A program made the position numbers and the translations under genes. A DNA stretch of 64,000 nt from Solidesulfovibrio carbinolicus. GTDB lineage: Bacteria; Desulfobacterota; Desulfovibrionia; Desulfovibrionales; Desulfovibrionaceae. The stretch is from NCBI RefSeq assembly GCF_004135975.1, contig NZ_CP026538.1, positions 4,030,001 through 4,094,000 of the forward strand, written 5' to 3'. The notes below the pieces were generated by a model, which saw nothing but the letters and a program-made list of their open reading frames with translations, had not been told where the DNA came from and did not search any database. Below, piece after piece: positions 1 to 64,000 of this stretch. The first letter of the stretch is position 1, and every line of letters starts with the position of its first letter.

Positions 1-99
1 GCCGCCGCCGACAAAGAGGATGTCGACATCTTTTTCAATCAGTTCCGGCTCGGCAAGGGCAACGCCTTTGGGCTCGTCCTTCACGGGAATGGTCGGCAT
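1..99 (-). CDS. aprA: Adenylylsulfate (APS) reductase alpha subunit, N-terminal fragment
   Basis: Only the first 33 codons are inside the window; the gene runs off the left edge. The visible protein starts MPTIPVKDEPKG and ends in VDILFVGGG, the beginning of an FAD-binding Rossmann motif as expected for AprA, the flavin subunit that reduces APS to sulfite and AMP in the cytoplasm. The ATG is preceded by a clear CGGAGGA ribosome binding site about 8 bases upstream. It lies 48 bases after aprB on the same strand, the standard aprBA order of sulfate reducers, so the two are almost certainly co-transcribed. Confidence 0.9.
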   Translation of the reverse strand, partial: MPTIPVKDEPKGVALAEPELIEKDVDILFVGGG

Positions 100-147
100 A
101 ATATATGTCCTCCGTAGGGTGGATGGCTATTCAGTTGGCGAAACGGA

Positions 148-639
148 CTACTTGCAGAAGCCGTCCAACCAGCACTGCACGGTGTCGGCGCCGGTGACGT
201 CGAACTTCTTGCCAAGGGCTTCCTTGGGGGTGACCAGGGCGGTCTCGGTGAAAAGCAGTTCGCTTTCCAGATCGCCCGGCTCCGGCTTGCCTTCGAAGGG
301 CTTGATCGAACCTTCGGGGGTGGTGCGGATGGGGAACTTGAAGCGCTTGATGTTGCCGTTGCGGAACTTCACGGTCCACATGATGGAGTCGGCGGAACGC
401 ATGGGGATCGAGGTGCCGCCCATGGGAGCGAAGTCAGCGTAGGGGCGAGCGGAGATAGCGCCCTGGGGGCAGATCTTCACGCAAGAGTAGCATTCCCAGC
501 AAGCGGAAGGCTCCTGATTGAAGGCCTTCATTTCCTGAGGATCCAGAATCATCAGGTCATTGGGGCAAATGTACATGCACGCGGTCTTCTCACCGCCTTT
601 GCATCCGTCACACTTGCTCGGATCCACAAAGGTAGGCAT
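148..639 (-). CDS. aprB: Adenylylsulfate reductase beta subunit (ferredoxin-type)
   Basis: A 163-residue iron-sulfur subunit of APS reductase in dissimilatory sulfate reduction. It passes electrons, probably from the Qmo complex, to the FAD of AprA. Two [4Fe-4S] binding clusters are visible: CDGCKGGEKTACMYICP near residues 10-28 and CWECYSCVKICP near residues 47-58. The insertion in the first cluster (CxxC then a longer gap before CxxxCP) is typical of AprB rather than an ordinary ferredoxin. The tail (about residues 80-163) is the AprB-specific extension that wraps around AprA. The start has a GGAGG site 7-8 bases upstream. It is the first gene of aprBA. Confidence 0.96.
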   Translation of the reverse strand: MPTFVDPSKCDGCKGGEKTACMYICPNDLMILDPQEMKAFNQEPSACWECYSCVKICPQGAISARPYADFAPMGGTSIPMRSADSIMWTVKFRNGNIKRFKFPIRTTPEGSIKPFEGKPEPGDLESELLFTETALVTPKEALGKKFDVTGADTVQCWLDGFCK

Positions 640-1277
640 AAGTAGTCCTCCAAACGTTTAGTTGTTGTACACCCAGCGCCCAATCCATTAAAGAGCTGAA
701 CGCCTGGACGCCTGGGACATCCGCGCGCCGTCGCCATGTGGCGCATTGTGCGCCTGGCTCCGGCTTGCCCTCATGCGTCGGCGTCGCTTGGTGCCGACGT
801 TCTATGCAACCGCCGGGCTTGGGGATTTTTGTCATCCCCACCGCCTCTCGACAACAAAACCCCGGAATCGCTTCCGTTTGTGAACTGCCTGCGGTTAGCT
901 TGTGATCGGTTTAACAAGCGCCGCAACCCCAGTCAAGGGTAATGTTCTTTTTTTCACGTCCGTCCAAAAGCGCCGACAAATCGGCCCCGGAGACCCCGGC
1001 GGGACCCCGGTCACGGACGATGCACGGTAGTGGTTGCACCGTCCAAGCTAGCAGACCCCACCCACCCCCGCAAGACCTTTTCCCGGTTTTCCCCGGTTCC
1101 TCTTTACAACCCCCCTGCCTCTTGTGACTTTTTTGACAACGGCATGATACCCCAGGCCAAACCTCCGCCTCTTGGCCGGCCGGACGCGTCATGGACGTCT
1201 TCACCAACGTCCCGGCTTTTGTAACCCGGCGACGCAGGTCCCCACCCCAGGCCGCGACGCCCGCGTCGGCCCGGCCC
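640..1277. other. Intergenic region between divergent aprBA and metE
   Basis: No credible gene is seen here. The short open frames lack ribosome binding sites and recognisable protein sequence. The left part holds the long aprB leader and its candidate promoter. The part from about 950 to 1270 is C-rich with no clear motif apart from an isolated TTGACA at 1133 that lacks a -10 partner. Confidence 0.6.
908..936 (-). promoter_or_regulatory. Candidate aprBA promoter
   Basis: On the minus strand there is a TTGACT box (931-936), a 17-base spacer and a TAAACC box (908-913), a reasonable sigma-70 type match. It would give a leader of about 260 bases before aprB. The -10 is weak and there is no experimental support. 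Confidence 0.35.
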
Positions 1278-1307
1278 TTGACGCCCTTGCCTCCTCCCGG
1301 CTATTGC
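1278..1307 (+). promoter_or_regulatory. Candidate promoter for the metE riboswitch transcript
   Basis: TTGACG (1278-1283), an 18-base spacer and TATTGC (1302-1307). Its position, directly upstream of the riboswitch, is what makes it plausible; the boxes themselves are average. Confidence 0.4.
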
Positions 1308-1317
1308 CCCCCCTGTC

Positions 1318-1482
1318 TGCTTGGCAGACGGACCTTTCGAGAAACGGAAGACGGTGGGAATCCGTCGCAGTCGCGCTGCTGTATTCGGGGTTATTGGCCG
1401 ACCTCCACTGGGTGTTCCCGGGAAGGACAAGGCCGCTGCCGCCGGTCGAAACGACCCGCCCCGTAAGCCAGAAGACGCCTCG
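1318..1482 (+). promoter_or_regulatory. Cobalamin (B12) riboswitch upstream of metE
   Basis: The region carries the ordered conserved blocks of an adenosylcobalamin riboswitch. These are GGTGGGAATCCGTCGCAGTC followed by GCGCTGCTGT (around 1353-1382), then CCACTGGGTGTTCCCGGGAAGG (around 1405-1426; the B12-box side, quoted in part: CCACTG and CGGGAAGG), and a closing GTAAGCCAGAAGACGCC (1463-1479). It lies before the B12-independent methionine synthase and is followed by a terminator, so the expected logic is that ample B12 switches metE off in favour of the B12-dependent enzyme. Family knowledge supports this pairing; the 3-D fold was not computed. Confidence 0.85.
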
Positions 1483-1570
1483 AAAACGGTCGGCATTCGG
1501 GCCTCGCGCAAAGGGCCGGAGTGACCAGCGACGGCAATCGGCGACGTCCGGGCCGTTTCTCGCACCCGTG

Positions 1571-1603
1571 CCCGTTCCCTCTGCCGGGAACGGGTGTTTT
1601 TTT
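1571..1603 (+). terminator. Intrinsic terminator of the metE riboswitch
   Basis: An 8-bp perfect stem, CCCGTTCC with GGAACGGG (1571-1578 and 1587-1594), is followed by TGTTTTTTT. It sits between the riboswitch and metE, and is the likely expression platform for B12-dependent premature termination. Confidence 0.8.
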
Positions 1604-1676
1604 CGCGTCTCCCCATTCCCCGCAAGGGGACATGCCGACCTCCCCAAACGCCTTCGGGCAAACAGGAGGACCTCGC

Positions 1677-3983
1677 ATGATCACCCACTCCCTGGGCTTT
1701 CCCCGCATGGGGCTGGCCCGCGAACTCAAGACCGCCCTTGAAGCCCGCTTCGCCGGGACCCTCGACGCCGCAGGACTGGCCCGCGTGGCGGCCGACCTGC
1801 GCCTGCGCCACTGGCGGCTCCAGGCCGCGGCCGGGATCGACCTCGTGCCGGTCGGCGATTTTTCCCTCTACGACCACATGCTCGATCTGGCCGTGCTTTT
1901 CGGCGTCGTGCCCGCCCGCTACGGCCATGCCGGCGGACCGGCGGACGAGGCCCTCTACTGGCGCATGGCCCGGGGCGAGGCCGGCACGGATGGCCGCGTC
2001 ACGGCCCTGGAAATGACCAAGTGGTTCGACACCAACTACCACTACCTCGTGCCGGAATTCGAACCGGACCAGAGCTTTGCCCTGGTCGGCACGACAATCC
2101 TCGACGAGGCGGCCCAGGCCCGGGCCGCCGGGTTCACGCCCAAGGCCGTGCTGCCCGGACCGGTCACGTTCCTGATGCTCGGGGCCTGCGCCGGCGAGCC
2201 CTTCGACCGCCTGGCCCTGCTGCCGCGCCTGCTGCCGGCCTACAGCCAACTCCTCGCCAAGCTGGCCGAGACCTGCCCCTGGATCGAACTCGACGAGCCG
2301 GTCCTGTGCCAGGATCTGCCGGCTGACGCCCTGGCCCCCTGCCGGGCGGCCTGGACCGCCCTGGCCGAGGCCGCCGCCCCGGCCCGCCTGCTGCTGGCCG
2401 CGCCCTACGGCAGTCTGGCCCACAATCTGGACTTCGTGCGCGACCTCCCCGTGGGGGCGCTTCATATTGATCTCGTGCGCGACCCCAGCCAGCTCGCCCT
2501 GGCAGCCAAGGCCCTGGCCCCCGAGACCGCCCTGTCCCTGGGTCTGATCGACGGCCGCAACATCTGGCGGGTGGACGCCGCCGCGGCGCTAAGCCGCATC
2601 GCCCTGGCCGCCGAACGCCTGGGGCCCCGGCGCCTCATGCTCGCCCCGTCGTGTTCCCTGCTCCACTGCCCCGTGGACCTTGAGGCCGAAACGGACCTCG
2701 ACCCGGAAATCCAATCCTGGATGGCCTTTGCCGTGCAGAAATGCCGCGAAGTCCGCCTGCTGGCCGACGCCGCCGCCCCGAGCGGGGCCGGTCGGCCCGA
2801 GGTGGCCGACGCCCTGGCCGAAAACCGCCGGGCCTGGGAATCGCGCCGGGCCAGCCCCCGGCTGGCCGATGCGGCCGTGCGCCGCCGCACGGCCGCCGTC
2901 AGCCAGGACATGTTCCACCGCCCGGCTGCCTTTGCCGCCCGCGCGCCGCTCCAGGCCGAAGCCTTGCAGCTTCCCCTGATCCCGACCACCACCATCGGTT
3001 CCTTTCCCCAGACCCCGGAGATCCGCCAGACCCGGGCCAAGTTCCGCCGGGGCGAGCTTGCCGCCGCCGCCTACGAGGCCTTCGTGCGCGGCCAGGTGGC
3101 CGAGGCCGTGGCCCGCCAGGAGGCCCTGGGCCTGGACGTGCTGGTCCACGGGGAGCCTGAGCGCAACGATATGGTGGAGTTTTTCGGCGAAAAGCTCGCC
3201 GGTTTTTGCTTCACCCGAAACGGCTGGGTGCAAAGCTACGGCTCGCGCTGCGTCAAGCCGCCGGTCATCTACGGCGACGTGTCGCGCCCCGGCCCCATGA
3301 CCATCGGGCTGGCCGTTTTCGCCCAATCCCTCACCGACAAGCCGGTCAAGGGCATGCTCACCGGCCCTTCGACCATTTTGGCCTGGAGCTTTGTGCGCGA
3401 CGACCAGCCCCGGGAGGTGACCCGCCGCCAGATCGCCCTGGCCGTGCGCGACGAGGTGGCCGATCTGGAGGCCCAGGGCATCCGCGTCATCCAGATCGAC
3501 GAGCCGGGGCTGCGCGAAGGCCTGCCCCTGCGACGGCGCGACTGGGAGACCTCCCTGGCCCTGGCCGTGGACGACTTCCGCCTGGCCGCCGCCGTGGCCA
3601 AGGCCGAAACCCAGATCCACACCCACATGTGCTACGCCGACTTCGATGAGATCGTGCCCGAGGTGGCCGCCATGGACGCCGACGTGATCAGCGTCGAGGC
3701 CAGCCGCAGCCGCATGGCCCCCCTGGCCGCCTTTGCCCGGGACGGCTACCCCAACGCCATCGGACCGGGCCTGTACGACATACATAGCCCGCGCGTGCCC
3801 TCGGCCGAGGAAATGGAAGATCTGCTGCGGCGGGCCGCCGCCCTCATCGACCCGGCCCGGCTGTGGGCCAACCCGGACTGCGGCCTCAAAACCCGCGCCT
3901 GGGACGAGGTCACGCCGTCCCTGGCCAACATGGTCGCGGCGGCCCGACGCCTGCGGGCGCAACTGGCCGGGCAAGGCTTGTGA
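1677..3983 (+). CDS. metE: Cobalamin-independent methionine synthase
   Basis: A 768-residue 5-methyltetrahydropteroyltriglutamate-homocysteine methyltransferase, close to the usual 750-760 residues. It makes methionine in the cytoplasm by direct methyl transfer from folate to homocysteine. The N-terminal half begins MITHSLGFPRMG. The C-terminal catalytic half starts near IPTTTIGSFPQT. Zinc ligands are visible in HTHMCY (His and Cys) and in NPDCGLKTR near the C-terminus. The ATG was chosen because AGGAGG lies 8 bases upstream; the open frame extends further upstream, but that part covers the riboswitch terminator. It is a single gene under riboswitch control, followed by the aromatic operon leader. 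Confidence 0.96.
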   Translation: MITHSLGFPRMGLARELKTALEARFAGTLDAAGLARVAADLRLRHWRLQAAAGIDLVPVGDFSLYDHMLDLAVLFGVVPARYGHAGGPADEALYWRMARGEAGTDGRVTALEMTKWFDTNYHYLVPEFEPDQSFALVGTTILDEAAQARAAGFTPKAVLPGPVTFLMLGACAGEPFDRLALLPRLLPAYSQLLAKLAETCPWIELDEPVLCQDLPADALAPCRAAWTALAEAAAPARLLLAAPYGSLAHNLDFVRDLPVGALHIDLVRDPSQLALAAKALAPETALSLGLIDGRNIWRVDAAAALSRIALAAERLGPRRLMLAPSCSLLHCPVDLEAETDLDPEIQSWMAFAVQKCREVRLLADAAAPSGAGRPEVADALAENRRAWESRRASPRLADAAVRRRTAAVSQDMFHRPAAFAARAPLQAEALQLPLIPTTTIGSFPQTPEIRQTRAKFRRGELAAAAYEAFVRGQVAEAVARQEALGLDVLVHGEPERNDMVEFFGEKLAGFCFTRNGWVQSYGSRCVKPPVIYGDVSRPGPMTIGLAVFAQSLTDKPVKGMLTGPSTILAWSFVRDDQPREVTRRQIALAVRDEVADLEAQGIRVIQIDEPGLREGLPLRRRDWETSLALAVDDFRLAAAVAKAETQIHTHMCYADFDEIVPEVAAMDADVISVEASRSRMAPLAAFARDGYPNAIGPGLYDIHSPRVPSAEEMEDLLRRAAALIDPARLWANPDCGLKTRAWDEVTPSLANMVAAARRLRAQLAGQGL

Positions 3984-3992
3984 AAATAGTCC

Positions 3993-4026
3993 TTGACAGG
4001 AAGCAAGAGGGGAACGTACCCGTATT
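3993..4026 (+). promoter_or_regulatory. Possible promoter of the aromatic operon
   Basis: A perfect TTGACA (3993-3998) begins 10 bases after the metE stop codon. No good -10 is seen at 17 bases (GTACCC); a poorer CGTATT lies at 4021. Transcription could instead start inside metE. Its place just ahead of the leader peptide is the main argument. Confidence 0.3.
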
Positions 4027-4030
4027 GCCC

Positions 4031-4120
4031 ATGCAGACCCTCCACACCCCCACCACCGGCTTTTACTTTTGGTACTGGTTTAGCCACGCCCGTGGTCTGG
4101 GGGGGTTGCGGTCGAACTAG
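4031..4120 (+). CDS. Aromatic leader peptide (attenuator) of the aro-trp operon
   Basis: A 29-codon open frame whose residues 11-17 read FYFWYWF: seven consecutive aromatic amino acids, covering Phe, Tyr and Trp. It ends at a TAG 24 bases before a hairpin-plus-T-run terminator, and the first structural gene of a 14-kb aromatic amino-acid operon follows. This is the classical arrangement for ribosome-mediated attenuation, as known for trpL and pheL: scarcity of any of the three charged tRNAs would stall the ribosome and favour an antiterminator. A GAGGGG stretch lies 18-24 bases upstream, further than usual for a ribosome binding site. The mix of all three aromatics suggests one signal for the whole family, consistent with an operon that makes all three. 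Confidence 0.85.
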   Translation: MQTLHTPTTGFYFWYWFSHARGLGGLRSN

Positions 4121-4144
4121 GTCAATCGCAAACGAGCCTCTCCA

Positions 4145-4180
4145 GGGCCGCGGGCATTACGCCGGCGGCCCTTTTTTATT
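4145..4180 (+). terminator. Attenuator terminator of the aromatic operon
   Basis: Stem GGGCCGC (4145-4151) with GCGGCCC (4165-4171), then TTTTTT. It lies between the aromatic leader peptide and the first operon gene. A short CACGCCCGTG hairpin inside the leader frame (4085-4094) is a candidate part of a competing structure. Confidence 0.8.
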
Positions 4181-4231
4181 ACCAGTCGCCGGCGGCCGCG
4201 GCCGGTTGGGCCAAACGCAAGGAGATACGCC

Positions 4232-5029
4232 ATGCTGCTTGGGAAAGCCGTCCGCCTCGAACGCATTTTCAATCGCAACACCCACCGCGCCATCATCGTC
4301 CCCATGGACCACGGCGTCACCGTCGGCCCCATCTCGGGCCTCATCGACATGCGCGACGCCGTCAACCAGGTGGCCGAAGGCGGAGCCAACGCCGTGCTCA
4401 TGCACAAGGGCCTGCCGCGCTGCTCCCATCGCGGACGCGGCCGCGACGTCGGACTGATCATCCACCTGTCCGCTTCCACCAGCCTGTCGCCCTTCCCCAA
4501 CGCCAAGACCCTGGTCGGCACCGTCGAAGACGCCATCAAGCTCGGAGCCGACGCCGTATCCCTGCACATCAACCTCGGCGACGAGACCGAGCGCGACATG
4601 CTGGCCCACCTCGGCGAAACCACCTCCCGGGCCGCCGACTGGGGCATGCCCGTGCTGGCCATGGTCTATGCCCGAGGCCCCAAGGTCAAAAACGAGTACG
4701 ACGTGGACGTGGTGGCCCACTGCGCCCGGGTCGGCACCGAACTCGGCGCGGACGTGGTCAAGGTGCCCTACACCGGCGACATCGAATCCTTCTCCAAGGT
4801 CACCGACGCCTGCTGCATCCCGGTGGTCATCGCCGGCGGCCCCAAGATGGACAACGACCGCGACCTGCTGCAAATGGCCCACGACTCGGTCCAGGCCGGC
4901 GGCTCGGGCCTGTCCATCGGGCGCAACATCTTCCAGCACGCCCAGCCCGCCCGCATCGTCCAGGCCCTGCACGGCATCGTCCACCTCGACTGGGAAGTCG
5001 ACCAGGCCCTCGAACTCCTCAAGGATTAA
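4232..5029 (+). CDS. aroA': 2-amino-3,7-dideoxy-D-threo-hept-6-ulosonate (ADTH) synthase, DhnA-type aldolase
   Basis: A 265-residue DhnA/FbaB-like class I aldolase. In archaea, and by gene context in Desulfovibrio, this family supplies the first step of an alternative route to 3-dehydroquinate that avoids DAHP synthase. Family features include [13 protein letters not shown] near the N-terminus, the probable Schiff-base lysine in [11 protein letters not shown] and the phosphate-binding [10 protein letters not shown]. The start has AAGGAGA about 7 bases upstream. The next gene, a dehydroquinate synthase II, starts 3 bases after its stop, which strongly supports ADTH synthase over plain fructose-bisphosphate aldolase. 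It is the first structural gene after the attenuator. Confidence 0.85.
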
Positions 5030-5032
5030 GTC

Positions 5033-6007
5033 ATGACCAAAGAAATATGGCTCAAGGTCGTTCCCTTCGACAAAAACGTCATCACCCTCGGCCTCGAATC
5101 CGGCGTGGACGGATTCGTGGTCGAGGCGGCCGACGCCGACAAGGTGCTGGCCCTGGGGCGCACCCAGGTGATGACGCCCGATCAGTTCGAACTGATCCCC
5201 ATCTGCTGCAAGGATGACGAGGGAACGGCCATCGACTCCTTAAAGGCGTGTCGTCCGGTCTTTCTGGCCCAGGGCTGGGAGATCATTCCGGTGGAAAACA
5301 TCCTGGCCTGCACCGAAGGCCTGGGCCTGGAATGCGAGAGCCTGGACCGGGCGCGGCTGGCCGCCGGGGTTTTGGAGCGCGGCGCGGACAAGCTGCTCAT
5401 CACCCCCGAGGCCGTGTGCGATCTTAAAACCATCGTCAATGAACTGAAGCTCTCCCAGGGAACCATGGAACTCGCGGCGGCCACCATCACCAAGATCGAA
5501 CACGCGGGCCTTGGCCACCGGGTCTGCGTGGACACCACGAGCATTCTTAAAACCGGCGAAGGGATGCTTGTGGGCAACAGCTCGGCCTTCACCTTCCTGG
5601 TCAACGCCGAAACCGAGTCCAATCCCTACGTCGCCGCCCGGCCGTTTCGCATCAACGCCGGCGCCGTCCACGCCTATTGCCAGATGCCCGGGGACAAGAC
5701 CCGCTACCTCGAAGAGCTGGCCTCGGGCTCGGAAGTGCTGATCGTCTCCCACAAGGGCGCCACCAAGACCGCCGTGGTCGGCCGGATCAAGACCGAAATC
5801 CGCCCCATGCTGCTCATCACCGCCTCCGTGGGCGGCAAGGAAGGCAAGGTGTTCCTGCAAAACGCCGAAACCATCCGCCTGGTCACCCCCGAGGGCAAGC
5901 CCGTCAGCGTGGTGGCCCTTAAGGAAGGCGACACGGTGCTCGTTTCCACCGACGTGGCCGGACGCCACTTCGGCATGCGCATCGCCGAAGAGATCAAGGA
6001 AGGATGA
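5033..6007 (+). CDS. aroB': 3-dehydroquinate synthase II
   Basis: A 324-residue archaeal-type dehydroquinate synthase, unrelated to classical AroB. It oxidatively deaminates and cyclises ADTH to 3-dehydroquinate. Typical family stretches are seen: MTKEIWLKVVPFDK at the N-terminus, VCVDTTSILKTGEGMLVGN in the middle (quoted in part), and MPGDKTRYLEEL. The length matches the family (about 320-370). It is packed 3 bases after the ADTH synthase and 1 base before pheA, so it is co-translated with both. Confidence 0.92.
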   Translation: MTKEIWLKVVPFDKNVITLGLESGVDGFVVEAADADKVLALGRTQVMTPDQFELIPICCKDDEGTAIDSLKACRPVFLAQGWEIIPVENILACTEGLGLECESLDRARLAAGVLERGADKLLITPEAVCDLKTIVNELKLSQGTMELAAATITKIEHAGLGHRVCVDTTSILKTGEGMLVGNSSAFTFLVNAETESNPYVAARPFRINAGAVHAYCQMPGDKTRYLEELASGSEVLIVSHKGATKTAVVGRIKTEIRPMLLITASVGGKEGKVFLQNAETIRLVTPEGKPVSVVALKEGDTVLVSTDVAGRHFGMRIAEEIKEG

Positions 6008-6008
6008 C

Positions 6009-7163
6009 ATGAACCCGGACACGACTAAGCCTGCCGTCGCCCCGGGTTCCCTGGAGGAGGCGCTGCTCGAAATTCGTCGCGGCATCGACGCCGTGGACGA
6101 CGAGATCGTGGGCCTGCTCAACAAACGCGCCGCCCTCAGCCTTGAGGTGGGGCGGCGCAAGGACGGCCGGGCCAGCGCCATCTTCAAGCCCTTCCGCGAA
6201 CAGGAAGTGCTGGCCCGCCTCACCGCCGCCAATCCCGGACCGCTGCCCAACAACCATCTGATCGCCGTCTACCGCGAAATCCTGTCCTCCTCCAGACGCC
6301 TCCAGCGCCCCGAACGGGTGGCCTACCTCGGCCCCGAAGGCACCTTTTCCCACTTCGCCGCCATGGCCGCCCTGGGCCATTCCCCGGATTTCCTGCCCCA
6401 GACCACCATCGGCGACGTGTTCGCCGCCGTGGCCGGCAAGCAGGCCGACCTGGGCGTGGTGCCGCTGGAAAACTCCCTCCAAGGCACCATCGGCCAGAGC
6501 CTGGACAACTTCCAGCGCTACAACGTCTTTATCCAGGCCGAGATCACCTGCCGGGTCAGCCACGCCCTGCTCTCCACGGCAACGAGCCTGGACGCCGTGG
6601 AAATCGTCTACTCGCACCCCCAGCCCCTGGCCCAGTGCGCCGGCTGGCTCAAGACCCATCTGCCCCGGGCCAAGGTCATCCCCACCGACTCCACCGCCGC
6701 CGCCGCCGCGCGACTGGCCGGAGAGCCGAACGCCGCCGCCATCGGCCACCTGCGCCTGGCAGCCATGCACCACCTTAATGTGCTGGCCAGCCCCATCGAG
6801 GACCTGCCCGACAACTGGACGCGGTTTTTCATCATCGGCCCCGAGGACACCAAGCAGCAGACCCGGGACAAGACCTCGCTGCTTTTCACCGTGCCCAACA
6901 AGCCCGGCTCCCTGCATCAGGTGCTGGCCCATCTGGCCGGCGAAGGCATCAACCTGACCAAGCTCGAATCGCGGCCCATCCGCGGCGAAAAATGGCAGTA
7001 CTTCTTCTTCGCCGACCTGCAATGCGACCTCACCCGCGAGGAATACAAGAAGCTCCTGGCCACCCTGACCGAAAATACCCACAGCCTGCGCATCCTCGGC
7101 TGCTACCCGGCCGGTCCCCAGGTGGACCTGGCCGAAGGCGCGACGGATAAGGGCGACGCGTAG
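6009..7163 (+). CDS. pheA: Bifunctional chorismate mutase / prephenate dehydratase
   Basis: 384 residues with three parts in order. An AroQ-type chorismate mutase spans about 15-95 (IRRGIDAVDDEIVGLLNKRA). Prephenate dehydratase spans about 100-280 (VAYLGPEGTFSH and the later catalytic-site region). A C-terminal ACT domain spans about 290-370 (TSLLFTVPNKPGSLHQVL and LESRPIRGEKW), which binds phenylalanine for feedback inhibition. It converts chorismate to phenylpyruvate in the cytoplasm. It starts one base after the upstream stop. A GC-rich palindrome follows within 30 bases of its stop. Confidence 0.95.
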   Translation: MNPDTTKPAVAPGSLEEALLEIRRGIDAVDDEIVGLLNKRAALSLEVGRRKDGRASAIFKPFREQEVLARLTAANPGPLPNNHLIAVYREILSSSRRLQRPERVAYLGPEGTFSHFAAMAALGHSPDFLPQTTIGDVFAAVAGKQADLGVVPLENSLQGTIGQSLDNFQRYNVFIQAEITCRVSHALLSTATSLDAVEIVYSHPQPLAQCAGWLKTHLPRAKVIPTDSTAAAAARLAGEPNAAAIGHLRLAAMHHLNVLASPIEDLPDNWTRFFIIGPEDTKQQTRDKTSLLFTVPNKPGSLHQVLAHLAGEGINLTKLESRPIRGEKWQYFFFADLQCDLTREEYKKLLATLTENTHSLRILGCYPAGPQVDLAEGATDKGDA

Positions 7164-7188
7164 ATGGAAAAGAGCAACGAGAAGAAAT

Positions 7189-7348
7189 CCGGGGGGGGAT
7201 CATCCCCCCCGGTCCCCCTGGATAAATTGAAAGGAAGAAGGTCGCGCGGACCCAGCGCCACAACCCCAGTGGCACGCGACGCTTGAATGCAACGGACGGA
7301 AAGCGCTAGGGGGTTCCAAGGGGCGGTAGCCCCTTGGCCGCCGGAGGC
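7189..7348 (+). repeat. Composite palindromic element between pheA and aroA
   Basis: It begins with a GC palindrome (7189-7212: CC, eight G, AT, C, AT, seven C, GG). It ends with a second hairpin, CCAAGGGGC with GCCCCTTGG (7316-7337), followed by CCGCCGGAGGC. The left palindrome belongs to the family that recurs after six other genes in this window. The CCGCCGGAGGC motif recurs just before trpB. No gene is seen in this 218-base gap. Confidence 0.65.
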
Positions 7349-7381
7349 TTCCCACCGACCACCCTTGCCAACGAGGACCCT

Positions 7382-8719
7382 ATGCCGATCATCACCGCGC
7401 CGCCTTCCAAGTCCGTGTCCCACCGGGCCGTCATCGCCGCCAGCCTGGCCGCCGGCACCAGCCGCCTCACGGGTTTGCTCGATAGCCAGGACATTTCCCG
7501 CACCCGGGACTGCATGATTGCCATGGGCGCGGCCATGCACCCCCAAAGCGACGGCTCCGTGGTCGTCTCCGGCACCGCCGGCCGGCCCCTGGGCGGCGAA
7601 GACGAAGAAGAACATTCCGTCGCCCTCGACGTCGGCGAATCCGGCACCACCTGCCGCCTGCTCGTGGCCGTGGCCGCCGCCGGACGCGGCCATTTCCTGG
7701 TGCGCGGCCACGGCCGGATGCACGACCGCCCCATCGGCGAACTCGTCAACGCCCTGCTGCCCCTTGGCCCGGAATGCCTCTACCTCGAAAAATCCGGCTG
7801 CCCGCCCCTGGCCATCGTCACCCAGGGCCTGGCCGGCGGAACCACCGCCATCTCCCTGGAAGACAGCTCCCAATATCTCTCCGGGCTGCTGCTGGCCGCG
7901 CCCATGGCCGCCGGACCGCTGACCATCGAGATCATCGGCAAGAAAACCGTGTCCTGGCCCTACGTCGCCATCACCCTGTCCACCCTGGCCGATTTCGGCG
8001 TGCCCTTTGCCGTCCAGACCCGCCAGGGCGACGCCTGGGTCGAGGCCGACTGGCGCGCCATCACCGACGTCGTGCCCGGCCAGATCCGCTTCGCCATGCA
8101 GCCCGCCCGCTACAGGCCGCGCGAGTACGCCGTGGAAGCCGACTGGTCCAGCGCCTCCTACTTCCTGGCCGCCGGCGCCGTGGGACCGGCCCCGGTCACC
8201 GTGGCCGGCCTGCGCCAGGATTCGCTCCAAGGCGACCGGGCCATCCGCGACATCCTCGCCCGCATGGGCGCGCGCATCGAGGAAACGGCCGAAGGCCTCA
8301 CCGTCTTCCCGTCCGAACTGCACGGCCAGGAACTCGACATGGGCCGCTGCCCCGACCTCGTGCCCACCGTGGCCGCCGCCGCCTGCTTCGCCTCGGGCGA
8401 GACCATCATTAAAAACGTCGCCCACCTGCGCCTCAAGGAGTCCGACCGCATCGAAGCCGTGGCCGAAAACTGCACCCAGGCCGGAGCCGTGGTCACCACC
8501 CTGCCCGACGGGCTGCGCATCAAACCCAAAGCCCTGCGCACCGACCAGCGCGTGGAATTCTCCGCCTTCGACGACCACCGTTTAGCGATGTCCGCCGCCA
8601 TCTTCGAACTGGCCGGCATCGACGTGGTCATCGACAACCCCGGCTGCGTGGCCAAATCGTTCCCTACCTTCTGGGACAAATGGGAAGCCATACGCGAAGC
8701 GCTGCAGGACGAAGGGTAG
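7382..8719 (+). CDS. aroA: 3-phosphoshikimate 1-carboxyvinyltransferase (EPSP synthase)
   Basis: 445 residues, the usual EPSP synthase length. It joins shikimate-3-phosphate and phosphoenolpyruvate in the step before chorismate. Seen: the N-terminal PPSKSVSHRAVI (phosphate-binding Lys/Ser), DVGESGTTCRLL, GHGRMHDRPIGEL, and the C-terminal LRLKESDRIEAVAENC and DDHRLAMSAAIF. The ATG at 7382 follows GAGGA by about 6 bases; an upstream in-frame alternative start exists, but it falls in the repeat element. It is the fourth gene of the aromatic operon. Confidence 0.95.
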   Translation: MPIITAPPSKSVSHRAVIAASLAAGTSRLTGLLDSQDISRTRDCMIAMGAAMHPQSDGSVVVSGTAGRPLGGEDEEEHSVALDVGESGTTCRLLVAVAAAGRGHFLVRGHGRMHDRPIGELVNALLPLGPECLYLEKSGCPPLAIVTQGLAGGTTAISLEDSSQYLSGLLLAAPMAAGPLTIEIIGKKTVSWPYVAITLSTLADFGVPFAVQTRQGDAWVEADWRAITDVVPGQIRFAMQPARYRPREYAVEADWSSASYFLAAGAVGPAPVTVAGLRQDSLQGDRAIRDILARMGARIEETAEGLTVFPSELHGQELDMGRCPDLVPTVAAAACFASGETIIKNVAHLRLKESDRIEAVAENCTQAGAVVTTLPDGLRIKPKALRTDQRVEFSAFDDHRLAMSAAIFELAGIDVVIDNPGCVAKSFPTFWDKWEAIREALQDEG

Positions 8720-8768
8720 ACGAAGAAGGAAGAAATTAAGAAGGAAGAGCGGGCTCTGCCCGCACCCG

Positions 8769-8789
8769 CCGGGGGGCTGAGCCCCCCGG
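8769..8789 (+). repeat. 21-bp GC palindrome 3' of aroA
   Basis: Arms CCGGGGGGCT and AGCCCCCCGG around a single central G, 50 bases after the aroA stop. It is followed by ACCCCCCACAGGGGG, a second small hairpin. It is a member of the seven-copy family described in the findings. Confidence 0.8.
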
Positions 8790-8809
8790 ACCCCCCACAG
8801 GGGGAAAGG

Positions 8810-8867
8810 GCTTCGGGCGGTTTTCAGGTCGCGCCCAAGGCGGCGCGACCTGAAAACCGCCCGAAGC
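8810..8867 (+). repeat. Long perfect inverted repeat between aroA and tyrA
   Basis: Two perfectly matching 26-base arms (8810-8835 and 8842-8867; key blocks GCTTCGGGCGG, TTTTCAGGTC, GCGCC) around a 6-base loop, followed by AAAAAATAAATTT. It would form a very stable RNA hairpin inside the operon, 31 bases before the tyrA start. There is no downstream T-run on the plus strand, so it is not a classical terminator. Confidence 0.85.
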
Positions 8868-8898
8868 AAAAAATAAATTTCAGGAAGTTGACTACATT

Positions 8899-9801
8899 AT
8901 GCCAGATACGAACAAACCGGCAACATCCCCCTCCACCCAGGAAAAAGTTTTTGGGGAAGGAGGGGGGCCGGGGGAGGAAACCCCTTTTTTCAAAAAGGGG
9001 TTTCCTCCCCCGGGCGCGCCGCGCGCCATTTCCACTATCGCCCTGGTCGGGGCGCGGGGGGGCATGGGCCAGCTTATCGCGGCCAAATGCCGGGCGGCGG
9101 GCGTGGCTGTTCGGGAGTTGGACCGGCCGCTGACTGATGACGGCATCGCGGCGGCGCTGGCCGGGGCGGACATGGTGCTCGTTTCGGTGCCGGTCTACGC
9201 CACGGCCGAGGTGACGGCCAGGCTCGCGCCGTATCTGGCCGCGCCGCAGATTCTGGCCGACGTCGGGTCGGTCAAGACGCTGCCTATCGCCGCCATGGTC
9301 GAGGGCTACGCCGGCCCGGTGGTGGGCACGCATCCGCTTTTCGGCCCGGCTCCGGCCCAGGACGACGGGCTGCGGGTGGCGGTCATGGACGGCCGGCCCG
9401 GGCAGGACGTCTGGGCGACCGAGCTTGTGGCCGACTGGTGCCGCCGCATCGGCTTTGCCCCTTTCCCGTCCACGGCCGAGGAGCACGACAAGGCGGCGGC
9501 CTATGTCCAGGGCCTCAATTTCGTCACCACCGTGGCGTATCTGGCTTCCCAGACGGCCGGCGGCGAGGTGCGCAAGTACTTAACGCCCTCCTTCGAGCGC
9601 CGGCTGGTTTCGGCGGAAAAACTCATCACCAAGGACGCGGCGCTATTCACGGCCCTTTTCGAAGCCAACCCGCACAGCCATGAGGCCGTGCGAAACTACC
9701 GGAATTTCCTCAATATCGCCGCTGGCGGCGACATCGACCTGCTGGTGCGCCGGGCCGAGGCCTGGTGGACCGAGAAGACGGAAAAAAAGGACAACCCATG
9801 A
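8899..9801 (+). CDS. tyrA: Prephenate dehydrogenase, with a palindromic repeat in its N-terminal coding part
   Basis: A 300-residue NAD(P)-dependent enzyme converting prephenate to 4-hydroxyphenylpyruvate for tyrosine. The dinucleotide motif ALVGARGGMGQLIA begins only near residue 49. Residues 1-45 are unusual (KVFGEGGGPG, TPFFKKGFPPPG) and are encoded by a perfect palindrome with 22-base arms at 8968-9013. Later features are family-like (VGTHPLFGP; AEEHDKAAAYVQGLNF). The start ATG has AGGAAG about 11 bases upstream. No credible downstream start was found before the nucleotide-binding motif, so the repeat is apparently translated. The stop overlaps the trpE start by 4 bases (ATGA). Confidence 0.85.
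   Translation: MPDTNKPATSPSTQEKVFGEGGGPGEETPFFKKGFPPPGAPRAISTIALVGARGGMGQLIAAKCRAAGVAVRELDRPLTDDGIAAALAGADMVLVSVPVYATAEVTARLAPYLAAPQILADVGSVKTLPIAAMVEGYAGPVVGTHPLFGPAPAQDDGLRVAVMDGRPGQDVWATELVADWCRRIGFAPFPSTAEEHDKAAAYVQGLNFVTTVAYLASQTAGGEVRKYLTPSFERRLVSAEKLITKDAALFTALFEANPHSHEAVRNYRNFLNIAAGGDIDLLVRRAEAWWTEKTEKKDNP
8941..9013 (+). repeat. Poly-T/poly-A palindromic element inside tyrA
   Basis: Arms of 22 bases (8968-8989 and 8992-9013) with a two-base centre: CCGGGGGAGGAAACCCC then TTTTT, mirrored. It is preceded by AAAAAGTTTTTGGGGAAGG. Similar elements, with the same preceding AGTTTTTGGGAAGG-like block, lie before trpB and before ubiA. Here the element is in frame within the N-terminal coding region. 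Confidence 0.85.
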
Positions 9802-11216
9802 GTGCGATCAAGCTCCGCCAGGAAGGGACGTGGCTGCCGGCCGACGTCCAGACGCCTATCAGCCTGTTTCTCGGGCTTGTGGGCGAACGGCCCGGAATCC
9901 TTCTCGAAAGCGCCGAAGTCGACGGCCGCCTGGGCCGATACAGCCTCATCGCCTGGGATTTCCGCCTGCGCATCCGTTTGAAGGACGGCAAGCTCGACGT
10001 CAGCGCCCGGGACCAGCGGCTGGCCGGCCTGGAGAAGCATTCCGGCCGGGGCATGATGGAGGGGCTTCGGGCCGTGCTTACCGACCTCAACATCCTGGCC
10101 CCCGAGGGTTTTGACGACGTGCCGCCCATCACCCGCTCCCTGGTGGGCTATTTCGGCTACGGCGTGGCCGGGGTGTTCGAACCCAAGCTGGCCAAGGTGT
10201 TGCCGCCCGACGAGGCCGAATTCTGTCTGGTCTTGCCCGGCCGGGTGGTGCTTTTTGACCATGTCAAGCACCGCTGCCTGCATCTGTCCCTCGACGAGGG
10301 CAAAAAGGCCAAGATCGAGCACGCCAACATCTTCGCGCCCATGAACCGGCCGGTGCTGGGCAAGGTGGTCAACACCCCGGACGCCGAGGGCTACATGGAC
10401 GCGGTGGCCCAGTGCAAGGAGATGATCCGGGCCGGCGAGTGCATCCAGACCGTGCTGTCCACCCGCTTTGCCGCACCGTTTTCCGGCGACCCGTTTGTGG
10501 TCTACCGCCGGCTGCGCCAGGTGAACCCCTCGCCCTACATGTTTTTCATGCGTTTGCCGCGCGTGACGCTGCTGGGGTCGTCGCCGGAGCTGCTCATCCG
10601 CTGCCGCGACGGCGAGCTGACCACCTGCCCCATCGCCGGCACGCGCCACCGCAGCGCCGATCCCGTCGAGGACGACCGTCTGGCCGAGGAACTGCTGGCC
10701 GATCCCAAGGAGCGCGCCGAGCACGTCATGCTGGTGGACCTTGGCCGCAACGACCTGGGCCGCATGGCCGAAAAGGGCACGGTGAAGGTGGAGAAGTTCA
10801 TGACCGTGGAGCGGTTTTCCCATGTCATGCACATCGTCTCCTATGTCACGGCCAAGCTCAAAAAGGGCCTCGACGCCCTGGACGTGCTGCAATGCGCCTT
10901 CCCGGCCGGCACGCTTTCGGGCGCGCCCAAGGTGCGGGCCATGGAGATGATCGCGGACCTCGAAAACGCCCTGCCGCGCGGCCCCTACGCCGGCTGCATC
11001 GGCTGGATCGGCCTGGACGAAGGCCATGTGAACCTCGACACGGGCATCACCATCCGCAGCATATGGATTCGCGACGGCATGGCCTCGTGGCAGGCCGGCG
11101 CCGGCATCGTCTACGACTCGGACCCGGCTTCGGAATGGAAGGAGTGTCAAAACAAGGCCCGGGTCATCGCCGAAGTGCTGGCCGCCAAGGAGGAAGGCGA
11201 TGTTTTTACTTATTGA
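9798..11216 (+). CDS. trpE: Anthranilate synthase component I
   Basis: A 472-residue chorismate-utilising enzyme that makes anthranilate with ammonia supplied by TrpG. Typical C-terminal catalytic motifs are visible: GECIQTVLSTRF, PSPYMFFMR, CPIAGTRHRS, HVMLVDLGRNDLGR, TLSGAPKVRAMEMI and GAGIVYDSDPASEW. The N-terminal part contains the inhibitor-binding region (LLESAEVDGRLGRYS), so tryptophan feedback is likely. It starts within the tyrA stop codon (ATGA) and overlaps trpG by 17 bases, so translation of the three is coupled. Confidence 0.95.
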   Translation: MSAIKLRQEGTWLPADVQTPISLFLGLVGERPGILLESAEVDGRLGRYSLIAWDFRLRIRLKDGKLDVSARDQRLAGLEKHSGRGMMEGLRAVLTDLNILAPEGFDDVPPITRSLVGYFGYGVAGVFEPKLAKVLPPDEAEFCLVLPGRVVLFDHVKHRCLHLSLDEGKKAKIEHANIFAPMNRPVLGKVVNTPDAEGYMDAVAQCKEMIRAGECIQTVLSTRFAAPFSGDPFVVYRRLRQVNPSPYMFFMRLPRVTLLGSSPELLIRCRDGELTTCPIAGTRHRSADPVEDDRLAEELLADPKERAEHVMLVDLGRNDLGRMAEKGTVKVEKFMTVERFSHVMHIVSYVTAKLKKGLDALDVLQCAFPAGTLSGAPKVRAMEMIADLENALPRGPYAGCIGWIGLDEGHVNLDTGITIRSIWIRDGMASWQAGAGIVYDSDPASEWKECQNKARVIAEVLAAKEEGDVFTY

Positions 11217-11772
11217 TAACTTCGACTCGTTCACCTTCAACGTGGTGCAGGCCTTCCAGCAGTGCGGCCACGATCCGGTGGTGCTCAAAAACGACGACCC
11301 CAAGATTCTGGAGCTGGCCGCCTCGGGCAAGCTGGAGAAGGTCTGCATCTCCCCCGGCCCGAGCAACCCCACCAACGCCGGGCTGTGCCTGCAATTTCTG
11401 GAGCTGTTGCCGGCCACGACCCCGGTCTTCGGCGTCTGCCTGGGCCATCAGATTCTGGGCCATTTCGCCGGCGCGCCGGTCGTGGTCGCCGACCGCATCA
11501 TGCACGGCAAAACCTCCGACGTGTACCACCGCGAAACCGGCCTGTTCGAGGGCCTGCCCAACCCCATGGAGTGCTGCCGCTACCATTCGCTTTTGGTGCT
11601 GGCCTCCAAGGCTCCGGACAAGCTCGAAATCACGGCCTGGACCGAACAGAACGAAGTCATGGGGCTGCGCTATCGGGACCGGCCCTGGGTCGGCGTGCAG
11701 TTCCACCCGGAGTCGGTGTTTACGCCCGACGGCATGAAGCTGATCGGCAATTTCCCGGATAAGATTTTGTAA
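11200..11772 (+). CDS. trpG: Anthranilate synthase component II (glutamine amidotransferase)
   Basis: A 190-residue class I glutamine amidotransferase that feeds ammonia to TrpE. The catalytic cysteine lies in VFGVCLGHQILG, the oxyanion region is ISPGPSNPT, and the catalytic His/Glu pair is in VGVQFHPESVF. The start overlaps trpE by 17 bases, with AGGAGG-like sequence within trpE. It is the last native-looking trp gene before the HEPN/NTPase interruption; a GTG start for the HEPN gene lies 12 bases after its stop. Confidence 0.95.
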   Translation: MFLLIDNFDSFTFNVVQAFQQCGHDPVVLKNDDPKILELAASGKLEKVCISPGPSNPTNAGLCLQFLELLPATTPVFGVCLGHQILGHFAGAPVVVADRIMHGKTSDVYHRETGLFEGLPNPMECCRYHSLLVLASKAPDKLEITAWTEQNEVMGLRYRDRPWVGVQFHPESVFTPDGMKLIGNFPDKIL

Positions 11773-11784
11773 GGACGGCCAGAC

Positions 11785-12174
11785 GTGAACACCATCCCCG
11801 CCCTCATCGACAAGGCCGAGGCCAGCCTTCGCGCCGCGCGGCTGCTTGGCAGCGAGGGCTACTTCGATTTCGCCGTGGGTCGCCTCCACGCCGTCATGCG
11901 CTACGTGGCCGAGGCCTTCCTCATCCGCCACGGCTACCCCGTGGCCGATGCCGGCAACATCCCCTCGGCCTTTGCCCTGCACCTGACCGCCACCGGCTAC
12001 CTGCCCGAAACCTTCAACCGATTCTTAAGCGAAGCCGCCCGGCTGCGCGACCGGGCCGAAAACGAAACCGATACCGGCATCACCGCCGAAGACGTGTCCG
12101 AACAGATCGAACGGGCCAAGGCATTTTTGTACTTGGCCCGGGAAGAACTGGCAGAAAGCCACCGCAAAGAATAA
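11785..12174 (+). CDS. HEPN-domain protein (UPF0332-like)
   Basis: A 129-residue all-helical protein. KAEASLRAARLLGSEGYFDF followed by AVGRLHAVMRYVAEAFL resembles the start of HEPN/UPF0332 domains, and RLRDRAENETDTGIT resembles their second conserved block. Catalytic HEPN RNases usually carry an RX4-6H motif. I find none in that spacing, so ribonuclease activity is doubtful. GTG start with AAGGA 9-10 bases upstream. GC content is like the operon, so it may be an older resident than the AT-rich gene that starts 20 bases after it. A partner role with that NTPase is an inference from position only. Confidence 0.7.
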   Translation: MNTIPALIDKAEASLRAARLLGSEGYFDFAVGRLHAVMRYVAEAFLIRHGYPVADAGNIPSAFALHLTATGYLPETFNRFLSEAARLRDRAENETDTGITAEDVSEQIERAKAFLYLAREELAESHRKE

Positions 12175-12193
12175 CTTGAAGGGCAAAATAATC

Positions 12194-13870
12194 ATGTATA
12201 ATACCGCTAGAAAATCACTAAACGACTACTTAACACAGCATCTCGCATACAACACCACAAACGACTGCACACTTATAACGGGAGACTGGGGAACCGGGAA
12301 AAGTCATTTTATCAATCAGTACTTAGACAAACTTGCCAAAGATCAAAAAACAAACAGAATGATCATCTATACATCGTTATTCAAGGCGCACAGCATTGAC
12401 GCTTTGCAAAACGATGTTTTGTCAAAACACCAAAAGTGGAAAAAAGCCAGACAAAAGCTTGCGTTACTTTGGGGAGAAATAAAAAGTTGCATACCATACG
12501 CCTCATATGTCCCGACGAATTTTGTCTTTTCGCTCCTCGACGAGCAGGATTTTAAAAACTCCATAATTGTCTTCGATGATTTCGAAAGGCTTTCCCCAAA
12601 CATCGAACTTCAAAACGTTCTTGGTTACATTTCTGACCTAAAAGAAGTAAACAAATGCAAAATAATAATCATCACAAACGAACGCATCACAACAACAGAC
12701 AGCCCACAACCGCTTTACGATAGCGACAATGAACAAACACCAAAAAATAAAGTATTCCATGGCAAAGAAACATGGCACTCTTTTAAAGAAAAAATCGTTG
12801 ACAACTACTTCATTTTCAGACCAACCTCTGAAGAAAACATTGATATTTTACTCAACACCCACAAATTCAAGAATCTTTTATCTATCAAAGAAAAACTGTG
12901 TAGCCTCATAGAGGCTAACAAAATTATAAATATGCGTACAATACAAAAGATATTAAACAACATAAAACACTTTCCAATCATACTAAACAATCGACATTCA
13001 AAAATTTCACGCCAAAGCATAGAGTTCATTGTATCAAAAACGATAGAGCACAACCACAAAAACGTTGACAGAAGTAAATTTTACACAAGGTCTGCAACAG
13101 ACGAAGAAGCACCAGATGTCAACGCCATGATATTAGAGTTCATATTCTCTGGATACATCAATCTAGATCTGTTTAATAAATTATTCTCAGAATACATAAA
13201 AGAATCACGTCAAGATGAATCAATACACGAAACAATAACTAATTTTTATCACAATATTGGATCACACTCAAAAACTGCCACCGAAATGATCGTAAGCATC
13301 ATAAAGTCAAACAACGAACAGTTGCGCTACGGAACAATAATCAGGTTGCTTGTGTTTTTTCATAGGACAGACACCGATTTGTTTAACAAATACTCATACC
13401 TTTTTACCAAAATAATCACGTCAAGACTTCAGGAATACTATGCCCGACAAACTCTATATTCTGAAATTCATGAAACATTTCACGACATAGAGCACATATC
13501 ATTTTTAAATGAACTCGCAAAAGACGCTCTGGCAACAATAAACGCAAAAGAAAAAGAATCTATAATTTATAACGACGAAAAGATTAAAAAGATACTCTCT
13601 GCAAAAAACAGAATGAATAGCGACAAAACTATTACAAAAGACATTCCAAAGGAACGATGGCGAGACATAATCGAAAGGCGCGTCATAGACCTTCACGACG
13701 TCGCCATCATCCTAAATGATTGCTCCAAAGCGACACAAGATATGATTGTTTCAATTCTCCGTCCACTTCAAGGTGAACCATTTCTTAAAACCAAGCTCCA
13801 CGCATGTGGCCTTGAACAACACCTGCTTGAGCAGTTTTCGGAGGATACGCCAAATGGAAAAACACGTTGA
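12194..13870 (+). CDS. AT-rich KAP-like P-loop NTPase inserted in the trp operon
   Basis: 558 residues. Walker A is GDWGTGKS (30-37) and Walker B SIIVFDDFERLS (about 123-134, with DDFER), followed by KIIIITNER, a sensor-like strand. GDWGxGKS plus DDxxR is the KAP NTPase signature. The usual KAP membrane insertion is not obvious, although 90-115 is mildly hydrophobic. The remaining 400 residues are helical and charged, and I do not recognise them. Base composition is sharply AT-rich (AAA, ATA, TTA and AGA codons), unlike every neighbour, so recent transfer is likely. ATG chosen with GAAGGG about 9 bases upstream; a TTG lies at 12176. The 3' end overlaps trpD by 17 bases and contains the trpD ribosome binding site. 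Some KAP proteins act in phage defence; function here is unknown. Confidence 0.85.
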   Translation: MYNTARKSLNDYLTQHLAYNTTNDCTLITGDWGTGKSHFINQYLDKLAKDQKTNRMIIYTSLFKAHSIDALQNDVLSKHQKWKKARQKLALLWGEIKSCIPYASYVPTNFVFSLLDEQDFKNSIIVFDDFERLSPNIELQNVLGYISDLKEVNKCKIIIITNERITTTDSPQPLYDSDNEQTPKNKVFHGKETWHSFKEKIVDNYFIFRPTSEENIDILLNTHKFKNLLSIKEKLCSLIEANKIINMRTIQKILNNIKHFPIILNNRHSKISRQSIEFIVSKTIEHNHKNVDRSKFYTRSATDEEAPDVNAMILEFIFSGYINLDLFNKLFSEYIKESRQDESIHETITNFYHNIGSHSKTATEMIVSIIKSNNEQLRYGTIIRLLVFFHRTDTDLFNKYSYLFTKIITSRLQEYYARQTLYSEIHETFHDIEHISFLNELAKDALATINAKEKESIIYNDEKIKKILSAKNRMNSDKTITKDIPKERWRDIIERRVIDLHDVAIILNDCSKATQDMIVSILRPLQGEPFLKTKLHACGLEQHLLEQFSEDTPNGKTR

Positions 13871-14864
13871 ATGCCTCGAACTCTTGGCCATCGGCAAGGA
13901 CCTGCCCGCCGATCTCGCCACCTACGCCTTCCGGGCCATGTACACCGGCGAAATGCCCGCCTCGTGCGTGGGCGCGTTCCTCATGGGCCTCAAGACCAAG
14001 GGCGAGGCCGCCGTGGAAATCGCCGCCGGCGTCACCACCGCCCTGGAACAGGCCCGCTTGGTCGAAGGCCTCACCGGCCCGCGCATCGACACCTGCGGCA
14101 CCGGCGGCGACAACACCTGCTCGTTTAACTGCTCCACCGCCGTGGCGCTGTACCTCGCCGCCATGGGCCACAAGGTCGTCAAACACGGCAACCGCGCCGT
14201 GTCCAGCGCCTGCGGCAGCGCCGACGCCGTGGAATCCCTGGGCTTCCCCCTGGTCGTGGAACCCGACGCCGTGGCCGCCGAGCTGGACAAGCACAACTTC
14301 GTCTTCCTCTTCGCCCCCAACTACCATCCGGCCTTCAAGCGCATCGGCCCCATCCGCAAGGAACTCGGCGCGCGCACGCTGTTCAACCTCATGGGGCCGC
14401 TTTTGAACCCCGCCCGGCCCACGCACCAGATTCTCGGCGTGCCCACCTCGCGCCACGTCCCGCTCATGGCCGAGGTGCTGGCGCTCACCGGCCTGTCGCG
14501 CGGCGTGGTCGTCCACGGGGCCGGCGGCTTTGACGAGCTGACCCCGTTCGGCCCGGCCGACGTGTGCTGGGTCAAAGACGGCTGGCTCAAAAAGGAGCGC
14601 ATCGACCCGGCGACCCTTGGCGTGTCCGAAAGCAAGCTCGGCGACGTGGTGGTCTCGGGCCGCGACGAGGCCGTGGCCGTGCTGCAGGAGGTGCTCTCCG
14701 GCAAAGGCCCCCAAGCCATGCTCGACATGGTGGCCCTTAACCTCGGCTGCGCTCTGCACCTGCTCGAAGACGGCCTGACCCTGCGCCAGGGCGTGGACAA
14801 GGCCAAGGACGCCATCGCCCAGGGCGCGGCGGCCGCGTTTTTCAAGGACGTGTTCCATGCTTGA
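13854..14864 (+). CDS. trpD: Anthranilate phosphoribosyltransferase
   Basis: 336 residues. It transfers phosphoribose from PRPP to anthranilate. Motifs: IDTCGTGGDNTCSFNCST (PRPP loop), KHGNRAVSSACGSADAVE, and NLMGPLLNPARPTHQILGV. Its ATG at 13854 lies inside the 3' end of the KAP-like gene, with CGGAGGA 8-9 bases upstream also inside that gene, so expression now depends on transcription and perhaps translation through the foreign gene. The 3' end overlaps trpC by 8 bases. Confidence 0.95.
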   Translation: MEKHVECLELLAIGKDLPADLATYAFRAMYTGEMPASCVGAFLMGLKTKGEAAVEIAAGVTTALEQARLVEGLTGPRIDTCGTGGDNTCSFNCSTAVALYLAAMGHKVVKHGNRAVSSACGSADAVESLGFPLVVEPDAVAAELDKHNFVFLFAPNYHPAFKRIGPIRKELGARTLFNLMGPLLNPARPTHQILGVPTSRHVPLMAEVLALTGLSRGVVVHGAGGFDELTPFGPADVCWVKDGWLKKERIDPATLGVSESKLGDVVVSGRDEAVAVLQEVLSGKGPQAMLDMVALNLGCALHLLEDGLTLRQGVDKAKDAIAQGAAAAFFKDVFHA

Positions 14865-15627
14865 GAAGTTTCGGGCCGCCAAGGCGGCCGAAGTGCGCCG
14901 GCTGGTCGGCCTTGAGGCGGCCCAGCAGTTGCCCGAGCCATATAGGGGCAAACGGCCGTCCTTTTCCGACGCGCTCATCGCCAAGGCCCCCATGGCCGTC
15001 ATCGCCGAGTACAAGCGGGCCTCCCCATCCATGGGCGACATCAACCTGGGCCTTGGCCCGGACGACGTGGCCGCCATGTACGCCGCCTCGGGAGCCGCCG
15101 CCATCTCGGTCTTGACCGAAGAAACCTACTTCAAGGGGTCGCTGGACTACCTCGAAACCATGAGCCGCTGCGGCCTGCCGCTTTTGCGCAAGGACTTCCT
15201 GCTCCATCCCTTGCAAGTGGTGCAGACGGCGGCCACCAAGGCCTCGGCCTTGCTGCTGATTGTGCGGATGCTCACCGATGTGGAATTAAACGAGATGCTG
15301 CGCCTGACCTACGACGCGGGCCTGGAAGCCGTGGTCGAGGTCTTTGACGAGCGCGACCTGGAACGCGCCGAAGCCGCCGGCGCGCACATCATCCAGGTCA
15401 ACAACCGCGACCTGGATACGCTCAAAACCGACTTCGCCGTGGCCACCCGGCTGGCCGCCTACAAACGCCCCGGCCGGCTGTGGATCGCCGCCAGCGGCAT
15501 CAAGACCCGGGCCGACGTGGACGCCATGCAGTCGCTGGGCTTCGACGCCGTGCTGGTCGGCACCTCCATCATGGCCGAGGCCGACCCCGGCGCGGCCCTG
15601 GCCCGGCTGGCCGGGAGCGCGGCATGA
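14857..15627 (+). CDS. trpC: Indole-3-glycerol phosphate synthase
   Basis: A 256-residue TIM barrel that closes the indole ring. AVIAEYKRASPSMGDI carries the catalytic lysine region, followed by SVLTEETYFKGS, LLRKDFLLHPLQV, IQVNNRDLDTLKTD and IAASGIKTRADV. It starts 8 bases before the trpD stop and ends 4 bases into trpF, so it is part of a tightly coupled trpDCF block. It is separate from trpF, unlike the fused enterobacterial enzyme. Confidence 0.95.
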   Translation: MLEKFRAAKAAEVRRLVGLEAAQQLPEPYRGKRPSFSDALIAKAPMAVIAEYKRASPSMGDINLGLGPDDVAAMYAASGAAAISVLTEETYFKGSLDYLETMSRCGLPLLRKDFLLHPLQVVQTAATKASALLLIVRMLTDVELNEMLRLTYDAGLEAVVEVFDERDLERAEAAGAHIIQVNNRDLDTLKTDFAVATRLAAYKRPGRLWIAASGIKTRADVDAMQSLGFDAVLVGTSIMAEADPGAALARLAGSAA

Positions 15628-16247
15628 GCGCGCCCCTGGCCAAGGTCTGCGGCATGACCCGCGCCGAGGACGTCGTCGGCTGCGCCGAAGCCGGGGCCGA
15701 TCTGCTCGGCTTCATCTTCGCCGCCAAAAGCCCGCGCCGCCTGACCCCGGCCCAGGCGGCGGCCCTGCCGCGCGTGGCCGCCAAGCGCGTGGGCGTTTTC
15801 GTGGAGCAAACCCTCGAAGAAGTGCTCTGCATCATGGCCGAGGCCGAACTCGATCTGGCCCAGCTTCACGGCGGCCAGGACCCGGATTTCTGCCGGGCCG
15901 TGGGGCCGCAGCGCGTCATCAGGGCCTTCTGGCCCCAGAAGCACCCGACGCTGGGTAGCCTCGCCGCCGAGATGGCCGCCTTTGACGGCGCGGTCCGCTA
16001 CGCGCTGCTTGACGCCGGAACTTCCGGCGGCGGCCACGGCACATCCCTGGATTTCGCCGCCCTGGCCGAACTCGCCCCGCCCATGCCCTGGCTTTTGGCC
16101 GGGGGCCTGGGGCCGGACAACGTGGCCGAGGCGCTGCGCATCGCCAAGCCGCACGGCGTGGACCTCAACTCCGGCGTGGAATCCTCGCCGGGCCTCAAAG
16201 ACCTCCAAAAAGTCCGGAGGTCCCTTTGGTCCGTGAAAGGCGTGTGA
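15624..16247 (+). CDS. trpF: Phosphoribosylanthranilate isomerase
   Basis: A 207-residue TIM barrel. [20 protein letters not shown] holds the catalytic cysteine (VCG), [16 protein letters not shown] is the next signature, and [17 protein letters not shown] contains the catalytic aspartate. [11 protein letters not shown] and [16 protein letters not shown] form the phosphate site. The start overlaps the trpC stop (ATGA). It is followed by a 208-base gap with two palindromic elements before trpB. Confidence 0.95.
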
Positions 16248-16284
16248 CGCGGGCGGGAAGATTGGGGCGCTGCCCCAAGCCCCG

Positions 16285-16305
16285 CCGGGGGGCTCAGCCC
16301 CCCGG
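16285..16305 (+). repeat. 21-bp GC palindrome 3' of trpF
   Basis: Arms CCGGGGGGCT and AGCCCCCCGG around a single C, 38 bases after the trpF stop, followed by ACCCCCGACATGGGGG. Same family and same orientation relative to the upstream gene as the other copies. Confidence 0.8.
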
Positions 16306-16383
16306 ACCCCCGACATGGGGGTGCGGCGTTCACCGCCGCTAACGTCGGAAATTTGCGCGCACCCATGCGCCACCCCGTTAAAA

Positions 16384-16435
16384 GTTTTTGGGAAGGGGTC
16401 CGGGGAAACCTTTTTTGCAAAAAAGGTTTCCCCGG
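16384..16435 (+). repeat. Poly-T/poly-A palindrome just upstream of trpB
   Basis: A perfect 36-base palindrome (16400-16435; half-site CCGGGGAAACCTTTTTTG) preceded by AGTTTTTGGGAAGGGGT. It ends 20 bases before the trpB ATG and is followed by CCGCCGGAGGC, which contains the trpB ribosome binding site. Confidence 0.85.
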
Positions 16436-16455
16436 CCGCCGGAGGCATCCTACTC

Positions 16456-17649
16456 ATGACCATTCATAAAAAAGGCTACTACGGCGACTTTGGCGGGCAG
16501 TTCGTGCCGGAGCTGCTCATGCCGCCGCTGTTGGAACTGGAAGAGGCCATGCGCACCATCGTGCCCAGCGAGCCGTTCAAGAAGGAACTCAACGCGCTGC
16601 TGGCCGATTACGTGGGCCGGCCGTCGCCGCTGTATCGCTGCCCCAACCTATCCAAGGAGCTGGGCTTTGATTTGTGGCTCAAGCGCGAGGATTTGAACCA
16701 CACCGGCGCGCACAAGATCAACAACACCATGGGCCAGGGGCTTCTGACCAAGTACATGGGCAAGACGGCGCTTCTAGCCGAGACCGGGGCCGGCCAGCAC
16801 GGCGTGGCCACGGCCACGGCCGCCGCCATGCTGGGCCTGGACTGCATCGTTTACATGGGGGCCGAGGACGTGGTGCGCCAGGCGCACAACGTCAAGCGCA
16901 TGAAGCTGCTTGGGGCCGAGGTCGTGCCCATCGAGTCCGGCACCAAGACCCTCAAGGACGCCATCAACGCGGCCCTGCGCTATTGGATCGCCGAGCAGGG
17001 CACGACGCATTACTGTTTCGGCACGGCCGCCGGACCGCATCCGTTTCCGCTTTTAGTGCGCGAGTTCCAGGCTGTTATTTCCCTGGAAGCCCGCGCCCAG
17101 TGCCTGGACAAGATGGGCCGGCTGCCGGACTACGTCGTGGCCTGCGTCGGCGGCGGCTCCAACGCCATCGGCATGTTCCACCATTTCGTGCCGGACGAAA
17201 CGGTCAAGCTCATCGGCGTCGAGGCCGGCGGCACGGGCGAGCCGGGCTGCTACCACAGCGCGCCCATAAGCCTTGGCACGCCCGGGGTGCTCCACGGCAT
17301 GCGCACCATGCTGCTGCAAACCAGCGAAGGGCAAATCGAACCGTCCCATTCCGTGTCGGCCGGCCTGGATTATCCCGGCGTCGGCCCGGAGCACGCCCAC
17401 TACGGGGCTTCCGGCCGGGTGCGCTACGACATCGCCGTGGACGATCAGGCCCTGGCCGCCTTCGAGGCCTTGTGCCGCCGCGAGGGCATCATCCCGGCCC
17501 TGGAGAGCTGCCACGCCGTGGCCTGGGTCCTTAATCACGCCGCCGAGATACCCAAAGGTTCCCAAGTCGTCGTCTGTTTGTCGGGACGCGGCGACAAGGA
17601 CCTCGGCATCATCGAGGCCCACGAAGCCAAGCTTGGAGGCGCGAAATGA
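16456..17649 (+). CDS. trpB: Tryptophan synthase beta subunit
   Basis: A 397-residue PLP enzyme that joins indole to serine. The PLP lysine lies in [29 protein letters not shown] and [13 protein letters not shown] (phosphate cradle) are conserved, and the N-terminal [14 protein letters not shown] is typical of the TrpB1 class. GGAGG lies 10 bases before the chosen ATG, directly after a palindromic element. It ends 4 bases into trpA (ATGA), as usual for trpBA, allowing equal synthesis of the two subunits for the channelled complex. Confidence 0.96.
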
Positions 17650-18416
17650 GCCAGTCCATCCTGACCACCCGCATCATGGAAGCGCTTGCCGCCGGGCGCA
17701 AGGCGCTCATTCCCTTCCTGCCCGGCGGTTTCCCGGACAAGGAACGCTTTTTCGACGAGCTGGCCGCCCTGGATGCCGGCGGGGCCGACATCATCGAGAT
17801 CGGCGTGCCCTTCTCCGATCCCGTGGCCGATGGGCCGGTGGTGGAGCAGGCCAGCCTGGATTGCCTGTTAAACGGCACCTGCCTGTCCTGGCTGTTCTAC
17901 GAACTGGAGAAGCGCAAGGGCCAGTACCGGGCGGGGCTTGTGCTCATGGGCTACTACAACCCGTTTTTGCAGTACGGCCTGGAGCAGTTGGCCGAGGACG
18001 CGGCCGACGCCGGGGTGTCGGGCTTTATTGTCCCGGACGTGCCCCTTGAGGAGTCCGGCCCGCTGCGCGAGGCGCTGGACAAGCACGGCCTGGACCTCAT
18101 CCCCCTGGTCGGGCTCAACACCTCCGAGGAGCGCTTGGCCGCCTACGCCAAAAACGCCCGGGGCTACGTCTACTTCGTGTCCGTGCTGGGCACCACCGGC
18201 ATGCGGGAATCGCTGCCCACCGAGGTCAAGGAACGTCTGGCCGCCGTGCGCCGCATTTTCAACGTCCCGGTGGCGCTCGGGTTCGGCATCAAATCGCCCG
18301 AGCAGCTCTACGCTTTTGGCGACCTCGTGGACGGCGTGGTCTTTGGTTCGGCGCTTATCGCCCACATCAAGGCCGGCGGCACGGCCGCCGAGTTCATGGC
18401 CCGCTGGCGCAGCTGA
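17646..18416 (+). CDS. trpA: Tryptophan synthase alpha subunit
   Basis: A 256-residue TIM barrel that releases indole from indole-3-glycerol phosphate for TrpB. Seen: [13 protein letters not shown], the catalytic glutamate in [16 protein letters not shown], the aspartate region [14 protein letters not shown], and the phosphate loop GFGIKSPEQ. It is the last gene of the aromatic operon. A GC-rich hairpin follows its stop. Confidence 0.96.
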
Positions 18417-18434
18417 CCGCATCTGATGCAGGCG

Positions 18435-18473
18435 GCGGCCGCCGGTTTCCGCAACGTGGAGATCGGCGGCCGC
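18435..18473 (+). terminator. GC-rich hairpin after trpA
   Basis: Stem GCGGCCGCCG (18435-18444) with CGGCGGCCGC (18464-18473). There is no T-run, so it may be a weak or factor-dependent end of the aromatic operon, or simply a stabilising 3' hairpin. Confidence 0.35.
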
Positions 18474-18535
18474 CCAAGGCCCCCGGCCGGTCATGCGACC
18501 CGGCCGGGCGGCCCATCCTGTCGCGGGAAGCCGCC

Positions 18536-19150
18536 ATGGACACCCTTTCCTACCCCGCCTATCTGCTGGCCCTGACCGCCGGGATGCTCACCCCCGGCCC
18601 GGCCATGCTCCAAGCCCTGAGCCTGGGCTTGCGCCACGGCACGCGGCCCGTGGCCGCCGCCGCCTTGGGCAACGTCTGCGCCACCCTCGCCCAGGTGGCA
18701 GCCGTGCTGGCCGGTCTGGCCTTCCTGGCCCGGGAGCCGCTGCTCCTGCGCCTTATTTCCCTGGCCGGCGCGGCCTATCTCGGCTGGCTGGGGCTGTGCC
18801 TGTGGCGCGCTCCGGCCAGGCTCGCCCTGCCCGAGGCCTCCCGGGCCAGCCTCACCGGCCTTTTTGCCCAGGGGCTGGGCGTGGCCGCTTGCAACCCCAA
18901 GGCCTGGGGATTTCTGGCCGCCATGCTGCCGCGTTTCGCCGCCTCGGGCGCGGTTGACGCCGCCACTCTGGCCCTGACTGCCGGCCCGGTCTGCCTGCTG
19001 GGATTCGGCGGCATGATGGCCTACGCCCGCTTCGGGGCCTGGCTGGCCGGCCGGCTGGCCTCGCCTGCCGCCCTGCGCCGGATCTTCCGGCTCATGGCGG
19101 CGGTCATCTGGGCCTGCGCCGGCTTTTTCGCCGTTGCCCGATTCCCCTGA
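18536..19150 (+). CDS. LysE/RhtB-family amino-acid exporter
   Basis: A 204-residue membrane protein with about six hydrophobic segments. The family signature PGPAML occurs at residues 20-25 (GMLTPGPAMLQALSLGLRHG quoted in part), followed by VAACNPKAWGFLAA, another LysE-family feature. It is expected to export amino acids or related compounds from the cytoplasm; the substrate cannot be read from sequence. It follows the trp operon after a 119-base gap, so a role in exporting aromatic amino acids is possible but unproven. Confidence 0.8.
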   Translation: MDTLSYPAYLLALTAGMLTPGPAMLQALSLGLRHGTRPVAAAALGNVCATLAQVAAVLAGLAFLAREPLLLRLISLAGAAYLGWLGLCLWRAPARLALPEASRASLTGLFAQGLGVAACNPKAWGFLAAMLPRFAASGAVDAATLALTAGPVCLLGFGGMMAYARFGAWLAGRLASPAALRRIFRLMAAVIWACAGFFAVARFP

Positions 19151-19165
19151 AACCGGGTTTGCTGT

Positions 19166-20275
19166 ATGGATGCAGCCATGCCCCAATGCGCCAAAATCCT
19201 CTTCGTGGACGACGAGAGCGCGGTGCTCGATTCCCTGCGCCGCAATCTCGGGCGCTGCTATGACCTGGAGACCGCCGTGGGGCCGGAGGCCGGCCTGCGC
19301 CGGCTGGAAACCGCCGGCCCATTCGCCGTCATCGTCTCCGATCTGCGCATGCCCGGCATGGACGGCGTGGCCTTTTTGGCCAAGGCCCGGGACATCGCCC
19401 CCGAGGCCGTGCCGCTCATGCTCACCGGCCACGGCGACCTCGACGCGGCCATGGCCGCCGTCAACGAAGGCCGCATCTTCCGTTTTCTGACCAAACCCTG
19501 CCCACCCGACATCCTGGCCCGCTCCCTGGACGCCGCCCTGGCCCAGTACCGGCTGGCCGCCGCCGACCGGGAACTGCTGCGCGTCACCCTGGAAAACGCC
19601 CGGCTCAAGGAGGACGTGGAGCGCATCCTGCGCCACGACCTCAAAACGCCGCTGACCACCATCGTCAGCCTGCCCCAGGTCATGGCCGAGGACGAAAACC
19701 TGACCAGCGACCAGCGCGAGATGCTTTCGCTTATCGAGGACGCCGGCTACACCATCCTCGGCATGGTCAACCTCTCGGCGGCGCTGTATAAAATGGAGCG
19801 CGGCCAGTACGAGCTGGAACCGGCCGAGGTCGATCTCGTACCCATGCTGCGCAAGCTCTTCGCCAGCCACGCCGACACGGCCAGGCGTCGGGAACTCGCC
19901 CTGACCCTGGCCGTCGACGGCCGGCCCGACAGCCCCGAAGCCGCCTGCCTCGTGCGCGGCGAAGCGCTTTTGTGCTGCTCCATGCTGGCCAACCTCATGG
20001 CCAACGCCGTGGAAGCCTCGCCCCCGGGCGGGGCGGTGTCGGTGGAACTGCGTCGGGAAGGGGAAACGGTGCGCGTCGCCATCGCCAACCAGGGCGAGGT
20101 GCCGCAGAGCATTCGGGATCGGTTTTTCGAGAAGTACGTCACGGCCGGCAAACCCAAGGGCACCGGACTTGGGGCCTATTCGGCCCGGCGCGTGGCCCTG
20201 GCCCACGGCGGCGACATCATTATGCAAACGGGCGGGGGCGAAACAACCCTTACCGTATCCCTGCCCGCAGCCTGA
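19166..20275 (+). CDS. Response regulator / histidine kinase fusion
   Basis: 369 residues with no membrane segment. A receiver domain (about 9-125) has phospho-acceptor aspartate VIVSDLRMPGMDG, the switch residue in LMLTGHGD and lysine in FLTKP. A HisKA domain follows, with ILRHDLKTPLTTI (phospho-His near 155), then an HATPase with N box LMANAVEASPPGG and G box GTGLGAYSARRVALAHGG. It is a cytoplasmic hybrid with the receiver first, so it probably integrates an upstream phospho-signal. An alternative ATG lies 4 codons later. Its 3' end overlaps the convergent CheY-like gene by 26 bases. Confidence 0.88.
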   Translation: MDAAMPQCAKILFVDDESAVLDSLRRNLGRCYDLETAVGPEAGLRRLETAGPFAVIVSDLRMPGMDGVAFLAKARDIAPEAVPLMLTGHGDLDAAMAAVNEGRIFRFLTKPCPPDILARSLDAALAQYRLAAADRELLRVTLENARLKEDVERILRHDLKTPLTTIVSLPQVMAEDENLTSDQREMLSLIEDAGYTILGMVNLSAALYKMERGQYELEPAEVDLVPMLRKLFASHADTARRRELALTLAVDGRPDSPEAACLVRGEALLCCSMLANLMANAVEASPPGGAVSVELRREGETVRVAIANQGEVPQSIRDRFFEKYVTAGKPKGTGLGAYSARRVALAHGGDIIMQTGGGETTLTVSLPAA

Positions 20276-20693
20276 CCAGGCTCGGGCAGCGGTCGCACAC
20301 GGCGTGAAGCTTTTTGGCCAAGGTGTCCGGGGAAAACGGCTTGACTACATAGTCCGTGACCCCGGTCTGGACGGCCGTGACCACATGATCGGCATGGGCT
20401 TCGGCCGTCACCATGATGACCGGCAACTGCCCGTGGCGCTCGCTTTTGCGGATGCGCTCCAGAAGCGACAGACCGGACAGGCGGGGCATGTTCCAGTCGA
20501 GCAGCACCAGATCGATGCGCCCGGTGTTGATGATGCCCCAGGCCTCGTCCCCATCTTCGGCGAACTGGACGTTTTTGAGTCCCAGCTGGCGCAGGATGAA
20601 GGCAATGGTCTTGCGCATGGGCTGCTGGTCGTCCACGATGAGGATGCTCATGGCGGGAGGCAGACGTACGGCGGCATGTTCCTGCGGCGTCAT
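20250..20693 (-). CDS. CheY-like single-domain response regulator
   Basis: A receiver domain with no output domain: SILIVDDQQPMRKTIAF (acidic pair), LVLLDWNMPRLSG (phospho-Asp), VIMVTAEA and YVVKPFS (Lys). The match to CheY-type regulators that act by protein contact is good. The start is uncertain. An ATG at 20651 gives the minimal 133-residue domain but has no ribosome binding site; the ATG at 20693 (147 residues) follows a weak GGGTGGG. It overlaps the end of the opposite-strand kinase by 26 bases, so the two could pair functionally. Confidence 0.82.
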   Translation of the reverse strand: MTPQEHAAVRLPPAMSILIVDDQQPMRKTIAFILRQLGLKNVQFAEDGDEAWGIINTGRIDLVLLDWNMPRLSGLSLLERIRKSERHGQLPVIMVTAEAHADHVVTAVQTGVTDYVVKPFSPDTLAKKLHAVCDRCPSLVRLRAGIR

Positions 20694-20754
20694 GGCCCAC
20701 CCTACGACGCCGGCCGCCAAAAAGCCACGACCGGCCAAGCCGTTTGGCGCAAAA

Positions 20755-21423
20755 TCAGTCGCAACGGTGGCGGCTGCAAGCCCCTTCGCGGGTGAAAACC
20801 ACGGACTCGGCGATGTTGGTGCACTGGTCGCACACGCGCTTGAGGCCATGGGCGATGAAACAGACCTGTACCGCCCGCTCCACCGGCCGGGCCGCGTCGC
20901 GCATGACCTCGGCCATCTCTTTGAGAATGGTGACGTTGAGCTCCAGAATTTCGTCGGACTCCTCGCACAGACGCCGGGCCATGGTCAGGTCGAGATTGGT
21001 GAAGCACTCGGCCGTGTGGGCCAGGAAGTCGCGGGTGGCCTCGGCCAGCTCAACAAGCTTGGGCGGCGGGGCGTGCGGGGCCAATTCCAGGAGAATAAGC
21101 CCGCGCTCGGCGATGTTGACGGCCTGGTCGCCGATGCGTTCGATGTCGCCGGCGCAGCGCATGCAGCCGACGATGGCTCGCAGGTCGCCGGCCACGGGCT
21201 GGTGCAGGGCCAGTATCCGCAACACCTCGGCGTCCAGCGAACATTCCAGGGCGTCGATGGCGGCGTCGCCGGTGATGACCGCGTCGGCCAGGGCCGGGTC
21301 GCGCTCGAACACCGAGCGCACGGCCATGTCCACGGCCGCCTGGGCCAGGCGAAAAGCGGTCAAGGTTTCGGTTTTGAGGCGCTGCAAATCGGCTTCGATG
21401 AGGCGTTCCACGCATTCCCCCAC
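20755..21423 (-). CDS. phoU: PhoU-family phosphate regulator
   Basis: A 222-residue all-helical protein with two PhoU repeats. Conserved blocks are LAQAAVDMAVRSVFERD, DAAIDALECSLDAEVLRIL, ALHQPVAGDLRAIVGCMRC and ERIGDQAVNIAERGLIL, and a second half with IAHGLKRVCDQCTNIAESVV. PhoU links the Pst phosphate transporter to PhoR signalling. No pst genes are visible next to it. The GTG at 21423 was chosen because it gives the family-like N-terminus; it lacks an obvious ribosome binding site, and an upstream start at 21525 is possible. Confidence 0.85.
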   Translation of the reverse strand: MGECVERLIEADLQRLKTETLTAFRLAQAAVDMAVRSVFERDPALADAVITGDAAIDALECSLDAEVLRILALHQPVAGDLRAIVGCMRCAGDIERIGDQAVNIAERGLILLELAPHAPPPKLVELAEATRDFLAHTAECFTNLDLTMARRLCEESDEILELNVTILKEMAEVMRDAARPVERAVQVCFIAHGLKRVCDQCTNIAESVVFTREGACSRHRCD

Positions 21424-21694
21424 GGCTGGTCTGGTTATATGCCGAATGCAAACCGTAACCGGCTGCGTCAGGCCTGACAAGGGGCGCGCCAAAATGTCAC
21501 ATTGGCCGCCCGGCCCGCCCCTCAAAAAATACGAAAGTCTTTTTGAAAAAAATCATTGGCCTATCCCATTGTCCACGGCAACTTCATAGGTACCTATCGT
21601 GGACGCGACACGAGCGGCCACTTTCCCCATCCCGGCCTTGACGGGGCCGACCGAAAAGCCCACACCCGCCCAAAAATGCAATAGGGACGTCGTT

Positions 21695-23077
21695 ATGCCT
21701 TTCCCCGCCGCCGGTGCGCCGGTTTTGACCCTGATCACCGTCTGCATCGCCCAGTTCATGGCCCCGTTCATGCTGACCGCCGTGGGCGTGGCCCTGCCGT
21801 CGCTGGGCCGCGATCTCGGGGCCTCGGCCATGCAGTTGGGGCTTATCGAACAACTCTACGTCGTCTCCCTGGCCATGGCCATGCTGGCCTTTGGGCGGCT
21901 TGGCGACATCGTGGGCCAGCGCAAGGTGCTGCTGCCCGGGCTGGCCCTTTTCACCGGACTCACCTGTTCCCTGGGCTTTGCCGGTTCGGTGGAGATGGTG
22001 CTCGTGCAGCGGTTTTTCCAGGGCCTGGGCGCGGCCATGGTGCTGTCGGGGTCCCTGGCCATGGTGGCGGCGGCCTATCCGCCGGAGATTCGCGGCCGCA
22101 AGATCGGGCTGGTCTCGGCTTGCACCTATGCCGGGCTGTCGGTGGGGCCGGTCATCGGCGGCTGGGTCGCCGGGCATTTCGGCTGGCGCTCCGTGTTTCT
22201 CATGTCCGCGCCCCTGGGGCTTTGCGCCACGGCCATGTGCCTGTTCGGGGTGCGCCAGGGCAAAGCCGCCGCCTCGGGCGAGGGCATGGACTGGCCGGGT
22301 GCTATGGCCTACGCGGCAAGCGTGGGGCTTATCATGCTCGGCGCGGCCCACGCCCGGGAGCTGCGGCTCGGGCCGGCCATGATCGGCGGCGGGCTGATCG
22401 GGCTGGCCTGTTTCCTGCGCCTGCAGGCCAAAACCCCCTGTCCGCTGCTGGACGTGTCGCTGTTGCGCCAAAACCGGTTTTTCACCCTGAGCTGTCTGGC
22501 GGCCCTGGGCAACTACGCCGCCACCTTTGGCATCACCTTTCTCATGAGCCTGTATCTGCAATACGCCAAGGGGTTGCCGCCGCGTCTGGCCGGGCTGGCG
22601 CTGTTGTGCCAACCGGTCATGCAGGTCATCGCCTCGCCCGTAGCCGGCCGGCTGGCCGAGCGGTTCGCCCCGGCCAAGCTGGCCACGGTGGGCATGCTCG
22701 TCAGTTCGGCCGGACTGCTCGCCTGCGCCGCCGGCATTGGCCAGGACACGCCGCTGTGGCTGCTCGGCCTGGAGCTGGCCGTCATCGGTACGGGATTTGG
22801 GCTTTTCATCACGCCCAATTCCACAGCCATCATGGGCAGCGTAACAAAGCGCCAGTTCGGCCTGGCCTCGGGCATGGTGGCCAGCATGCGCACGCTCGGC
22901 ATGGCCGTGTCCATGACCAGCGTGACGCTCATTTTCGCCCTGCTCATGGGCGAGGCGGCCATCGGCCCGGACACGCTGCCGGCCTTTCTGACCAGCATGC
23001 GCATCGGGCTGACCGCCTTTGCCGCCTATTCCTGCCTGGGGGTCATCCTGTCGTTTCTGCGGGGGAAAACGCGCTGA
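21695..23077 (+). CDS. MFS multidrug-type transporter (DHA2-like)
   Basis: A 460-residue membrane protein with many hydrophobic segments, about 14, as in the EmrB/QacA branch. The loop between segments 2 and 3 has FGRLGDIVGQRKVLLPG, a clear major-facilitator signature, and SVGPVIGGWVAGHFGWRSVF matches motif C of drug:proton antiporters. The ATG at 21695 follows AGGGACG by 6 bases; upstream in-frame residues look non-coding. It is a single gene, convergent with marC. The substrate is unknown. Confidence 0.85.
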   Translation: MPFPAAGAPVLTLITVCIAQFMAPFMLTAVGVALPSLGRDLGASAMQLGLIEQLYVVSLAMAMLAFGRLGDIVGQRKVLLPGLALFTGLTCSLGFAGSVEMVLVQRFFQGLGAAMVLSGSLAMVAAAYPPEIRGRKIGLVSACTYAGLSVGPVIGGWVAGHFGWRSVFLMSAPLGLCATAMCLFGVRQGKAAASGEGMDWPGAMAYAASVGLIMLGAAHARELRLGPAMIGGGLIGLACFLRLQAKTPCPLLDVSLLRQNRFFTLSCLAALGNYAATFGITFLMSLYLQYAKGLPPRLAGLALLCQPVMQVIASPVAGRLAERFAPAKLATVGMLVSSAGLLACAAGIGQDTPLWLLGLELAVIGTGFGLFITPNSTAIMGSVTKRQFGLASGMVASMRTLGMAVSMTSVTLIFALLMGEAAIGPDTLPAFLTSMRIGLTAFAAYSCLGVILSFLRGKTR

Positions 23078-23097
23078 CGGCGTTGGGAAACCCGGTC

Positions 23098-23718
23098 CTA
23101 ATGCAGCACCGGGAAAGCGGCGGTCAGGCCCGTGATGATGAACTGGATGCCCAAGGCCAGGGTAATCAGCCCAAAAATCTTGGTGAAGATGTCCATGCCG
23201 GTGCGGCCAAGAAACCGCACGATGCCCGGCGAATAATAAAACGCCAGATAGTTGACCACGCTCATGACGCAGATAGCCCCGCCGATGCGCAAAAGCCCGG
23301 CCATGGTGTGGGCGGATTCGGCGAACAGCACGATGGTCGAAATGGTGCCGGCCCCGGTGGTCAGGGGTATGGCGATGGGCACCACGGCCATGGGGATCAT
23401 GCGCGACACGCTCACCGGGGGGAGCCCGTCGGCCTCGTCGCAACTGCTTTTGAGCATGGAAAGCCCGCTGGAGACCAAAAGCAGCCCGCCGGCGATGCGA
23501 AAGGCGGCGATGGAGATGCCGAAAAAGTCGAGCACCGCCGCGCCGATGAAAAGGGATATGGCCATGGTGGCAAGCGAACTGGCCGTGGCCACGCCGCACA
23601 GCCGATGCTGCACCGGGGCCTGCGCCCCCCGGCACAGGTTCATGAACAGCGGCAAGGCCGGGATGTTGTTGGCCACAGCGAAAAGGCCGAGCAGATAATG
23701 CTGGAAGGTCATGTCCAC
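23098..23718 (-). CDS. MarC-family integral membrane protein
   Basis: A 206-residue membrane protein with six likely segments. FAVANNIPALPLFMNLCRG, FGISIAAFRIAGGLLL and IPLTTGAGTISTIVL are characteristic of the MarC/UPF0056 family, whose biochemical role remains unclear. A GTG start with GGAG 10 bases upstream is preferred over the internal ATG two codons later, whose spacing would be too long. It lies between the convergent MFS gene and pyk, 80 bases after the latter. Confidence 0.85.
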   Translation of the reverse strand: MDMTFQHYLLGLFAVANNIPALPLFMNLCRGAQAPVQHRLCGVATASSLATMAISLFIGAAVLDFFGISIAAFRIAGGLLLVSSGLSMLKSSCDEADGLPPVSVSRMIPMAVVPIAIPLTTGAGTISTIVLFAESAHTMAGLLRIGGAICVMSVVNYLAFYYSPGIVRFLGRTGMDIFTKIFGLITLALGIQFIITGLTAAFPVLH

Positions 23719-23797
23719 GGGGCGTCGTCTCCGTCCTGTCGGGCAGCCAGGGAGCGGCCGCGCGGCCGCTCCCCGGAAGGCGTCCCTGACTCAGGTG

Positions 23798-25225
23798 CTA
23801 TTTGTAATAGATCTTGATCTCGTTGGTGCCGGGCATGTCGTTGCCGGGCGTGGGGCGGCCGGCGGTGATGACCACCGGTTCGCCCTTCTCGAAATCCGGG
23901 CACTCGCTCACGAAGTTCTCCACCTGCTCCATGTAGCCGCAATCGACGCACTCCAGAAGCCGGGGCTTCACGCCCCAGGCGAAGTTGAGAAACCGCATGA
24001 CGCGCGGATCGGGCGTCATGGCGTAGATGTTCTGGCGCGGCCGGCGGGTGGAGGTCAGCCGCGCATTGGCCCCGCTCACCGTATGGCACAGGATGGCCTT
24101 GCTCTCCAGATTGTCGGCCATGAGGCAGGCCGAATAGGCCACGAACTTGCGCGGGTTTTTCTCGCGCTTGGGGGCGTAAGGCGAGGCGATGCGCTCCAGG
24201 TAGTATTCCAGGGCGTTCTGGGAAATTTCCTGCATCACCTTGACCGTGTCCACCACGTGGTCGCCCACGGCCGTCTCTTCCGAGAGCATGACGCAGTCCG
24301 CGCCGTCCAGGATGGCGTTGGCCACGTCGGTGCATTCGGCCCGGGTCGGGATGGGGTTTTTGACCATGGACAGGAGCATCTGGGTGGCCACGATGACCGG
24401 CCGCTGGGCATGGCGGCAGGCCCGGATGATCTTTTTTTGGATGATGGGCAGCTCGGACATGGGGCATTCCAGACCCAGGTCGCCGCGCGCCACCATCACC
24501 GCGTCGGTGACGGCCAGGATGGCGTCGAGGTTGTCCACGGCGTTTTGCCGCTCAAGCTTGGACACCACCGGCACCCACACCCCGTGGCGCTTGATCTCTT
24601 CCTTGGTCTGGATGACATCCTCGGCATTTTGCACAAAGGAGATGGCCACGGCGTCCACGCCGACGTCGAGGCCCTCGTGGAGGTCCTTGATGTCCTTTTT
24701 GGTCAGCGCCGGCAGGGGATGGTGCTTGCCCGGAAAGGCGATGCCCTTGTTGGACGAGAGCAGGCCGGCGTTTTGGGCCTCGATCTCATAGAGTCGGTCG
24801 GCCTTGATCTCCCGGGTGACGTGGAACTGGAGCAGCCCGTCGCTCAAATTGACCGGCATCCCCACCCGCAGGCCGGCCAGAAGCGGCGGCACATCCAGGG
24901 AGACGAACACGCGCTCGTCGCGGTCCGGGTCCGGGCGTTCGTCGGGCAGGCCCAGGAGCAGGGCCTCGCCCTTGGCCACGGTGCGCGGGGAGCCTGTCAC
25001 CTCGCCGATGCGGGTCTTGGGGCCGCACAGATCGGCCATGGCCGTGAGCGGCACGCCGAGTTCGCTTTCGATGGCCCGGATGGTTTTGATGATGGGCGCG
25101 AAATAGGCCGCGTCGGCATGAGAGAAGTTGAGGCGGAAAATGCGCACGCCATGGCGCGCCATCTCCAGCATGACATCCGGGGACAGCGACGCGGGGCCGA
25201 GCGTGGCCACAATCTTGGTCAGCAT
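23798..25225 (-). CDS. pyk: Pyruvate kinase
   Basis: A 475-residue glycolytic enzyme making pyruvate and ATP from phosphoenolpyruvate. Seen: TKIVATLGPASLSP at the N-terminus, FRLNFSHADA, ADLCGPKTRIGE, AISFVQNAEDV, VVSKLERQNAVDN (catalytic Lys), VMVARGDLGLECP and IVATQMLLSM. The C-terminal regulatory domain (about 340-475) is present. CGGAGG lies 6-7 bases before the ATG. It is transcribed divergently from the DUF1844 gene. Confidence 0.95.
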   Translation of the reverse strand: MLTKIVATLGPASLSPDVMLEMARHGVRIFRLNFSHADAAYFAPIIKTIRAIESELGVPLTAMADLCGPKTRIGEVTGSPRTVAKGEALLLGLPDERPDPDRDERVFVSLDVPPLLAGLRVGMPVNLSDGLLQFHVTREIKADRLYEIEAQNAGLLSSNKGIAFPGKHHPLPALTKKDIKDLHEGLDVGVDAVAISFVQNAEDVIQTKEEIKRHGVWVPVVSKLERQNAVDNLDAILAVTDAVMVARGDLGLECPMSELPIIQKKIIRACRHAQRPVIVATQMLLSMVKNPIPTRAECTDVANAILDGADCVMLSEETAVGDHVVDTVKVMQEISQNALEYYLERIASPYAPKREKNPRKFVAYSACLMADNLESKAILCHTVSGANARLTSTRRPRQNIYAMTPDPRVMRFLNFAWGVKPRLLECVDCGYMEQVENFVSECPDFEKGEPVVITAGRPTPGNDMPGTNEIKIYYK

Positions 25226-25408
25226 GGTTTGCCTCCGTTAAAGGGGCCGCATCCGCCCGGGGTCGCCGGGAAAAAGCGGATGCAAGCCGGACGGGTTTGG
25301 GGTAAGACTACCCCCGGCTGGTTGCCGTTTTGCGTCATAGGTTTCTGTAATAGGGAGCGGGACGCAGGACAAGGCCCAATGCCGCGCACTCAAGGAGGAA
25401 TTCGTCCC

Positions 25409-25714
25409 ATGGCCAGCGAATCCGACAAGACCGGGGGCTGCTGCGGGCAGCGCTCCGGCCAGGAACCGTGCATGCCGCCGGTCTCCTTTATCACCTTCAT
25501 TTTGTCCCTGGCCCAGTCGGCCATGGTGCTCATGGGCGAAGCCCCGGACCCGGAATCCGGCCGCACCCTGAGCAATCTGCCCGAGGCCAAACACACCATC
25601 GACATCCTGGCCATGCTCGACTGCAAGACGCGCGGCAACCTGACGAGCGAGGAAAAAGAAGTGCTCGGCAGCCTCTTGTGCGATTTGCGGATGCTCTACG
25701 TCAAAAAGCAGTAA
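25409..25714 (+). CDS. DUF1844 family protein
   Basis: A 101-residue protein. MPPVSFITFILSLAQSAMVLMGE is the family hallmark (quoted in part: FITFILSLAQSAM), followed by NLPEAKHTIDILAMLDCKT and EKEVLGSLLCDLRMLYV. The N-terminus is cysteine-bearing (GCCGQRSGQEPC), which could bind metal. Function is unknown for the family. AAGGAGG lies 10 bases before the ATG. argC follows 13 bases after the stop, as is common in Desulfovibrio-type genomes, so they are probably co-transcribed. Confidence 0.85.
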   Translation: MASESDKTGGCCGQRSGQEPCMPPVSFITFILSLAQSAMVLMGEAPDPESGRTLSNLPEAKHTIDILAMLDCKTRGNLTSEEKEVLGSLLCDLRMLYVKKQ

Positions 25715-25727
25715 CGAGGAAACCGCC

Positions 25728-26780
25728 ATGCAGACCATCCCCGTGGGACTCGTCGGCGTCACCGGCTACACCGGCATGGAACTGGCCCGCATCCTGGCCG
25801 TCCACCCATCCCTGACCCTGACGCGGGCCACCTCCCGGGCCGAGGCCGGCAAGCCGCTCAAGGCCATCTACCCGTTCCTGGAAGGCTTCCCGGCCGGCGA
25901 GGTGGCCATCACCGCCCCCAACGCCGCCGATCTGGCCGCCTCCTGCCGGCTGGTCTTTCTGGCCGTGCCCCACGGCGCGGCCATGGACTACACCGCCGAA
26001 CTGCTGGCCGCCGGCCTCAAGGTCGTTGATCTGTCAGCCGATTTTCGCCTGCTGGACGCCGGCATCTACGCCGCCTGGTACGGCCTGGACCACCGCCACC
26101 CGGCGCTTTTGCCCGAGGCGGTCTACGGCCTGCCCGAACTTTACGCCGAGCGTCTCAAAACCGCCAAGCTCACGGCCAACCCGGGCTGCTACCCGACCTC
26201 GGTCATCCTGGCTCTGGCCCCGGCGCTGCAAAACGGCCTGGTCGCCACCGACGACATCGTGTGCGACAGCAAGTCCGGCGCGTCCGGGGCCGGACGCAAG
26301 GCCGTCGCGCCCATGCTTTTCTGCGAGGTCCACGACTCGTTTCGGGCCTACAACCTGGGCAAGCACCGCCACACCCCGGAGATCGAGCAGGAGTTGTCCA
26401 AGCTTGGCGGCGCGGCCATCACCGTGTCGTTTAATCCCCACCTGCTGCCCATCGACCGGGGCATCCTCTCGACGATCTACACCAAGCTCGTCGCGCCCAT
26501 GAGCGTGGAGGACGTCCGGCAACTGTACGCCAGGCATTACGCCGACGCCCCCTGGGTGCGCGTGCTGCCGGTGGGCAAGCTGCCCGAGACGCGTTTTGTT
26601 CGCGGCACCATGTTCTGCGACATTGGCTTAGTCGTCGATCCGCGCACGGGCCGGCTCATCGTCGTCTCGGCCATCGACAACCTCTGCCGGGGCGCGTCGG
26701 GCCAAGCGGTGGCCTGCGCCAACCTCATGTCCGGCCTGCCGGTCAATGCCGGGCTTAATCTCGCGCCCATGATGCCGTAA
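25728..26780 (+). CDS. argC: N-acetyl-gamma-glutamyl-phosphate reductase
   Basis: A 350-residue NADPH-dependent enzyme, the third step of arginine synthesis. Seen: the dinucleotide motif GLVGVTGYTGMELARIL, the catalytic cysteine in ANPGCYPTSVIL, the substrate-binding DSKSGASGAGRKA and HRHTPEIEQEL. The length is typical. The start has CGAGGAAACCGCC ahead of the ATG. It is isolated from other arg genes in this window. An accessory-looking AlbA_2/ParA pair follows after 51 bases. Confidence 0.95.
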   Translation: MQTIPVGLVGVTGYTGMELARILAVHPSLTLTRATSRAEAGKPLKAIYPFLEGFPAGEVAITAPNAADLAASCRLVFLAVPHGAAMDYTAELLAAGLKVVDLSADFRLLDAGIYAAWYGLDHRHPALLPEAVYGLPELYAERLKTAKLTANPGCYPTSVILALAPALQNGLVATDDIVCDSKSGASGAGRKAVAPMLFCEVHDSFRAYNLGKHRHTPEIEQELSKLGGAAITVSFNPHLLPIDRGILSTIYTKLVAPMSVEDVRQLYARHYADAPWVRVLPVGKLPETRFVRGTMFCDIGLVVDPRTGRLIVVSAIDNLCRGASGQAVACANLMSGLPVNAGLNLAPMMP

Positions 26781-26831
26781 AGGCGGGGCGGCGGTTTTCC
26801 GCGCCCCCGCCTTCAAGGGAGTACACGAGTC

Positions 26832-28016
26832 ATGCTCACACGCGATCAGCTCTTGGCGCTCCTGTCCGACCTGGAGTCCGATCGCGTCGAGCGCACGGTT
26901 TCCACCAATGCCCGGGACAAATTCGGCGAGGCCGTTTGCGCCTTTGCCAATGATCTCCCGGGATACGGCAAACCGGGCTATCTGCTTATCGGCGTCGCCA
27001 ACGACGGAACCGTTTCCGGCTTGACCGTCACCGACGAAATGCTGACCAATCTGGGCGGGCTGCGCAGCGAAGGCAAGATTCTGCCGCCGCCGGTATTGCA
27101 CATCGCCAAGTTTTCCCTGGATGGCGGCGATGTGGCCGTGGTCGAAGTGCAGCCGTCGGATCTGCCGCCCGTGCGGTACAACGGCCGGGTCTGGATTCGG
27201 GTCGGTCCGCGAAAAGCCGTGGCCACGGAGCGCGAAGAGCGCATTTTATCCGAACGCCGGGTGGCCATGGCCCGGTCCTTCGACGCCCGCCCATGCCAGG
27301 AAGCGACCCTCGACGATCTGGCTCTCGGCCAATTCGACGCCTACCGGCGCGTGGCCGTGGATGCCGAGACCATCGCCGCCAACCACCGGCCCCTGGAACA
27401 GCAGCTGGCCTCGCTGCGTTTTTTCGACCCCAATCGCCAGTGCCCGACCCATGCCGGAATTTTGCTCTTTGGAACAAACCCACGGTTTTTCCTGCCCGGA
27501 GCCTACGTCCAATATCTGCGCATGCCGGGAACGGAACTCACGGATATTCCAGAGGATCAGGCGGAAATCTCCGGCGATTTGCTGTCGGTGCTCAAGGAAC
27601 TCGAACTGCGCGTGCGTCTTGTCGTCCAGACCAGGATGCGAAGCGTTTCGCCGCTCCAGGAACAGCTGACCCCGAATTATCCCGAGCAGGCCCTGCGGGA
27701 ATTGCTCTTAAACGCGGTCATGCATCGCAATTACGACAGCAACACCCCGATTCGCTTTTATGTATTTGCCGATCATGTGGAAATCCAAAGCCCCGGTGGC
27801 CTGTACGGCGAGGCCACGCGCGCCAACTTTCCGCATCAAAACAGCTACCGCAACCCGGTCCTCGCCGAAGCCATGAAGGCCCTGGGCTATGTCAACCGCT
27901 TCGGTTACGGCATCGAACGCGCCCAGGCCTTGCTGCGGCAAAACGGCAATCCGCCTGCCGCCTTCGAATTTGACGAACGCAACTTTCTGGTCGTCATCAA
28001 ACAGGCCGCGCCATGA
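26832..28016 (+). CDS. AlbA_2 (Schlafen-like) DNA-binding / ATP-binding regulator
   Basis: 394 residues. The N-terminal AlbA_2 (Slfn) domain spans about 14-130, with ESDRVERTVSTNARDKFGE and VCAFANDLPGYGKPGYLLIG. A middle region follows, then a C-terminal GHKL-type HATPase_c_4 domain spans about 280-385 (ALRELLLNAVMHRNY; GYVNRFGYGIERAQ). Such proteins are usually annotated as ATP-dependent regulators, and several relatives sit in defence islands. It overlaps the downstream ParA gene by 4 bases (ATGA), so the two form a unit. AGGGAG lies about 9 bases before the ATG. Confidence 0.8.
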   Translation: MLTRDQLLALLSDLESDRVERTVSTNARDKFGEAVCAFANDLPGYGKPGYLLIGVANDGTVSGLTVTDEMLTNLGGLRSEGKILPPPVLHIAKFSLDGGDVAVVEVQPSDLPPVRYNGRVWIRVGPRKAVATEREERILSERRVAMARSFDARPCQEATLDDLALGQFDAYRRVAVDAETIAANHRPLEQQLASLRFFDPNRQCPTHAGILLFGTNPRFFLPGAYVQYLRMPGTELTDIPEDQAEISGDLLSVLKELELRVRLVVQTRMRSVSPLQEQLTPNYPEQALRELLLNAVMHRNYDSNTPIRFYVFADHVEIQSPGGLYGEATRANFPHQNSYRNPVLAEAMKALGYVNRFGYGIERAQALLRQNGNPPAAFEFDERNFLVVIKQAAP

Positions 28017-28999
28017 CCAGCCTCGTTTTTTTCAACAACAAAGGCGGCGTCGGCAAGACCGTCCTCGTCTACCACCTGGCCTGGATGTACGCCTCCTTGG
28101 GCATTCGTACCCTGGCCGTGGACCTCGACCCCCAGGCCAACCTGACGTCCATGTTCTTGGACGAGGCCGCCCTCGAAGACCTTTGGCCGGACGGGGAGCA
28201 TCCCGGCACCCTTTACGGCGCGATCAAACCCATTTTGCGGGGGCGTGGCGACATCGCCCCGCCGACGGCCTACACGGTCGGGGAGGCGCTCCATCTGCTG
28301 CCCGGCGACCTCGGCCTGTCGGGATTTGAAGACAAGCTTTCGGACGCCTGGCCCAAGTGCCACAACAAGGATGAAGCCGCCTTCCGGGTGACAACGGCCT
28401 TTTACCGGATCATTGAGCAAGTCGCCGCCGACGTGCGGGCGGAAATCACATTGATCGACATCGGCCCCAACCTGGGGGCCATCAACCGTTCCGCCCTGCT
28501 TGCCGTCGACGCCATCTGCGTGCCGCTGGCTCCAGACCTTTTCTCCTTGCAGGGCCTCAAAAACCTTGGCCCCACGCTCCAAGACTGGCGTGAGGCCTGG
28601 CATGACATGCGCAAAAAGGCTCCTGCCGATCTCCCCGTTCCCGACGGCAAGTTCAAACCGTTGGGGTACGTCGTCATGCAGCACGGCTTCCGGGAATCCC
28701 GGCCCGTGAAAGCCTACAAGCGCTGGATGGACCGCATCCCTGCGACATACCAGGAATACATTTTGGGCAAACAAGCCCGACGCTTGCCAAGCCTTGACAT
28801 GGACCCGAACTGCCTCGCAATTTTGAAGCACTATCGCAGCCTCATGCCCATGGCCATGGAAGCCAACAAGCCCATGTTTTCCCTGAAGCCATCAGATGGA
28901 GCTATTGGATCACACGTTGAAGCCGTCAAGAAATGTTTTGATGATTTTGATAGACTTGCTCGCCGCATAGCAAACAAAACGGACATCATGCTTTTCTAA
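28013..28999 (+). CDS. ParA/MinD-type Walker ATPase
   Basis: 328 residues. The deviant Walker A KGGVGKT is at residues 10-16 (FFNNKGGVGKTVL), the switch aspartates are in AVDLDPQANLT, and Walker B-like TLIDIGPNLGAINRSAL follows. ParA proteins dimerise on ATP and bind DNA nonspecifically. There is no ParB or centromere-like repeat nearby, so a plasmid-partition role is not supported. The start is fused by ATGA overlap to the AlbA_2 gene. The last 100 bases are less GC-rich than the rest, suggesting transfer. Confidence 0.85.
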   Translation: MTSLVFFNNKGGVGKTVLVYHLAWMYASLGIRTLAVDLDPQANLTSMFLDEAALEDLWPDGEHPGTLYGAIKPILRGRGDIAPPTAYTVGEALHLLPGDLGLSGFEDKLSDAWPKCHNKDEAAFRVTTAFYRIIEQVAADVRAEITLIDIGPNLGAINRSALLAVDAICVPLAPDLFSLQGLKNLGPTLQDWREAWHDMRKKAPADLPVPDGKFKPLGYVVMQHGFRESRPVKAYKRWMDRIPATYQEYILGKQARRLPSLDMDPNCLAILKHYRSLMPMAMEANKPMFSLKPSDGAIGSHVEAVKKCFDDFDRLARRIANKTDIMLF

Positions 29000-29028
29000 A
29001 TCTGTAGCCGAGCAGAGGGCGATACATC

Positions 29029-29274
29029 ATGACCATGGACAACGTGCGCCGGCTTTACGAGCGCTTCGAGAGCGACAAGGAGCTGCGCAAGAAGCTCTAC
29101 ATGGCCGAAGGCAAGGACGCCCGCGAGGCGGCCCTGCGCGAGGCCGGACTTTTTTTCACCGACGCCGAATTCGACGAGATGATCGATCCGCTCCACGTCA
29201 AATGCCAGACCGTGGAAGAGGCCGAGCGGTTCTTTGAATTCCGCAACTGGTGGGACATGCTTCGGAGAAGTTAG
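29029..29274 (+). CDS. Small Nif11-like protein
   Basis: 81 residues. VRRLYERFESDKELRKKLYM, then AREAALREAGLFFTDAEFDEM, resembles the helical Nif11/leader-like domain, which is also found as the leader of some ribosomal natural products. There is no GG-type cleavage site and only one cysteine, so a peptide-precursor role is not indicated. A second ATG lies two codons in. It is followed 3 bases after its stop by the DUF1847 gene, so they are likely co-transcribed. Function is unknown. Confidence 0.6.
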   Translation: MTMDNVRRLYERFESDKELRKKLYMAEGKDAREAALREAGLFFTDAEFDEMIDPLHVKCQTVEEAERFFEFRNWWDMLRRS

Positions 29275-29277
29275 ACC

Positions 29278-29979
29278 ATGGACGAACAACAAGTCCCCCT
29301 GCCCCAGTGCGCTGTGTGCCCTTACGACTGGTCCGAGCGCTGGTGCCGGGCGGCCAAGGGCAAGGCCCCGGCCGATTGCCCGTCGCTTAGGCTGCGCGAT
29401 CTGGCCGGCGCGTCGGTGGCCTGCATGACCGAAGGGGCCTGCGCCGCCTTCGCCAAGCAGGCCTCGCTCCAGGAAGCGGCCTGCTACGCCGGAGGCGAAG
29501 ACGGCTACGCCGCCGTGCGGGCGGTCAAGCCCCGCATCGTGGAGATCGTGGAGTTCGCCCGGCGCATGGGCTACCAACGGCTCGGCCTGGCCTTTTGCAT
29601 CGGCCTGCGTTTCGAGGCCAAGGTGGTCCACGAAATTCTCACGACCAACGGCTTTGCCGTGGCCTCGGTGAGCTGCAAGGCCGGCGGCAAGGCCAAGGCG
29701 CTTTTGGGCATCGGCCCGGCCGAACAGGTCGACCCCACCGCCGCCCACGAAACCATGTGCAATCCGGTGTTCCAGGCCTTGGCCCTCAACGAGGCCCGCA
29801 CCGACTTCAACGTGCTGCTCGGCCTATGCGTTGGCCACGATTCGCTCTTTTTCAAGCACGCCGAGGCCATGGGCACGGTGTTGGCCGTCAAGGACCGGGT
29901 GCTTGGCCACAATCCCCTGGCCGCGATCTACCAATACGACACCTACTATCGGCATCTCAAGAATCCCTTGCCCGATTGA
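29278..29979 (+). CDS. DUF1847 putative metal-binding protein
   Basis: 233 residues. The N-terminal cysteine cluster CAVCPYDWSERWCRAAKGKA then CP matches DUF1847, thought to bind metal. The body includes RRMGYQRLGLAFCIGLRFEA, NGFAVASVSCKAGGKAK, CNPVFQALALNEARTDFNV and LGLCVGHDSLFFKHA. These cysteines and the repeated LGLC/AFCIGL pattern are family features. No catalysed reaction is known to me. It is directly downstream of the Nif11-like gene. Confidence 0.8.
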   Translation: MDEQQVPLPQCAVCPYDWSERWCRAAKGKAPADCPSLRLRDLAGASVACMTEGACAAFAKQASLQEAACYAGGEDGYAAVRAVKPRIVEIVEFARRMGYQRLGLAFCIGLRFEAKVVHEILTTNGFAVASVSCKAGGKAKALLGIGPAEQVDPTAAHETMCNPVFQALALNEARTDFNVLLGLCVGHDSLFFKHAEAMGTVLAVKDRVLGHNPLAAIYQYDTYYRHLKNPLPD

Positions 29980-30098
29980 AGTTCCCCTGCCAAAGCGCTC
30001 TTGTAGCCCACACAACAAGCAGGCCTGAAAGAAGCAACTGTTGTCCTTGCGCTTCGTCTTCGTGAGCGTCAAGGACACGAAACGCAGCGGAGCACGTC

Positions 30099-30872
30099 GT
30101 GACCAACCTGTTTTGGACCAGCGAAACCTCGGTCATGCTGCTTCTCGGCCTGCCGACCCTGGCCTACCTGGTCGTCGCCTATTGGCGCAACGCGCCGCCC
30201 ATCCAGAACCTCTCGGAAACCATCGCCAACTTCAATCTCTTCAACTCCCTCTACTCCATCTTCCTGAGCATGGCCCTGGTCACCCTGCTCGTCAATTTCA
30301 ACAACGTCCAGGACGACACGCGCCGGGAATCGGAAGCCATGGTTTCCATGGCCCGGCTGCTCAACGGCCTGGACCACGCCGAAGGCGCCAAAAAAGCCCT
30401 GGTCGATTACGCGGCGGCCGTGGTCCGCTACGACCGGCCGGCCATGGCCCAAGGCGAGATGTCGCCCGAGGCCATGGCTGCCATCGACGGGCTCTGGAAC
30501 CAGGCCTACAAGCTGCAACCCACGACCAAAGCCCAGGAATCCCTCACCCGCCTTTTGCTGCAAGACCTCGCCGACATCACCAAATGCCGTCTGACCCGCC
30601 GCATCAAGGCCAAGGAAAACCTGCACCCCATGATTTTCGGGCTCATCGTGGCCGGCTATTACGTCATGCTCATCAAGACCTGGCTCACCCGCGTGGGCAA
30701 CCGCAAGACCCAGCTCGTCTTCGAGCTGCCCATGTTCGCCATGATCATCCTGGTCATCACGGTCATTGAGGACCTCAACACGCCGTTCGTGGGCATCGTC
30801 AACATCGACACGTCGTTTTTCGACTACGCCCTCAAACGCGTCAGCGAACTGGCCGGGCTGCCAAGGCCATAA
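30099..30872 (+). CDS. DUF4239 / bestrophin-like membrane protein
   Basis: A 257-residue membrane protein with about four hydrophobic segments: about 12-28, 48-66 (LYSIFLSMALVTLLVNF), 198-214 (FGLIVAGYYVMLI) and 224-240 (MFAMIILVITVIEDL). A soluble helical region between the second and third pairs matches the DUF4239 layout. The family has distant similarity to bestrophin channels; transport is only an inference. GTG start with GGAG 7 bases upstream. It appears to be a single gene. Confidence 0.65.
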   Translation: MTNLFWTSETSVMLLLGLPTLAYLVVAYWRNAPPIQNLSETIANFNLFNSLYSIFLSMALVTLLVNFNNVQDDTRRESEAMVSMARLLNGLDHAEGAKKALVDYAAAVVRYDRPAMAQGEMSPEAMAAIDGLWNQAYKLQPTTKAQESLTRLLLQDLADITKCRLTRRIKAKENLHPMIFGLIVAGYYVMLIKTWLTRVGNRKTQLVFELPMFAMIILVITVIEDLNTPFVGIVNIDTSFFDYALKRVSELAGLPRP

Positions 30873-31267
30873 GGCCACGCCGGCCGGACGCCGGCAATAA
30901 ACGGCGTCAGAACAAGCCGATAGTCATGTTCTTCAGGGCATTATCCCACCCAACATATCGGCAACAAGATCGGCAACCCCAACCCCGCAGCATCTATTTT
31001 TATGAATCATACCTGCAGTTAGCCACCATCGAAGACCGGCACGGCCCGCACGCTCTTGGCCGACTGCCTGGCTGACGGCATCCTGGCCTCGGACACGCCC
31101 AAAGGGCCGGTCCGCCTGCATATCCCGACCCGCGCCCTGGACCTCGTTTTCCCCGAACTCTTCCCGGCCGCCTGACGGCCGAGGACCGGCCGGCGCAGCA
31201 ATTCACCCGGGCCGCATAGCCCTGGGCGGATACCGGAGTTGCTCGCCATGGCGCGCCGGCTCCTGCG
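30873..31267. other. Intergenic region with gene remnants
   Basis: A 395-base gap without an intact gene. It holds a 3' fragment resembling the end of a Fic-type protein (31022-31175) and a second, diverged copy of the last bases of the neighbouring fprA gene (31199-31229). AT-rich sequence lies around 30930-31015. The region looks like a site of past insertion and decay. Confidence 0.6.
31022..31175 (+). pseudogene. Remnant of a Fic-like protein C-terminus
   Basis: About 50 codons read PSKTGTARTLLADCLADGIL followed by ASDTPKGPVRL and end FPELFPAA then TGA. The 'TGTARTLL..L...G.L..DTPKGPV' pattern resembles the C-terminal winged-helix tail of Fic-type or related regulator proteins. An in-frame TAG stop immediately precedes it and there is no start codon or ribosome binding site, so it is a 5'-truncated fragment. 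Confidence 0.3.
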
Positions 31268-31299
31268 TCAATCCACCCGGGCCGCGAATCCCTGGGCGG
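31199..31299 (-). repeat. Imperfect direct repeat of the fprA 3' end
   Basis: A 31-base block at 31199-31229 matches 31269-31299, which is the end of fprA, at 27 of 31 positions. Read on the minus strand, both give AQG(F/Y)AARV(D/N). The outer copy may be the tail of a lost second fprA-like gene. Confidence 0.6.
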
Positions 31300-32458
31300 C
31301 GTGGCCGGCCACGATGGCCTCGGCCAGCCGGTCCAGGGCGGCATAGGTCTCCGAGGTGGGCAGGCCCTTGCACAGGACCGGCTCCAGCACCTCGGCCTTG
31401 ATGTTGGGGACCATGCCGGCCAGGACCTCCACCGTGCGCCCGCCCCAGCCGTACGAGCCGATGATGGACAGGAACTTGGCCTTGGGGCGCAGGGCGTTGG
31501 CCAGAAAGGCGGCATGGGCGGCCAGGGGATGCGGCCCGGCCAGGACCGTGGGCGCGCCGACCACGAGGGTTCCGGCGTCGAGCAGGGCCATGGCCAGCTT
31601 GCCGACGTCGGCCACGGCCAGATTGAACAGTTCCACCGCCGTCCCCCTGGCCACCAAGGCGGCTGTGAGATGCTCGACCATGCGCCGGGTGCTGCCGTGC
31701 ATGGACACGAAGGGCAAGGCGACCAGATTGGCCGGCGCAGCCGTGGCCCACTGCCGGGTGGCGGCCACGATCCAGTCGGGCTTGTCGTAGACCTGGCCGT
31801 GGCTGGGAGCGATCATGTCGATGGGCAGGCCGGCCAGCTTGTCCAGGTTCTTTTCGATCATGGGCCGAAACGGGGCCATGATCTCGGCGAAGTAGCGCTT
31901 GGCCGCCTCGCGCGCCCGGCACGGGTCGGTGACGAACAGCTCCGAGGCGGCGATGTGGGAGCCGAAGAAATCGCAGCTGAAAAGGATGCGGTCCTCGGCC
32001 AAATAGCTGGCCATGGTCTCGGGCCAATGCACCCAGGGCAGGTGGAGAAAGGTCAACGTCTTGCCGCCAAGTTCCAGCCGGTCCCCGTCGGCCACGGCCT
32101 CCACCCGGTCCTCGGGGAGTTGCAGCAGATCGAGCAGCATGGCCTTGCCCTTGGCCGTGGCCAGCACCCTGGCTTCGGGATAGCGCTCAAGGAGCAAGCC
32201 GATGGCCCCCGAATGGTCCTGCTCGGCGTGCTGGCTGATGATGTAGTCCAGGCGCGGCACGTCGGCCAACTGGGCTAAAAGCGTGTCGGCCATGGCCGGC
32301 TCCACGGCGTCGAGAAGGGCCGTCTTGTCCGTGCCCTGGACGAGATAGGCGTTGTACGAGGTGCCGTCGGGCAGGGGCACGAGGTCGTCGAAAAGCCGCC
32401 GGTCCCAGTCCACCGCGCCGAGCCAGTGGACGCCCGGAGCCATCGGTTTTTTCTGCAT
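31268..32458 (-). CDS. FprA-family A-type flavoprotein (flavodiiron protein)
   Basis: A 396-residue soluble enzyme. The N-terminal beta-lactamase-like diiron domain has HAEQDHSG (H-x-E-x-D-H) at about 78-85 and later ligand regions in HLPWVHWPETM and FSCDFFGSH. The C-terminal flavodoxin domain (about 250-390) has SMHGSTRRMVEHL and IGSYGWGGRTVE. In sulfate reducers such proteins reduce oxygen to water or nitric oxide to N2O with electrons from rubredoxin. AAGGAG lies 8 bases before the ATG. It is a single gene. Confidence 0.93.
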   Translation of the reverse strand: MQKKPMAPGVHWLGAVDWDRRLFDDLVPLPDGTSYNAYLVQGTDKTALLDAVEPAMADTLLAQLADVPRLDYIISQHAEQDHSGAIGLLLERYPEARVLATAKGKAMLLDLLQLPEDRVEAVADGDRLELGGKTLTFLHLPWVHWPETMASYLAEDRILFSCDFFGSHIAASELFVTDPCRAREAAKRYFAEIMAPFRPMIEKNLDKLAGLPIDMIAPSHGQVYDKPDWIVAATRQWATAAPANLVALPFVSMHGSTRRMVEHLTAALVARGTAVELFNLAVADVGKLAMALLDAGTLVVGAPTVLAGPHPLAAHAAFLANALRPKAKFLSIIGSYGWGGRTVEVLAGMVPNIKAEVLEPVLCKGLPTSETYAALDRLAEAIVAGHAAQGFAARVD

Positions 32459-32873
32459 GATCCACTCCTTGTCGGTTCTTGGGCGCGCACAACCCAGCCC
32501 GGTGAACGATCTGGCCTCATAACAACGCCATTGCGCCCGGCATCCATCGCACCTTGTCCGTTTTCCAACGGCCCGACATCCTGAGCATAACAGCCGACCA
32601 GCCGGATTTGGCCGGCCATTGCCGGCGAAAGCGGAAAAGGTTTTGGCTGGAAACTAGCACGCCGGCGGGCTTGGCCACAAGGAAAAGCCGCAAAAGACCA
32701 CTGTCGCCGATCTCCAGGCCCGCTTCCTTTATGCCCGCTGCGCCACCGACAGTCGGCGGCGGCTGGCGACCAACCCGCGGCGCCCCCAGGGCAGCGCGGC
32801 CGGCCGTTGTCTCCTTTGCGCCTTGCGCCGAATGCCCCGGAAGCAAGCCCGTTCGGCCCAGGGACGGCGGACG
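32459..32873. other. Intergenic region upstream of fprA
   Basis: About 415 bases between fprA and the paaK terminator on the same strand. It must contain the fprA promoter, but no convincing -35/-10 pair stands out. An open frame on the plus strand here has no ribosome binding site and a composition typical of non-coding GC-rich DNA. Confidence 0.5.
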
Positions 32874-32910
32874 AAAAAAGCCCCTGTCGCGGCCAGCGAC
32901 AGGGGCTTGG
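32874..32910 (-). terminator. Terminator of paaK
   Basis: Minus-strand stem AAGCCCCTGTCGC with GCGACAGGGGCTT around a four-base loop, followed by TTTTT on that strand. It begins about 30 bases after the paaK stop. Confidence 0.85.
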
Positions 32911-32938
32911 TAAAAACGCGGACCCGAAGGCCGGTCGG

Positions 32939-34240
32939 CTATTCTTCCTCGATGCCGTTGCGGTCGTCCACCACGCGCTTGGTCTTGCCAAAGGTGCGCG
33001 GCAGCGTGCCCGGGGCCATGATCTCCACCCAGCCGCGCACGAAGAGGTGCTTGCGCATTTCGATGGAAATGGCCTCGGACAGGTTCTGGTCCAGCTCCGG
33101 CCCGGTGCCGGGCTTGCGCTCCACCTTGACCACCATCTGGTCGCGGCCGTCGCGGCGCAGCAGGCGAATCTGGAACTCGCTGTCCACGTCCTTGAAATGC
33201 TCCAGCACACTGGCGATCTGGCCGGGGTAGATGTTGACCCCGCGAAACACGAACATGTCGTCGGAGCGGCCAAGGATCCGGTCGTGGCGCGGCATGGAAA
33301 GGCCGCACGGACACGGTTCGGGCAGCTGGCGGGTGAGGTCGCGGGTGCGGTAGCGGATCAGCGGCGCGGCTTCCTTGCACAGCGACGTGACCACCATCTC
33401 GCCGACCTCGCCCGGGGCCACCGGGGTGAGCGTCACCGGATCAAGGACTTCCAGGATGAACTTGTCGGCCCAGTAATGGATGCCCTGGTGGGCCGTGCAT
33501 TCCAGGCCCGCGCCGGGACCGTAAAGCTCGGTCATGCCGGTGATGTCAAAGCTCTCCTCGATGCCCAGCCACTTCTCGAAGCGCCGCCGCATCTTGTCGG
33601 TATGGGTCTCGGCTCCGAAAATCACCTTTTTGAGCTTCACGCGCTTGCGCAGATCGCGCTTGTGGACCTCCTCGGCCAAAAGCAGGGCCATGGAGGCGGT
33701 GGAGCACAGGCAGGTGGAACCCATGTCCTCAAGCAACTGGAGGTGGATCTCCATGTTGCCCGGACCCACCGGCAGGGCCATGGCCCCGAAATGTTCGCAG
33801 CCCAGCTGAAAGCCGGCCCCGGCCGTCCACAGGCCGTAGCCCACGGCGATCTGCACCCGGTCCAGGGTGGTCAGCCCGGCCAGCTCGTAGCAGCGGGCGA
33901 ACATCTCCTTCCAGGTATCGATGTCGCGCTGGGTGTAGGCCAAAATCTTGCGTTTGCCGGTGGTGCCGGACGAGGCGTGGATGCGCACCACCTCGGTCTC
34001 GGGCACGGACAGAAGCGGCAGGGGATAGCCCTGGCGCAGGTCCTCGACGGAGGTCAGCGGCAGGCTGGTCAGGTCGTCCAGGGTCAGGTTCTGGCCGGGT
34101 TCGTAGCCGGCCTCGGCCAAGCGTTCCCGGTAGACCGGGCTGCCGGCAAAGGCGTGGCGGCAGGTCCAGTTGAGGCCGGCGGCCTGGATGTCGGCGATGG
34201 CTTCGGCGGATAGATCGGGCAAAAAACGGTATGCAGACAT
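32939..34240 (-). CDS. paaK: Phenylacetate-CoA ligase / coenzyme F390 synthetase family
   Basis: A 433-residue adenylate-forming enzyme. The P-loop IHASSGTTGKRKIL is near residues 94-107, with FGAETHTDKMR, DITGMTELYGPG, YRTRDLTRQL and GRSDDMFVFRGVNIYPGQI. It activates an aryl acid, probably phenylacetate or a similar aromatic carboxylate, as its CoA thioester. In anaerobes this family often acts in aromatic amino-acid catabolism. GGAG lies 8 bases before the ATG. A DMT-type transporter gene follows upstream on the same strand with a 35-base gap, so they may be co-transcribed. Confidence 0.9.
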   Translation of the reverse strand: MSAYRFLPDLSAEAIADIQAAGLNWTCRHAFAGSPVYRERLAEAGYEPGQNLTLDDLTSLPLTSVEDLRQGYPLPLLSVPETEVVRIHASSGTTGKRKILAYTQRDIDTWKEMFARCYELAGLTTLDRVQIAVGYGLWTAGAGFQLGCEHFGAMALPVGPGNMEIHLQLLEDMGSTCLCSTASMALLLAEEVHKRDLRKRVKLKKVIFGAETHTDKMRRRFEKWLGIEESFDITGMTELYGPGAGLECTAHQGIHYWADKFILEVLDPVTLTPVAPGEVGEMVVTSLCKEAAPLIRYRTRDLTRQLPEPCPCGLSMPRHDRILGRSDDMFVFRGVNIYPGQIASVLEHFKDVDSEFQIRLLRRDGRDQMVVKVERKPGTGPELDQNLSEAISIEMRKHLFVRGWVEIMAPGTLPRTFGKTKRVVDDRNGIEEE

Positions 34241-34275
34241 GGACGGCTCCGAGTGGGCGGGATCGGTGGGGGCTT

Positions 34276-35142
34276 TTATCCGAAAACCGCGATAAAGAAA
34301 ACGCCCACCACCATCACCGCCGCCCCGGGCAGGCGATGGCCGAGGTCGGGCTCGCGAAAGACCGCCGCGCCAAGGAGCACGCCGAAAATGATGCTCAGGC
34401 GCTTGACGGCGATGACGTAGGACACCTGCGTCAGCGGCAGGGCGTGCATCTGGCAGAAAAGGCCCACGGCTTCCAGGAAACCGGCCGTGAGGATGGCCCA
34501 GGGAAAGCTCGGCAGGACGGCCAGGGTGCGCTTGAGGGTTCGGCCCAAAAACGGCAGCAGCCCCAGGGCCGTGGCCGTGTAGATGCTGGCCCCCCACAGG
34601 GCCGGGGACGAGGCTTGCAGCCCCAATTTGTCGATGTTGGCCCCGATGCTCCAGACCACGGCCACGGCCAGCATCAGCCGCGAACCGGCGTTGGTGAAAA
34701 GCGCCCGCACCGGGCCGAGCAGCCCGTGGCGGCGCTCCCGGAGATTAAGAACGTAAGCCCCGACAACCACCAGGGCGATGCCCGCAAGTCCGCCTGGACG
34801 CGGAAACTCCCCCAGGGTTATGGGCGAGGTTATGAGCAAAAAAAGCGGCGTGAAGGCCAGCATGGGCAACGTCAGCGACAAATCGCCGCGCGACAGGGCC
34901 AGGCCGTAAAGCCAGTAGGTCAGGCCGCCAAGGGCCCCGCCAAGGGCTAAAAGCGGCCAGAAGGACGGGGCCAGAACGACCTCGGCCGAGGGCGCGGCAA
35001 AAAGCCACAGGAACATGGCCGCGCCGGCGCTGTAGAGAAACATGGCCAGGGTCGGATCGGTCCGGCCCATGGCGGCTTTGAGGAAGGTGTCCTTGACCGC
35101 CTGGGTGGCGGCGGTGGTGAGGGAAAGCCAGAACCAGTGCAT
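34276..35142 (-). CDS. EamA/DMT-family membrane transporter
   Basis: A 288-residue protein with about ten hydrophobic segments in two EamA repeats (residues 4-140 and 150-288). AFTPLFLLITSPITLGE, and later VKRLSIIFGVLLGAAVFRE, are typical ends of each repeat. Probably a drug/metabolite exporter; the substrate is unknown. The ATG at 35142 was preferred over a TTG three codons upstream; neither has a good ribosome binding site. A palindromic operator-like sequence lies 15 bases upstream of the start. Confidence 0.85.
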   Translation of the reverse strand: MHWFWLSLTTAATQAVKDTFLKAAMGRTDPTLAMFLYSAGAAMFLWLFAAPSAEVVLAPSFWPLLALGGALGGLTYWLYGLALSRGDLSLTLPMLAFTPLFLLITSPITLGEFPRPGGLAGIALVVVGAYVLNLRERRHGLLGPVRALFTNAGSRLMLAVAVVWSIGANIDKLGLQASSPALWGASIYTATALGLLPFLGRTLKRTLAVLPSFPWAILTAGFLEAVGLFCQMHALPLTQVSYVIAVKRLSIIFGVLLGAAVFREPDLGHRLPGAAVMVVGVFFIAVFG

Positions 35143-35156
35143 AAGGCCCAATTGCC

Positions 35157-35176
35157 AACATAACGGATGTTATGTT
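35157..35176. promoter_or_regulatory. Operator-like palindrome before the EamA gene
   Basis: Perfect inverted repeat AACATAAC-GGAT-GTTATGTT in a short AT-rich patch between divergent genes. The arm length and spacing are typical of a dimeric repressor site. No regulator gene is adjacent. Confidence 0.5.
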
Positions 35177-35368
35177 TGAAAATATGTAAACGCATCCGTG
35201 GATATGGCTGGTTCCGGCTGCACTATGGCAGCGTAATCGAAACACGGCCCGCCGTGCCTGAATAGCCCGGCCGCGAGGGCCGTGTGCCGGGCACGGTACA
35301 GAGGCCCGGGGGCAAGGGCAAGGAACTTCGGCCGCCGGGCGGATGCCCGGTCGCCAAAGGAGAACGGC

Positions 35369-35905
35369 ATGGAGTGGGGGCAGGTGTTTCCGCTGGCCCC
35401 GGCGGCGCTCAAGACCGGCTGGTTGACGGCGCTGTTCGGCGGCATGTTGGTGCTGTGGGTGGGACTGTTTTTTTTCATCACCCACATGATCCAGGGCGCG
35501 GCCTCGGCGCGCATCGCCGTTTCCGGCGGCGTGCTTTCGGCCAAGGGCGGCTTCTACGGCCGCGACATCCCGCTTACCGACGTGGACGCGGCCGGCGCGT
35601 ATCGCCTGGACCTGAGCCAGGGCGGGCCCAAGGGGCTTATGTGGCGCACAAGCGGCGTGGGGCTGCCGGGGCTGGCCGCCGGCTGGTACCGGCTGACCGG
35701 CGGCGAAAAGGCCCTGGTCTTCGTCACGGACAAGGCCCGGGCCGTCTACGTGCCCACGCGCCTGGGCTACGCCCTGGTGGCCAGCCCGGCCGACCCGGAC
35801 GGGTTTTTAAACGCCCTGCGCCGGGCGGCCGCCGACGCCGCCAAGGACGCCGACGCGCCCCGGGCGTCGGACGCCCCGGCGACGGCCGCCGGCCCGGCGA
35901 CGTGA
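35369..35905 (+). CDS. Membrane-anchored PH-like domain protein
   Basis: 178 residues. One hydrophobic segment (about 19-40) precedes a beta-rich part (about 45-150): ISGGVLSAKGGFYGRDIPL-like strands (ARIAVSGGVLSAKGGFYG), GEKALVFVTDKARAVYVP and LVASPADPDGFLNALR. This resembles bacterial PH-domain proteins. The Ala/Asp-rich tail is low complexity. AAAGGAG lies 7 bases before the ATG. A 21-bp palindrome of the repeat family follows the stop by 22 bases. The role is unknown. Confidence 0.65.
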   Translation: MEWGQVFPLAPAALKTGWLTALFGGMLVLWVGLFFFITHMIQGAASARIAVSGGVLSAKGGFYGRDIPLTDVDAAGAYRLDLSQGGPKGLMWRTSGVGLPGLAAGWYRLTGGEKALVFVTDKARAVYVPTRLGYALVASPADPDGFLNALRRAAADAAKDADAPRASDAPATAAGPAT

Positions 35906-35927
35906 GGCGGAGGGGATGCCTTGGCGG

Positions 35928-35948
35928 CCGGGGGCCTGAGGCCCCCGG
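35928..35948 (+). repeat. 21-bp GC palindrome 3' of the PH-like gene
   Basis: Arms CCGGGGGCCT and AGGCCCCCGG around one G, preceded by GGCGG and followed by CCCCCCCAC. Family member; arms differ from the aroA copy in a compensating way. Confidence 0.8.
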
Positions 35949-35970
35949 CCCCCCCACATGGAGAAAAAGT

Positions 35971-36208
35971 TTAAGGGGTTATGGCGACTGCGGCGGCGTC
36001 CAACAGGTCGGCCGTTTCGACAAGCCCCCGCTCCTGGGCGCGCTGGCCGGGGAGTAGCCCGGGCGCGTCGGCCAGCCCCCGGCAGGACCTCGGGCACGAT
36101 GAGCCAGCCATGCCGGCAATCCCAATAGAGCGCGTCAAAGGACGGATAGCGCGCGAGAAACGTCAGATAGCCGGCCACGGCGGCCAGACAAGTGGGCGTA
36201 TCGGGCAT
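35971..36208 (-). pseudogene. Short orphan gene with a probable frameshift
   Basis: From an ATG at 36208 the frame reads MPDTPTCLAAVAGYLTFLAR, then YPSFDALYWDCRHGWLIVPE. Good protein-like sequence then continues one base out of frame: RGLADAPGLLPGQRAQERGL then VETADLLDAAAVAITP and a stop at 35971. The frame change falls in a run of five G. It could be a real disruption, a programmed slip or a sequencing error. I do not recognise the protein family. Confidence 0.4.
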
Positions 36209-36604
36209 GGGGTCTCGTACGAAGAAGCGGCTTCCCGCAGTGCCACGGGGGCTTACGAAAATCCACCAGTGACGAGGCGACGCGATGACGGCGACCAACC
36301 GTTGCTGTCGCCAACCAGCTGCAGCAGCCGGCCGACCGAACGGCAGTCTGCCTCCCTGCGCCTATTGTCATGACAACTATACACTTTTGAAATTGCCTAT
36401 TTTGCGACCAACCTCTTGCACTGGTCCATAAATTCTATATTATTAAAATAGTCTGAAAATGACTGCCGGCCATAGGCGAACAGCTCCCGAGCCGACACAT
36501 GGTCTGCACGAGACTGAAACGCCGCAAACGTTCCTTGCTGTTTGGCGTGAACCTGCCGACGTGACGCACAACAGCCAAGGACAAACACCATGGAGACAAT
36601 GACG
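36209..36604. other. Intergenic region, partly AT-rich
   Basis: No intact gene is seen. Around 36370-36470 composition drops to AT-rich. A minus-strand frame ending at 36397 reads like the tail of a protein (ELFAYGRQSFSDYFNNIEF then MDQCKRLVAK) but has no credible start, so it may be a 3' gene fragment. Confidence 0.4.
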
Positions 36605-36871
36605 ATGAAAGCTCTGCTGTCTGCTGCTGCCTTGCTGTCCGTGCTTTGCGCCGCCACCTTGGCCTTCGCCGGTCCCGACGACGCCAAATGGGTGGCGAAA
36701 TGCATCTCGGACAACAAGGATGCCAAGGTCTCCATTGAAGTCATCACCAAATACTGCACCTGCATGAACAACAAGATGGACGACAACGAAACGCTGTCCA
36801 TCACCGCCTGGGAAAAGACGCATCCGACCGAACAGGCCGCCTGCGACAAGGAATCGGGCTGGACGAAGTAG
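36605..36871 (+). CDS. Small secreted cysteine-containing protein
   Basis: 88 residues. MKALLSAAALLSVLCAATLA and FA form a signal peptide, with likely cleavage after FAG or AFA. The mature part of about 65 residues has four cysteines (AKCISD, YCTCMN, AACDKE), suggesting two disulfides or metal binding in the periplasm. The ATG at 36605 has GGAG 9 bases upstream; an ATG five codons earlier is equally possible. It is a single gene followed by a strong hairpin. The family is not recognised. Confidence 0.65.
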   Translation: MKALLSAAALLSVLCAATLAFAGPDDAKWVAKCISDNKDAKVSIEVITKYCTCMNNKMDDNETLSITAWEKTHPTEQAACDKESGWTK

Positions 36872-36914
36872 GTTCTCGCGCGCGGGACAACCACGGGCCC
36901 GCCCCCAAAACAAA

Positions 36915-36943
36915 CGACCGGAACCTGTGGGGGGTTCCGGTCG
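36915..36943. terminator. Hairpin downstream of the small secreted protein gene
   Basis: Stem CGACCGGAACC (36915-36925) with GGTTCCGGTCG (36933-36943). No T-run follows on the plus strand; on the minus strand it is followed by TTTGTTTT. Most likely it ends the small gene, perhaps bidirectionally. Confidence 0.5.
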
Positions 36944-37228
36944 CCGTCGTGGGGTTGGAGGGTTTTGGAGGTTGTGTGGGATGCGATTTATGGCTTGCCG
37001 GACGGTGCGATGACCGGCTTGCTTTTTTCCTATTGGGCCGGGCCGCCTGCGCCAGACGCCACTGGACAGGCGACCGCCCGGCTCCGGGTTGCCCCGTCGC
37101 GTTGGAATCGTTTCTAGAGCAATTGAGATTAAGAATCAAGATCAAAAAGAAGATTTTTCACAATTCCCTTTTTCCCCAATAAAAACAGCGACTCATTGGC
37201 CCTCAATACCATGAAAAAAACGCTGGGA
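36944..37228. other. Intergenic region
   Basis: No gene supported. The right part (37110-37190) is AT-rich without a clear promoter or terminator. It separates the plus-strand secreted-protein gene from the end of a minus-strand gene pair. Confidence 0.5.
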
Positions 37229-37729
37229 CTACCGGCCGCGACGGCGCAGACAGGCCGCGCCCAAGGCCAGATTGGCCAGCAGGCTCAGGCCCAGGACCAC
37301 GTCGCGCCAGTTCGGGCCGATGCCGGCCGTGGAAGCGGCCTGGGCGGGCACGGCGACTGGGCCAGGCGCAGGCGGTGCGGCAAGAGCGGGAGAGGCCGGA
37401 CCGGACGCCGGCCCAACCGTCACTTCCCGCTCGGCCCGGTGGCCCTGGCCGTCGTTGGCCGCCACGCGCCACACGCCGCGGCCCGACGGTAGGAAGGCGA
37501 ACCCTCCCTTGCCGTCGGTGCGGGCGCTTTGGTGGACGGTCCCGTCCGGGGCCGTCACCTGGACCTGGGCAAAGGCCATGGGGTCCCCGTCGGCGTAGAG
37601 GAAGACCATGGCCCGGGCCGCGCCCGGGTCCAGCTCGCGCGAGCCGACGCCGTGGGCCATCGCCCCGGCCGGGTGCCAGACAGCCGCGACAAGGCACAGC
37701 GCCGTAAGCGCGAGGGGCAGGCGGAACAT
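37229..37729 (-). CDS. Exported protein with C-terminal anchor (NikL-like)
   Basis: 166 residues: a signal peptide (residues 1-25, ending GAMAHG), a beta-sandwich region similar to carboxypeptidase-regulatory domains (ARAMVFLYADGDPMAFAQVQ, RTDGKGGFAFLPSGRGVWRV), a Pro/Ala-rich linker and a final membrane helix (VVLGLSLLANLALGAACL) followed by RRRGR. This layout matches the small component found with DUF4198 proteins in nickel/cobalt uptake systems. It starts 2 bases after the DUF4198 gene stop, so it is translationally coupled. No permease or ATPase is beside it. Confidence 0.6.
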   Translation of the reverse strand: MFRLPLALTALCLVAAVWHPAGAMAHGVGSRELDPGAARAMVFLYADGDPMAFAQVQVTAPDGTVHQSARTDGKGGFAFLPSGRGVWRVAANDGQGHRAEREVTVGPASGPASPALAAPPAPGPVAVPAQAASTAGIGPNWRDVVLGLSLLANLALGAACLRRRGR

Positions 37730-37731
37730 CG

Positions 37732-38505
37732 TTACTTCACGAAAAAGGTCAGGGTGGAACGCAGCACTTCCTGGTCCGCCGAACCGTCGGCCGGCACGGC
37801 CTTGGCTTCGGTGCGCACCAGCCACAAGCCGGCATGGGTCAGGCGCACCTTGGCCACGCCGCTGTCGTCGGTTTCGGTGTAATAGGCGTAGGTGTTGGGA
37901 TTTTTGGTAAACCCGTCATAGGTGGCCAGCACCGTGGCCGGCATGGGCTGGCCGTCCAAGAGCACCTTGACCGGCAGATCCTCGCCCACCTTGGCCTTGG
38001 CCGGATCGATCAGGGGCACGAGCTCCAGGCGCGCCCCGACCAGGGCGTCGAAGCCGGCCGTCTCGCCGCCCACGGCCACGAGGCCCTTGGCGAACTTCTC
38101 GTAGCGGTTGCTCTTGGTCGCGCCGGGCAGCTCCTTTTTGGTCCCCTTTTTCATGCCCTCCGGGGTCAGGCTCCAGACCTGGGGCAGACGGTGGACATAG
38201 ACGATGCCCGTGCCGGGCTTGGCGAAGACCGCCTGGCCGTCGTAGGTCAGGCCTTTCTCGTTGGCTTTAAGGGCCACCTCGGCCAGCTTGCCGCCTTCCA
38301 GCACGAAGGCCTTGACGTCGGGCGCGGCTTCCAGTTCCTCGCTTTCAATAAACACGTGGGCCGAATGGACGCCAAAAGGCAGGGCCTTGCCCGGCACGGC
38401 CGTCTCGGCCCCGGGTTTGACCACGGTCTCATGGGCCAGGGCCGGTCCGGCCGCAAGCAAGGCTCCGGCCAGGAACAACGTCAGACGTTTGATCAGGCTG
38501 TGCAT
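37732..38505 (-). CDS. DUF4198 periplasmic protein (NikK-like, metal uptake)
   Basis: 257 residues with signal peptide (RLTLFLAGALLAAGPALAHE). HETVVKPG right after the predicted cleavage site gives an N-terminal histidine typical of metal-handling exported proteins. The body is beta-rich (HSAHVFIESEELE; YAYYTETDDSGVAKVRLTHAGLWLV). DUF4198 proteins accompany CbiMQO/NikMQO-type nickel or cobalt transporters. Here only the small partner is adjacent, but cbiC of cobalamin synthesis lies divergently 165 bases away, which fits cobalt. Confidence 0.7.
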   Translation of the reverse strand: MHSLIKRLTLFLAGALLAAGPALAHETVVKPGAETAVPGKALPFGVHSAHVFIESEELEAAPDVKAFVLEGGKLAEVALKANEKGLTYDGQAVFAKPGTGIVYVHRLPQVWSLTPEGMKKGTKKELPGATKSNRYEKFAKGLVAVGGETAGFDALVGARLELVPLIDPAKAKVGEDLPVKVLLDGQPMPATVLATYDGFTKNPNTYAYYTETDDSGVAKVRLTHAGLWLVRTEAKAVPADGSADQEVLRSTLTFFVK

Positions 38506-38556
38506 GGAACTTCCCCTCTTAAGTACTTTTAAAAAATTTCATATACGACGTTTCGT

Positions 38557-38585
38557 CTTAAATATTTTTTCGTAACACGTGTCAA
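38557..38585 (-). promoter_or_regulatory. Promoter candidate for the DUF4198 pair
   Basis: Minus-strand TTGACA (38580-38585) with TTTAAG at 17 bases (38557-38562), or TATTTA at 15, in an AT-rich patch. A short GACGTTTCGTC inverted repeat (38547-38557) overlaps the -10 region and could be an operator. Confidence 0.5.
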
Positions 38586-38669
38586 CAACGTTTTCCCTCA
38601 CACCCCGTACTCCAGACGATCCTTGGCCCCGCCCCGAAACCCGGATAGGATGGCCCAAAGGAGGCGCTC

Positions 38670-39326
38670 ATGCCGCATACCTCGCCCATCCAGCCCATCT
38701 TCGCCCCGGACGCCATCGAGGCCGCCTCCCTGGCCATCATCGACGCCGAGGTCCCCGAGCCGCGTCCCTACGACGGCCCGCGCTGGGACGTCGTGCGCCG
38801 GCTCATCCACACCACCGCCGACTTCGAACTGCTTGATCTGGTCCGCTTTTCCGAAGGCGCGGTCCGGGCCGGCATCCGGGCCATTGAGACTGGGGCCACC
38901 ATCGTCACGGACACCGAGATGGCCCGCTGCGCCATACCGCCCCGGCGGCTGGCCCCCTTTGGCTGCGCCGTGCGCTGTTTCATGAACGACCCGGAGGTGG
39001 CGGCGGCGGCCAAGGCCGCCGGTTCCACCCGGGCCGCCTTGGCCGTGGATTTCGCCCTGGATCTGCCCGGGCCGCTTATTTTCGCCATCGGCAACGCCCC
39101 CACCGCCCTGCTGCGGCTTATATCCCGCATCGACGGCGGCGCGCCCGCCCCGGCCCTGGTGGTCGGGATGCCGGTGGGTTTCGTCAACGCCGCCCAGTCC
39201 AAGGCCCTGCTCATGACCCGGGCCGACGTACCCTGGATCGCCATCGCCGGCCGCAAGGGCGGCTCGGCCCTGGCCGGGGCCACCATAAACGCCCTGGCCA
39301 TCCTGGCCGGAGCCGAAACGGCCTGA
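38670..39326 (+). CDS. cbiC: Precorrin-8X / cobalt-precorrin-8 methylmutase
   Basis: 218 residues, the usual length. The enzyme moves the C-11 methyl to C-12 to give hydrogenobyrinic or cobyrinic acid. The catalytic histidine region is VRRLIHTTADFELLDLVRFS; GATIVTDTEMARCAIP and later AIGNAPTALLRL and VGMPVGFVNAAQSK are conserved. AAAGGAG lies 7 bases before the ATG. It stands alone, divergent from the metal-uptake-like pair. Given the anaerobe, the cobalt-early (CbiC) form is more likely than CobH. Confidence 0.92.
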   Translation: MPHTSPIQPIFAPDAIEAASLAIIDAEVPEPRPYDGPRWDVVRRLIHTTADFELLDLVRFSEGAVRAGIRAIETGATIVTDTEMARCAIPPRRLAPFGCAVRCFMNDPEVAAAAKAAGSTRAALAVDFALDLPGPLIFAIGNAPTALLRLISRIDGGAPAPALVVGMPVGFVNAAQSKALLMTRADVPWIAIAGRKGGSALAGATINALAILAGAETA

Positions 39327-39463
39327 GGCCCCTGCGCCTCAGGTCGGTTTGGCTTGAGGCGTGAAACGGAACAATACGGCGCGGGGGATGCTGCGGGACA
39401 TTTGAAAGCCTGGGCTGCGACCATGCGCCTTGCCGCTCCGAGCCGTGACTGGCCGGCGGCCAT

Positions 39464-39498
39464 GAAAAAGGGCCGGATCAACACGGTCGATCCGGCCC
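39464..39498 (-). terminator. Terminator of ychF
   Basis: Minus-strand stem GGGCCGGATC with GATCCGGCCC (39470-39479 and 39489-39498), followed by TTTTT on that strand. It lies 52 bases after the ychF stop. Confidence 0.85.
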
Positions 39499-39549
39499 GA
39501 ATAAGGGCATGTTCGAGCCCGGGGCCGAGCCCCGGCGCCCCCGTTGCGG

Positions 39550-40659
39550 CTAGACATTGAACAAAAAATGCACCACGTCGGCGTCGGCCATGACGTATTC
39601 CTTGCCTTCCTGGCGCAGGACGCCGGCGGCCCGGCATTTGGCCTCGGTCTGGTGCTTGAGGTAGTCCTCGAAACCGATGACCTCGGCCCGGATAAACCCG
39701 CGCTCGATGTCGGAATGGATCTGCCCGGCGGCGGCCGGAGCCTTGGTCCCGGCGGCGATGGTCCAGGCCCGGACTTCCTTGGGGCCGGCCGTGAAAAAGC
39801 TTAAAAGCCCAAGCGTCCGGTAGGCCAGGCGCACCACGCTGTCCAGGCCCGACTCGTCAAGATTGTAGGAGGCCAGGAACTCCAGGCGCTCCTCGTCGGT
39901 CAGCCCGGCCAGATCCTCTTCCATGCGGGCGCACACCACCACCGTCTCGGCCCCGCGCGATTCGGCGATGGCCCGGACCTTGGCCACCAGGGGATTGTCG
40001 GGCTGGCCCAGGTCCCCTTCGGCCACGTTGGCGCAGTAGATGACGCGCTTGGCCGAAAGCGGGCGGATCTCGTCGAAAAGGGCGATCATGCCCGGCGTAT
40101 CGACCCCGTCCACGGAACTGGCCGGCTGGCCGTTCATGAGATGGTCGAGCAGGCGCTTGCCGGCCTCGACCTTGTCGAGCAGGTCGCGGTCCTTGCTGCC
40201 CTTGGTCTGCTTCACCATGCGGTCGAGCCGGTTTTCCAGCACCTGGGCGTCGGCCAGGATGAGCTCGGCGTCGATGACCGCGATGTCCCGGGCCGGGTCC
40301 ACCGAACCCGAGACATGGACCACGTCGTCGTCCTCGAAAGCCCGGGCCACATGGATGATGACCTCGGTTTCACGGATGTGGGCCAGAAACTTGTTGCCCA
40401 GGCCCTCGCCCTTGCTGGCTCCGGCGACCAGGCCGGCGATGTCGGTGAAACGCACCGTGGCCGGCAGCACCTGCTGGGGCCGCACCAGCTCGGCCAGGGC
40501 GGTCAGGCGCGGGTCCGGCACCGGCACGATGGCCACGTTGGGTTCGATGGTGCAGAACGGATAGTTGGCGGCCTGGGCGTTCTGGGCCTTGGTCAGGGCG
40601 TTGAAAAGCGTGGATTTGCCGACGTTTGGCAGACCCACGATGCCGACGGAGAGGGCCAT
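39550..40659 (-). CDS. ychF: Ribosome-binding ATPase YchF (Obg family)
   Basis: A 369-residue cytoplasmic P-loop protein. G1 GIVGLPNVGKSTLFNAL, G2/G3 region FTDIAGLVAGASKGEGLGN, a coiled-coil insert (about 130-200) and the C-terminal TGS domain with the family ending EYVMADADVVHFLFNV. YchF lacks the usual GTP-specific NKxD and prefers ATP. It associates with ribosomes and is linked to stress responses. The start ATG at 40659 is followed by ALSVG; the ribosome binding site is weak (AAAGGATC). A 100-base gap with a terminator separates it from the upstream lipoprotein gene. Confidence 0.95.
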   Translation of the reverse strand: MALSVGIVGLPNVGKSTLFNALTKAQNAQAANYPFCTIEPNVAIVPVPDPRLTALAELVRPQQVLPATVRFTDIAGLVAGASKGEGLGNKFLAHIRETEVIIHVARAFEDDDVVHVSGSVDPARDIAVIDAELILADAQVLENRLDRMVKQTKGSKDRDLLDKVEAGKRLLDHLMNGQPASSVDGVDTPGMIALFDEIRPLSAKRVIYCANVAEGDLGQPDNPLVAKVRAIAESRGAETVVVCARMEEDLAGLTDEERLEFLASYNLDESGLDSVVRLAYRTLGLLSFFTAGPKEVRAWTIAAGTKAPAAAGQIHSDIERGFIRAEVIGFEDYLKHQTEAKCRAAGVLRQEGKEYVMADADVVHFLFNV

Positions 40660-40723
40660 GGGGCGATGATCCTTTTGCGGCGGGGCCTCCGCCGGACGGG
40701 GCCGGGAAACGGCCGTTGGCAGG

Positions 40724-40754
40724 AAAAAAGCCGGGCGGCGGTAGGCCGCCCGGC
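40724..40754 (-). terminator. Terminator of the YajG-like lipoprotein gene
   Basis: Minus-strand stem GCCGGGCGGC with GCCGCCCGGC (40730-40739 and 40745-40754), then TTTTTT on that strand, 5 bases after the stop codon. Confidence 0.85.
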
Positions 40755-40758
40755 CGGG

Positions 40759-41388
40759 CTACTTGATGTCGCGGGTGCGCAGCACGGTTTTTTGCATGAA
40801 CGCGATGAGTTCGTAGTCCGAGGCCATGCGGCTTAAGGCCTTGGACACAGTCATGCTGAGCAGCTTGTCGAACTCCGGCTCCACGCCCTCGGCCGGCAGC
40901 TTCCAGACCGTGTCGGCCTCGTAGCGCCGGGTCATTATCTGGCCGTTGTTGTCGGCCGTGACCTTGACCGCGCACACGGCCTTGGCGGCCAGATGCGCGC
41001 CCTCGTGGGACGGCTTGTAGGCCAGCTCCACGAGCTCCACCGTGACCGTGCGCACCACGGATTCCCGGGCCGGCGACGGTGTGAACCCCTTGTCGCGAAG
41101 GCCCTTCTCCACGGCCGCGTGGATGGCCGGCGAAGGATCGCAGGCCGTTTGCAGCTTGCCGGCGAACGACGATTGGGGATTGCACAGCCCCACTTCGTCG
41201 TTGGGCCGGGCGTCCTTGACGGACACGGACACGTCCACGCCGCGCCCGAGCGCCTCGGGCTCGACCACCACCGACGGCGTCACCGTCGCTTTCTGGCCGC
41301 CGCAGCCCCCAAGGGCCAAAACCAGGACCAAGGCCGCAAAAAGGGCCGACGCCCGAAGGCGTCGGCGCGAAGACGAATGGTTGTTCAT
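40759..41388 (-). CDS. YajG-like lipoprotein
   Basis: 209 residues. Signal sequence with lipobox LVLALGGCGG (acylated Cys about 29). The mature part has SVVVEPEALGRGVDVSVSVKD, VEKGLRDKGFTP, VTVELVELAYKPS and a final region around YELIAFMQKTV, resembling the YajG family of outer-membrane lipoproteins of unclear role. It lies 39 bases after tpx on the same strand and ends with its own terminator. Confidence 0.7.
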   Translation of the reverse strand: MNNHSSSRRRLRASALFAALVLVLALGGCGGQKATVTPSVVVEPEALGRGVDVSVSVKDARPNDEVGLCNPQSSFAGKLQTACDPSPAIHAAVEKGLRDKGFTPSPARESVVRTVTVELVELAYKPSHEGAHLAAKAVCAVKVTADNNGQIMTRRYEADTVWKLPAEGVEPEFDKLLSMTVSKALSRMASDYELIAFMQKTVLRTRDIK

Positions 41389-41427
41389 GGTCGCACCTGC
41401 GCCGCCCCAAGGGCGGACAGGCCGTCT

Positions 41428-41943
41428 CTACAAGACCTTGCCCAAGGCCGCAAGGGCGGCGGCGTAGTCGGGCTCGTTGGTGACTTCCTTGACCAGTTCC
41501 ATGTAAGCCACCTTACGGTCCGGGCCAAGGACCAGCACGGCCCGGGCGAGCAGGCGCAGTTCCTTAATCAGCAGGCCATAAGCCTGGCCAAAGGCGGCGT
41601 CGCGGTGGTCGGAGAGCGTGACGATGTTGGTGACCCCGGCCGCCTCGGCCCAGCGTTTCTGGGCAAAAGGCAGGTCCATGCTGATGACCAGCGCCTTGGC
41701 CTTGCCGCTAAGGCTCTCCATTTCCTTGTTGAATTTGCGGGCTTCCAGATCGCACACGGCCGTGTCCAGGGACGGCACGGCAATAAGGATAAGGCCCTTT
41801 TCGGGGAAATCAGCCAACTTTGCCGGGGCCAGGTCGTTGGTCAGCACGGCGAATTCCGGGGCCGCGTCGCCGACGCCGACCGGATTGCCGACCAGGGTCA
41901 AGCCGCCGCCAAGAAACGTGATAAGTCCGGTACGCTCGCTCAT
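41428..41943 (-). CDS. tpx: Thiol peroxidase (Tpx), one-cysteine variant
   Basis: A 171-residue peroxiredoxin of the Tpx subfamily. TLVGNPVGVGDAAPEFAVL and the peroxidatic cysteine in AVPSLDTAVCDLEARKFN are typical. The position of the usual resolving cysteine, in DLPFAQKRWAEAAG where the family has RFC, is replaced. The protein contains only one cysteine, so it must use an external thiol. It reduces hydroperoxides in the cytoplasm. AGGAGG lies about 7 bases before the ATG. It precedes the YajG-like gene. Confidence 0.93.
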   Translation of the reverse strand: MSERTGLITFLGGGLTLVGNPVGVGDAAPEFAVLTNDLAPAKLADFPEKGLILIAVPSLDTAVCDLEARKFNKEMESLSGKAKALVISMDLPFAQKRWAEAAGVTNIVTLSDHRDAAFGQAYGLLIKELRLLARAVLVLGPDRKVAYMELVKEVTNEPDYAAALAALGKVL

Positions 41944-42120
41944 GGGCGTGTTCCTCCTGAGGGTGAATAAGCCGCCCTGAAAAAAAGGCGACCTTATGAC
42001 CTTATGCCCCCGGCGGGGTTTGGCGTCAAGACAAGGCCGCGCGCGGCCGCGGATTCCCCCGCCGCCCGTATTGACAAGGCCGCCAAGCCGGGCATTGTGC
42101 CGGAAACAAAGGAGTCGCCC

Positions 42121-42783
42121 ATGTCCGTCCGCCGCCTTTGCCCGCCCTTTACGGTCCTGGCCGCTTTCGCCCTCGCCTGCCTCCTGGCCGCCGTCCCGGC
42201 CCTGGCCCAAAAAACCCCGGCCGAAGCCGGGTTGGTGGACATCACCGCCGTGGCCCCGGACATCGTCCTGGACATCCGCTACGCCACGCCCAACAATTTT
42301 ACCGGCATGGCCGTCTACCCCGCCCCGCGCTGCTACCTGCGCGCCGACGTGGCCAAACGCCTGGCCACGGTCCAGGCCGACCTCAAAAAAGAAGGCCTGG
42401 GCCTGAAGGTCTATGACTGCTACCGGCCCTTTGCCATCCAGAAGAAATTCTGGGACCTGGTCCCCAACGAGGACTGGGTGGCCAAACCCGTGGAAAAAGA
42501 CGGCAAGCCGGCCAGCGGCTCCAAGCACAACCGGGGCGCGGCCGTGGATGTGACCCTTATTGACGCCGCAGGCAATGAACTGCCCATGCCGTCGGGATTC
42601 GACGATTTTTCGGAAAAAGCCCGCCGCGACTACACCGGCGGCGATCCGGCCGCCCGGGCCAACGCCAAGCGCCTGGAAGCGGCCATGCAAAAGGCCGGCT
42701 TCGATCCGCTGCCCTCGGAATGGTGGCACTTCGACGGCCCGGGCTGGCAGGGCTTCGAACTGCTGGACGTGCCGATTAACTGA
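42121..42783 (+). CDS. VanX/DdpX-type D-Ala-D-Ala dipeptidase, exported
   Basis: A 220-residue M15 zinc peptidase with a signal peptide (LAAFALACLLAAVPALAQ). Zinc ligands are visible: SKHNRGAAVDVTL (SxHxxGxAxD) and the catalytic Glu/His of SEWWHFDG. DLVDIRYAT-like VDITAVAPDIVLDIRYAT and KVYDCYRPFAIQ (Arg) are family features. It hydrolyses D-Ala-D-Ala or related peptides in the periplasm, more likely for wall recycling than vancomycin resistance, since no vanHA genes are near. AAAGGAG lies 8 bases before the ATG. Confidence 0.9.
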   Translation: MSVRRLCPPFTVLAAFALACLLAAVPALAQKTPAEAGLVDITAVAPDIVLDIRYATPNNFTGMAVYPAPRCYLRADVAKRLATVQADLKKEGLGLKVYDCYRPFAIQKKFWDLVPNEDWVAKPVEKDGKPASGSKHNRGAAVDVTLIDAAGNELPMPSGFDDFSEKARRDYTGGDPAARANAKRLEAAMQKAGFDPLPSEWWHFDGPGWQGFELLDVPIN

Positions 42784-42806
42784 AGAAGAGGGGAGGCCTC
42801 CGGCGG

Positions 42807-42827
42807 CCGGGGGCCTGAGGCCCCCGG
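42807..42827 (+). repeat. 21-bp GC palindrome 3' of the dipeptidase gene
   Basis: Arms CCGGGGGCCT and AGGCCCCCGG around one G, 23 bases after the stop, preceded by GCCTCCGGCGG and followed by ACCCCCCACTT. Confidence 0.8.
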
Positions 42828-42881
42828 ACCCCCCACTTAAAGACAAAGGGTTAAGGGGGGTTGGCGTTGGGCGGCGGGGGG

Positions 42882-45488
42882 TCAGCGCGACGCGCCGTCG
42901 GCTGGCTTGGCCGAGCAGGCGTCGGGCGCGGCCGCCCGGGGCAGGTAGACCTCGAACCGGCTGCCCTTGCCCTGGGCCGTGGTCAATATGACCGCCCCGC
43001 CGCAGCTCTTGACGATGCCATGGACCACGGCCAGGCCCATGCCCGTGCCCTGGCCGGGCTTTTTGGTGGTGAAAAAGGGTTCAAACACCCGCTCCGCCAC
43101 CTCCGGGGCCATGCCGTGGCCGGTGTCTTCCACCCACAGCCGCACATACGGCCCCGCCGCCAGGGTCGTCAGGGGCGCGCCGGCGGCGATGCCGCCGCTT
43201 TCCGGCCGGGGCGGCCCGCCCACCGGGGCCAGCCCCACCTCCAGCCGGCCGCCCCCAACCATGGCCTGCACCCCGTTGAGGCACAAGTTGACCAGCACCT
43301 GATGCATCTGGGCCGGATCGGCCCGCACGCAGTACGGCTCCCCCCCGATCTCCAGCTTCAGTTCCACCCCGGCCGGGGCCATGCCGCGCACCAGCTTGGC
43401 CGTCTCCTTGACCAGCGGGGCCAAAGGCAGGTCGGACACCGCAATCTCGCCCTGACGGCTGAAGGCCAAAAGCTGGCGTACCAGTTCGCGCGCCCGCTCC
43501 GAGGCCAGCACCACGTCGGACAACGGCTTGCGCAGGGGATGCAGCACCGGCAAATCGGACAGCACCAGCTCGGAATTGAGCAAAATGGGCGTTAAGATGT
43601 TGTTGAAATCGTGGGCCACCCCGGCGGCCAGCACGCCGATGGCTTCCAGTTTCTCGGCCTGGCGCAGCCGGCGTTCCAGGTCGAGTTCGTAGGTCATGTC
43701 GCGCACCAGCAGGATATGGTTGACCACCTGGCCGGCCGTGTCGCGCACCGGGGAAATGAGCGCCTCGGCCACGGCTTCCTCGCCGCTCGGACGGGTCAGA
43801 CGCAGCCGGCCCGACCAGCGAAGCCCCAGCCCCAGCATCTTGCGCACGGACTCGGTCAGAAACGGGGCCAAAAGCCCATCCAGGGCGTCGCGGCCGAGCA
43901 TCCCCTGGCCGCCGGCCACGATCTGGGCAAAGGCCGGATTGGCGTACTCCAGGCGAAAATCCCGACTGACGATGACCAGTCCCTCGGCGCTCTGGTCCAC
44001 GGCCGAAACGAGCAACATACGCTCGCCCTCGGCCCGCTTGCGGTCGGTGATGTCCCGGGCCGCGCCCTCCACCCGGACCAATCGGCCGTCGCCGTCCAGC
44101 ACCGCCCGGGCATTGACGGACAACCAGGCGGCCCGGCCGTCGCGGCGCACCACCTGCATCTCGAAATCGTAGACCCGGTTGTGGCGGGCCAACTGGCGCA
44201 AAAATTCCAGCCGGTCCTCCTGCCGGGCCTGGATGCGGGTGAACAGGTCGCCCGGTTCGGCCAGGACCGCTTCCGGCGAGGCGTAGCCGAGGATGCGGGC
44301 CAGGGCGGGATTGCAGGCGACAACCGCTCCGCTGGGTTCAAACTGGAAAATGCCCTCGGCGGAATGCTCGAAGATGTCGCGGAACTTGGCTTCGCTTTGC
44401 GACAGTTCCCGCTCCATGCGGCGCACAAGCGAAATGTCGCGCCCCAGGGCCTGGTATTCGCCAATACGGCCGGCTTCGTCGAAAATGGCCCGCACCGACC
44501 AGTGCAGCCGGCGTTCTTCGCCCGAAGGCAGGACCATGGCGTGCTCCAACTCGCAGGTCGGGGCTCGCGGCGTCAGTTCCAGCAGTCGCCGGCGCAAGGC
44601 CTGGGTCTCGGCCTCGGGCAACCGGTCGCCGAAATACCCGCCAATGAGCGTTTCAGCCGGCGTGCCCAAGTGCGCGGCCAGATTGGCGTTGACAAAGGTC
44701 CGCCGCAGGGCCGGGTCCAGGCGGACCACCAGATCGGTCTGATTCTCCACGAGTGCCCGATAGCGCCTTTGACTGACGTCGAGTTCCCGCCGGGCCGTGT
44801 TGCGGTCGGTGATGTCCGCGAGCAAGCCCCACACGCCCAGGGGCAAGCCGTCGCGCAGAAACGGGATGCGCGTGGCCAGAAACTCGCGCTCCCGGCCGCC
44901 GTGGACCAGCGTCAATTCCTCGGAATTGGGCGTGCCACTGTGCAAGGCCTCCAGGGCCGCCGCATGGAAACGGGACAAAACGGCCGGCCCAATGATATGG
45001 CCCAAATGGCGGCCCAGGTAATCCCCGGCCTGTCCCCCGTGCAGCGAGAGAAAAGCCCGGTTGACGTAACGCACCACAAAATCCCGGTCCACGGCAAAAA
45101 TAGAATCCGGGGCATGTTCGAGCACCGGCAAAAGCCCCTCCTGGACCGTCCAAACGCCGGACTCGAAAACGCACACCACGCCGTCCCGCCCGTCCGGCCC
45201 AAGGCCGACGCAGGCCGCCCCAGGCGCGATCACGGCCGGCCCGCCCCCGGTCGGACAGGCCTGGCAGCTCTCCCCCCCGTCTCGAAGCACCCGATGGCAG
45301 GCCATGCCCTGCCTTTCAAAATATTCCCTGGCCCGGGCGTTGCCCCGCACGAAACGGCGCTGCCCGTCCAGCACGGCCACGGCCAGGGGCAGGCCCTCGG
45401 CCAGGCTGCGCGACGGTTCGCCCGAAAGCGCCGACGCTCCCTCCACGGACAGGGCCTCGGCCAATTGACGCGGCGATAAACCGGCCAT
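42882..45488 (-). CDS. Multi-PAS sensor histidine kinase
   Basis: 868 residues without clear membrane segments, so probably cytoplasmic. At least five PAS-type domains: about 28-100, 118-235, 245-357, 367-485 and 495-610 (e.g. ILEHAPDSIFAVDRDF-like VLEHAPDSIFAVDRDFVVRY). The transmitter follows, with GVAHDFNNILTPILLNSEL (phospho-His) near 640 and an HATPase with NLCLNGVQAM, VEDTGHGM and GTGMGLAVVHGIVKS. The first PAS contains CHRVLRDGGESCQACP, a cysteine cluster that could hold heme or an iron-sulfur centre. It is divergent from the diguanylate cyclase gene. Confidence 0.9.
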   Translation of the reverse strand: MAGLSPRQLAEALSVEGASALSGEPSRSLAEGLPLAVAVLDGQRRFVRGNARAREYFERQGMACHRVLRDGGESCQACPTGGGPAVIAPGAACVGLGPDGRDGVVCVFESGVWTVQEGLLPVLEHAPDSIFAVDRDFVVRYVNRAFLSLHGGQAGDYLGRHLGHIIGPAVLSRFHAAALEALHSGTPNSEELTLVHGGREREFLATRIPFLRDGLPLGVWGLLADITDRNTARRELDVSQRRYRALVENQTDLVVRLDPALRRTFVNANLAAHLGTPAETLIGGYFGDRLPEAETQALRRRLLELTPRAPTCELEHAMVLPSGEERRLHWSVRAIFDEAGRIGEYQALGRDISLVRRMERELSQSEAKFRDIFEHSAEGIFQFEPSGAVVACNPALARILGYASPEAVLAEPGDLFTRIQARQEDRLEFLRQLARHNRVYDFEMQVVRRDGRAAWLSVNARAVLDGDGRLVRVEGAARDITDRKRAEGERMLLVSAVDQSAEGLVIVSRDFRLEYANPAFAQIVAGGQGMLGRDALDGLLAPFLTESVRKMLGLGLRWSGRLRLTRPSGEEAVAEALISPVRDTAGQVVNHILLVRDMTYELDLERRLRQAEKLEAIGVLAAGVAHDFNNILTPILLNSELVLSDLPVLHPLRKPLSDVVLASERARELVRQLLAFSRQGEIAVSDLPLAPLVKETAKLVRGMAPAGVELKLEIGGEPYCVRADPAQMHQVLVNLCLNGVQAMVGGGRLEVGLAPVGGPPRPESGGIAAGAPLTTLAAGPYVRLWVEDTGHGMAPEVAERVFEPFFTTKKPGQGTGMGLAVVHGIVKSCGGAVILTTAQGKGSRFEVYLPRAAAPDACSAKPADGASR

Positions 45489-45620
45489 GCTCAGCGCTGT
45501 CCTGAAACGGTCACGGACGACCGGTTACGCCGCCAGGGAAAGATCGCCCAACCGGGCTGGCCTTTTCGCCTGAAACGGTTTACCTTCAAACCATCCACCC
45601 ATTTCCATCGGTCGTTTCGC

Positions 45621-46877
45621 ATGGAAAAAGTCCTTATCGTCGAAGACAGCAAAGTCTTTGCCCGCATCCTTATCCGCAAGATCGAGGACGAACTCTTCTT
45701 CGACGCCTGCTGGGCCTCGAACTTCGAGGAAGCCCGCTACCTCATCGAGGAAAACCCCGACAACCACGACTACATCGTGGCCCTGCTCGACCTGCACCTG
45801 CCCGACGCCGCCGACGGCCGGATTGTCGATTATGTCATCGGCAAGGGCATCCCGTCCATCGTCTTCACCGGCGACGTGGACTGCGCCGTGCGCGACCGCA
45901 TCTGGTCGAAAAAAGTCGTGGATTACGTCGCCAAGGACTCCCCCGACAGCCTGGACTATCTGTGCTCCCTGGTGCGCCGGGTATCGCTCAACAAATACAT
46001 CCACGTCCTGGTGGTCGACGACTCAGCCACCGTGCGCCGCCATCTCATGCGCCTGCTCGAAGCCCACGAATTCATCGTCCACGAGGCCGAAAACGGCGAA
46101 ACCGCCCTGGACGCCATCTCGCGCCACCCTGAGATCAAGGTGGTCATCGCCGACTACTTCATGCCGGGCCTGGACGGCGTGGAACTTACCCGCCGCATCC
46201 GCCGGCTGCGCCGCAAGGACGAACTGGCCGTCATCGGCATCTCGGCCTACGGCAACACCATCCTCTCGGCCCGGTTCATCAAGAACGGGGCCAACGATTT
46301 CTTGAACAAACCCTTTTCCAGCGAAGAATTCTACTGCCGGGTCACCCAGAACCTGGAAATGCTCGAATACATCCAGAAACTGCGCGAGACCGCCATCCGC
46401 GACCCCCTGACCGGCCTGTACAACCGCCGCCACTTCTTCGAGGCCGCCAAAACCCTCCACGCCGATCTGGCCCGGGGCGAAACGCCCATGACCCTGGCCA
46501 TGATCGACATCGATTTTTTCAAAAAGGTCAACGACACCTACGGCCACGCCGCCGGCGACGAAGTCCTCAAGCACGTGGCCCAAGGCCTTGGCAACCGCTT
46601 CCGCGGCCATGACGTGGCCGCGCGCCTGGGCGGCGAGGAATTCTGCGTCCTGGCCCGGGGACTGTCCGGCCAGCAAGCCATGGCCGCCTTCGACGATCTG
46701 CGCAACAGCATCGAACGCTCCAAAGCCAAGGCCGGCAAGAGCACCATCGGCGTCACCGTCTCCATCGGCATCTGCGACAAACCCCACGGCTCCGTGGACG
46801 CCATGCTGGCCGCCGCCGACGCCGCCCTCTACAAAGCCAAACGCACCGGCCGCAATCGCGTGTTGTGGGCTGAGTAA
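45621..46877 (+). CDS. Diguanylate cyclase with two receiver domains (PleD-like)
   Basis: 418 residues. The first receiver (1-125) has VLIVEDSKVF and ALLDLHLPDAADG. The second (128-250) has VLVVDDSATVRRHLM, VIADYFMPGLDG and FLNKPF. The GGDEF domain (about 260-418) has RDPLTGLYNRRHF and active site GGEEF, with RGHD five residues before it forming the product-inhibition I-site. It should make cyclic-di-GMP when phosphorylated. The divergent multi-PAS kinase beginning 132 bases away is a plausible partner. ATG chosen at the domain start. Confidence 0.92.
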   Translation: MEKVLIVEDSKVFARILIRKIEDELFFDACWASNFEEARYLIEENPDNHDYIVALLDLHLPDAADGRIVDYVIGKGIPSIVFTGDVDCAVRDRIWSKKVVDYVAKDSPDSLDYLCSLVRRVSLNKYIHVLVVDDSATVRRHLMRLLEAHEFIVHEAENGETALDAISRHPEIKVVIADYFMPGLDGVELTRRIRRLRRKDELAVIGISAYGNTILSARFIKNGANDFLNKPFSSEEFYCRVTQNLEMLEYIQKLRETAIRDPLTGLYNRRHFFEAAKTLHADLARGETPMTLAMIDIDFFKKVNDTYGHAAGDEVLKHVAQGLGNRFRGHDVAARLGGEEFCVLARGLSGQQAMAAFDDLRNSIERSKAKAGKSTIGVTVSIGICDKPHGSVDAMLAAADAALYKAKRTGRNRVLWAE

Positions 46878-46909
46878 GCTGCGATAATACTGGAAGATGC
46901 CTCCGGCGG

Positions 46910-46930
46910 CCGGGGGCTTGAAGCCCCCGG
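46910..46930 (+). repeat. 21-bp GC palindrome 3' of the diguanylate cyclase gene
   Basis: Arms CCGGGGGCTT and AAGCCCCCGG around one G, preceded by GCCTCCGGCGG and followed by CCCCCCCGAAAGGG. The T-T/A-A change on both arms relative to the dipeptidase copy is compensatory. Confidence 0.8.
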
Positions 46931-46985
46931 CCCCCCCGAAAGGGTAAAGGGGACGGGGTGGGGGCTTGTCGGGGGAGTGGGAGAA

Positions 46986-47561
46986 TTACCAGGGGCGCGG
47001 GGGCAGGCCCATAAGCGCCCGGAAGCGGTCTTCCAAGTCGGCCAGATAGGCCGCCGCCCCGGACGATCCCTCGGCCGGCGCGAACGGCGCGAAATCCTTG
47101 TCGTCAAGGGGCGCGTAAGGCCCGGGCTTGACCTCGAACACGGCCGTGTCCGGGGCCAAGGCCACGATGCCGTGCCACAGCCCCGGCCGCACGTCGATGG
47201 CCAGCACGTCCCGCTCCCGGTCGAGCACCACGCAGTCGTCGGCCGTGAAGCTCCCGTCGTCGGCAAAAACCACATGTCCCAGACTCCCGGCCAGCAGCAC
47301 GAAGGCCTCGGACTTGGCTGGCGACAAATGCCGGTGCGGCCGCACGTAGCTCCCAGGCTGGAGCGCATTGACCATGCGATGGGGATTTTCGGCGTCGGCG
47401 GCGTGGAAGCGGTGCATGTCCCGAAGCCGGGGATTGCCCCTGGCGTCGGCGGCCTTGGCCGCAAGCAGCGCCGCATCGACCACGGCGAACCGATCATGGC
47501 CGGATTCGGTGGCGCCGGGGCCGATGCGGCGAAAAAGGGGATCGGAAGGCGTGTTAGCCAT
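46986..47561 (-). CDS. WbuC-family cupin metalloprotein
   Basis: 191 residues with a single cupin barrel. The metal-binding signature is YVRPHRHLSPAKSEAFVLLAG (H-x-H and E, quoted in part: RPHRHLSPAKSEAF). The second cupin strand with GLWHGIVAL contributes another histidine, then VFEVKPGPY. WbuC relatives are found with surface-sugar genes. It overlaps the upstream cysteine-rich membrane protein gene by 8 bases. Enzymatic role unknown. Confidence 0.8.
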   Translation of the reverse strand: MANTPSDPLFRRIGPGATESGHDRFAVVDAALLAAKAADARGNPRLRDMHRFHAADAENPHRMVNALQPGSYVRPHRHLSPAKSEAFVLLAGSLGHVVFADDGSFTADDCVVLDRERDVLAIDVRPGLWHGIVALAPDTAVFEVKPGPYAPLDDKDFAPFAPAEGSSGAAAYLADLEDRFRALMGLPPRPW

Positions 47562-47877
47562 GCAGGGGCAGGCCGGCGGCGATCATGCGGCAATAGGCGG
47601 CGACAAGCTGGCCCGACAGGCACATGTCACGCAGGACCAGGGCGGCGATGACCAGCCAGAAGCCCCAGGAACAGACGCATTTTTCCCGGCCCGAGGTCTG
47701 ACCGCGCTGCACGCCGAACAGATACAGGCTCACAGCGGCGATAGGCAGCATGATCCACCAGCGGATGGTGACGGCCTCAAAAAACATAAACAACACGAAC
47801 AGCGCGCCAAGCGCCACGGCGATCCAGGTCATGGGCGCGAAACACGAACACGGGCAACCGCATTTGTTGTCGGACAT
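47554..47877 (-). CDS. Small cysteine-rich membrane protein
   Basis: 107 residues. The N-terminus has CGCPCSC followed by three hydrophobic segments (about 14-35, 40-53 and 70-88), with a loop CVCSW. I do not recognise the family. The cysteine clusters at both sides of the membrane segments suggest metal binding or disulfides. The ATG is preceded by AAGGAG about 8-9 bases upstream. It overlaps the WbuC-like gene by 8 bases, so the pair is probably co-expressed. Confidence 0.6.
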   Translation of the reverse strand: MSDNKCGCPCSCFAPMTWIAVALGALFVLFMFFEAVTIRWWIMLPIAAVSLYLFGVQRGQTSGREKCVCSWGFWLVIAALVLRDMCLSGQLVAAYCRMIAAGLPLHG

Positions 47878-47906
47878 GTGGGCGACTCCTTTGAAGGTTT
47901 GCCCGC

Positions 47907-49049
47907 TTATAGCGTCCGGGGCGCGCCTCTGTCCAGCCGGGCGTAGGCCGCGCCAAGGGCATCAGCCACGGCGGCCGGACTGTAGCGCGCCGCCACGGCC
48001 TGGCGACCGCCCTGCCCCAGCCGGGCGGCCAGGGCCTCGTCGGCCAAAAGCGCCGCCAGGGCATCGCCCAGGGCCGGGACGTCGCCCGGCGGCACGACCA
48101 GCCCGGTTTCGCCGTGGCGGTTGACCGCCGCCACGCCTGAACCGGCTATGGCCGTGGAAACCACCGGCTTTCCCCAGGCCATGGCTTCCAGCTGCACGAT
48201 GCCGAACATCTCGGCCCGGGTCACCGACGGCAGGCAAAACACGTCGCTGGCCGCGAACCAGGCCGGCAGCTCCCCGTCCGGGATGCGCCCGGCCAGCAAC
48301 ACCTTATGGCCAAGGCCCGCCGCCTCGATCTGCCGGGCCAGTTCCCCGGCCAGCGGCCCGCCGCCGCCGATGACCGCCACGGCGTCGTCCGGCAGGTAGC
48401 GCGCCGCTTCGATGAGCACGGCAAAGCCCTTGTAGGGCACAAGCCGCCCCAGGGCGAACACCAGCCGCCGTCCGCCCGCCAGCTCCCGCACGGCGGAAAG
48501 GGCGGCCGGATCAAGGCGGTCGGGATCGGCCGTGCCCGGCTCGACGTAAAACGGGACCACGGCCCCCTTGCCGACAAAAAGCGCCGCCCTATTGGAAGCC
48601 TGCAAATGGACTTCCGTTGGACCGATGACCAGATCGGCCCGGCGGCACAGCCAGGCCTCGAAGGGTGAAACCAGCGCCCGAAGCGCCCGCTTGCCGATGA
48701 CGTCGCTGTGCCAGTGGAGCACGATCTTCCCCCGAGGGCGGATCAGCCATAGAGCCACGGCGGCCAAAGGGTTGGGGCAATGGACGTGGAGCACGTCGAA
48801 ACGCGGGGCCAGATCGGCCAGACGCAAAAGATACTCGGTGGAAAGGGGCTGGGAGGCGATGGTGGCCCAGGCCGCGGCCCGCAGGACCGGAACCGGTCCG
48901 GTTCCGTCGTCGTAGGGGCCGGCTCCGGCAAAGCACAGCACGGCGTTTTCGTGGCCAAGCCGGCCCAAGGTCTCGACCATCTGCCACGTGCCGGTTTCCA
49001 CACCGCCGGCGTCGGGCGGATAGAACTTGCCGACCTGCAACACCCTCAT
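47907..49049 (-). CDS. GT4-family glycosyltransferase
   Basis: A 380-residue cytoplasmic GT-B enzyme. N-terminal LQVGKFYPPDAGGVETGTWQ, then HWHSDVIGKRAL, the nucleotide-sugar site GRLVPYKGFAVLIEAA and VIGGGGPLAGEL, and the E-x7-E motif in AEMFGIVQLEAMAWGKPVVS. It adds a sugar, perhaps mannose- or glucose-type, to a lipid-linked glycan. The start ATG overlaps the stop of the WecA-like gene by 4 bases (ATGA), suggesting that it acts on the product that enzyme initiates. Confidence 0.9.
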   Translation of the reverse strand: MRVLQVGKFYPPDAGGVETGTWQMVETLGRLGHENAVLCFAGAGPYDDGTGPVPVLRAAAWATIASQPLSTEYLLRLADLAPRFDVLHVHCPNPLAAVALWLIRPRGKIVLHWHSDVIGKRALRALVSPFEAWLCRRADLVIGPTEVHLQASNRAALFVGKGAVVPFYVEPGTADPDRLDPAALSAVRELAGGRRLVFALGRLVPYKGFAVLIEAARYLPDDAVAVIGGGGPLAGELARQIEAAGLGHKVLLAGRIPDGELPAWFAASDVFCLPSVTRAEMFGIVQLEAMAWGKPVVSTAIAGSGVAAVNRHGETGLVVPPGDVPALGDALAALLADEALAARLGQGGRQAVAARYSPAAVADALGAAYARLDRGAPRTL

Positions 49050-50572
49050 GACGGCGGCAACAGCCCTTCCAGGGCCTCGGTGACGGTGCGGCGCAGGTTC
49101 TCCACCCGGCGCAGGGTGAATTCGTTGATCGGGTCGGCAGCCACGTCCTTGACCAGCCACAAGGCCCCCAGCGGCCGGCCGGCCTTGGCCAGAAGCGGCA
49201 GTTCGAGCTTCATCACGGCCGGCGAACACAACAGCTCCCGGTCGGACACGACCGATCCCTCGCGCCGCCACCGATAAACCGGCGGCCCGTCGGTCGGAGC
49301 CGCCCCGGGCGGCTCGGGGTCCAGCCGGCAGGAACCGGCTCCGTCGCCGGACAGCACCATCTCGGCCAGATCGAAGCGCAGATGGTCCAGGGCCTCGGTC
49401 ATGCGCGTCCACAGCTCGGCCAGATCGTGGGCTTGGGAAATCTCGATTTGATGGTGCAGAAACGTGCGCCGCTCCCGGGCAAACCCGGCGTCGTCGGACA
49501 CGTCGCGCAGCCAGCCGAGAATCTTGTCCATGGCGAAATAGCTGCAATAGCCGGCCTTGCGCACCAAAAAGACCAGCGCGCCGCCGACGACCAGCAAAAA
49601 AAGCCCCGCCGGCACATTGCGCAGATTGACCAGCACCAGGGCCGAAAGGGCCAGAAAGATGGTGATGCCGTAGAGAAACAGCACCACCTGGCGCTGGGAC
49701 CAGCCGCGCGAGAGAAGCTTATGATGCACATGGCGCTTGTCCGGCTCGAACATGTCCCGGCCGCGCATGAACCGCCGCAAGGGCGCGGAGATGGTGTCGA
49801 GAAGCGGCACGCCCAGGGCGATGACCGGCATGAGCAACGTGGCCCCCACCTGACTCTTGACCGAACCGGAGACGGACAACGCCGCCAGCATGTAGCCCAG
49901 GAAATAGCTGCCGCCGTCGCCCAGGAACAGACTCGCCGGATTGAAATTGTAGCGCAAAAACCCCAGCGTAGCCCCGGCCAGCACGGCGAAAAGCGCCGCC
50001 GTGTGCGGCTCGGCCCGCATGACGGCCAGCCCGGCCTGCACGGCGCTGGCAAAAAACACCACCCCGGCCGCCAGCCCGTCCAGGCCGTCGATCAGGTTGA
50101 TGGCGTTAATAAGCAGCACAAACCAAAAGACCGTCACCAGATAGGACGAAACGTCGAACTGGACCACAAAAAGCCCGGGCAGGGCAAAAGACGTGATGCG
50201 CGCGCCGCCGTAATAGGCAATGGACGCCGCCGCGATCTGGGCCAAAAGCTTGAGCTTGGACGGCAGCGTCCACTTGTCGTCGGCAAAGCCCACGGCAAAG
50301 ACCAGCGCCGCGCCCAGCAGCACATAGCCCATGGTCCGCCCGCCCAGCACGGCCACGGCCGCCGGAGGCAACAAGGCCGCCGCCAGGGGCAGGCAGGCCA
50401 TGAAGGTCAAAAACAACGCCAGCCCGCCGCTGCGGGGCATGGGCGTCACGTGGATGTTGCGGGCCGCCGGCATGGCCAAAATGCCGAAACGCCGCCCGGC
50501 CCAACGGGCAAAGGGCGTCAGCGCCAGGGACAGGCCCAGGGCGAGGAGAAAAAGCACGGCAATTGGCGTCAT
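49046..50572 (-). CDS. WecA/MraY-type undecaprenyl-phosphate sugar-1-phosphate transferase with C-terminal extension
   Basis: 508 residues. The first 340 form a membrane domain with about ten helices. Key sites: AARNIHVTPMPRSGGLALF, FADDKWTLPSKLKLLAQ (DD), NLIDGLDGLAAG and HVHHKLLSRG (the WecA-type HxHH). It should start a lipid-linked glycan by transferring HexNAc-1-P to undecaprenyl phosphate. The last 160 residues are an extra soluble, GAF-like region (HDLAELWTRMTEAL; LPLLAKAGRPLGALWLV). It is coupled to the downstream glycosyltransferase by ATGA overlap. Confidence 0.88.
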   Translation of the reverse strand: MTPIAVLFLLALGLSLALTPFARWAGRRFGILAMPAARNIHVTPMPRSGGLALFLTFMACLPLAAALLPPAAVAVLGGRTMGYVLLGAALVFAVGFADDKWTLPSKLKLLAQIAAASIAYYGGARITSFALPGLFVVQFDVSSYLVTVFWFVLLINAINLIDGLDGLAAGVVFFASAVQAGLAVMRAEPHTAALFAVLAGATLGFLRYNFNPASLFLGDGGSYFLGYMLAALSVSGSVKSQVGATLLMPVIALGVPLLDTISAPLRRFMRGRDMFEPDKRHVHHKLLSRGWSQRQVVLFLYGITIFLALSALVLVNLRNVPAGLFLLVVGGALVFLVRKAGYCSYFAMDKILGWLRDVSDDAGFARERRTFLHHQIEISQAHDLAELWTRMTEALDHLRFDLAEMVLSGDGAGSCRLDPEPPGAAPTDGPPVYRWRREGSVVSDRELLCSPAVMKLELPLLAKAGRPLGALWLVKDVAADPINEFTLRRVENLRRTVTEALEGLLPPS

Positions 50573-50596
50573 AGGCGTACGGGCGGCCCAGGGCCG

Positions 50597-51442
50597 CTAT
50601 TTCAAAAAGACGGCCAGCAGCGTCCCCAGGCCCAGCAGGGCCGCGATGACGCCGTTTAAGGTGAAAAAGGCCACATTGATGCGCGACAGGTCGTGCTCGG
50701 AAATAAGCCGGTGCTCCACCAGGAGCACCGCCGAACACACGGCCCAAAAGGCGTAGTAGATCCAGCCAAGCCCGGCCGCGTAGCCGGCCAGCAGATAAAA
50801 GGCCGCCGCGTCAACATGGGCGAACGCCGCCAAGGCCAGGGCCGTGCCTACGCCAAAGCGCGACGGCATCGAATGCAACCCGTGCGACCGGTCGAACTCC
50901 ACGTCCTGGCAGGCGTAGAGCACATCAAATCCGGCCACCCAGCAGGTGACGCCGCAGCCGAAAAGGATCGCCGGCAAGGCGAATTCCGGCGCAACCGCCA
51001 GCCAGCCGGCCACGGGAGCCAGGCCCAGCACCGACCCCAACACGAAATGGCACAGCCAGGTGAAACGCTTGGTCAGGCTGTAAAACGCGCCCCAGGCCAA
51101 GGCCACCGGCGAAAGCGCCAGACACAGCGCATTAAGTCCGGCGCAGGCCCCGACAAACACCACGGCGCAACCGGCCGCAAACACCCAGGCCGCCCGCAAC
51201 GACACCTCGCCCGTCACCAGCTCCCGGCCGGCCGTGCGGGGATTTATCCGGTCATACTTCACGTCCGCCAACCGGTTGACCGCCATGGCGAACGACCGCA
51301 TGGCCACCATGGCCACCGTCAGCAAGACAAACGGTCGCCAGCCCGGCCAGCCGCCAGCCGCCACAAACAGACCAATATATGCGAACGGCAAGGCAAACAC
51401 CGAATGTTCCACCTTCACCAACCGCGCCATCGCGCCGACCAT
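50597..51442 (-). CDS. ubiA: UbiA-family prenyltransferase
   Basis: A 281-residue membrane protein with about eight helices. The first aspartate-rich motif is NRLADVKYDRINPRTAGREL and the second ACQDVEFDRSHGLHSMP, both diagnostic. In menaquinone-using anaerobes such genes are usually MqnP of the futalosine route rather than true UbiA of ubiquinone synthesis; the choice is an inference. AAAGGAG lies 8 bases before the ATG. It lies between tyrS and the WecA-like gene, 24 bases from the latter. A perfect 46-base palindrome sits just upstream. Confidence 0.9.
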   Translation of the reverse strand: MVGAMARLVKVEHSVFALPFAYIGLFVAAGGWPGWRPFVLLTVAMVAMRSFAMAVNRLADVKYDRINPRTAGRELVTGEVSLRAAWVFAAGCAVVFVGACAGLNALCLALSPVALAWGAFYSLTKRFTWLCHFVLGSVLGLAPVAGWLAVAPEFALPAILFGCGVTCWVAGFDVLYACQDVEFDRSHGLHSMPSRFGVGTALALAAFAHVDAAAFYLLAGYAAGLGWIYYAFWAVCSAVLLVEHRLISEHDLSRINVAFFTLNGVIAALLGLGTLLAVFLK

Positions 51443-51470
51443 AGTGCGAACTCCTTTGGAAACTGGGAAC

Positions 51471-51516
51471 CTGGGGGAGGGAACCTTTTTTTGCAAAAAA
51501 AGGTTCCCTCCCCCAG
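51471..51516 (-). repeat. Perfect 46-base poly-T/poly-A palindrome upstream of ubiA
   Basis: Two 23-base arms (51471-51493 and 51494-51516; half-site blocks CTGGGGGAGGGAACC then TTTTTTTG) with no loop. On the minus strand it is preceded by AGTTTTTTGGGAGGG and ends 29 bases before the ubiA start codon. Related to the elements before trpB and in tyrA. Confidence 0.9.
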
Positions 51517-51680
51517 ACCCCCACCCTCCCAAAAAACTCTCAATGGGGTGTTTAGTCCTGTCGCGGCCCTGTGTCGTGTTGCCGCCAACCTCCAGCCCGG
51601 CAAACAATCGCCCGAGGCTGGGCCTATCAGGTCGCTCTTTCTCCAACCTTTCGGCCCCGCTTCGGGGCCGAGGGCCAAGT

Positions 51681-51750
51681 GGGGCCTGGAATTTCAGGGG
51701 GCGCGGCCGGCGCGCCAGCGCTGGCCGCGCCCTCTGAAATTCCAGGCCCC
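51681..51750. repeat. Inverted repeat with 28-base arms
   Basis: Arms 51681-51708 and 51723-51750 match at 27 of 28 positions (blocks GGGGCCTGGAATTTCAG, GGGCGCGGCC) around a 14-base loop. No T-run. It parallels the long inverted repeat between aroA and tyrA. Confidence 0.85.
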
Positions 51751-51819
51751 TTCTTCGCGGCCAGCCGCCGGCCGACCGACCGCCCTCCCCGCCCGACCGA
51801 CCGCGCCCCGATCGGGGGG

Positions 51820-51840
51820 CCGGGGGGATGATCCCCCCGG
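51820..51840 (-). repeat. 21-bp GC palindrome 3' of tyrS
   Basis: Arms CCGGGGGGAT and ATCCCCCCGG around one base, 43 bases after the tyrS stop, followed on the minus strand by CCCCCCGATCGGGG. Family member in sense orientation to tyrS. Confidence 0.8.
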
Positions 51841-51882
51841 CGGGTCCGGGCAGCGCCCGGCGGGTGCAGGGCAGCGCCCCGG

Positions 51883-53160
51883 CTAAATTCCGAGAGTAAC
51901 TACGCCGTAGTTCTTTTTGCCTTTGCGCAGCAGAGCGATATTGCCGCCGATGTAGTCCTCAGCGGCAAGCGCCTGGTTTTCGTCGGCCACGCGGACGTTG
52001 TTGAGGTAGATGCCGCCGGCTTTGATGTCCTTGCGGGCCTGGGACAGCGACGGGCACAGGGCCAGGTCGACCAGGAGCTTGGGCAGGGGCGGCACGGCGT
52101 CGAGGCCGTCGTAGTTCTTGCCGGGCGCGGCTTCCAGGGCGGCGCGCAGGGTGGCGGCGTCCACGGCGCGCAGGTCGCCGCCGCCGAAAAGCGCCTCGGT
52201 GACGGCTTCGACCTTGGCCAGTTCCTCGGCACCGTGGATCATGGTGGTGGTTTCCCGGGCCAGGGTTTTCTGGGCGGCGCGCTGGTGGGGCCGCTCGGCG
52301 GTCTCCACGGCCAGGGCGTCGATGGCTTCCTTGTCCAGGTAGGTGAAGTAGCGCAGGAAGTTGCAGACGTCGCGGTCGTCGGCGTTGATCCAGTATTGGT
52401 AGAAGGCGTAGGGCGAGGTCAGGGCAGTATTTAAGTAGACGGCCCCTTTTTCGCTTTTGCCGAATTTCGCGCCGGAGGCGGTGGTGATGAGCGGGAAGGT
52501 CAGGGCAAAGGCCTGGGAACCGGATTTGCGGCGGATGAGTTCCAGGCCGGCGGTGATGTTGCCGAACTGGTCGCCGCCGCCGATCTGCAAGGTGCAGCCC
52601 ATGGTACGGTTCAAGTATTCATAATCCAGGGACTGCAGGATCATGTAACTGAATTCGGTGTAGGAGATGCCGGTGTCTTCGCGGCCGATGCGCGATTTCA
52701 CGGAATCCTTGGCCATCATGTAGTTGATGGTGAAGTGCTTGCCGGTGTCGCGCAAGAATTCGATGACCGAGATGGGCTGGGTCCAGTCGAGGTTGTTGAC
52801 CGGGGTGACGCGGTCGGCCACGCCTTGGCGCTCAAAAAAAGCCATGGCCTGGGACCGGATTTTCTCGGCCGAGGCGGCCACCATGTCGGCGGTGCGCATC
52901 TGGCGTTCCTTGTCCTTGCCGCTGGGGTCGCCGATGAGTCCGGTGGCGCCGCCAAGCAGGAACAGGGGCTTGTGGCCGGCCTTGGCGAAGCGGGCCAAGG
53001 CCATGAGCGGCACGAGGTTGCCGATGTGCAGGCTGTCGGCGGTGGGGTCGAAGCCGCAGTACATGACGCGGTCGCGGGCGTTTAGGTGCTTGCGCAGTTC
53101 GGCCTCGTCGGAGCACTGATGCACGAGGCCGCGCCAGGAGAGTTCGTCGAAAATATTCAC
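51883..53160 (-). CDS. tyrS: Tyrosyl-tRNA synthetase
   Basis: A 425-residue class I synthetase. The HIGH-like motif is DSLHIGNLVPL and the KMSKS-like motif is AKFGKSEKGAV, the latter marking the bacterial TyrRS type. YCGFDPTADSLH and GGDQFGNITAG bind tyrosine and tRNA. The C-terminal S4-like RNA-binding part (LSQARKDIKAGGIYLNNVRV) is present. It charges tRNA-Tyr, and so also sets the signal read by the aromatic leader peptide. The start follows AAAGGAA-like sequence. Its 3' side carries the repeat elements. Confidence 0.96.
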   Translation of the reverse strand: MNIFDELSWRGLVHQCSDEAELRKHLNARDRVMYCGFDPTADSLHIGNLVPLMALARFAKAGHKPLFLLGGATGLIGDPSGKDKERQMRTADMVAASAEKIRSQAMAFFERQGVADRVTPVNNLDWTQPISVIEFLRDTGKHFTINYMMAKDSVKSRIGREDTGISYTEFSYMILQSLDYEYLNRTMGCTLQIGGGDQFGNITAGLELIRRKSGSQAFALTFPLITTASGAKFGKSEKGAVYLNTALTSPYAFYQYWINADDRDVCNFLRYFTYLDKEAIDALAVETAERPHQRAAQKTLARETTTMIHGAEELAKVEAVTEALFGGGDLRAVDAATLRAALEAAPGKNYDGLDAVPPLPKLLVDLALCPSLSQARKDIKAGGIYLNNVRVADENQALAAEDYIGGNIALLRKGKKNYGVVTLGI

Positions 53161-53193
53161 GGCGATTCCTTTTCGGTAAAGCAGTCGGACGGA

Positions 53194-53568
53194 TCAGATG
53201 CCCGAAGCGGGCACGGCCGTGGCTGGCGAGGAGCCGGCCGGCGCGGCGGTCTTGGCCGGCGTGCGTTCGCGCAGCAGGGGTTTTACCCCGGCGATGCGCT
53301 CCAGCCGGGTCATGGTATCGGGCTGGCGGTCGTAGACATCGACCAGGACGTTGAGCACGAACTGGCCGTTCTTGATTTCGGTCTCGATACGGCATTCAAA
53401 GCCGTTCTGGCCGAGCTTGGCCTTGAGCGCATTGGCGTTGTCGGCTTTGCTGAACGCCCCCACCTGGTAGGTGTCGTGGGGGCGTTGCCAGTCGTAGACG
53501 GTCTCCTCGCCGCAGCCGCCAAGCAGGCAGGCCCCGGCCAGGAAAAAACACAGGAGAAGCGCGCGCAT
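53194..53568 (-). CDS. SPOR-like lipoprotein
   Basis: 124 residues. Signal peptide with lipobox LLGGCGEE (acylated Cys about 19). The mature part YQVGAFSKADNANALKAKLG and QNGFECRIETEI is the alpha/beta pattern of SPOR domains that bind peptidoglycan stripped of stem peptides. The C-terminal tail is Ala/Pro/Thr-rich. It lies 11 bases after the stop of the next upstream gene and is probably co-transcribed with it. Periplasmic, membrane-anchored; a role in septal or envelope biology is an inference. Confidence 0.7.
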   Translation of the reverse strand: MRALLLCFFLAGACLLGGCGEETVYDWQRPHDTYQVGAFSKADNANALKAKLGQNGFECRIETEIKNGQFVLNVLVDVYDRQPDTMTRLERIAGVKPLLRERTPAKTAAPAGSSPATAVPASGI

Positions 53569-53579
53569 GTCCGGGCCGC

Positions 53580-54056
53580 CTAGGGTTTGGCGTCGGACCG
53601 GCGACGCTGCTTGTCGTTGTATTCGATGATCTCGGTGCGGCCGTTTTGGCGCTCGGTGACGAGCAGCAACCGGTCGCCGTCCACGTTGACGTTGACCAGG
53701 CGCGAGCATTTGTTGATGGCGGGCACCACGGCATAGGTCTTGTCCGCGCCCACGGCCACGAGGTCGTAGGTGATGGGGCATTCGGCGTTGCCCACGCCGT
53801 GGCGGATGAGCACGGCGTCGTAGCCGTCGCCGAGTTCGCCGACGCTCATGTAGGACTGGGCGGTAAGCGCCGCGCCCATGGCCTGGTGGATGACCCGGCC
53901 GCCGAGCAGCACGGTGGAGGACGCGCCGTCGCGCACCACTTCCAGCGGGCCGGCCACGGTCATATAGATGGCGGTGCGTTCCGGGGCGGCCTGGGCGGCG
54001 GCGGCCAGGACCAGACAGACCAGGGCGGCAAGCAGCAGTCGTCGAGCGTATCGCAT
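53580..54056 (-). CDS. Exported protein of unknown function
   Basis: 158 residues with a signal peptide (RLLLAALVCLVLAAAAQA). The mature part is beta-rich, with two cysteines (NAECPITYD, INKCSRLV) likely to form a disulfide. Sequences include TAIYMTVAGPLEVVRDGASS and LVNVNVDGDRLLLVTERQNG. I do not recognise the family. The ATG follows GGAGG by 8 bases. It sits between the YmdB-type gene and the SPOR-like lipoprotein gene on the same strand. Confidence 0.6.
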   Translation of the reverse strand: MRYARRLLLAALVCLVLAAAAQAAPERTAIYMTVAGPLEVVRDGASSTVLLGGRVIHQAMGAALTAQSYMSVGELGDGYDAVLIRHGVGNAECPITYDLVAVGADKTYAVVPAINKCSRLVNVNVDGDRLLLVTERQNGRTEIIEYNDKQRRRSDAKP

Positions 54057-54081
54057 GGGTGTTCCTCCGCTTCGCGGCGGG

Positions 54082-54861
54082 TTATCCGGCCAGCCGCCAA
54101 GGCGCAATAGTTACGACCTTGCCGGCGGAGGCGTCAATATCCATAAGCGCCCCCTGCATCTCGGGCGCGGCCTTGGACACGACGAACCGGCGCGGCAGGC
54201 CGGTGCGGAAACGGGCGATGACCTCTTCGGGGTCCATGCCCAGAGCAGAGGCGGCCGGACCGGTCATGCCCAGGTCCGTCATGTAGGCCGTGCCCTGAGG
54301 AAGCAGCTGGGCGTCGGCGGTCTGGACGTGGGTGTGGGTGCCAAGGACGGCGCTGACCTTGCCGTCGAGAAAATAGGCCAGGGCTTTTTTTTCGCTGGTG
54401 GCCTCGGCGTGGAAGTCGATGAGCCGCAGGGGCACGTCGGCGGGCAGTTGGCCGAGAATGCCCTCGGCGGCGGCAAAGGGGCAGTCCACGGCGGCCATGA
54501 AGGTGCGGCCGAGGAGGTTTATGACGACGTAAGGGGCGGCCTCCCTGGGGCGAAAGACCTGCCAACCGCGCCCGGGCGCGCCGGCCGGGTAATTGGCCGG
54601 ACGCAGCAGCCGGTCCTGGCTCTCCAGGAGCGGCGAAAGGTCGGGGTGGCGAAAGGTGTGGTTGCCGCCGGTCAGGACGTCCAGGCCGGTTTCCAGGAGC
54701 TGGCGGGCCGATTTGGCGGTCAGCCCGATGCCGCCCGAGGCGTTTTCGGCGTTGGCGAGAATCCGGGTCAGGCCCAGGTCGCGCCGCAGCCCGGCCAGGC
54801 GCTGGGTGACGATGGCCCGGCCCGGCCGGCCGAAGATGTCGCCGAGAAAAAGCATCCGCAT
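54082..54861 (-). CDS. YmdB-type metallophosphoesterase
   Basis: 259 residues of the TIGR00282 family, dinuclear phosphodiesterases (YmdB) that hydrolyse cyclic nucleotides. Motifs in order: LFLGDIFGRPGR, LANAENASGGIG, VLTGGNHTFRH, LIDFHAEATSEK and VLGTHTHVQTAD. These supply Asp, Glu, Asn and His metal ligands. In Firmicutes YmdB is linked to RNase Y and cell-fate control; here rny lies two genes upstream on the same strand, a known association. It is 12 bases downstream of the DnaJ-like gene. Confidence 0.92.
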   Translation of the reverse strand: MRMLFLGDIFGRPGRAIVTQRLAGLRRDLGLTRILANAENASGGIGLTAKSARQLLETGLDVLTGGNHTFRHPDLSPLLESQDRLLRPANYPAGAPGRGWQVFRPREAAPYVVINLLGRTFMAAVDCPFAAAEGILGQLPADVPLRLIDFHAEATSEKKALAYFLDGKVSAVLGTHTHVQTADAQLLPQGTAYMTDLGMTGPAASALGMDPEEVIARFRTGLPRRFVVSKAAPEMQGALMDIDASAGKVVTIAPWRLAG

Positions 54862-54873
54862 GGCGTGCCGTCC

Positions 54874-55689
54874 TTATTCGTAAACCAAAAAGCCCGGATG
54901 ATCCGGCGGTTGGATTTCGTCAGCCTCCGGGACGCTGGCCCAGACGTCCTGGCGCTCGGCCGGTTCGGCTTCGGGCGCGGCAAAAAGCCGCAGGGTCAGC
55001 AGCAGATCGCCCGGTCCCTTGTCGCCGACGCCGGGCTGGCCGGCCCCGGCCACCCGGATCACATCCCCGTCGCGGGCGTCCGGGGCGATGACCAGCACGC
55101 CCCGGCGCGGCTTGTCGTGACGTCCCGAGCCGGCGCAGGCCGGACAGGTCGCGGCCACGAATCCCTGCCCCGAACACGACGGGCAGCCCACGGCGGACAA
55201 GCCGCCGCCAAGGGGCTGCCAGATGGTCCCCCGGCCGGCGCACATCCAGCAGGCTTGGCGCAGCGCCCCCTTGCCGTCGCAGACCGGGCAGTCGCCGCCA
55301 ACGCCGAAATCCAGGGTCAGCCGGCCGCCGCTGGCGGCCAGGGAATCGGGAATGTCCACCATGGCGGCCAGATCCTTGCCCCGGCGCGGCAACAGGACGC
55401 GCGGGTCCAGGGGGGCAAAGGCCGCGGTCGGCGCGGCGACCGGAGGCGGCGCGGCGGCCCGGACCGCCTTGGCATAGCGGCGGCGGCCGTCATAGGCGGC
55501 GCGCCGGGCCAGATGGCCCAAAACGGCGTAGGCGGCGGCCAGGGTCAGGAAGCGTTCGGCGGCCCGTGGATCGTCGGGGTTGGCGTCGGGGTGGCAGTGC
55601 CTGGCCAGAAGGCGGTAGGCGCGGCGCACGGCGGCCGCGTCGGCGTCCTCGGACAGGCCGAGGACGGCATAGCAGTCGGGACTATCCAT
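54874..55689 (-). CDS. DnaJ-like co-chaperone without the G/F and long C-terminal parts
   Basis: 271 residues. A J domain (3-68) with the HPD motif in LARHCHPDANPDD, an Ala/Pro-rich linker, then four CxxCxGxG zinc-finger repeats (CPVCDGKG, CWMCAGRG, CPSCSGQG, CPACAGSG, about 135-190) inserted in a single C-terminal substrate-binding domain (DIPDSLAASGGRLTL; GAGQPGVGDKGPGDLLL). It is about 100 residues shorter than canonical DnaJ and lacks a Gly/Phe-rich region. It probably stimulates DnaK toward particular clients. Confidence 0.88.
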   Translation of the reverse strand: MDSPDCYAVLGLSEDADAAAVRRAYRLLARHCHPDANPDDPRAAERFLTLAAAYAVLGHLARRAAYDGRRRYAKAVRAAAPPPVAAPTAAFAPLDPRVLLPRRGKDLAAMVDIPDSLAASGGRLTLDFGVGGDCPVCDGKGALRQACWMCAGRGTIWQPLGGGLSAVGCPSCSGQGFVAATCPACAGSGRHDKPRRGVLVIAPDARDGDVIRVAGAGQPGVGDKGPGDLLLTLRLFAAPEAEPAERQDVWASVPEADEIQPPDHPGFLVYE

Positions 55690-55722
55690 GCGCCCCCGCT
55701 TGGGCCTAGTTTTTCACAACGC

Positions 55723-55755
55723 GTTTCGGGCCGCCCGGAAGAGGCGGCCCGAAAC
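55723..55755 (-). terminator. Hairpin downstream of rny
   Basis: Stem GTTTCGGGCCGCC with GGCGGCCCGAAAC around a 7-base loop, between rny and the DnaJ-like gene. No T-run follows it on the minus strand, so it may be an mRNA-stabilising or partial terminator hairpin. Confidence 0.45.
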
Positions 55756-55776
55756 ACGGCAACATCAGTCCATCCG

Positions 55777-57336
55777 CTATTTGGCGATGCCCACGGCCCG
55801 TCGCTCGCGGATGACCGTGACGCGGATCTGGCCGGGATAGGTGAGATTATCCTCGATGCGCTTGGCGATGTCCTTGCAGAGCAGGAAGGTCTTGTCGTCG
55901 TCGACGTTTTCCGAATCGACCATGACGCGGACCTCGCGGCCGGCCTGGATGGCGTAGGCCTTGGACACGCCGTCGAAATCAAGAGCCAGGTTTTCCAGTT
56001 CCTCCAGCCGCTTGACGTAGCTTTCCAGGAGTTCCTTGCGGGCTCCGGGGCGCGCGCCAGAGAGGCTGTCGGCGGCCTGGACCAGGGTGGCCAGGATGGA
56101 CTTGGGCGGCACGTCCTCGTGGTGGGCCATGATGGCGTGGAGGATGTCGCTGGATTCGCCGAATTTCTTGGCCAGGTCCGCGCCGATGACGGCGTGGGGG
56201 CCTTCGATCTCGTGATCGACGGCCTTGCCGAGATCGTGGAGCAGGCCGGCGCGCTTGGCCCTTTTTATGTCCACGCCCAGTTCGGCGGCCATGATGCCGG
56301 CCAGGGAGGCCACTTCCAGGGAATGCTGGAGCACGTTTTGGGAGTAGCTGGTGCGGTATTGGAGCTGGCCGAGAAGGCGCACGAGCTCGGGGTGGATGCC
56401 GTGGACGCCGCAATCGAAGGTGGCCTGCTCGCCGATCTCCCGAATCTTGACGTCAAGTTCCTGCTCGCACTTCTTGACGATGTCCTCGATGCGGGCGGGA
56501 TGGATGCGGCCGTCGGTGATGAGGCGCTCCAGGGCCATCTTGGCGATCTGGCGTTTGAGCGGCGAAAAGGCCGACAGGATGACGGTCTCGGGGGTGTCGT
56601 CGATGATGAGGTCCACGCCGGTGGCGGCTTCCAGGGCGCGGATGTTGCGGCCTTCGCGGCCGATGATGCGGCCCTTCATTTCTTCGGAGGGCAGGGTCAC
56701 GGCGGTGACGGTCTGCTCGCCCACGAAATCGCCGGCATAGCGCTGGATGGCCAGGGCCAGAATCTTTTTCCCGCTCTTGTCGGCGGTCTCCTTGGCCTCC
56801 ATCTCGATCTGGCGGACCATGCGGGCGGCCTCGTGGCGGGTCTTGGACTCGATCTCGTCCATGAGGCGCTTTTTGGCCTCTTCCATGGTCAGGCCGGAGA
56901 TTTCCTGGAGCCGCTTGTCATGCTCGTCGGCCAGCCGGGAAAGATCCTCGGCCTTTTCGGCCAATTCGCGTTCCTTGGCGGTGAGCCGCTTTTCCGAAGC
57001 CAGCATTTCGGATTCCTTCTGGACGATCAGCTCCTGCTTTTCTTCCAGACGTTCCCGGCGCTTATGGACCTGCTCTTCTTTTTCTTCCAGGGACTGGGTC
57101 TTGTCGCGGAATTCCTTTTCGAGTTCCTGTTTCTGGCGGAACAGCTCGTCCTGGGCGGCGACGACGACTTCTTTTTTGTGGGCGGAAGCTTCCTTGCGGG
57201 CCTCGTCCAGAATGCGGTCGGCCAGGGTCCTGGCTTCGTTCAAGGTTTTCTGGGAAATCCACTTGTCGAGATAGTAGCCGGCCGGCACGCCAAGGCCAAT
57301 GCCCACGATGCCCATGAAGATGGTCGAAAATTCCAT
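55777..57336 (-). CDS. rny: Ribonuclease Y
   Basis: A 519-residue membrane-anchored endoribonuclease. One N-terminal helix (about 5-22) is followed by a long coiled coil (about 30-200: [20 protein letters not shown]), a KH domain (about 205-270: [19 protein letters not shown]), then the HD domain with [26 protein letters not shown] and the metal His/Asp pairs, ending AVGIAK. It starts mRNA decay at the inner membrane. GGGAGA lies about 6 bases before the ATG. 6S RNA and zapA lie upstream on the same strand. Confidence 0.96.
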
Positions 57337-57510
57337 GCGTTCTCCCGAAGCGGGGGGAGAAAAACGGGGCACAGCCCAAGGGCAAGGAGGGGGGACCGGC
57401 TCAATCCGGACAGATGCGTGGCGCTTGCCGTGTGCGGTATGGCATGGGACGGGGGATGTCCGGCCGCCCGGGACGACGGCGGCCAGTCATCAACACCGTT
57501 TTATAACAAA
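57337..57510. other. Gap between 6S RNA and rny
   Basis: About 170 bases. It should contain the rny promoter; no convincing boxes are seen. No gene is seen. Confidence 0.5.
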
Positions 57511-57685
57511 GCCCCAGAGCGCCGTGTCGTCAGTTCTTTTGAACCTTGGCAACCAAGGTGGACGCCACTGTTTGACCTTCAGGCCACCCGGACGAGCCGG
57601 GCACGCACACCAGCCACGCGTCGCGGCATCCTATTTTTGAGTATCGGCTCAAAAATAAACCGGCGATCACGCACACCCCAGGGAA
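57511..57685 (-). ncRNA. ssrS: 6S RNA
   Basis: Read on the minus strand, the sequence aligns block by block with enterobacterial 6S RNA. CCCTGGGGTGTGCGTG is the 5' arm of the closing stem. GAGCCGATACT opens the central bubble, GCGTGGCTGGTGTGCGTGCC and CGGCTCGTCCGGGTGGCCTG form the apical part, and ACCTTGGTTGCCAAGGTTCA then GACGACACGGC and CTCTGGGG form the 3' arm. The length, about 175 bases, fits, and so does the position directly after zapA, the classic ssrS-zapA neighbourhood. 6S RNA mimics an open promoter and binds sigma-70 RNA polymerase in stationary phase. Ends are approximate. Confidence 0.88.
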
Positions 57686-57717
57686 CTTTTCAAGGACGCG
57701 CCAGCAGACGCCGTCCG

Positions 57718-57972
57718 TCAATCTATCTTGTGCAGCAGCTCCCCCACCCGATCGTGGAGCGCGTCGAGCTGCTGGTTCGAAAGCAACATATCGTCAGCCA
57801 GACCCAATGCGACAAAGGCCAGCAATTTCTCCTTGCCGAGCGTTTTCCCGCCCGCCTGAAGCAAGTTATATCGTTGTTCCACCAGTTTTCTGGCGGCTTC
57901 CACGCGCTGCGGTTCGGCGTCCGTGGTAAACGACAGGTCGAGGCCCACTATGGACAAGGAATACTTGGGCAT
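57718..57972 (-). CDS. zapA: Cell-division protein ZapA
   Basis: 84 residues. SLSIVGLDLSFTTDAEPQRV then AARKLVEQRYNLL is the beta-beta-alpha ZapA core, followed by LLAFVALGLADDMLL and a C-terminal coiled coil LDALHDRVGELLHKI. ZapA bundles FtsZ filaments at the septum. It lies directly upstream of 6S RNA on the same strand, the usual pairing, and 44 bases after a small coiled-coil gene that is probably its ZapB-like partner. Confidence 0.9.
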   Translation of the reverse strand: MPKYSLSIVGLDLSFTTDAEPQRVEAARKLVEQRYNLLQAGGKTLGKEKLLAFVALGLADDMLLSNQQLDALHDRVGELLHKID

Positions 57973-58016
57973 CGCCGTACCGATTTATCCCCGCCGGCCA
58001 CATGGCCGGCCGCGCG

Positions 58017-58196
58017 TCAGGGCTCAATCTCCTCCCGGAGTTTCTCCAGGAGGCCGTCGAGTCGCGTGGCGACCGTCTTTTGCTCGTCGGCCATCCGGGC
58101 CACCTCGGCCCGAAGCGCCGCGTTCTCTTCTTCCAAAGCCTTTTTGCGGGCAACAAGGGCTTCAACCCGTTGTTCCAGGGCGTCGAAAATGTCCAT
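58017..58196 (-). CDS. Small ZapB-like coiled-coil protein
   Basis: 59 residues, almost all coiled coil: MDIFDALEQRVEALVARKKA then LEEENAALRAEVARM and TRLDGLLEKLREEIEP. Heptad spacing of Leu/Val/Ala is clear, and LEEENAALRAEV is the ZapB-type core. ZapB links ZapA to the Z-ring centre. The gene is too short for most gene-finders. The ATG at 58196 lacks a strong ribosome binding site. It lies just upstream of zapA on the same strand, as in several Desulfovibrio-type genomes. Confidence 0.75.
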   Translation of the reverse strand: MDIFDALEQRVEALVARKKALEEENAALRAEVARMADEQKTVATRLDGLLEKLREEIEP

Positions 58197-58240
58197 GCCC
58201 GCTTTTTAGCCCCATTTATCCCGAAAAGCAAGCCAGGGCC

Positions 58241-59602
58241 TTACTTCCTGGGCTTTGTCACCTGCCGGGCGCGCCCCAGGGCCAAAGCCCCGTCCGGCAC
58301 ATCCGAAGTAATCACTGATCCGGCCCCGACAAGCGCGCCGTCGCCGATAGTCACCGGCGCAACCAGGGCCGTGTTGGAGCCGATGAAGGCTTTTTGGCCG
58401 ATGACGGTTTTGTGCTTGTTCACCCCATCGTAATTGCAGGTGATGGTGCCGGCGCCGACGTTGGTTCCGGCGCCGATTTCGGCGTCGCCGAGGTACGTGA
58501 GGTGGTTGGCCTTGGCCCCGGGGCCAAGGGTGGCCTTTTTCATCTCCACGAAGTTGCCGGCGTGGGAACCCTCCTCCATGACCGCGCCGGGCCGCAGACG
58601 GGCATAAGGGCCGACCAGACAGCCCGAGGCAACCCGGGCCTGGGCGATGTGGCAATAGGAATGGATGGTCGCGCCCGGTGCGATTGCCGCGTCTTCGATG
58701 CGGCAATGGGAGGCGACGGTCGTGCCCGGGCCGATGGTGGTGCGGCCGTAGATTTCCAGGGGGCCGCACAGGTCTGCCCCGGGGCCGATAACGACTTCCG
58801 GGCCGATGCGCACGGACTGTCCGGCCCGGATGAGAACCCCGGCGTCGAGGTGGACGTCCACGATGCGCCGGCGCAGGATTTCCTCGGCGGCCACAAGTTC
58901 TCGCGGACAGTTAATGCCCAGATACGCCTCGTCGCCGCCGCGGCTGACCGGCAGCACGGACAGGCACGCTTCCTGGGCCAGGGCCACCAGATCGGTGATG
59001 TAGTATTCGCCGCTCTTGTTGGCGTTGGACAGACGATCCAGCAAGGGCGCGATGGTCTCCAAGCGCAGCCGGTAGACCCCGGCGTTGATCTCGCCCGTGG
59101 CCTGGCCATGGACAGCCGGATCGAAATCCTTGGCCTCGACAATGGCCACGCCCTGGCCCGTGCGCACCACCCGGCCGTAGGAACCTGGATCGGGCAGGCT
59201 GATGGTGACGAAAGCCAGATCGGCGTCGGCATTTCTGGCCGCGTCCAGGAACGCGCCCAGGCTGGCGTCCGTAACCAGCGGGGCGTCGCCGTTAACCACA
59301 AGCACGTGGGTCAATCCGGCGGCGGTGAGCGTCGGCAGGGCGCAGGCCAGGGCATGGCCGGTGCCGAGCTGCTCGGCCTGGAGCACGAACCGGCCGGCCA
59401 ATTCGGGAAAAGCGGCTTCGACCGCCTCGGCCCGATGCCCGACCACGGCTCGGACCTCGTCGCCAAAAAGCGCGGACAGCGCCCGGGCAACATACCACAA
59501 CATGGGTTTGCCTAAAAGCGTGGCCAACACCTTGGGGGCGTCGCTTTTCATGCGGGTGCCCTTGCCGGCGGCCAGGGCCAAAGCGCCTTCGCGCTGCATC
59601 AT
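58241..59602 (-). CDS. glmU: Bifunctional GlmU (N-acetylglucosamine-1-P uridyltransferase / GlcN-1-P acetyltransferase)
   Basis: 453 residues. The N-terminal uridyltransferase (1-230) has LALAAGKGTRMKSDAPKVL, LGTGHALACALP and VNGDAPLV. The linker is followed by a left-handed beta helix of hexapeptide repeats (about 250-440: RIGPEVVIGPGADLCGPLEI) with the acetyltransferase site EEGSHAGNFVEMKKATLGPG (quoted to 20) and NYDGVNKHKTVIGQKAFIGS. It makes UDP-GlcNAc for wall and lipopolysaccharide. ATG at 59602 chosen with GGAG 7 bases upstream. It lies next to the second atpC. Confidence 0.95.
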   Translation of the reverse strand: MMQREGALALAAGKGTRMKSDAPKVLATLLGKPMLWYVARALSALFGDEVRAVVGHRAEAVEAAFPELAGRFVLQAEQLGTGHALACALPTLTAAGLTHVLVVNGDAPLVTDASLGAFLDAARNADADLAFVTISLPDPGSYGRVVRTGQGVAIVEAKDFDPAVHGQATGEINAGVYRLRLETIAPLLDRLSNANKSGEYYITDLVALAQEACLSVLPVSRGGDEAYLGINCPRELVAAEEILRRRIVDVHLDAGVLIRAGQSVRIGPEVVIGPGADLCGPLEIYGRTTIGPGTTVASHCRIEDAAIAPGATIHSYCHIAQARVASGCLVGPYARLRPGAVMEEGSHAGNFVEMKKATLGPGAKANHLTYLGDAEIGAGTNVGAGTITCNYDGVNKHKTVIGQKAFIGSNTALVAPVTIGDGALVGAGSVITSDVPDGALALGRARQVTKPRK

Positions 59603-59691
59603 GGGAAGTCTCCGAGGGTAAACGCCAACCGCCTCGCCGGCGGGAGGGCCAGACGAGGCGGCGAGCAATCGCTTGGGACCAATAAAAGGCC

Positions 59692-60123
59692 TTAGGGCCG
59701 ACCGAGGCCGGCGGTCTGGGGCACGTTGCCCAGTTTCATGCGGGTCAGCGCCCGTTGCAAGGCGGACTTGGCCCGGGTGTAGTCGATGTTTTCCTGGCGC
59801 GTGGCGGCCAGCCGGGCTTCGGCCCGCTCCCGGGCCTTGCGGGCCCGGTCGATGTCGATCTCCTCGGGCAGCTCGGCCGCCTCGGCCAGAATCAGGACCT
59901 TGCCGGCGGTGACGTCGGCAAAGCCGCCCGAGACGAAGACATAGTTCAACCGGCCGTTTTCCCGGTAGGCCAGGGACCCCACGGACAAGGCGGCCAGAAA
60001 GGGCACGTGGTGCGGCAAGGCGGTGAATTCGCCGGCCACGCCCGTGGCCGTGACCGAGTCCACGTCCTTTTGGAGCACCATCCGGTCGGGGGTCACGATC
60101 TGCAGCGCAAACGTCTTGGCCAT
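59692..60123 (-). CDS. atpC: Second ATP synthase epsilon subunit (F1, paralog)
   Basis: A 143-residue epsilon subunit. IVTPDRMVLQKDVDSVTATG and GEFTALPHHVPFLAALSVGS form the N-terminal beta sandwich; the helical hairpin tail (IDIDRARKARERAEARLAAT) is the regulatory arm. It is closely similar to the first atpC 380 bases upstream (HVPFL versus HIPFL; YVFVSGGFADV versus [11 protein letters not shown]) but differs in the tail. It lies beyond the strong terminator of the main operon, so separate expression is likely. A gap of 89 bases leads to glmU. Confidence 0.9.
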   Translation of the reverse strand: MAKTFALQIVTPDRMVLQKDVDSVTATGVAGEFTALPHHVPFLAALSVGSLAYRENGRLNYVFVSGGFADVTAGKVLILAEAAELPEEIDIDRARKARERAEARLAATRQENIDYTRAKSALQRALTRMKLGNVPQTAGLGRP

Positions 60124-60450
60124 GGCCTGTCCTTGTCTTCGGGTTTCATCGCTTGTTTCTGTGCTTTACCAGAAAACGGCCCAGGCCGACAACCGCTTCG
60201 AAGCCGTTCCAGCCGCGAGGGAGCTTACCAGACGCCCCTCCTGAAGCCGTTAGCCGGCTTTCACCGGCCCAAGTTCGCCAAAACACCAAGACCGTTGCGT
60301 CGCATCGGGTTTTTGCTCATCAAGCCGCGTTTTGCGCCAGGCTTCCTTCAGACCCGTCTCAAGACGACGCCCTATCTTTGCTCATCCTTCGCCTCCAGCA
60401 GGCTGGAGAGAGGACTTGCGCCTCCAAGCTGACATGCATGCTCGGCACAC
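60124..60450. other. Intergenic region between the two atpC genes
   Basis: No intact gene is seen. A 19-codon minus-strand frame (60261-60320, MSKNPMRRNGLGVLANLGR) has no support. The region would need to hold the promoter of the second atpC, which is not obvious. Confidence 0.4.
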
Positions 60451-60480
60451 AAAAAAAGGCGGCTCCCGAAGGAGCCGCCT
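60451..60480 (-). terminator. Terminator of the main atp operon
   Basis: Minus-strand stem AGGCGGCTCC-TTCG-GGAGCCGCCT (a 10-bp stem with a UUCG tetraloop), followed by TTTTTT. It lies 26 bases after the first atpC stop. Confidence 0.93.
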
Positions 60481-60505
60481 GACAGCCGGAGAGTACGGGG
60501 TCGGC

Positions 60506-60910
60506 CTAGTGGGCGTTCTCGCGCACGCGCATGCGGTAGAAGGCACGCTGCATGGCGGACTGGGCCCGGGCGAAGTCGACCTTGTCCTTTTCGCGGTCCA
60601 TGCGCTGCTTGGCCCGATCCTGGGCGCGGCGAGCGCGTTCGATATCGATGTCTTCCGGACGCTCGGCCACCTCGGCGAGGATGGTGACCTTGTTGCCGGA
60701 GACCTCGGCGAACCCGCCGGCGACGAAGACGTAGTTCGCCTTGCCGCCGACCTTGTACATCAAGCTCCCGATGCCCAGGGCCGACAGGAACGGGATGTGG
60801 TTGGCCATGACGCCGAATTCGCCAAGCAGACCCGGAGCGCCCACATAGTCAACATCCTGGGACAAGACCAGCTTGTCCGGGGTGACGATTTCAAGGCGGA
60901 GTTGGGCCAT
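60506..60910 (-). CDS. atpC: ATP synthase F1 epsilon subunit (operon copy)
   Basis: 134 residues. [40 protein letters not shown] and [16 protein letters not shown] form the beta domain, and [20 protein letters not shown] the helical arm. It connects the gamma shaft to the c-ring and inhibits ATP hydrolysis. It is the last gene of the atpA-atpG-atpD-atpC series (5 bases after atpD), followed by the operon terminator. Confidence 0.95.
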
Positions 60911-60915
60911 GATCG

Positions 60916-62346
<1,431 letters not shown>

Positions 62347-63228
62347 TTATCCCTTGAGTGCTTCGGAACCGCCGACGATGTCCATCAGTTCCTTGGTAAT
62401 GGCCGTTTGCCGGGCCTTGTTGTAGACCAGGGTAAGCGAGCTGACGAGGTCGTCGCAGTTCCTGGTGGCATTGTCCATGGACCGCATGCGGGCAGCGTGC
62501 TCGCTGGCCGAGGTGTCAAGCAGCCCGCGGTAGATCTGGACATTGATGAACCGGGGCAGGAGCTCGGCGAGGAGGCCTTCCACGGACGGTTCATAGATGT
62601 ACTCGGCCTTGGCTCCGACGTCCTCCTTGACCTCGCCGGCTTCGGCGGGGGAAAGGGGCAGCACGGGCAAAAGCGTCGGTTCCTGACGGGCAAGGCTGAT
62701 GAACTTGCCAAAGGCCATGGTCACTTCGTCGTAGGTCCCGCCGACGTAGCCGCCGATGACCTCGGCGCCGATGCGCGTGGCCAGGCTGAAGTCGAAGGCG
62801 GCCATTTCGTTGACGTAGGCGGCAACGATTTCGAAGCTGGTACGCCGGAAGCTGTCGCGAGCCTTGCGGCCCACGCACATGATCTTGACGTCCTTGCCTT
62901 CGGCGGTCTTGGCCCGGGCGACCTTGAGGGCCGCGTTGATGATGTTGTTGTTGAACGCGCCGCACAGACCGCGGTCGGAAGTGATGACGACCAGAAGGAC
63001 GGTCTTCACTTCGGCGCGGGCTTCCAGCAGCGGATGGATCGAGGAATCGGCGCCCTTGGCCAGTTCTCCGAGCATTTCGTAGAACTTGTCGGCGTAGGGA
63101 CGGAACCGCTCGATGCGCGACTGGGCGTTGCGCAGTTTTGCCGAGGCCACCATGTTCATGGCCTTGGTGATCTGCTTGGTCTTTCTGACCGCGTTGATCT
63201 TGACCTTTACGTCTTTGAGCGCAGGCAT
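62347..63228 (-). CDS. atpG: ATP synthase F1 gamma subunit
   Basis: 293 residues. The N-terminal coiled coil MPALKDVKVKINAVRKTKQI and TKAMNMVASAKLRNAQSR, the conserved TSDRGLCGAFNNNI, and a C-terminal coiled coil RMRSMDNATRNCDDLV with NKARQTAITKEL. It forms the rotating shaft inside alpha3beta3. AAGGGGGAG lies about 4-5 bases before the ATG. Order A-G-D-C is the usual F1 operon order. Confidence 0.96.
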   Translation of the reverse strand: MPALKDVKVKINAVRKTKQITKAMNMVASAKLRNAQSRIERFRPYADKFYEMLGELAKGADSSIHPLLEARAEVKTVLLVVITSDRGLCGAFNNNIINAALKVARAKTAEGKDVKIMCVGRKARDSFRRTSFEIVAAYVNEMAAFDFSLATRIGAEVIGGYVGGTYDEVTMAFGKFISLARQEPTLLPVLPLSPAEAGEVKEDVGAKAEYIYEPSVEGLLAELLPRFINVQIYRGLLDTSASEHAARMRSMDNATRNCDDLVSSLTLVYNKARQTAITKELMDIVGGSEALKG

Positions 63229-63319
63229 GGCTCCCCCTTTAGGCCTGTATCAGCGTTGCGCGGCGGCCGGCTCGGGCCGCCTGGTTGCAAAAACCCTGCA
63301 TGGTTTTTGAGCGCGCCGC

Positions 63320-64000
63320 TTAGGCCTTGAAGCCCTTTTTGAACTCGTCGATGGCCGCGCCGAGCTTGGCGATGAGGCCTTCGTCGAGCGCCTTTTTCTC
63401 CTGAATCTCGTTCAGGATGTCGCTCTTGGCGTTGTGGAAGTACTCCTGAAGGCCTTCCTCGAACTTGCGGACGGCCTCGACGGGCACATCGTCCATGAAG
63501 CCGCGGGTGCCGGCGAACAGGGAGATGACCTGCTCGGCCACGTTCATGGGCTTGTACTGGGGCTGCTTGAGCAGCTCGACCATGCGCATGCCGCGGCTGA
63601 GTTTCAGCTGGGTGGCCTTGTCCAGGTCGGAGCCGAACTGGGCAAACGCGGCCAGTTCGCGGTACTGGGCGAGGTCGAGACGCAGCGTGCCGGCGACCTG
63701 CTTCATGGCCTTGACCTGGGCGGCGCCGCCGACGCGGGAGACCGACAGACCGACGTTGATGGCCGGACGGATACCGGCGTTGAACAGGTTCGGCTCAAGG
63801 TAAACCTGACCGTCGGTGATGGAGATGACGTTGGTCGGGATGTACGCCGACACGTCGCCCGCCTGGGTCTCGATGATGGGCAGGGCGGTCAGCGAACCGG
63901 CTCCCAGGGCGTCGGACAGCTTGGCGGCGCGCTCCAGCAGACGGGAGTGGAGGTAGAAAACGTCGCCGGGGTAAGCTTCACGTCCGGGAGGACGGCGCAG
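63320..64000 (-). CDS. atpA: ATP synthase F1 alpha subunit, C-terminal part
   Basis: The stop lies at 63320 and the gene runs off the right edge, giving about 226 C-terminal residues. These include [20 protein letters not shown], the adenine/lever region [40 protein letters not shown] and the helical C-terminus ending DEFKKGFKA. The non-catalytic nucleotide-binding subunit of F1. The start and N-terminus are outside the window. atpG follows after a 91-base gap. Confidence 0.96.

Follow-up and report, generated by a model that had tools for sequence, protein, structure and literature searches.

How could a single leader peptide with codons for all three aromatic amino acids control the genes that make them, and which of the three does it sense? 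The question is raised by a locus of Solidesulfovibrio carbinolicus in a window of 64,000 nucleotides, the whole stretch of DNA that was analyzed (contig NZ_CP026538.1, positions 4,030,001 to 4,094,000, numbered here from 1). We conclude, at a probability of about 0.85, that the locus is a ribosome-mediated transcription attenuator that senses several aromatic amino acids and has isozyme-specific variants. For the presence of an attenuator, the support is as strong as comparison of sequences can give.

Results

An aromatic leader frame and a terminator precede ADTH synthase

The first-pass annotation had described a 29-codon frame with the run FYFWYWF, followed by a hairpin plus T-run terminator and the ADTH synthase gene. 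All of these were found where it had placed them, the frame at 4031-4120 and the synthase gene at 4232-5029.

4031..4120, + strand: leader peptide gene, 29 codons from ATG to TAG, encoding MQTLHTPTTGFYFWYWFSHARGLGGLRSN; conserved in relatives
4061..4081, + strand: regulatory codons Phe-Tyr-Phe-Trp-Tyr-Trp-Phe, codons 11-17 of the leader
4118..4120, + strand: leader stop codon, TAG

Within the genus, the seven codons of the run vary by TTT/TTC, TAT/TAC or Phe/Tyr only. An in-frame TTG at 4025 was considered as an alternative start and rejected, since the genus alignment shows conservation of the ATG and none of the TTG. The following genes lie downstream of the leader.

4232..5029, + strand: ADTH synthase, first controlled gene (TIGR01949, 400 bits, cut-off 299)
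5033..6007, + strand: 3-dehydroquinate synthase II (NF002628, 580 bits, cut-off 508)
6009..7163, + strand: pheA, chorismate mutase/prephenate dehydratase (family score)
7382..8719, + strand: aroA (TIGR01356, 371 bits, cut-off 287)
8899..9801, + strand: tyrA, prephenate dehydrogenase (PF02153)
9798..11216, + strand: trpE (best family TIGR00564, under the curated cut-off; plus operon position)
11200..11772, + strand: trpG (TIGR00566, 193 bits, cut-off 121)
13866..14864, + strand: trpD, start uncertain (TIGR01245, 322 bits, cut-off 199)
14857..15627, + strand: trpC (family score)
15627..16247, + strand: trpF (family score)
16450..17649, + strand: trpB (PF00291 plus position)
17646..18416, + strand: trpA (PF00290)

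The earlier description of these genes as a complete aro-trp operon therefore has to be narrowed: the 12 aromatic-pathway genes are present, but aroD, aroE, aroK and aroC are absent from the operon run, and trpG and trpD are separated by two other genes. The first of these encodes a HEPN-domain protein (PF05168; 11785-12174, +) and is apparently retained within the genus, and the second, between the HEPN gene and trpD, encodes a KAP-type P-loop ATPase (12176-13870, +; PADLOC PDC-S49, E 4.6e-27; PF07693). The trpG-trpD gap in the closest relatives measures about 440-480 nt, enough for the HEPN gene but not for the ATPase as well. The ATPase thus seems to have been inserted recently, and it may be under the control of the attenuator. 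Among named relatives, the ADTH synthase is closest to that of Solidesulfovibrio aerotolerans (97%).

Rfam leader families gave no match in the window at the gathering threshold; the only Rfam matches were 6S RNA (RF00013; 57507-57687, -) and a cobalamin riboswitch (RF00174) that, in the region 1305-3983 (+), precedes a metE-like gene for a B12-independent methionine synthase. Between the end of the metE-like gene and the predicted aro promoter there are 10 nt. Its transcripts would also end at the terminator of the attenuator, and for those that read through, poor translation of the leader and termination there are to be expected.

Aromatic leaders are conserved upstream of ADTH synthase genes

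ADTH synthase genes were collected at family, order and phylum level, and aromatic-rich leaders were found upstream of them in Desulfovibrionaceae, in the order and in much of Desulfobacterota. Conservation across Desulfovibrionaceae, on which the first-pass annotation had made its reading depend, was thus borne out, and the run is kept in position and class phylum-wide. When the 300 nt upstream of 137 ADTH synthase genes were searched in any startable frame, 104 of the 137 regions held at least 7 aromatics in their densest 9-codon window, compared with none of 2740 dinucleotide shuffles, in which the maximum, 6, was reached 12 times; the aromatic run is therefore far beyond chance. With a leader defined by 5 or more aromatics within 9 codons, 179 of 213 non-redundant ADTH synthase genes had one; the 34 genes without such a leader were mostly lone copies or distant members. 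Because the sequences are related, the counts given here and below are not independent. The order of Phe, Tyr and Trp varies among leaders while class and place hold, as would be expected if the codons are sensed rather than if the peptide itself has a function.

Two variations in gene arrangement were seen. At six loci of Nitratidesulfovibrio-like genomes the leader is found about 300 nt ahead of the ADTH synthase gene, and some 200 nt 3' of the leader are unexplained sequence. At seven other loci a tandem pair of ADTH synthase genes heads the operon behind a single Phe/Tyr/Trp leader.

The leader overlaps an antiterminator that competes with the terminator

The RNA elements of the attenuator are listed below.

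4144..4178, + strand: intrinsic terminator, hairpin AGGGCCGCGGGCATTACGCCGGCGGCCCT (4144-4172, -24.6 kcal/mol) followed by the T-run TTTTTT
4088..4105, + strand: antiterminator 5' arm, GCCCGTGGTCTGGGGGGG, coding ARGLGG
4136..4155, + strand: antiterminator 3' arm, containing the terminator 5' arm
4046..4060, + strand: region 1, pairing with the antiterminator 5' arm if the leader is untranslated (putative protector; fold of 4031-4178)

The terminator hairpin, which T6 follows, ends 59 nt before the ADTH synthase start at 4232. When a terminator was defined as a hairpin of -8 kcal/mol or better plus a T-run, one was present 3' of the leader and before ADTH synthase in 173 of 179 cases, compared with 34 of 358 shuffled spacers, and the median distance from leader stop to terminator was 22-27 nt by class. 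A strict promoter plus terminator scan gave no match at the locus, which is explained by the weak -10 box and a mismatch in the hairpin.

Folding of 4031-4178 free of ribosomes, with the window sequence only, gave the region 1:2 pairing together with the terminator. An alternative antiterminator structure, which the first-pass annotation had proposed to look for, was found in the pairing of 4088-4105 with 4136-4155 and is supported by covariation. Its 5' arm is made of the last leader codons (consensus GCCNGYGGY, coding A-C/R/S-G), and the partner, CCRCNGGC, is the 5' half of the terminator. In 111 two-arm leaders, found by a loose consensus search that favors pairing at the fixed positions and leaves the variable position free, the variable pair N4:a5 was T-A in 59, C-G in 30, T-G in 14, A-T in 7 and mispaired in 1; it is thus paired in 99.1%, where shuffling gave 73% on average and 81% at most. 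In the window the covarying pair is 4091 with 4152. Among 34 distinct arm pairs, 14 helix cells had two-sided changes (shuffled mean 5.0; 0 of 500 as high), and the covariation score of the helix collapsed when it was slid by 1-3 columns. Because the terminator leaves the variable position unpaired in 86 of 121 cases, this covariation speaks for the antiterminator. That Cys, Arg or Ser can occupy one place in the peptide is accounted for by the RNA pairing, which sets the codon.

The predicted structure changed with the position of the ribosome. When the ribosome was placed in the run, the pairing of the terminator 5' arm in the antiterminator had a median, by class, of 0.68-0.83; the median was 0.12-0.33 with the ribosome at the stop and 0.53-0.57 with shuffled spacers. 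When stalls were simulated codon by codon in the window, this pairing was 0.83-0.92 for codons 11-16, 0.58 for codon 17, 0.22 for codon 18 and 0.07 for codon 19; from codon 20 on, the arm entered other, weaker pairings, and the probability of the full terminator was then 0.99. By this simulation, any of the seven codons can be a stall site, and antitermination fades at the end of the run. In 110 of the roughly 131 leaders with a recognized arm, the final aromatic codon ends exactly 6 nt (74 leaders) or 9 nt (36 leaders) upstream of the arm.

With the complete terminator present, equilibrium folding favored the antiterminator in only 28 of 169 leaders of the five main classes, and the energies of the two forms differ little; the equilibrium criterion, P(terminator)<0.5, is too strict, and pairing before the 3' arm is made was used instead. 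The equilibrium result speaks against the switch; the model needs the arms to pair before the 3' half of the terminator is made, and the order of synthesis is likewise required in other attenuators.

Promoter spacing predicts a leaderless message

4031..4031, + strand: predicted transcription start, the A of the leader ATG, from comparison
4017..4022, + strand: predicted -10 box TACCCG, weak; only its first two bases, TA, are conserved
3993..3998, + strand: predicted -35 box, TTGACA, of the leader promoter; exact TTGACA 29-32 nt before the ATG in most Desulfovibrionales leaders

Of 173 ATG leaders, 108 have a TTGACA box, one mismatch being allowed, at a distance of 28-35 nt ahead of the ATG. 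In these 108, positions +19/+20 after the -35 box are T (0.71) and A (0.79), a pyrimidine (C or T) and never G precedes the ATG in 98%, and a Shine-Dalgarno match is present in 13 and absent in 95. The other 65 leaders have a promoter further off or none that was found, and 50 of them carry a Shine-Dalgarno sequence. The first-pass annotation had assigned the leader start only a distant ribosome binding site; there is indeed no nearby site, but a leaderless mRNA explains the arrangement better. From the TTGACA spacing, the TA at +19/+20, the pyrimidine at -1 and the missing Shine-Dalgarno sequence, we strongly predict that the 5' end of the message coincides with the ATG or lies no more than a few bases from it. 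A literature search for a mapped 5' end of the leader found none. There is a likeness in Sinorhizobium meliloti, an alphaproteobacterium whose trpL/rnTrpL leader mRNA begins at the ATG of the leader peptide and is thus leaderless, but that leader senses Trp only (PMC7298713).

The leader codons follow operon content and isozyme

The leaders of operons that contain trp genes had Phe, Tyr and Trp codons in 60 of 60 cases. Four further trp-containing operons lacked a leader in the main scan: two have one further upstream (about -304), one is a contig-edge artefact, and one (L203) has another gene order. Among 28 operons with DHQS-II and no trp genes within reach, 18 had Phe, Tyr and Trp and 10 had Phe and Tyr; the match of leader to operon content is therefore not strict. 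Leaders of lone ADTH synthase genes contained Trp in 2 of 31 cases and Phe alone in 13, and where a genome had both kinds, the operon leader carried all three aromatics while the lone-gene leader had no Trp (14 of 14). The runs of the lone-gene leaders read FFFFFFF in several genera and SYYYYG or GPYYYYG in the genus of the window.

The organism itself has a second, lone ADTH synthase gene (L220:14201-15001, -), situated beside bioD/bioA/bioF-like genes and preceded by a Tyr-rich leader, MNARQTALRTVSFGPYYYYGLRARGLAGGAAD, with the run SFGPYYYY and a strong terminator of its own. In a search of this genome for further leaders, the leaderless-aromatic pattern was found once and a backwards control pattern 4 times. 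Those other five-codon Phe/Tyr runs of the genome that were inspected lay within long frames or antisense inside a gene (L284), and none was convincing as a leader.

In the ADTH synthase tree, 19 Phe-type lone isozymes formed one clade (98/84) and four Tyr-type lone isozymes a separate clade (98/84). The well-supported branches require at least 4 changes of the Phe-type label, implying that leader specificity changed more than once.

Taken together, these comparisons demonstrate the conservation of the leader, its terminator, the antiterminator pairing and the match between codons and operon. The codon content makes it likely that one sensor serves the three aromatics jointly.

Discussion

We infer that the leader is translated from a leaderless start and responds to each of the three amino acids, and we propose the following mechanism. 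RNA polymerase would start at or near the leader ATG, and a ribosome would load on the leaderless message. As long as none of the charged forms of tRNA-Phe, tRNA-Tyr and tRNA-Trp is in short supply, the ribosome would clear FYFWYWF and reach the stop at 4118, where it would cover or have passed the arm at 4088-4105, so that the terminator at 4144-4178 would form and the operon would be mostly off. If any one aromatic is scarce, the ribosome would wait on one of the seven codons, and since all seven lie upstream of the arm, the arm would be free during the stall; it would then pair with 4136-4155, which holds the 5' half of the terminator, and polymerase would continue into the operon. As a stall at any codon of the run would free the arm, the run would act as an OR gate: it would be enough for one of the aromatic end products to run short. 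In the same way, the Phe-rich or Tyr-rich runs of the lone ADTH synthase isozymes suggest that each copy of the first-step enzyme would answer a different shortage. A wider reading, to which we give somewhat better than even odds, is that of a re-codable attenuator used throughout the phylum and leaderless in Desulfovibrionales, with a Phe/Tyr/Trp OR gate on the trp operon and Phe-only or Tyr-only versions on duplicated ADTH synthase genes, control being set through the leader codons.

The attenuator could in practice sense a single aromatic, most likely Phe or Trp, with the other aromatic codons as passengers. The nearest studied device, AroR of Corynebacterium glutamicum, is likewise an attenuator before a first-step aromatic enzyme (PMC11802643; PMC4046766). 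It has three aromatic codons, Phe-Tyr-Phe, and no Trp, and it controls aroF, encoding DAHP synthase rather than ADTH synthase; Phe matters there while Tyr supply is without effect (PMC11802643), so mixed codons alone do not prove joint sensing. Passenger codons should, however, be lost, yet every one of the 60 trp-operon leaders retains all three aromatics despite differing order and number. Paralogues in the same genomes do drop Trp, and all seven codons of the run are placed where stalling frees the arm. We therefore regard single-aromatic sensing as unlikely, though it deserves serious consideration.

A different origin of the stall, with the same RNA switch, would be the aromatic nascent peptide or generally slow translation instead of uncharged tRNA. 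Dense aromatic runs could translate slowly, and in the leaders TTT is commoner than TTC (634/183) and TAT than TAC (361/151). The arrest peptides known to us have fixed sequences, however, whereas the order of residues is unconserved here and the residues follow the end products of the operon, and we consider such a stall improbable. There is a very slim chance that the frame is untranslated, a chance coding stretch in a plain terminator or trans-acting RNA that is conserved for the RNA alone. Such a reading would fit an ATG without a Shine-Dalgarno sequence in the window and the constraint that RNA pairing puts on part of the frame, but the most conserved feature is the aromatic codons, which are not part of the paired arms, changes of the run within the genus are synonymous or Phe/Tyr, and 50 of the 65 leaders with a more distant promoter, or none found, carry a Shine-Dalgarno sequence before a similar frame.

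The enterobacterial trpL and pheL leaders (Rfam Trp_leader RF00513 and Phe leader) resemble this attenuator in having a short frame with regulatory codons, an antiterminator opposed to an intrinsic terminator, and a biosynthesis operon downstream; they differ in that each senses one amino acid and has a led mRNA with a ribosome binding site. Codons for several end products in one leader are known from the multivalent attenuation of ilvGMEDA, ilvB and thr, where the amino acids sensed are different ones, the branched-chain amino acids or Thr plus Ile. The uORFC-13-1 motif of Acholeplasma is similar as a predicted Phe-codon leader with a terminator upstream of aroF, but its 24 examples contain Phe only and have a ribosome binding site (PMC8632094). 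Our literature search found nothing on aromatic leaders in Desulfovibrio or Geobacter, an older survey of proteobacterial attenuators (Vitreschak et al. 2004) lying outside it. The kind of attenuator is thus known, while its three-aromatic code and leaderless form provisionally appear to be new.

Desulfobacterota use the archaeal-type ADTH/DHQS-II route, and the literature searched held no description of how aromatic amino acid synthesis is controlled in the phylum. The attenuator offers a concrete, testable mechanism for this control, and by its logic most ADTH synthase loci in the phylum are expected to carry a small leader gene. If true, it would be an unusual sensor for three amino acids at once. 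It also comes as a natural series in which leader codons track operon content and isozyme, and leaderless forms of one leader stand in clear contrast to forms led by a Shine-Dalgarno sequence. The isozyme-specific codon sets are the most interesting part. In E. coli, isozyme-specific control is exerted by TyrR, TrpR and the allostery of three DAHP synthases; if our reading is true, changed leader codons would do the same here.
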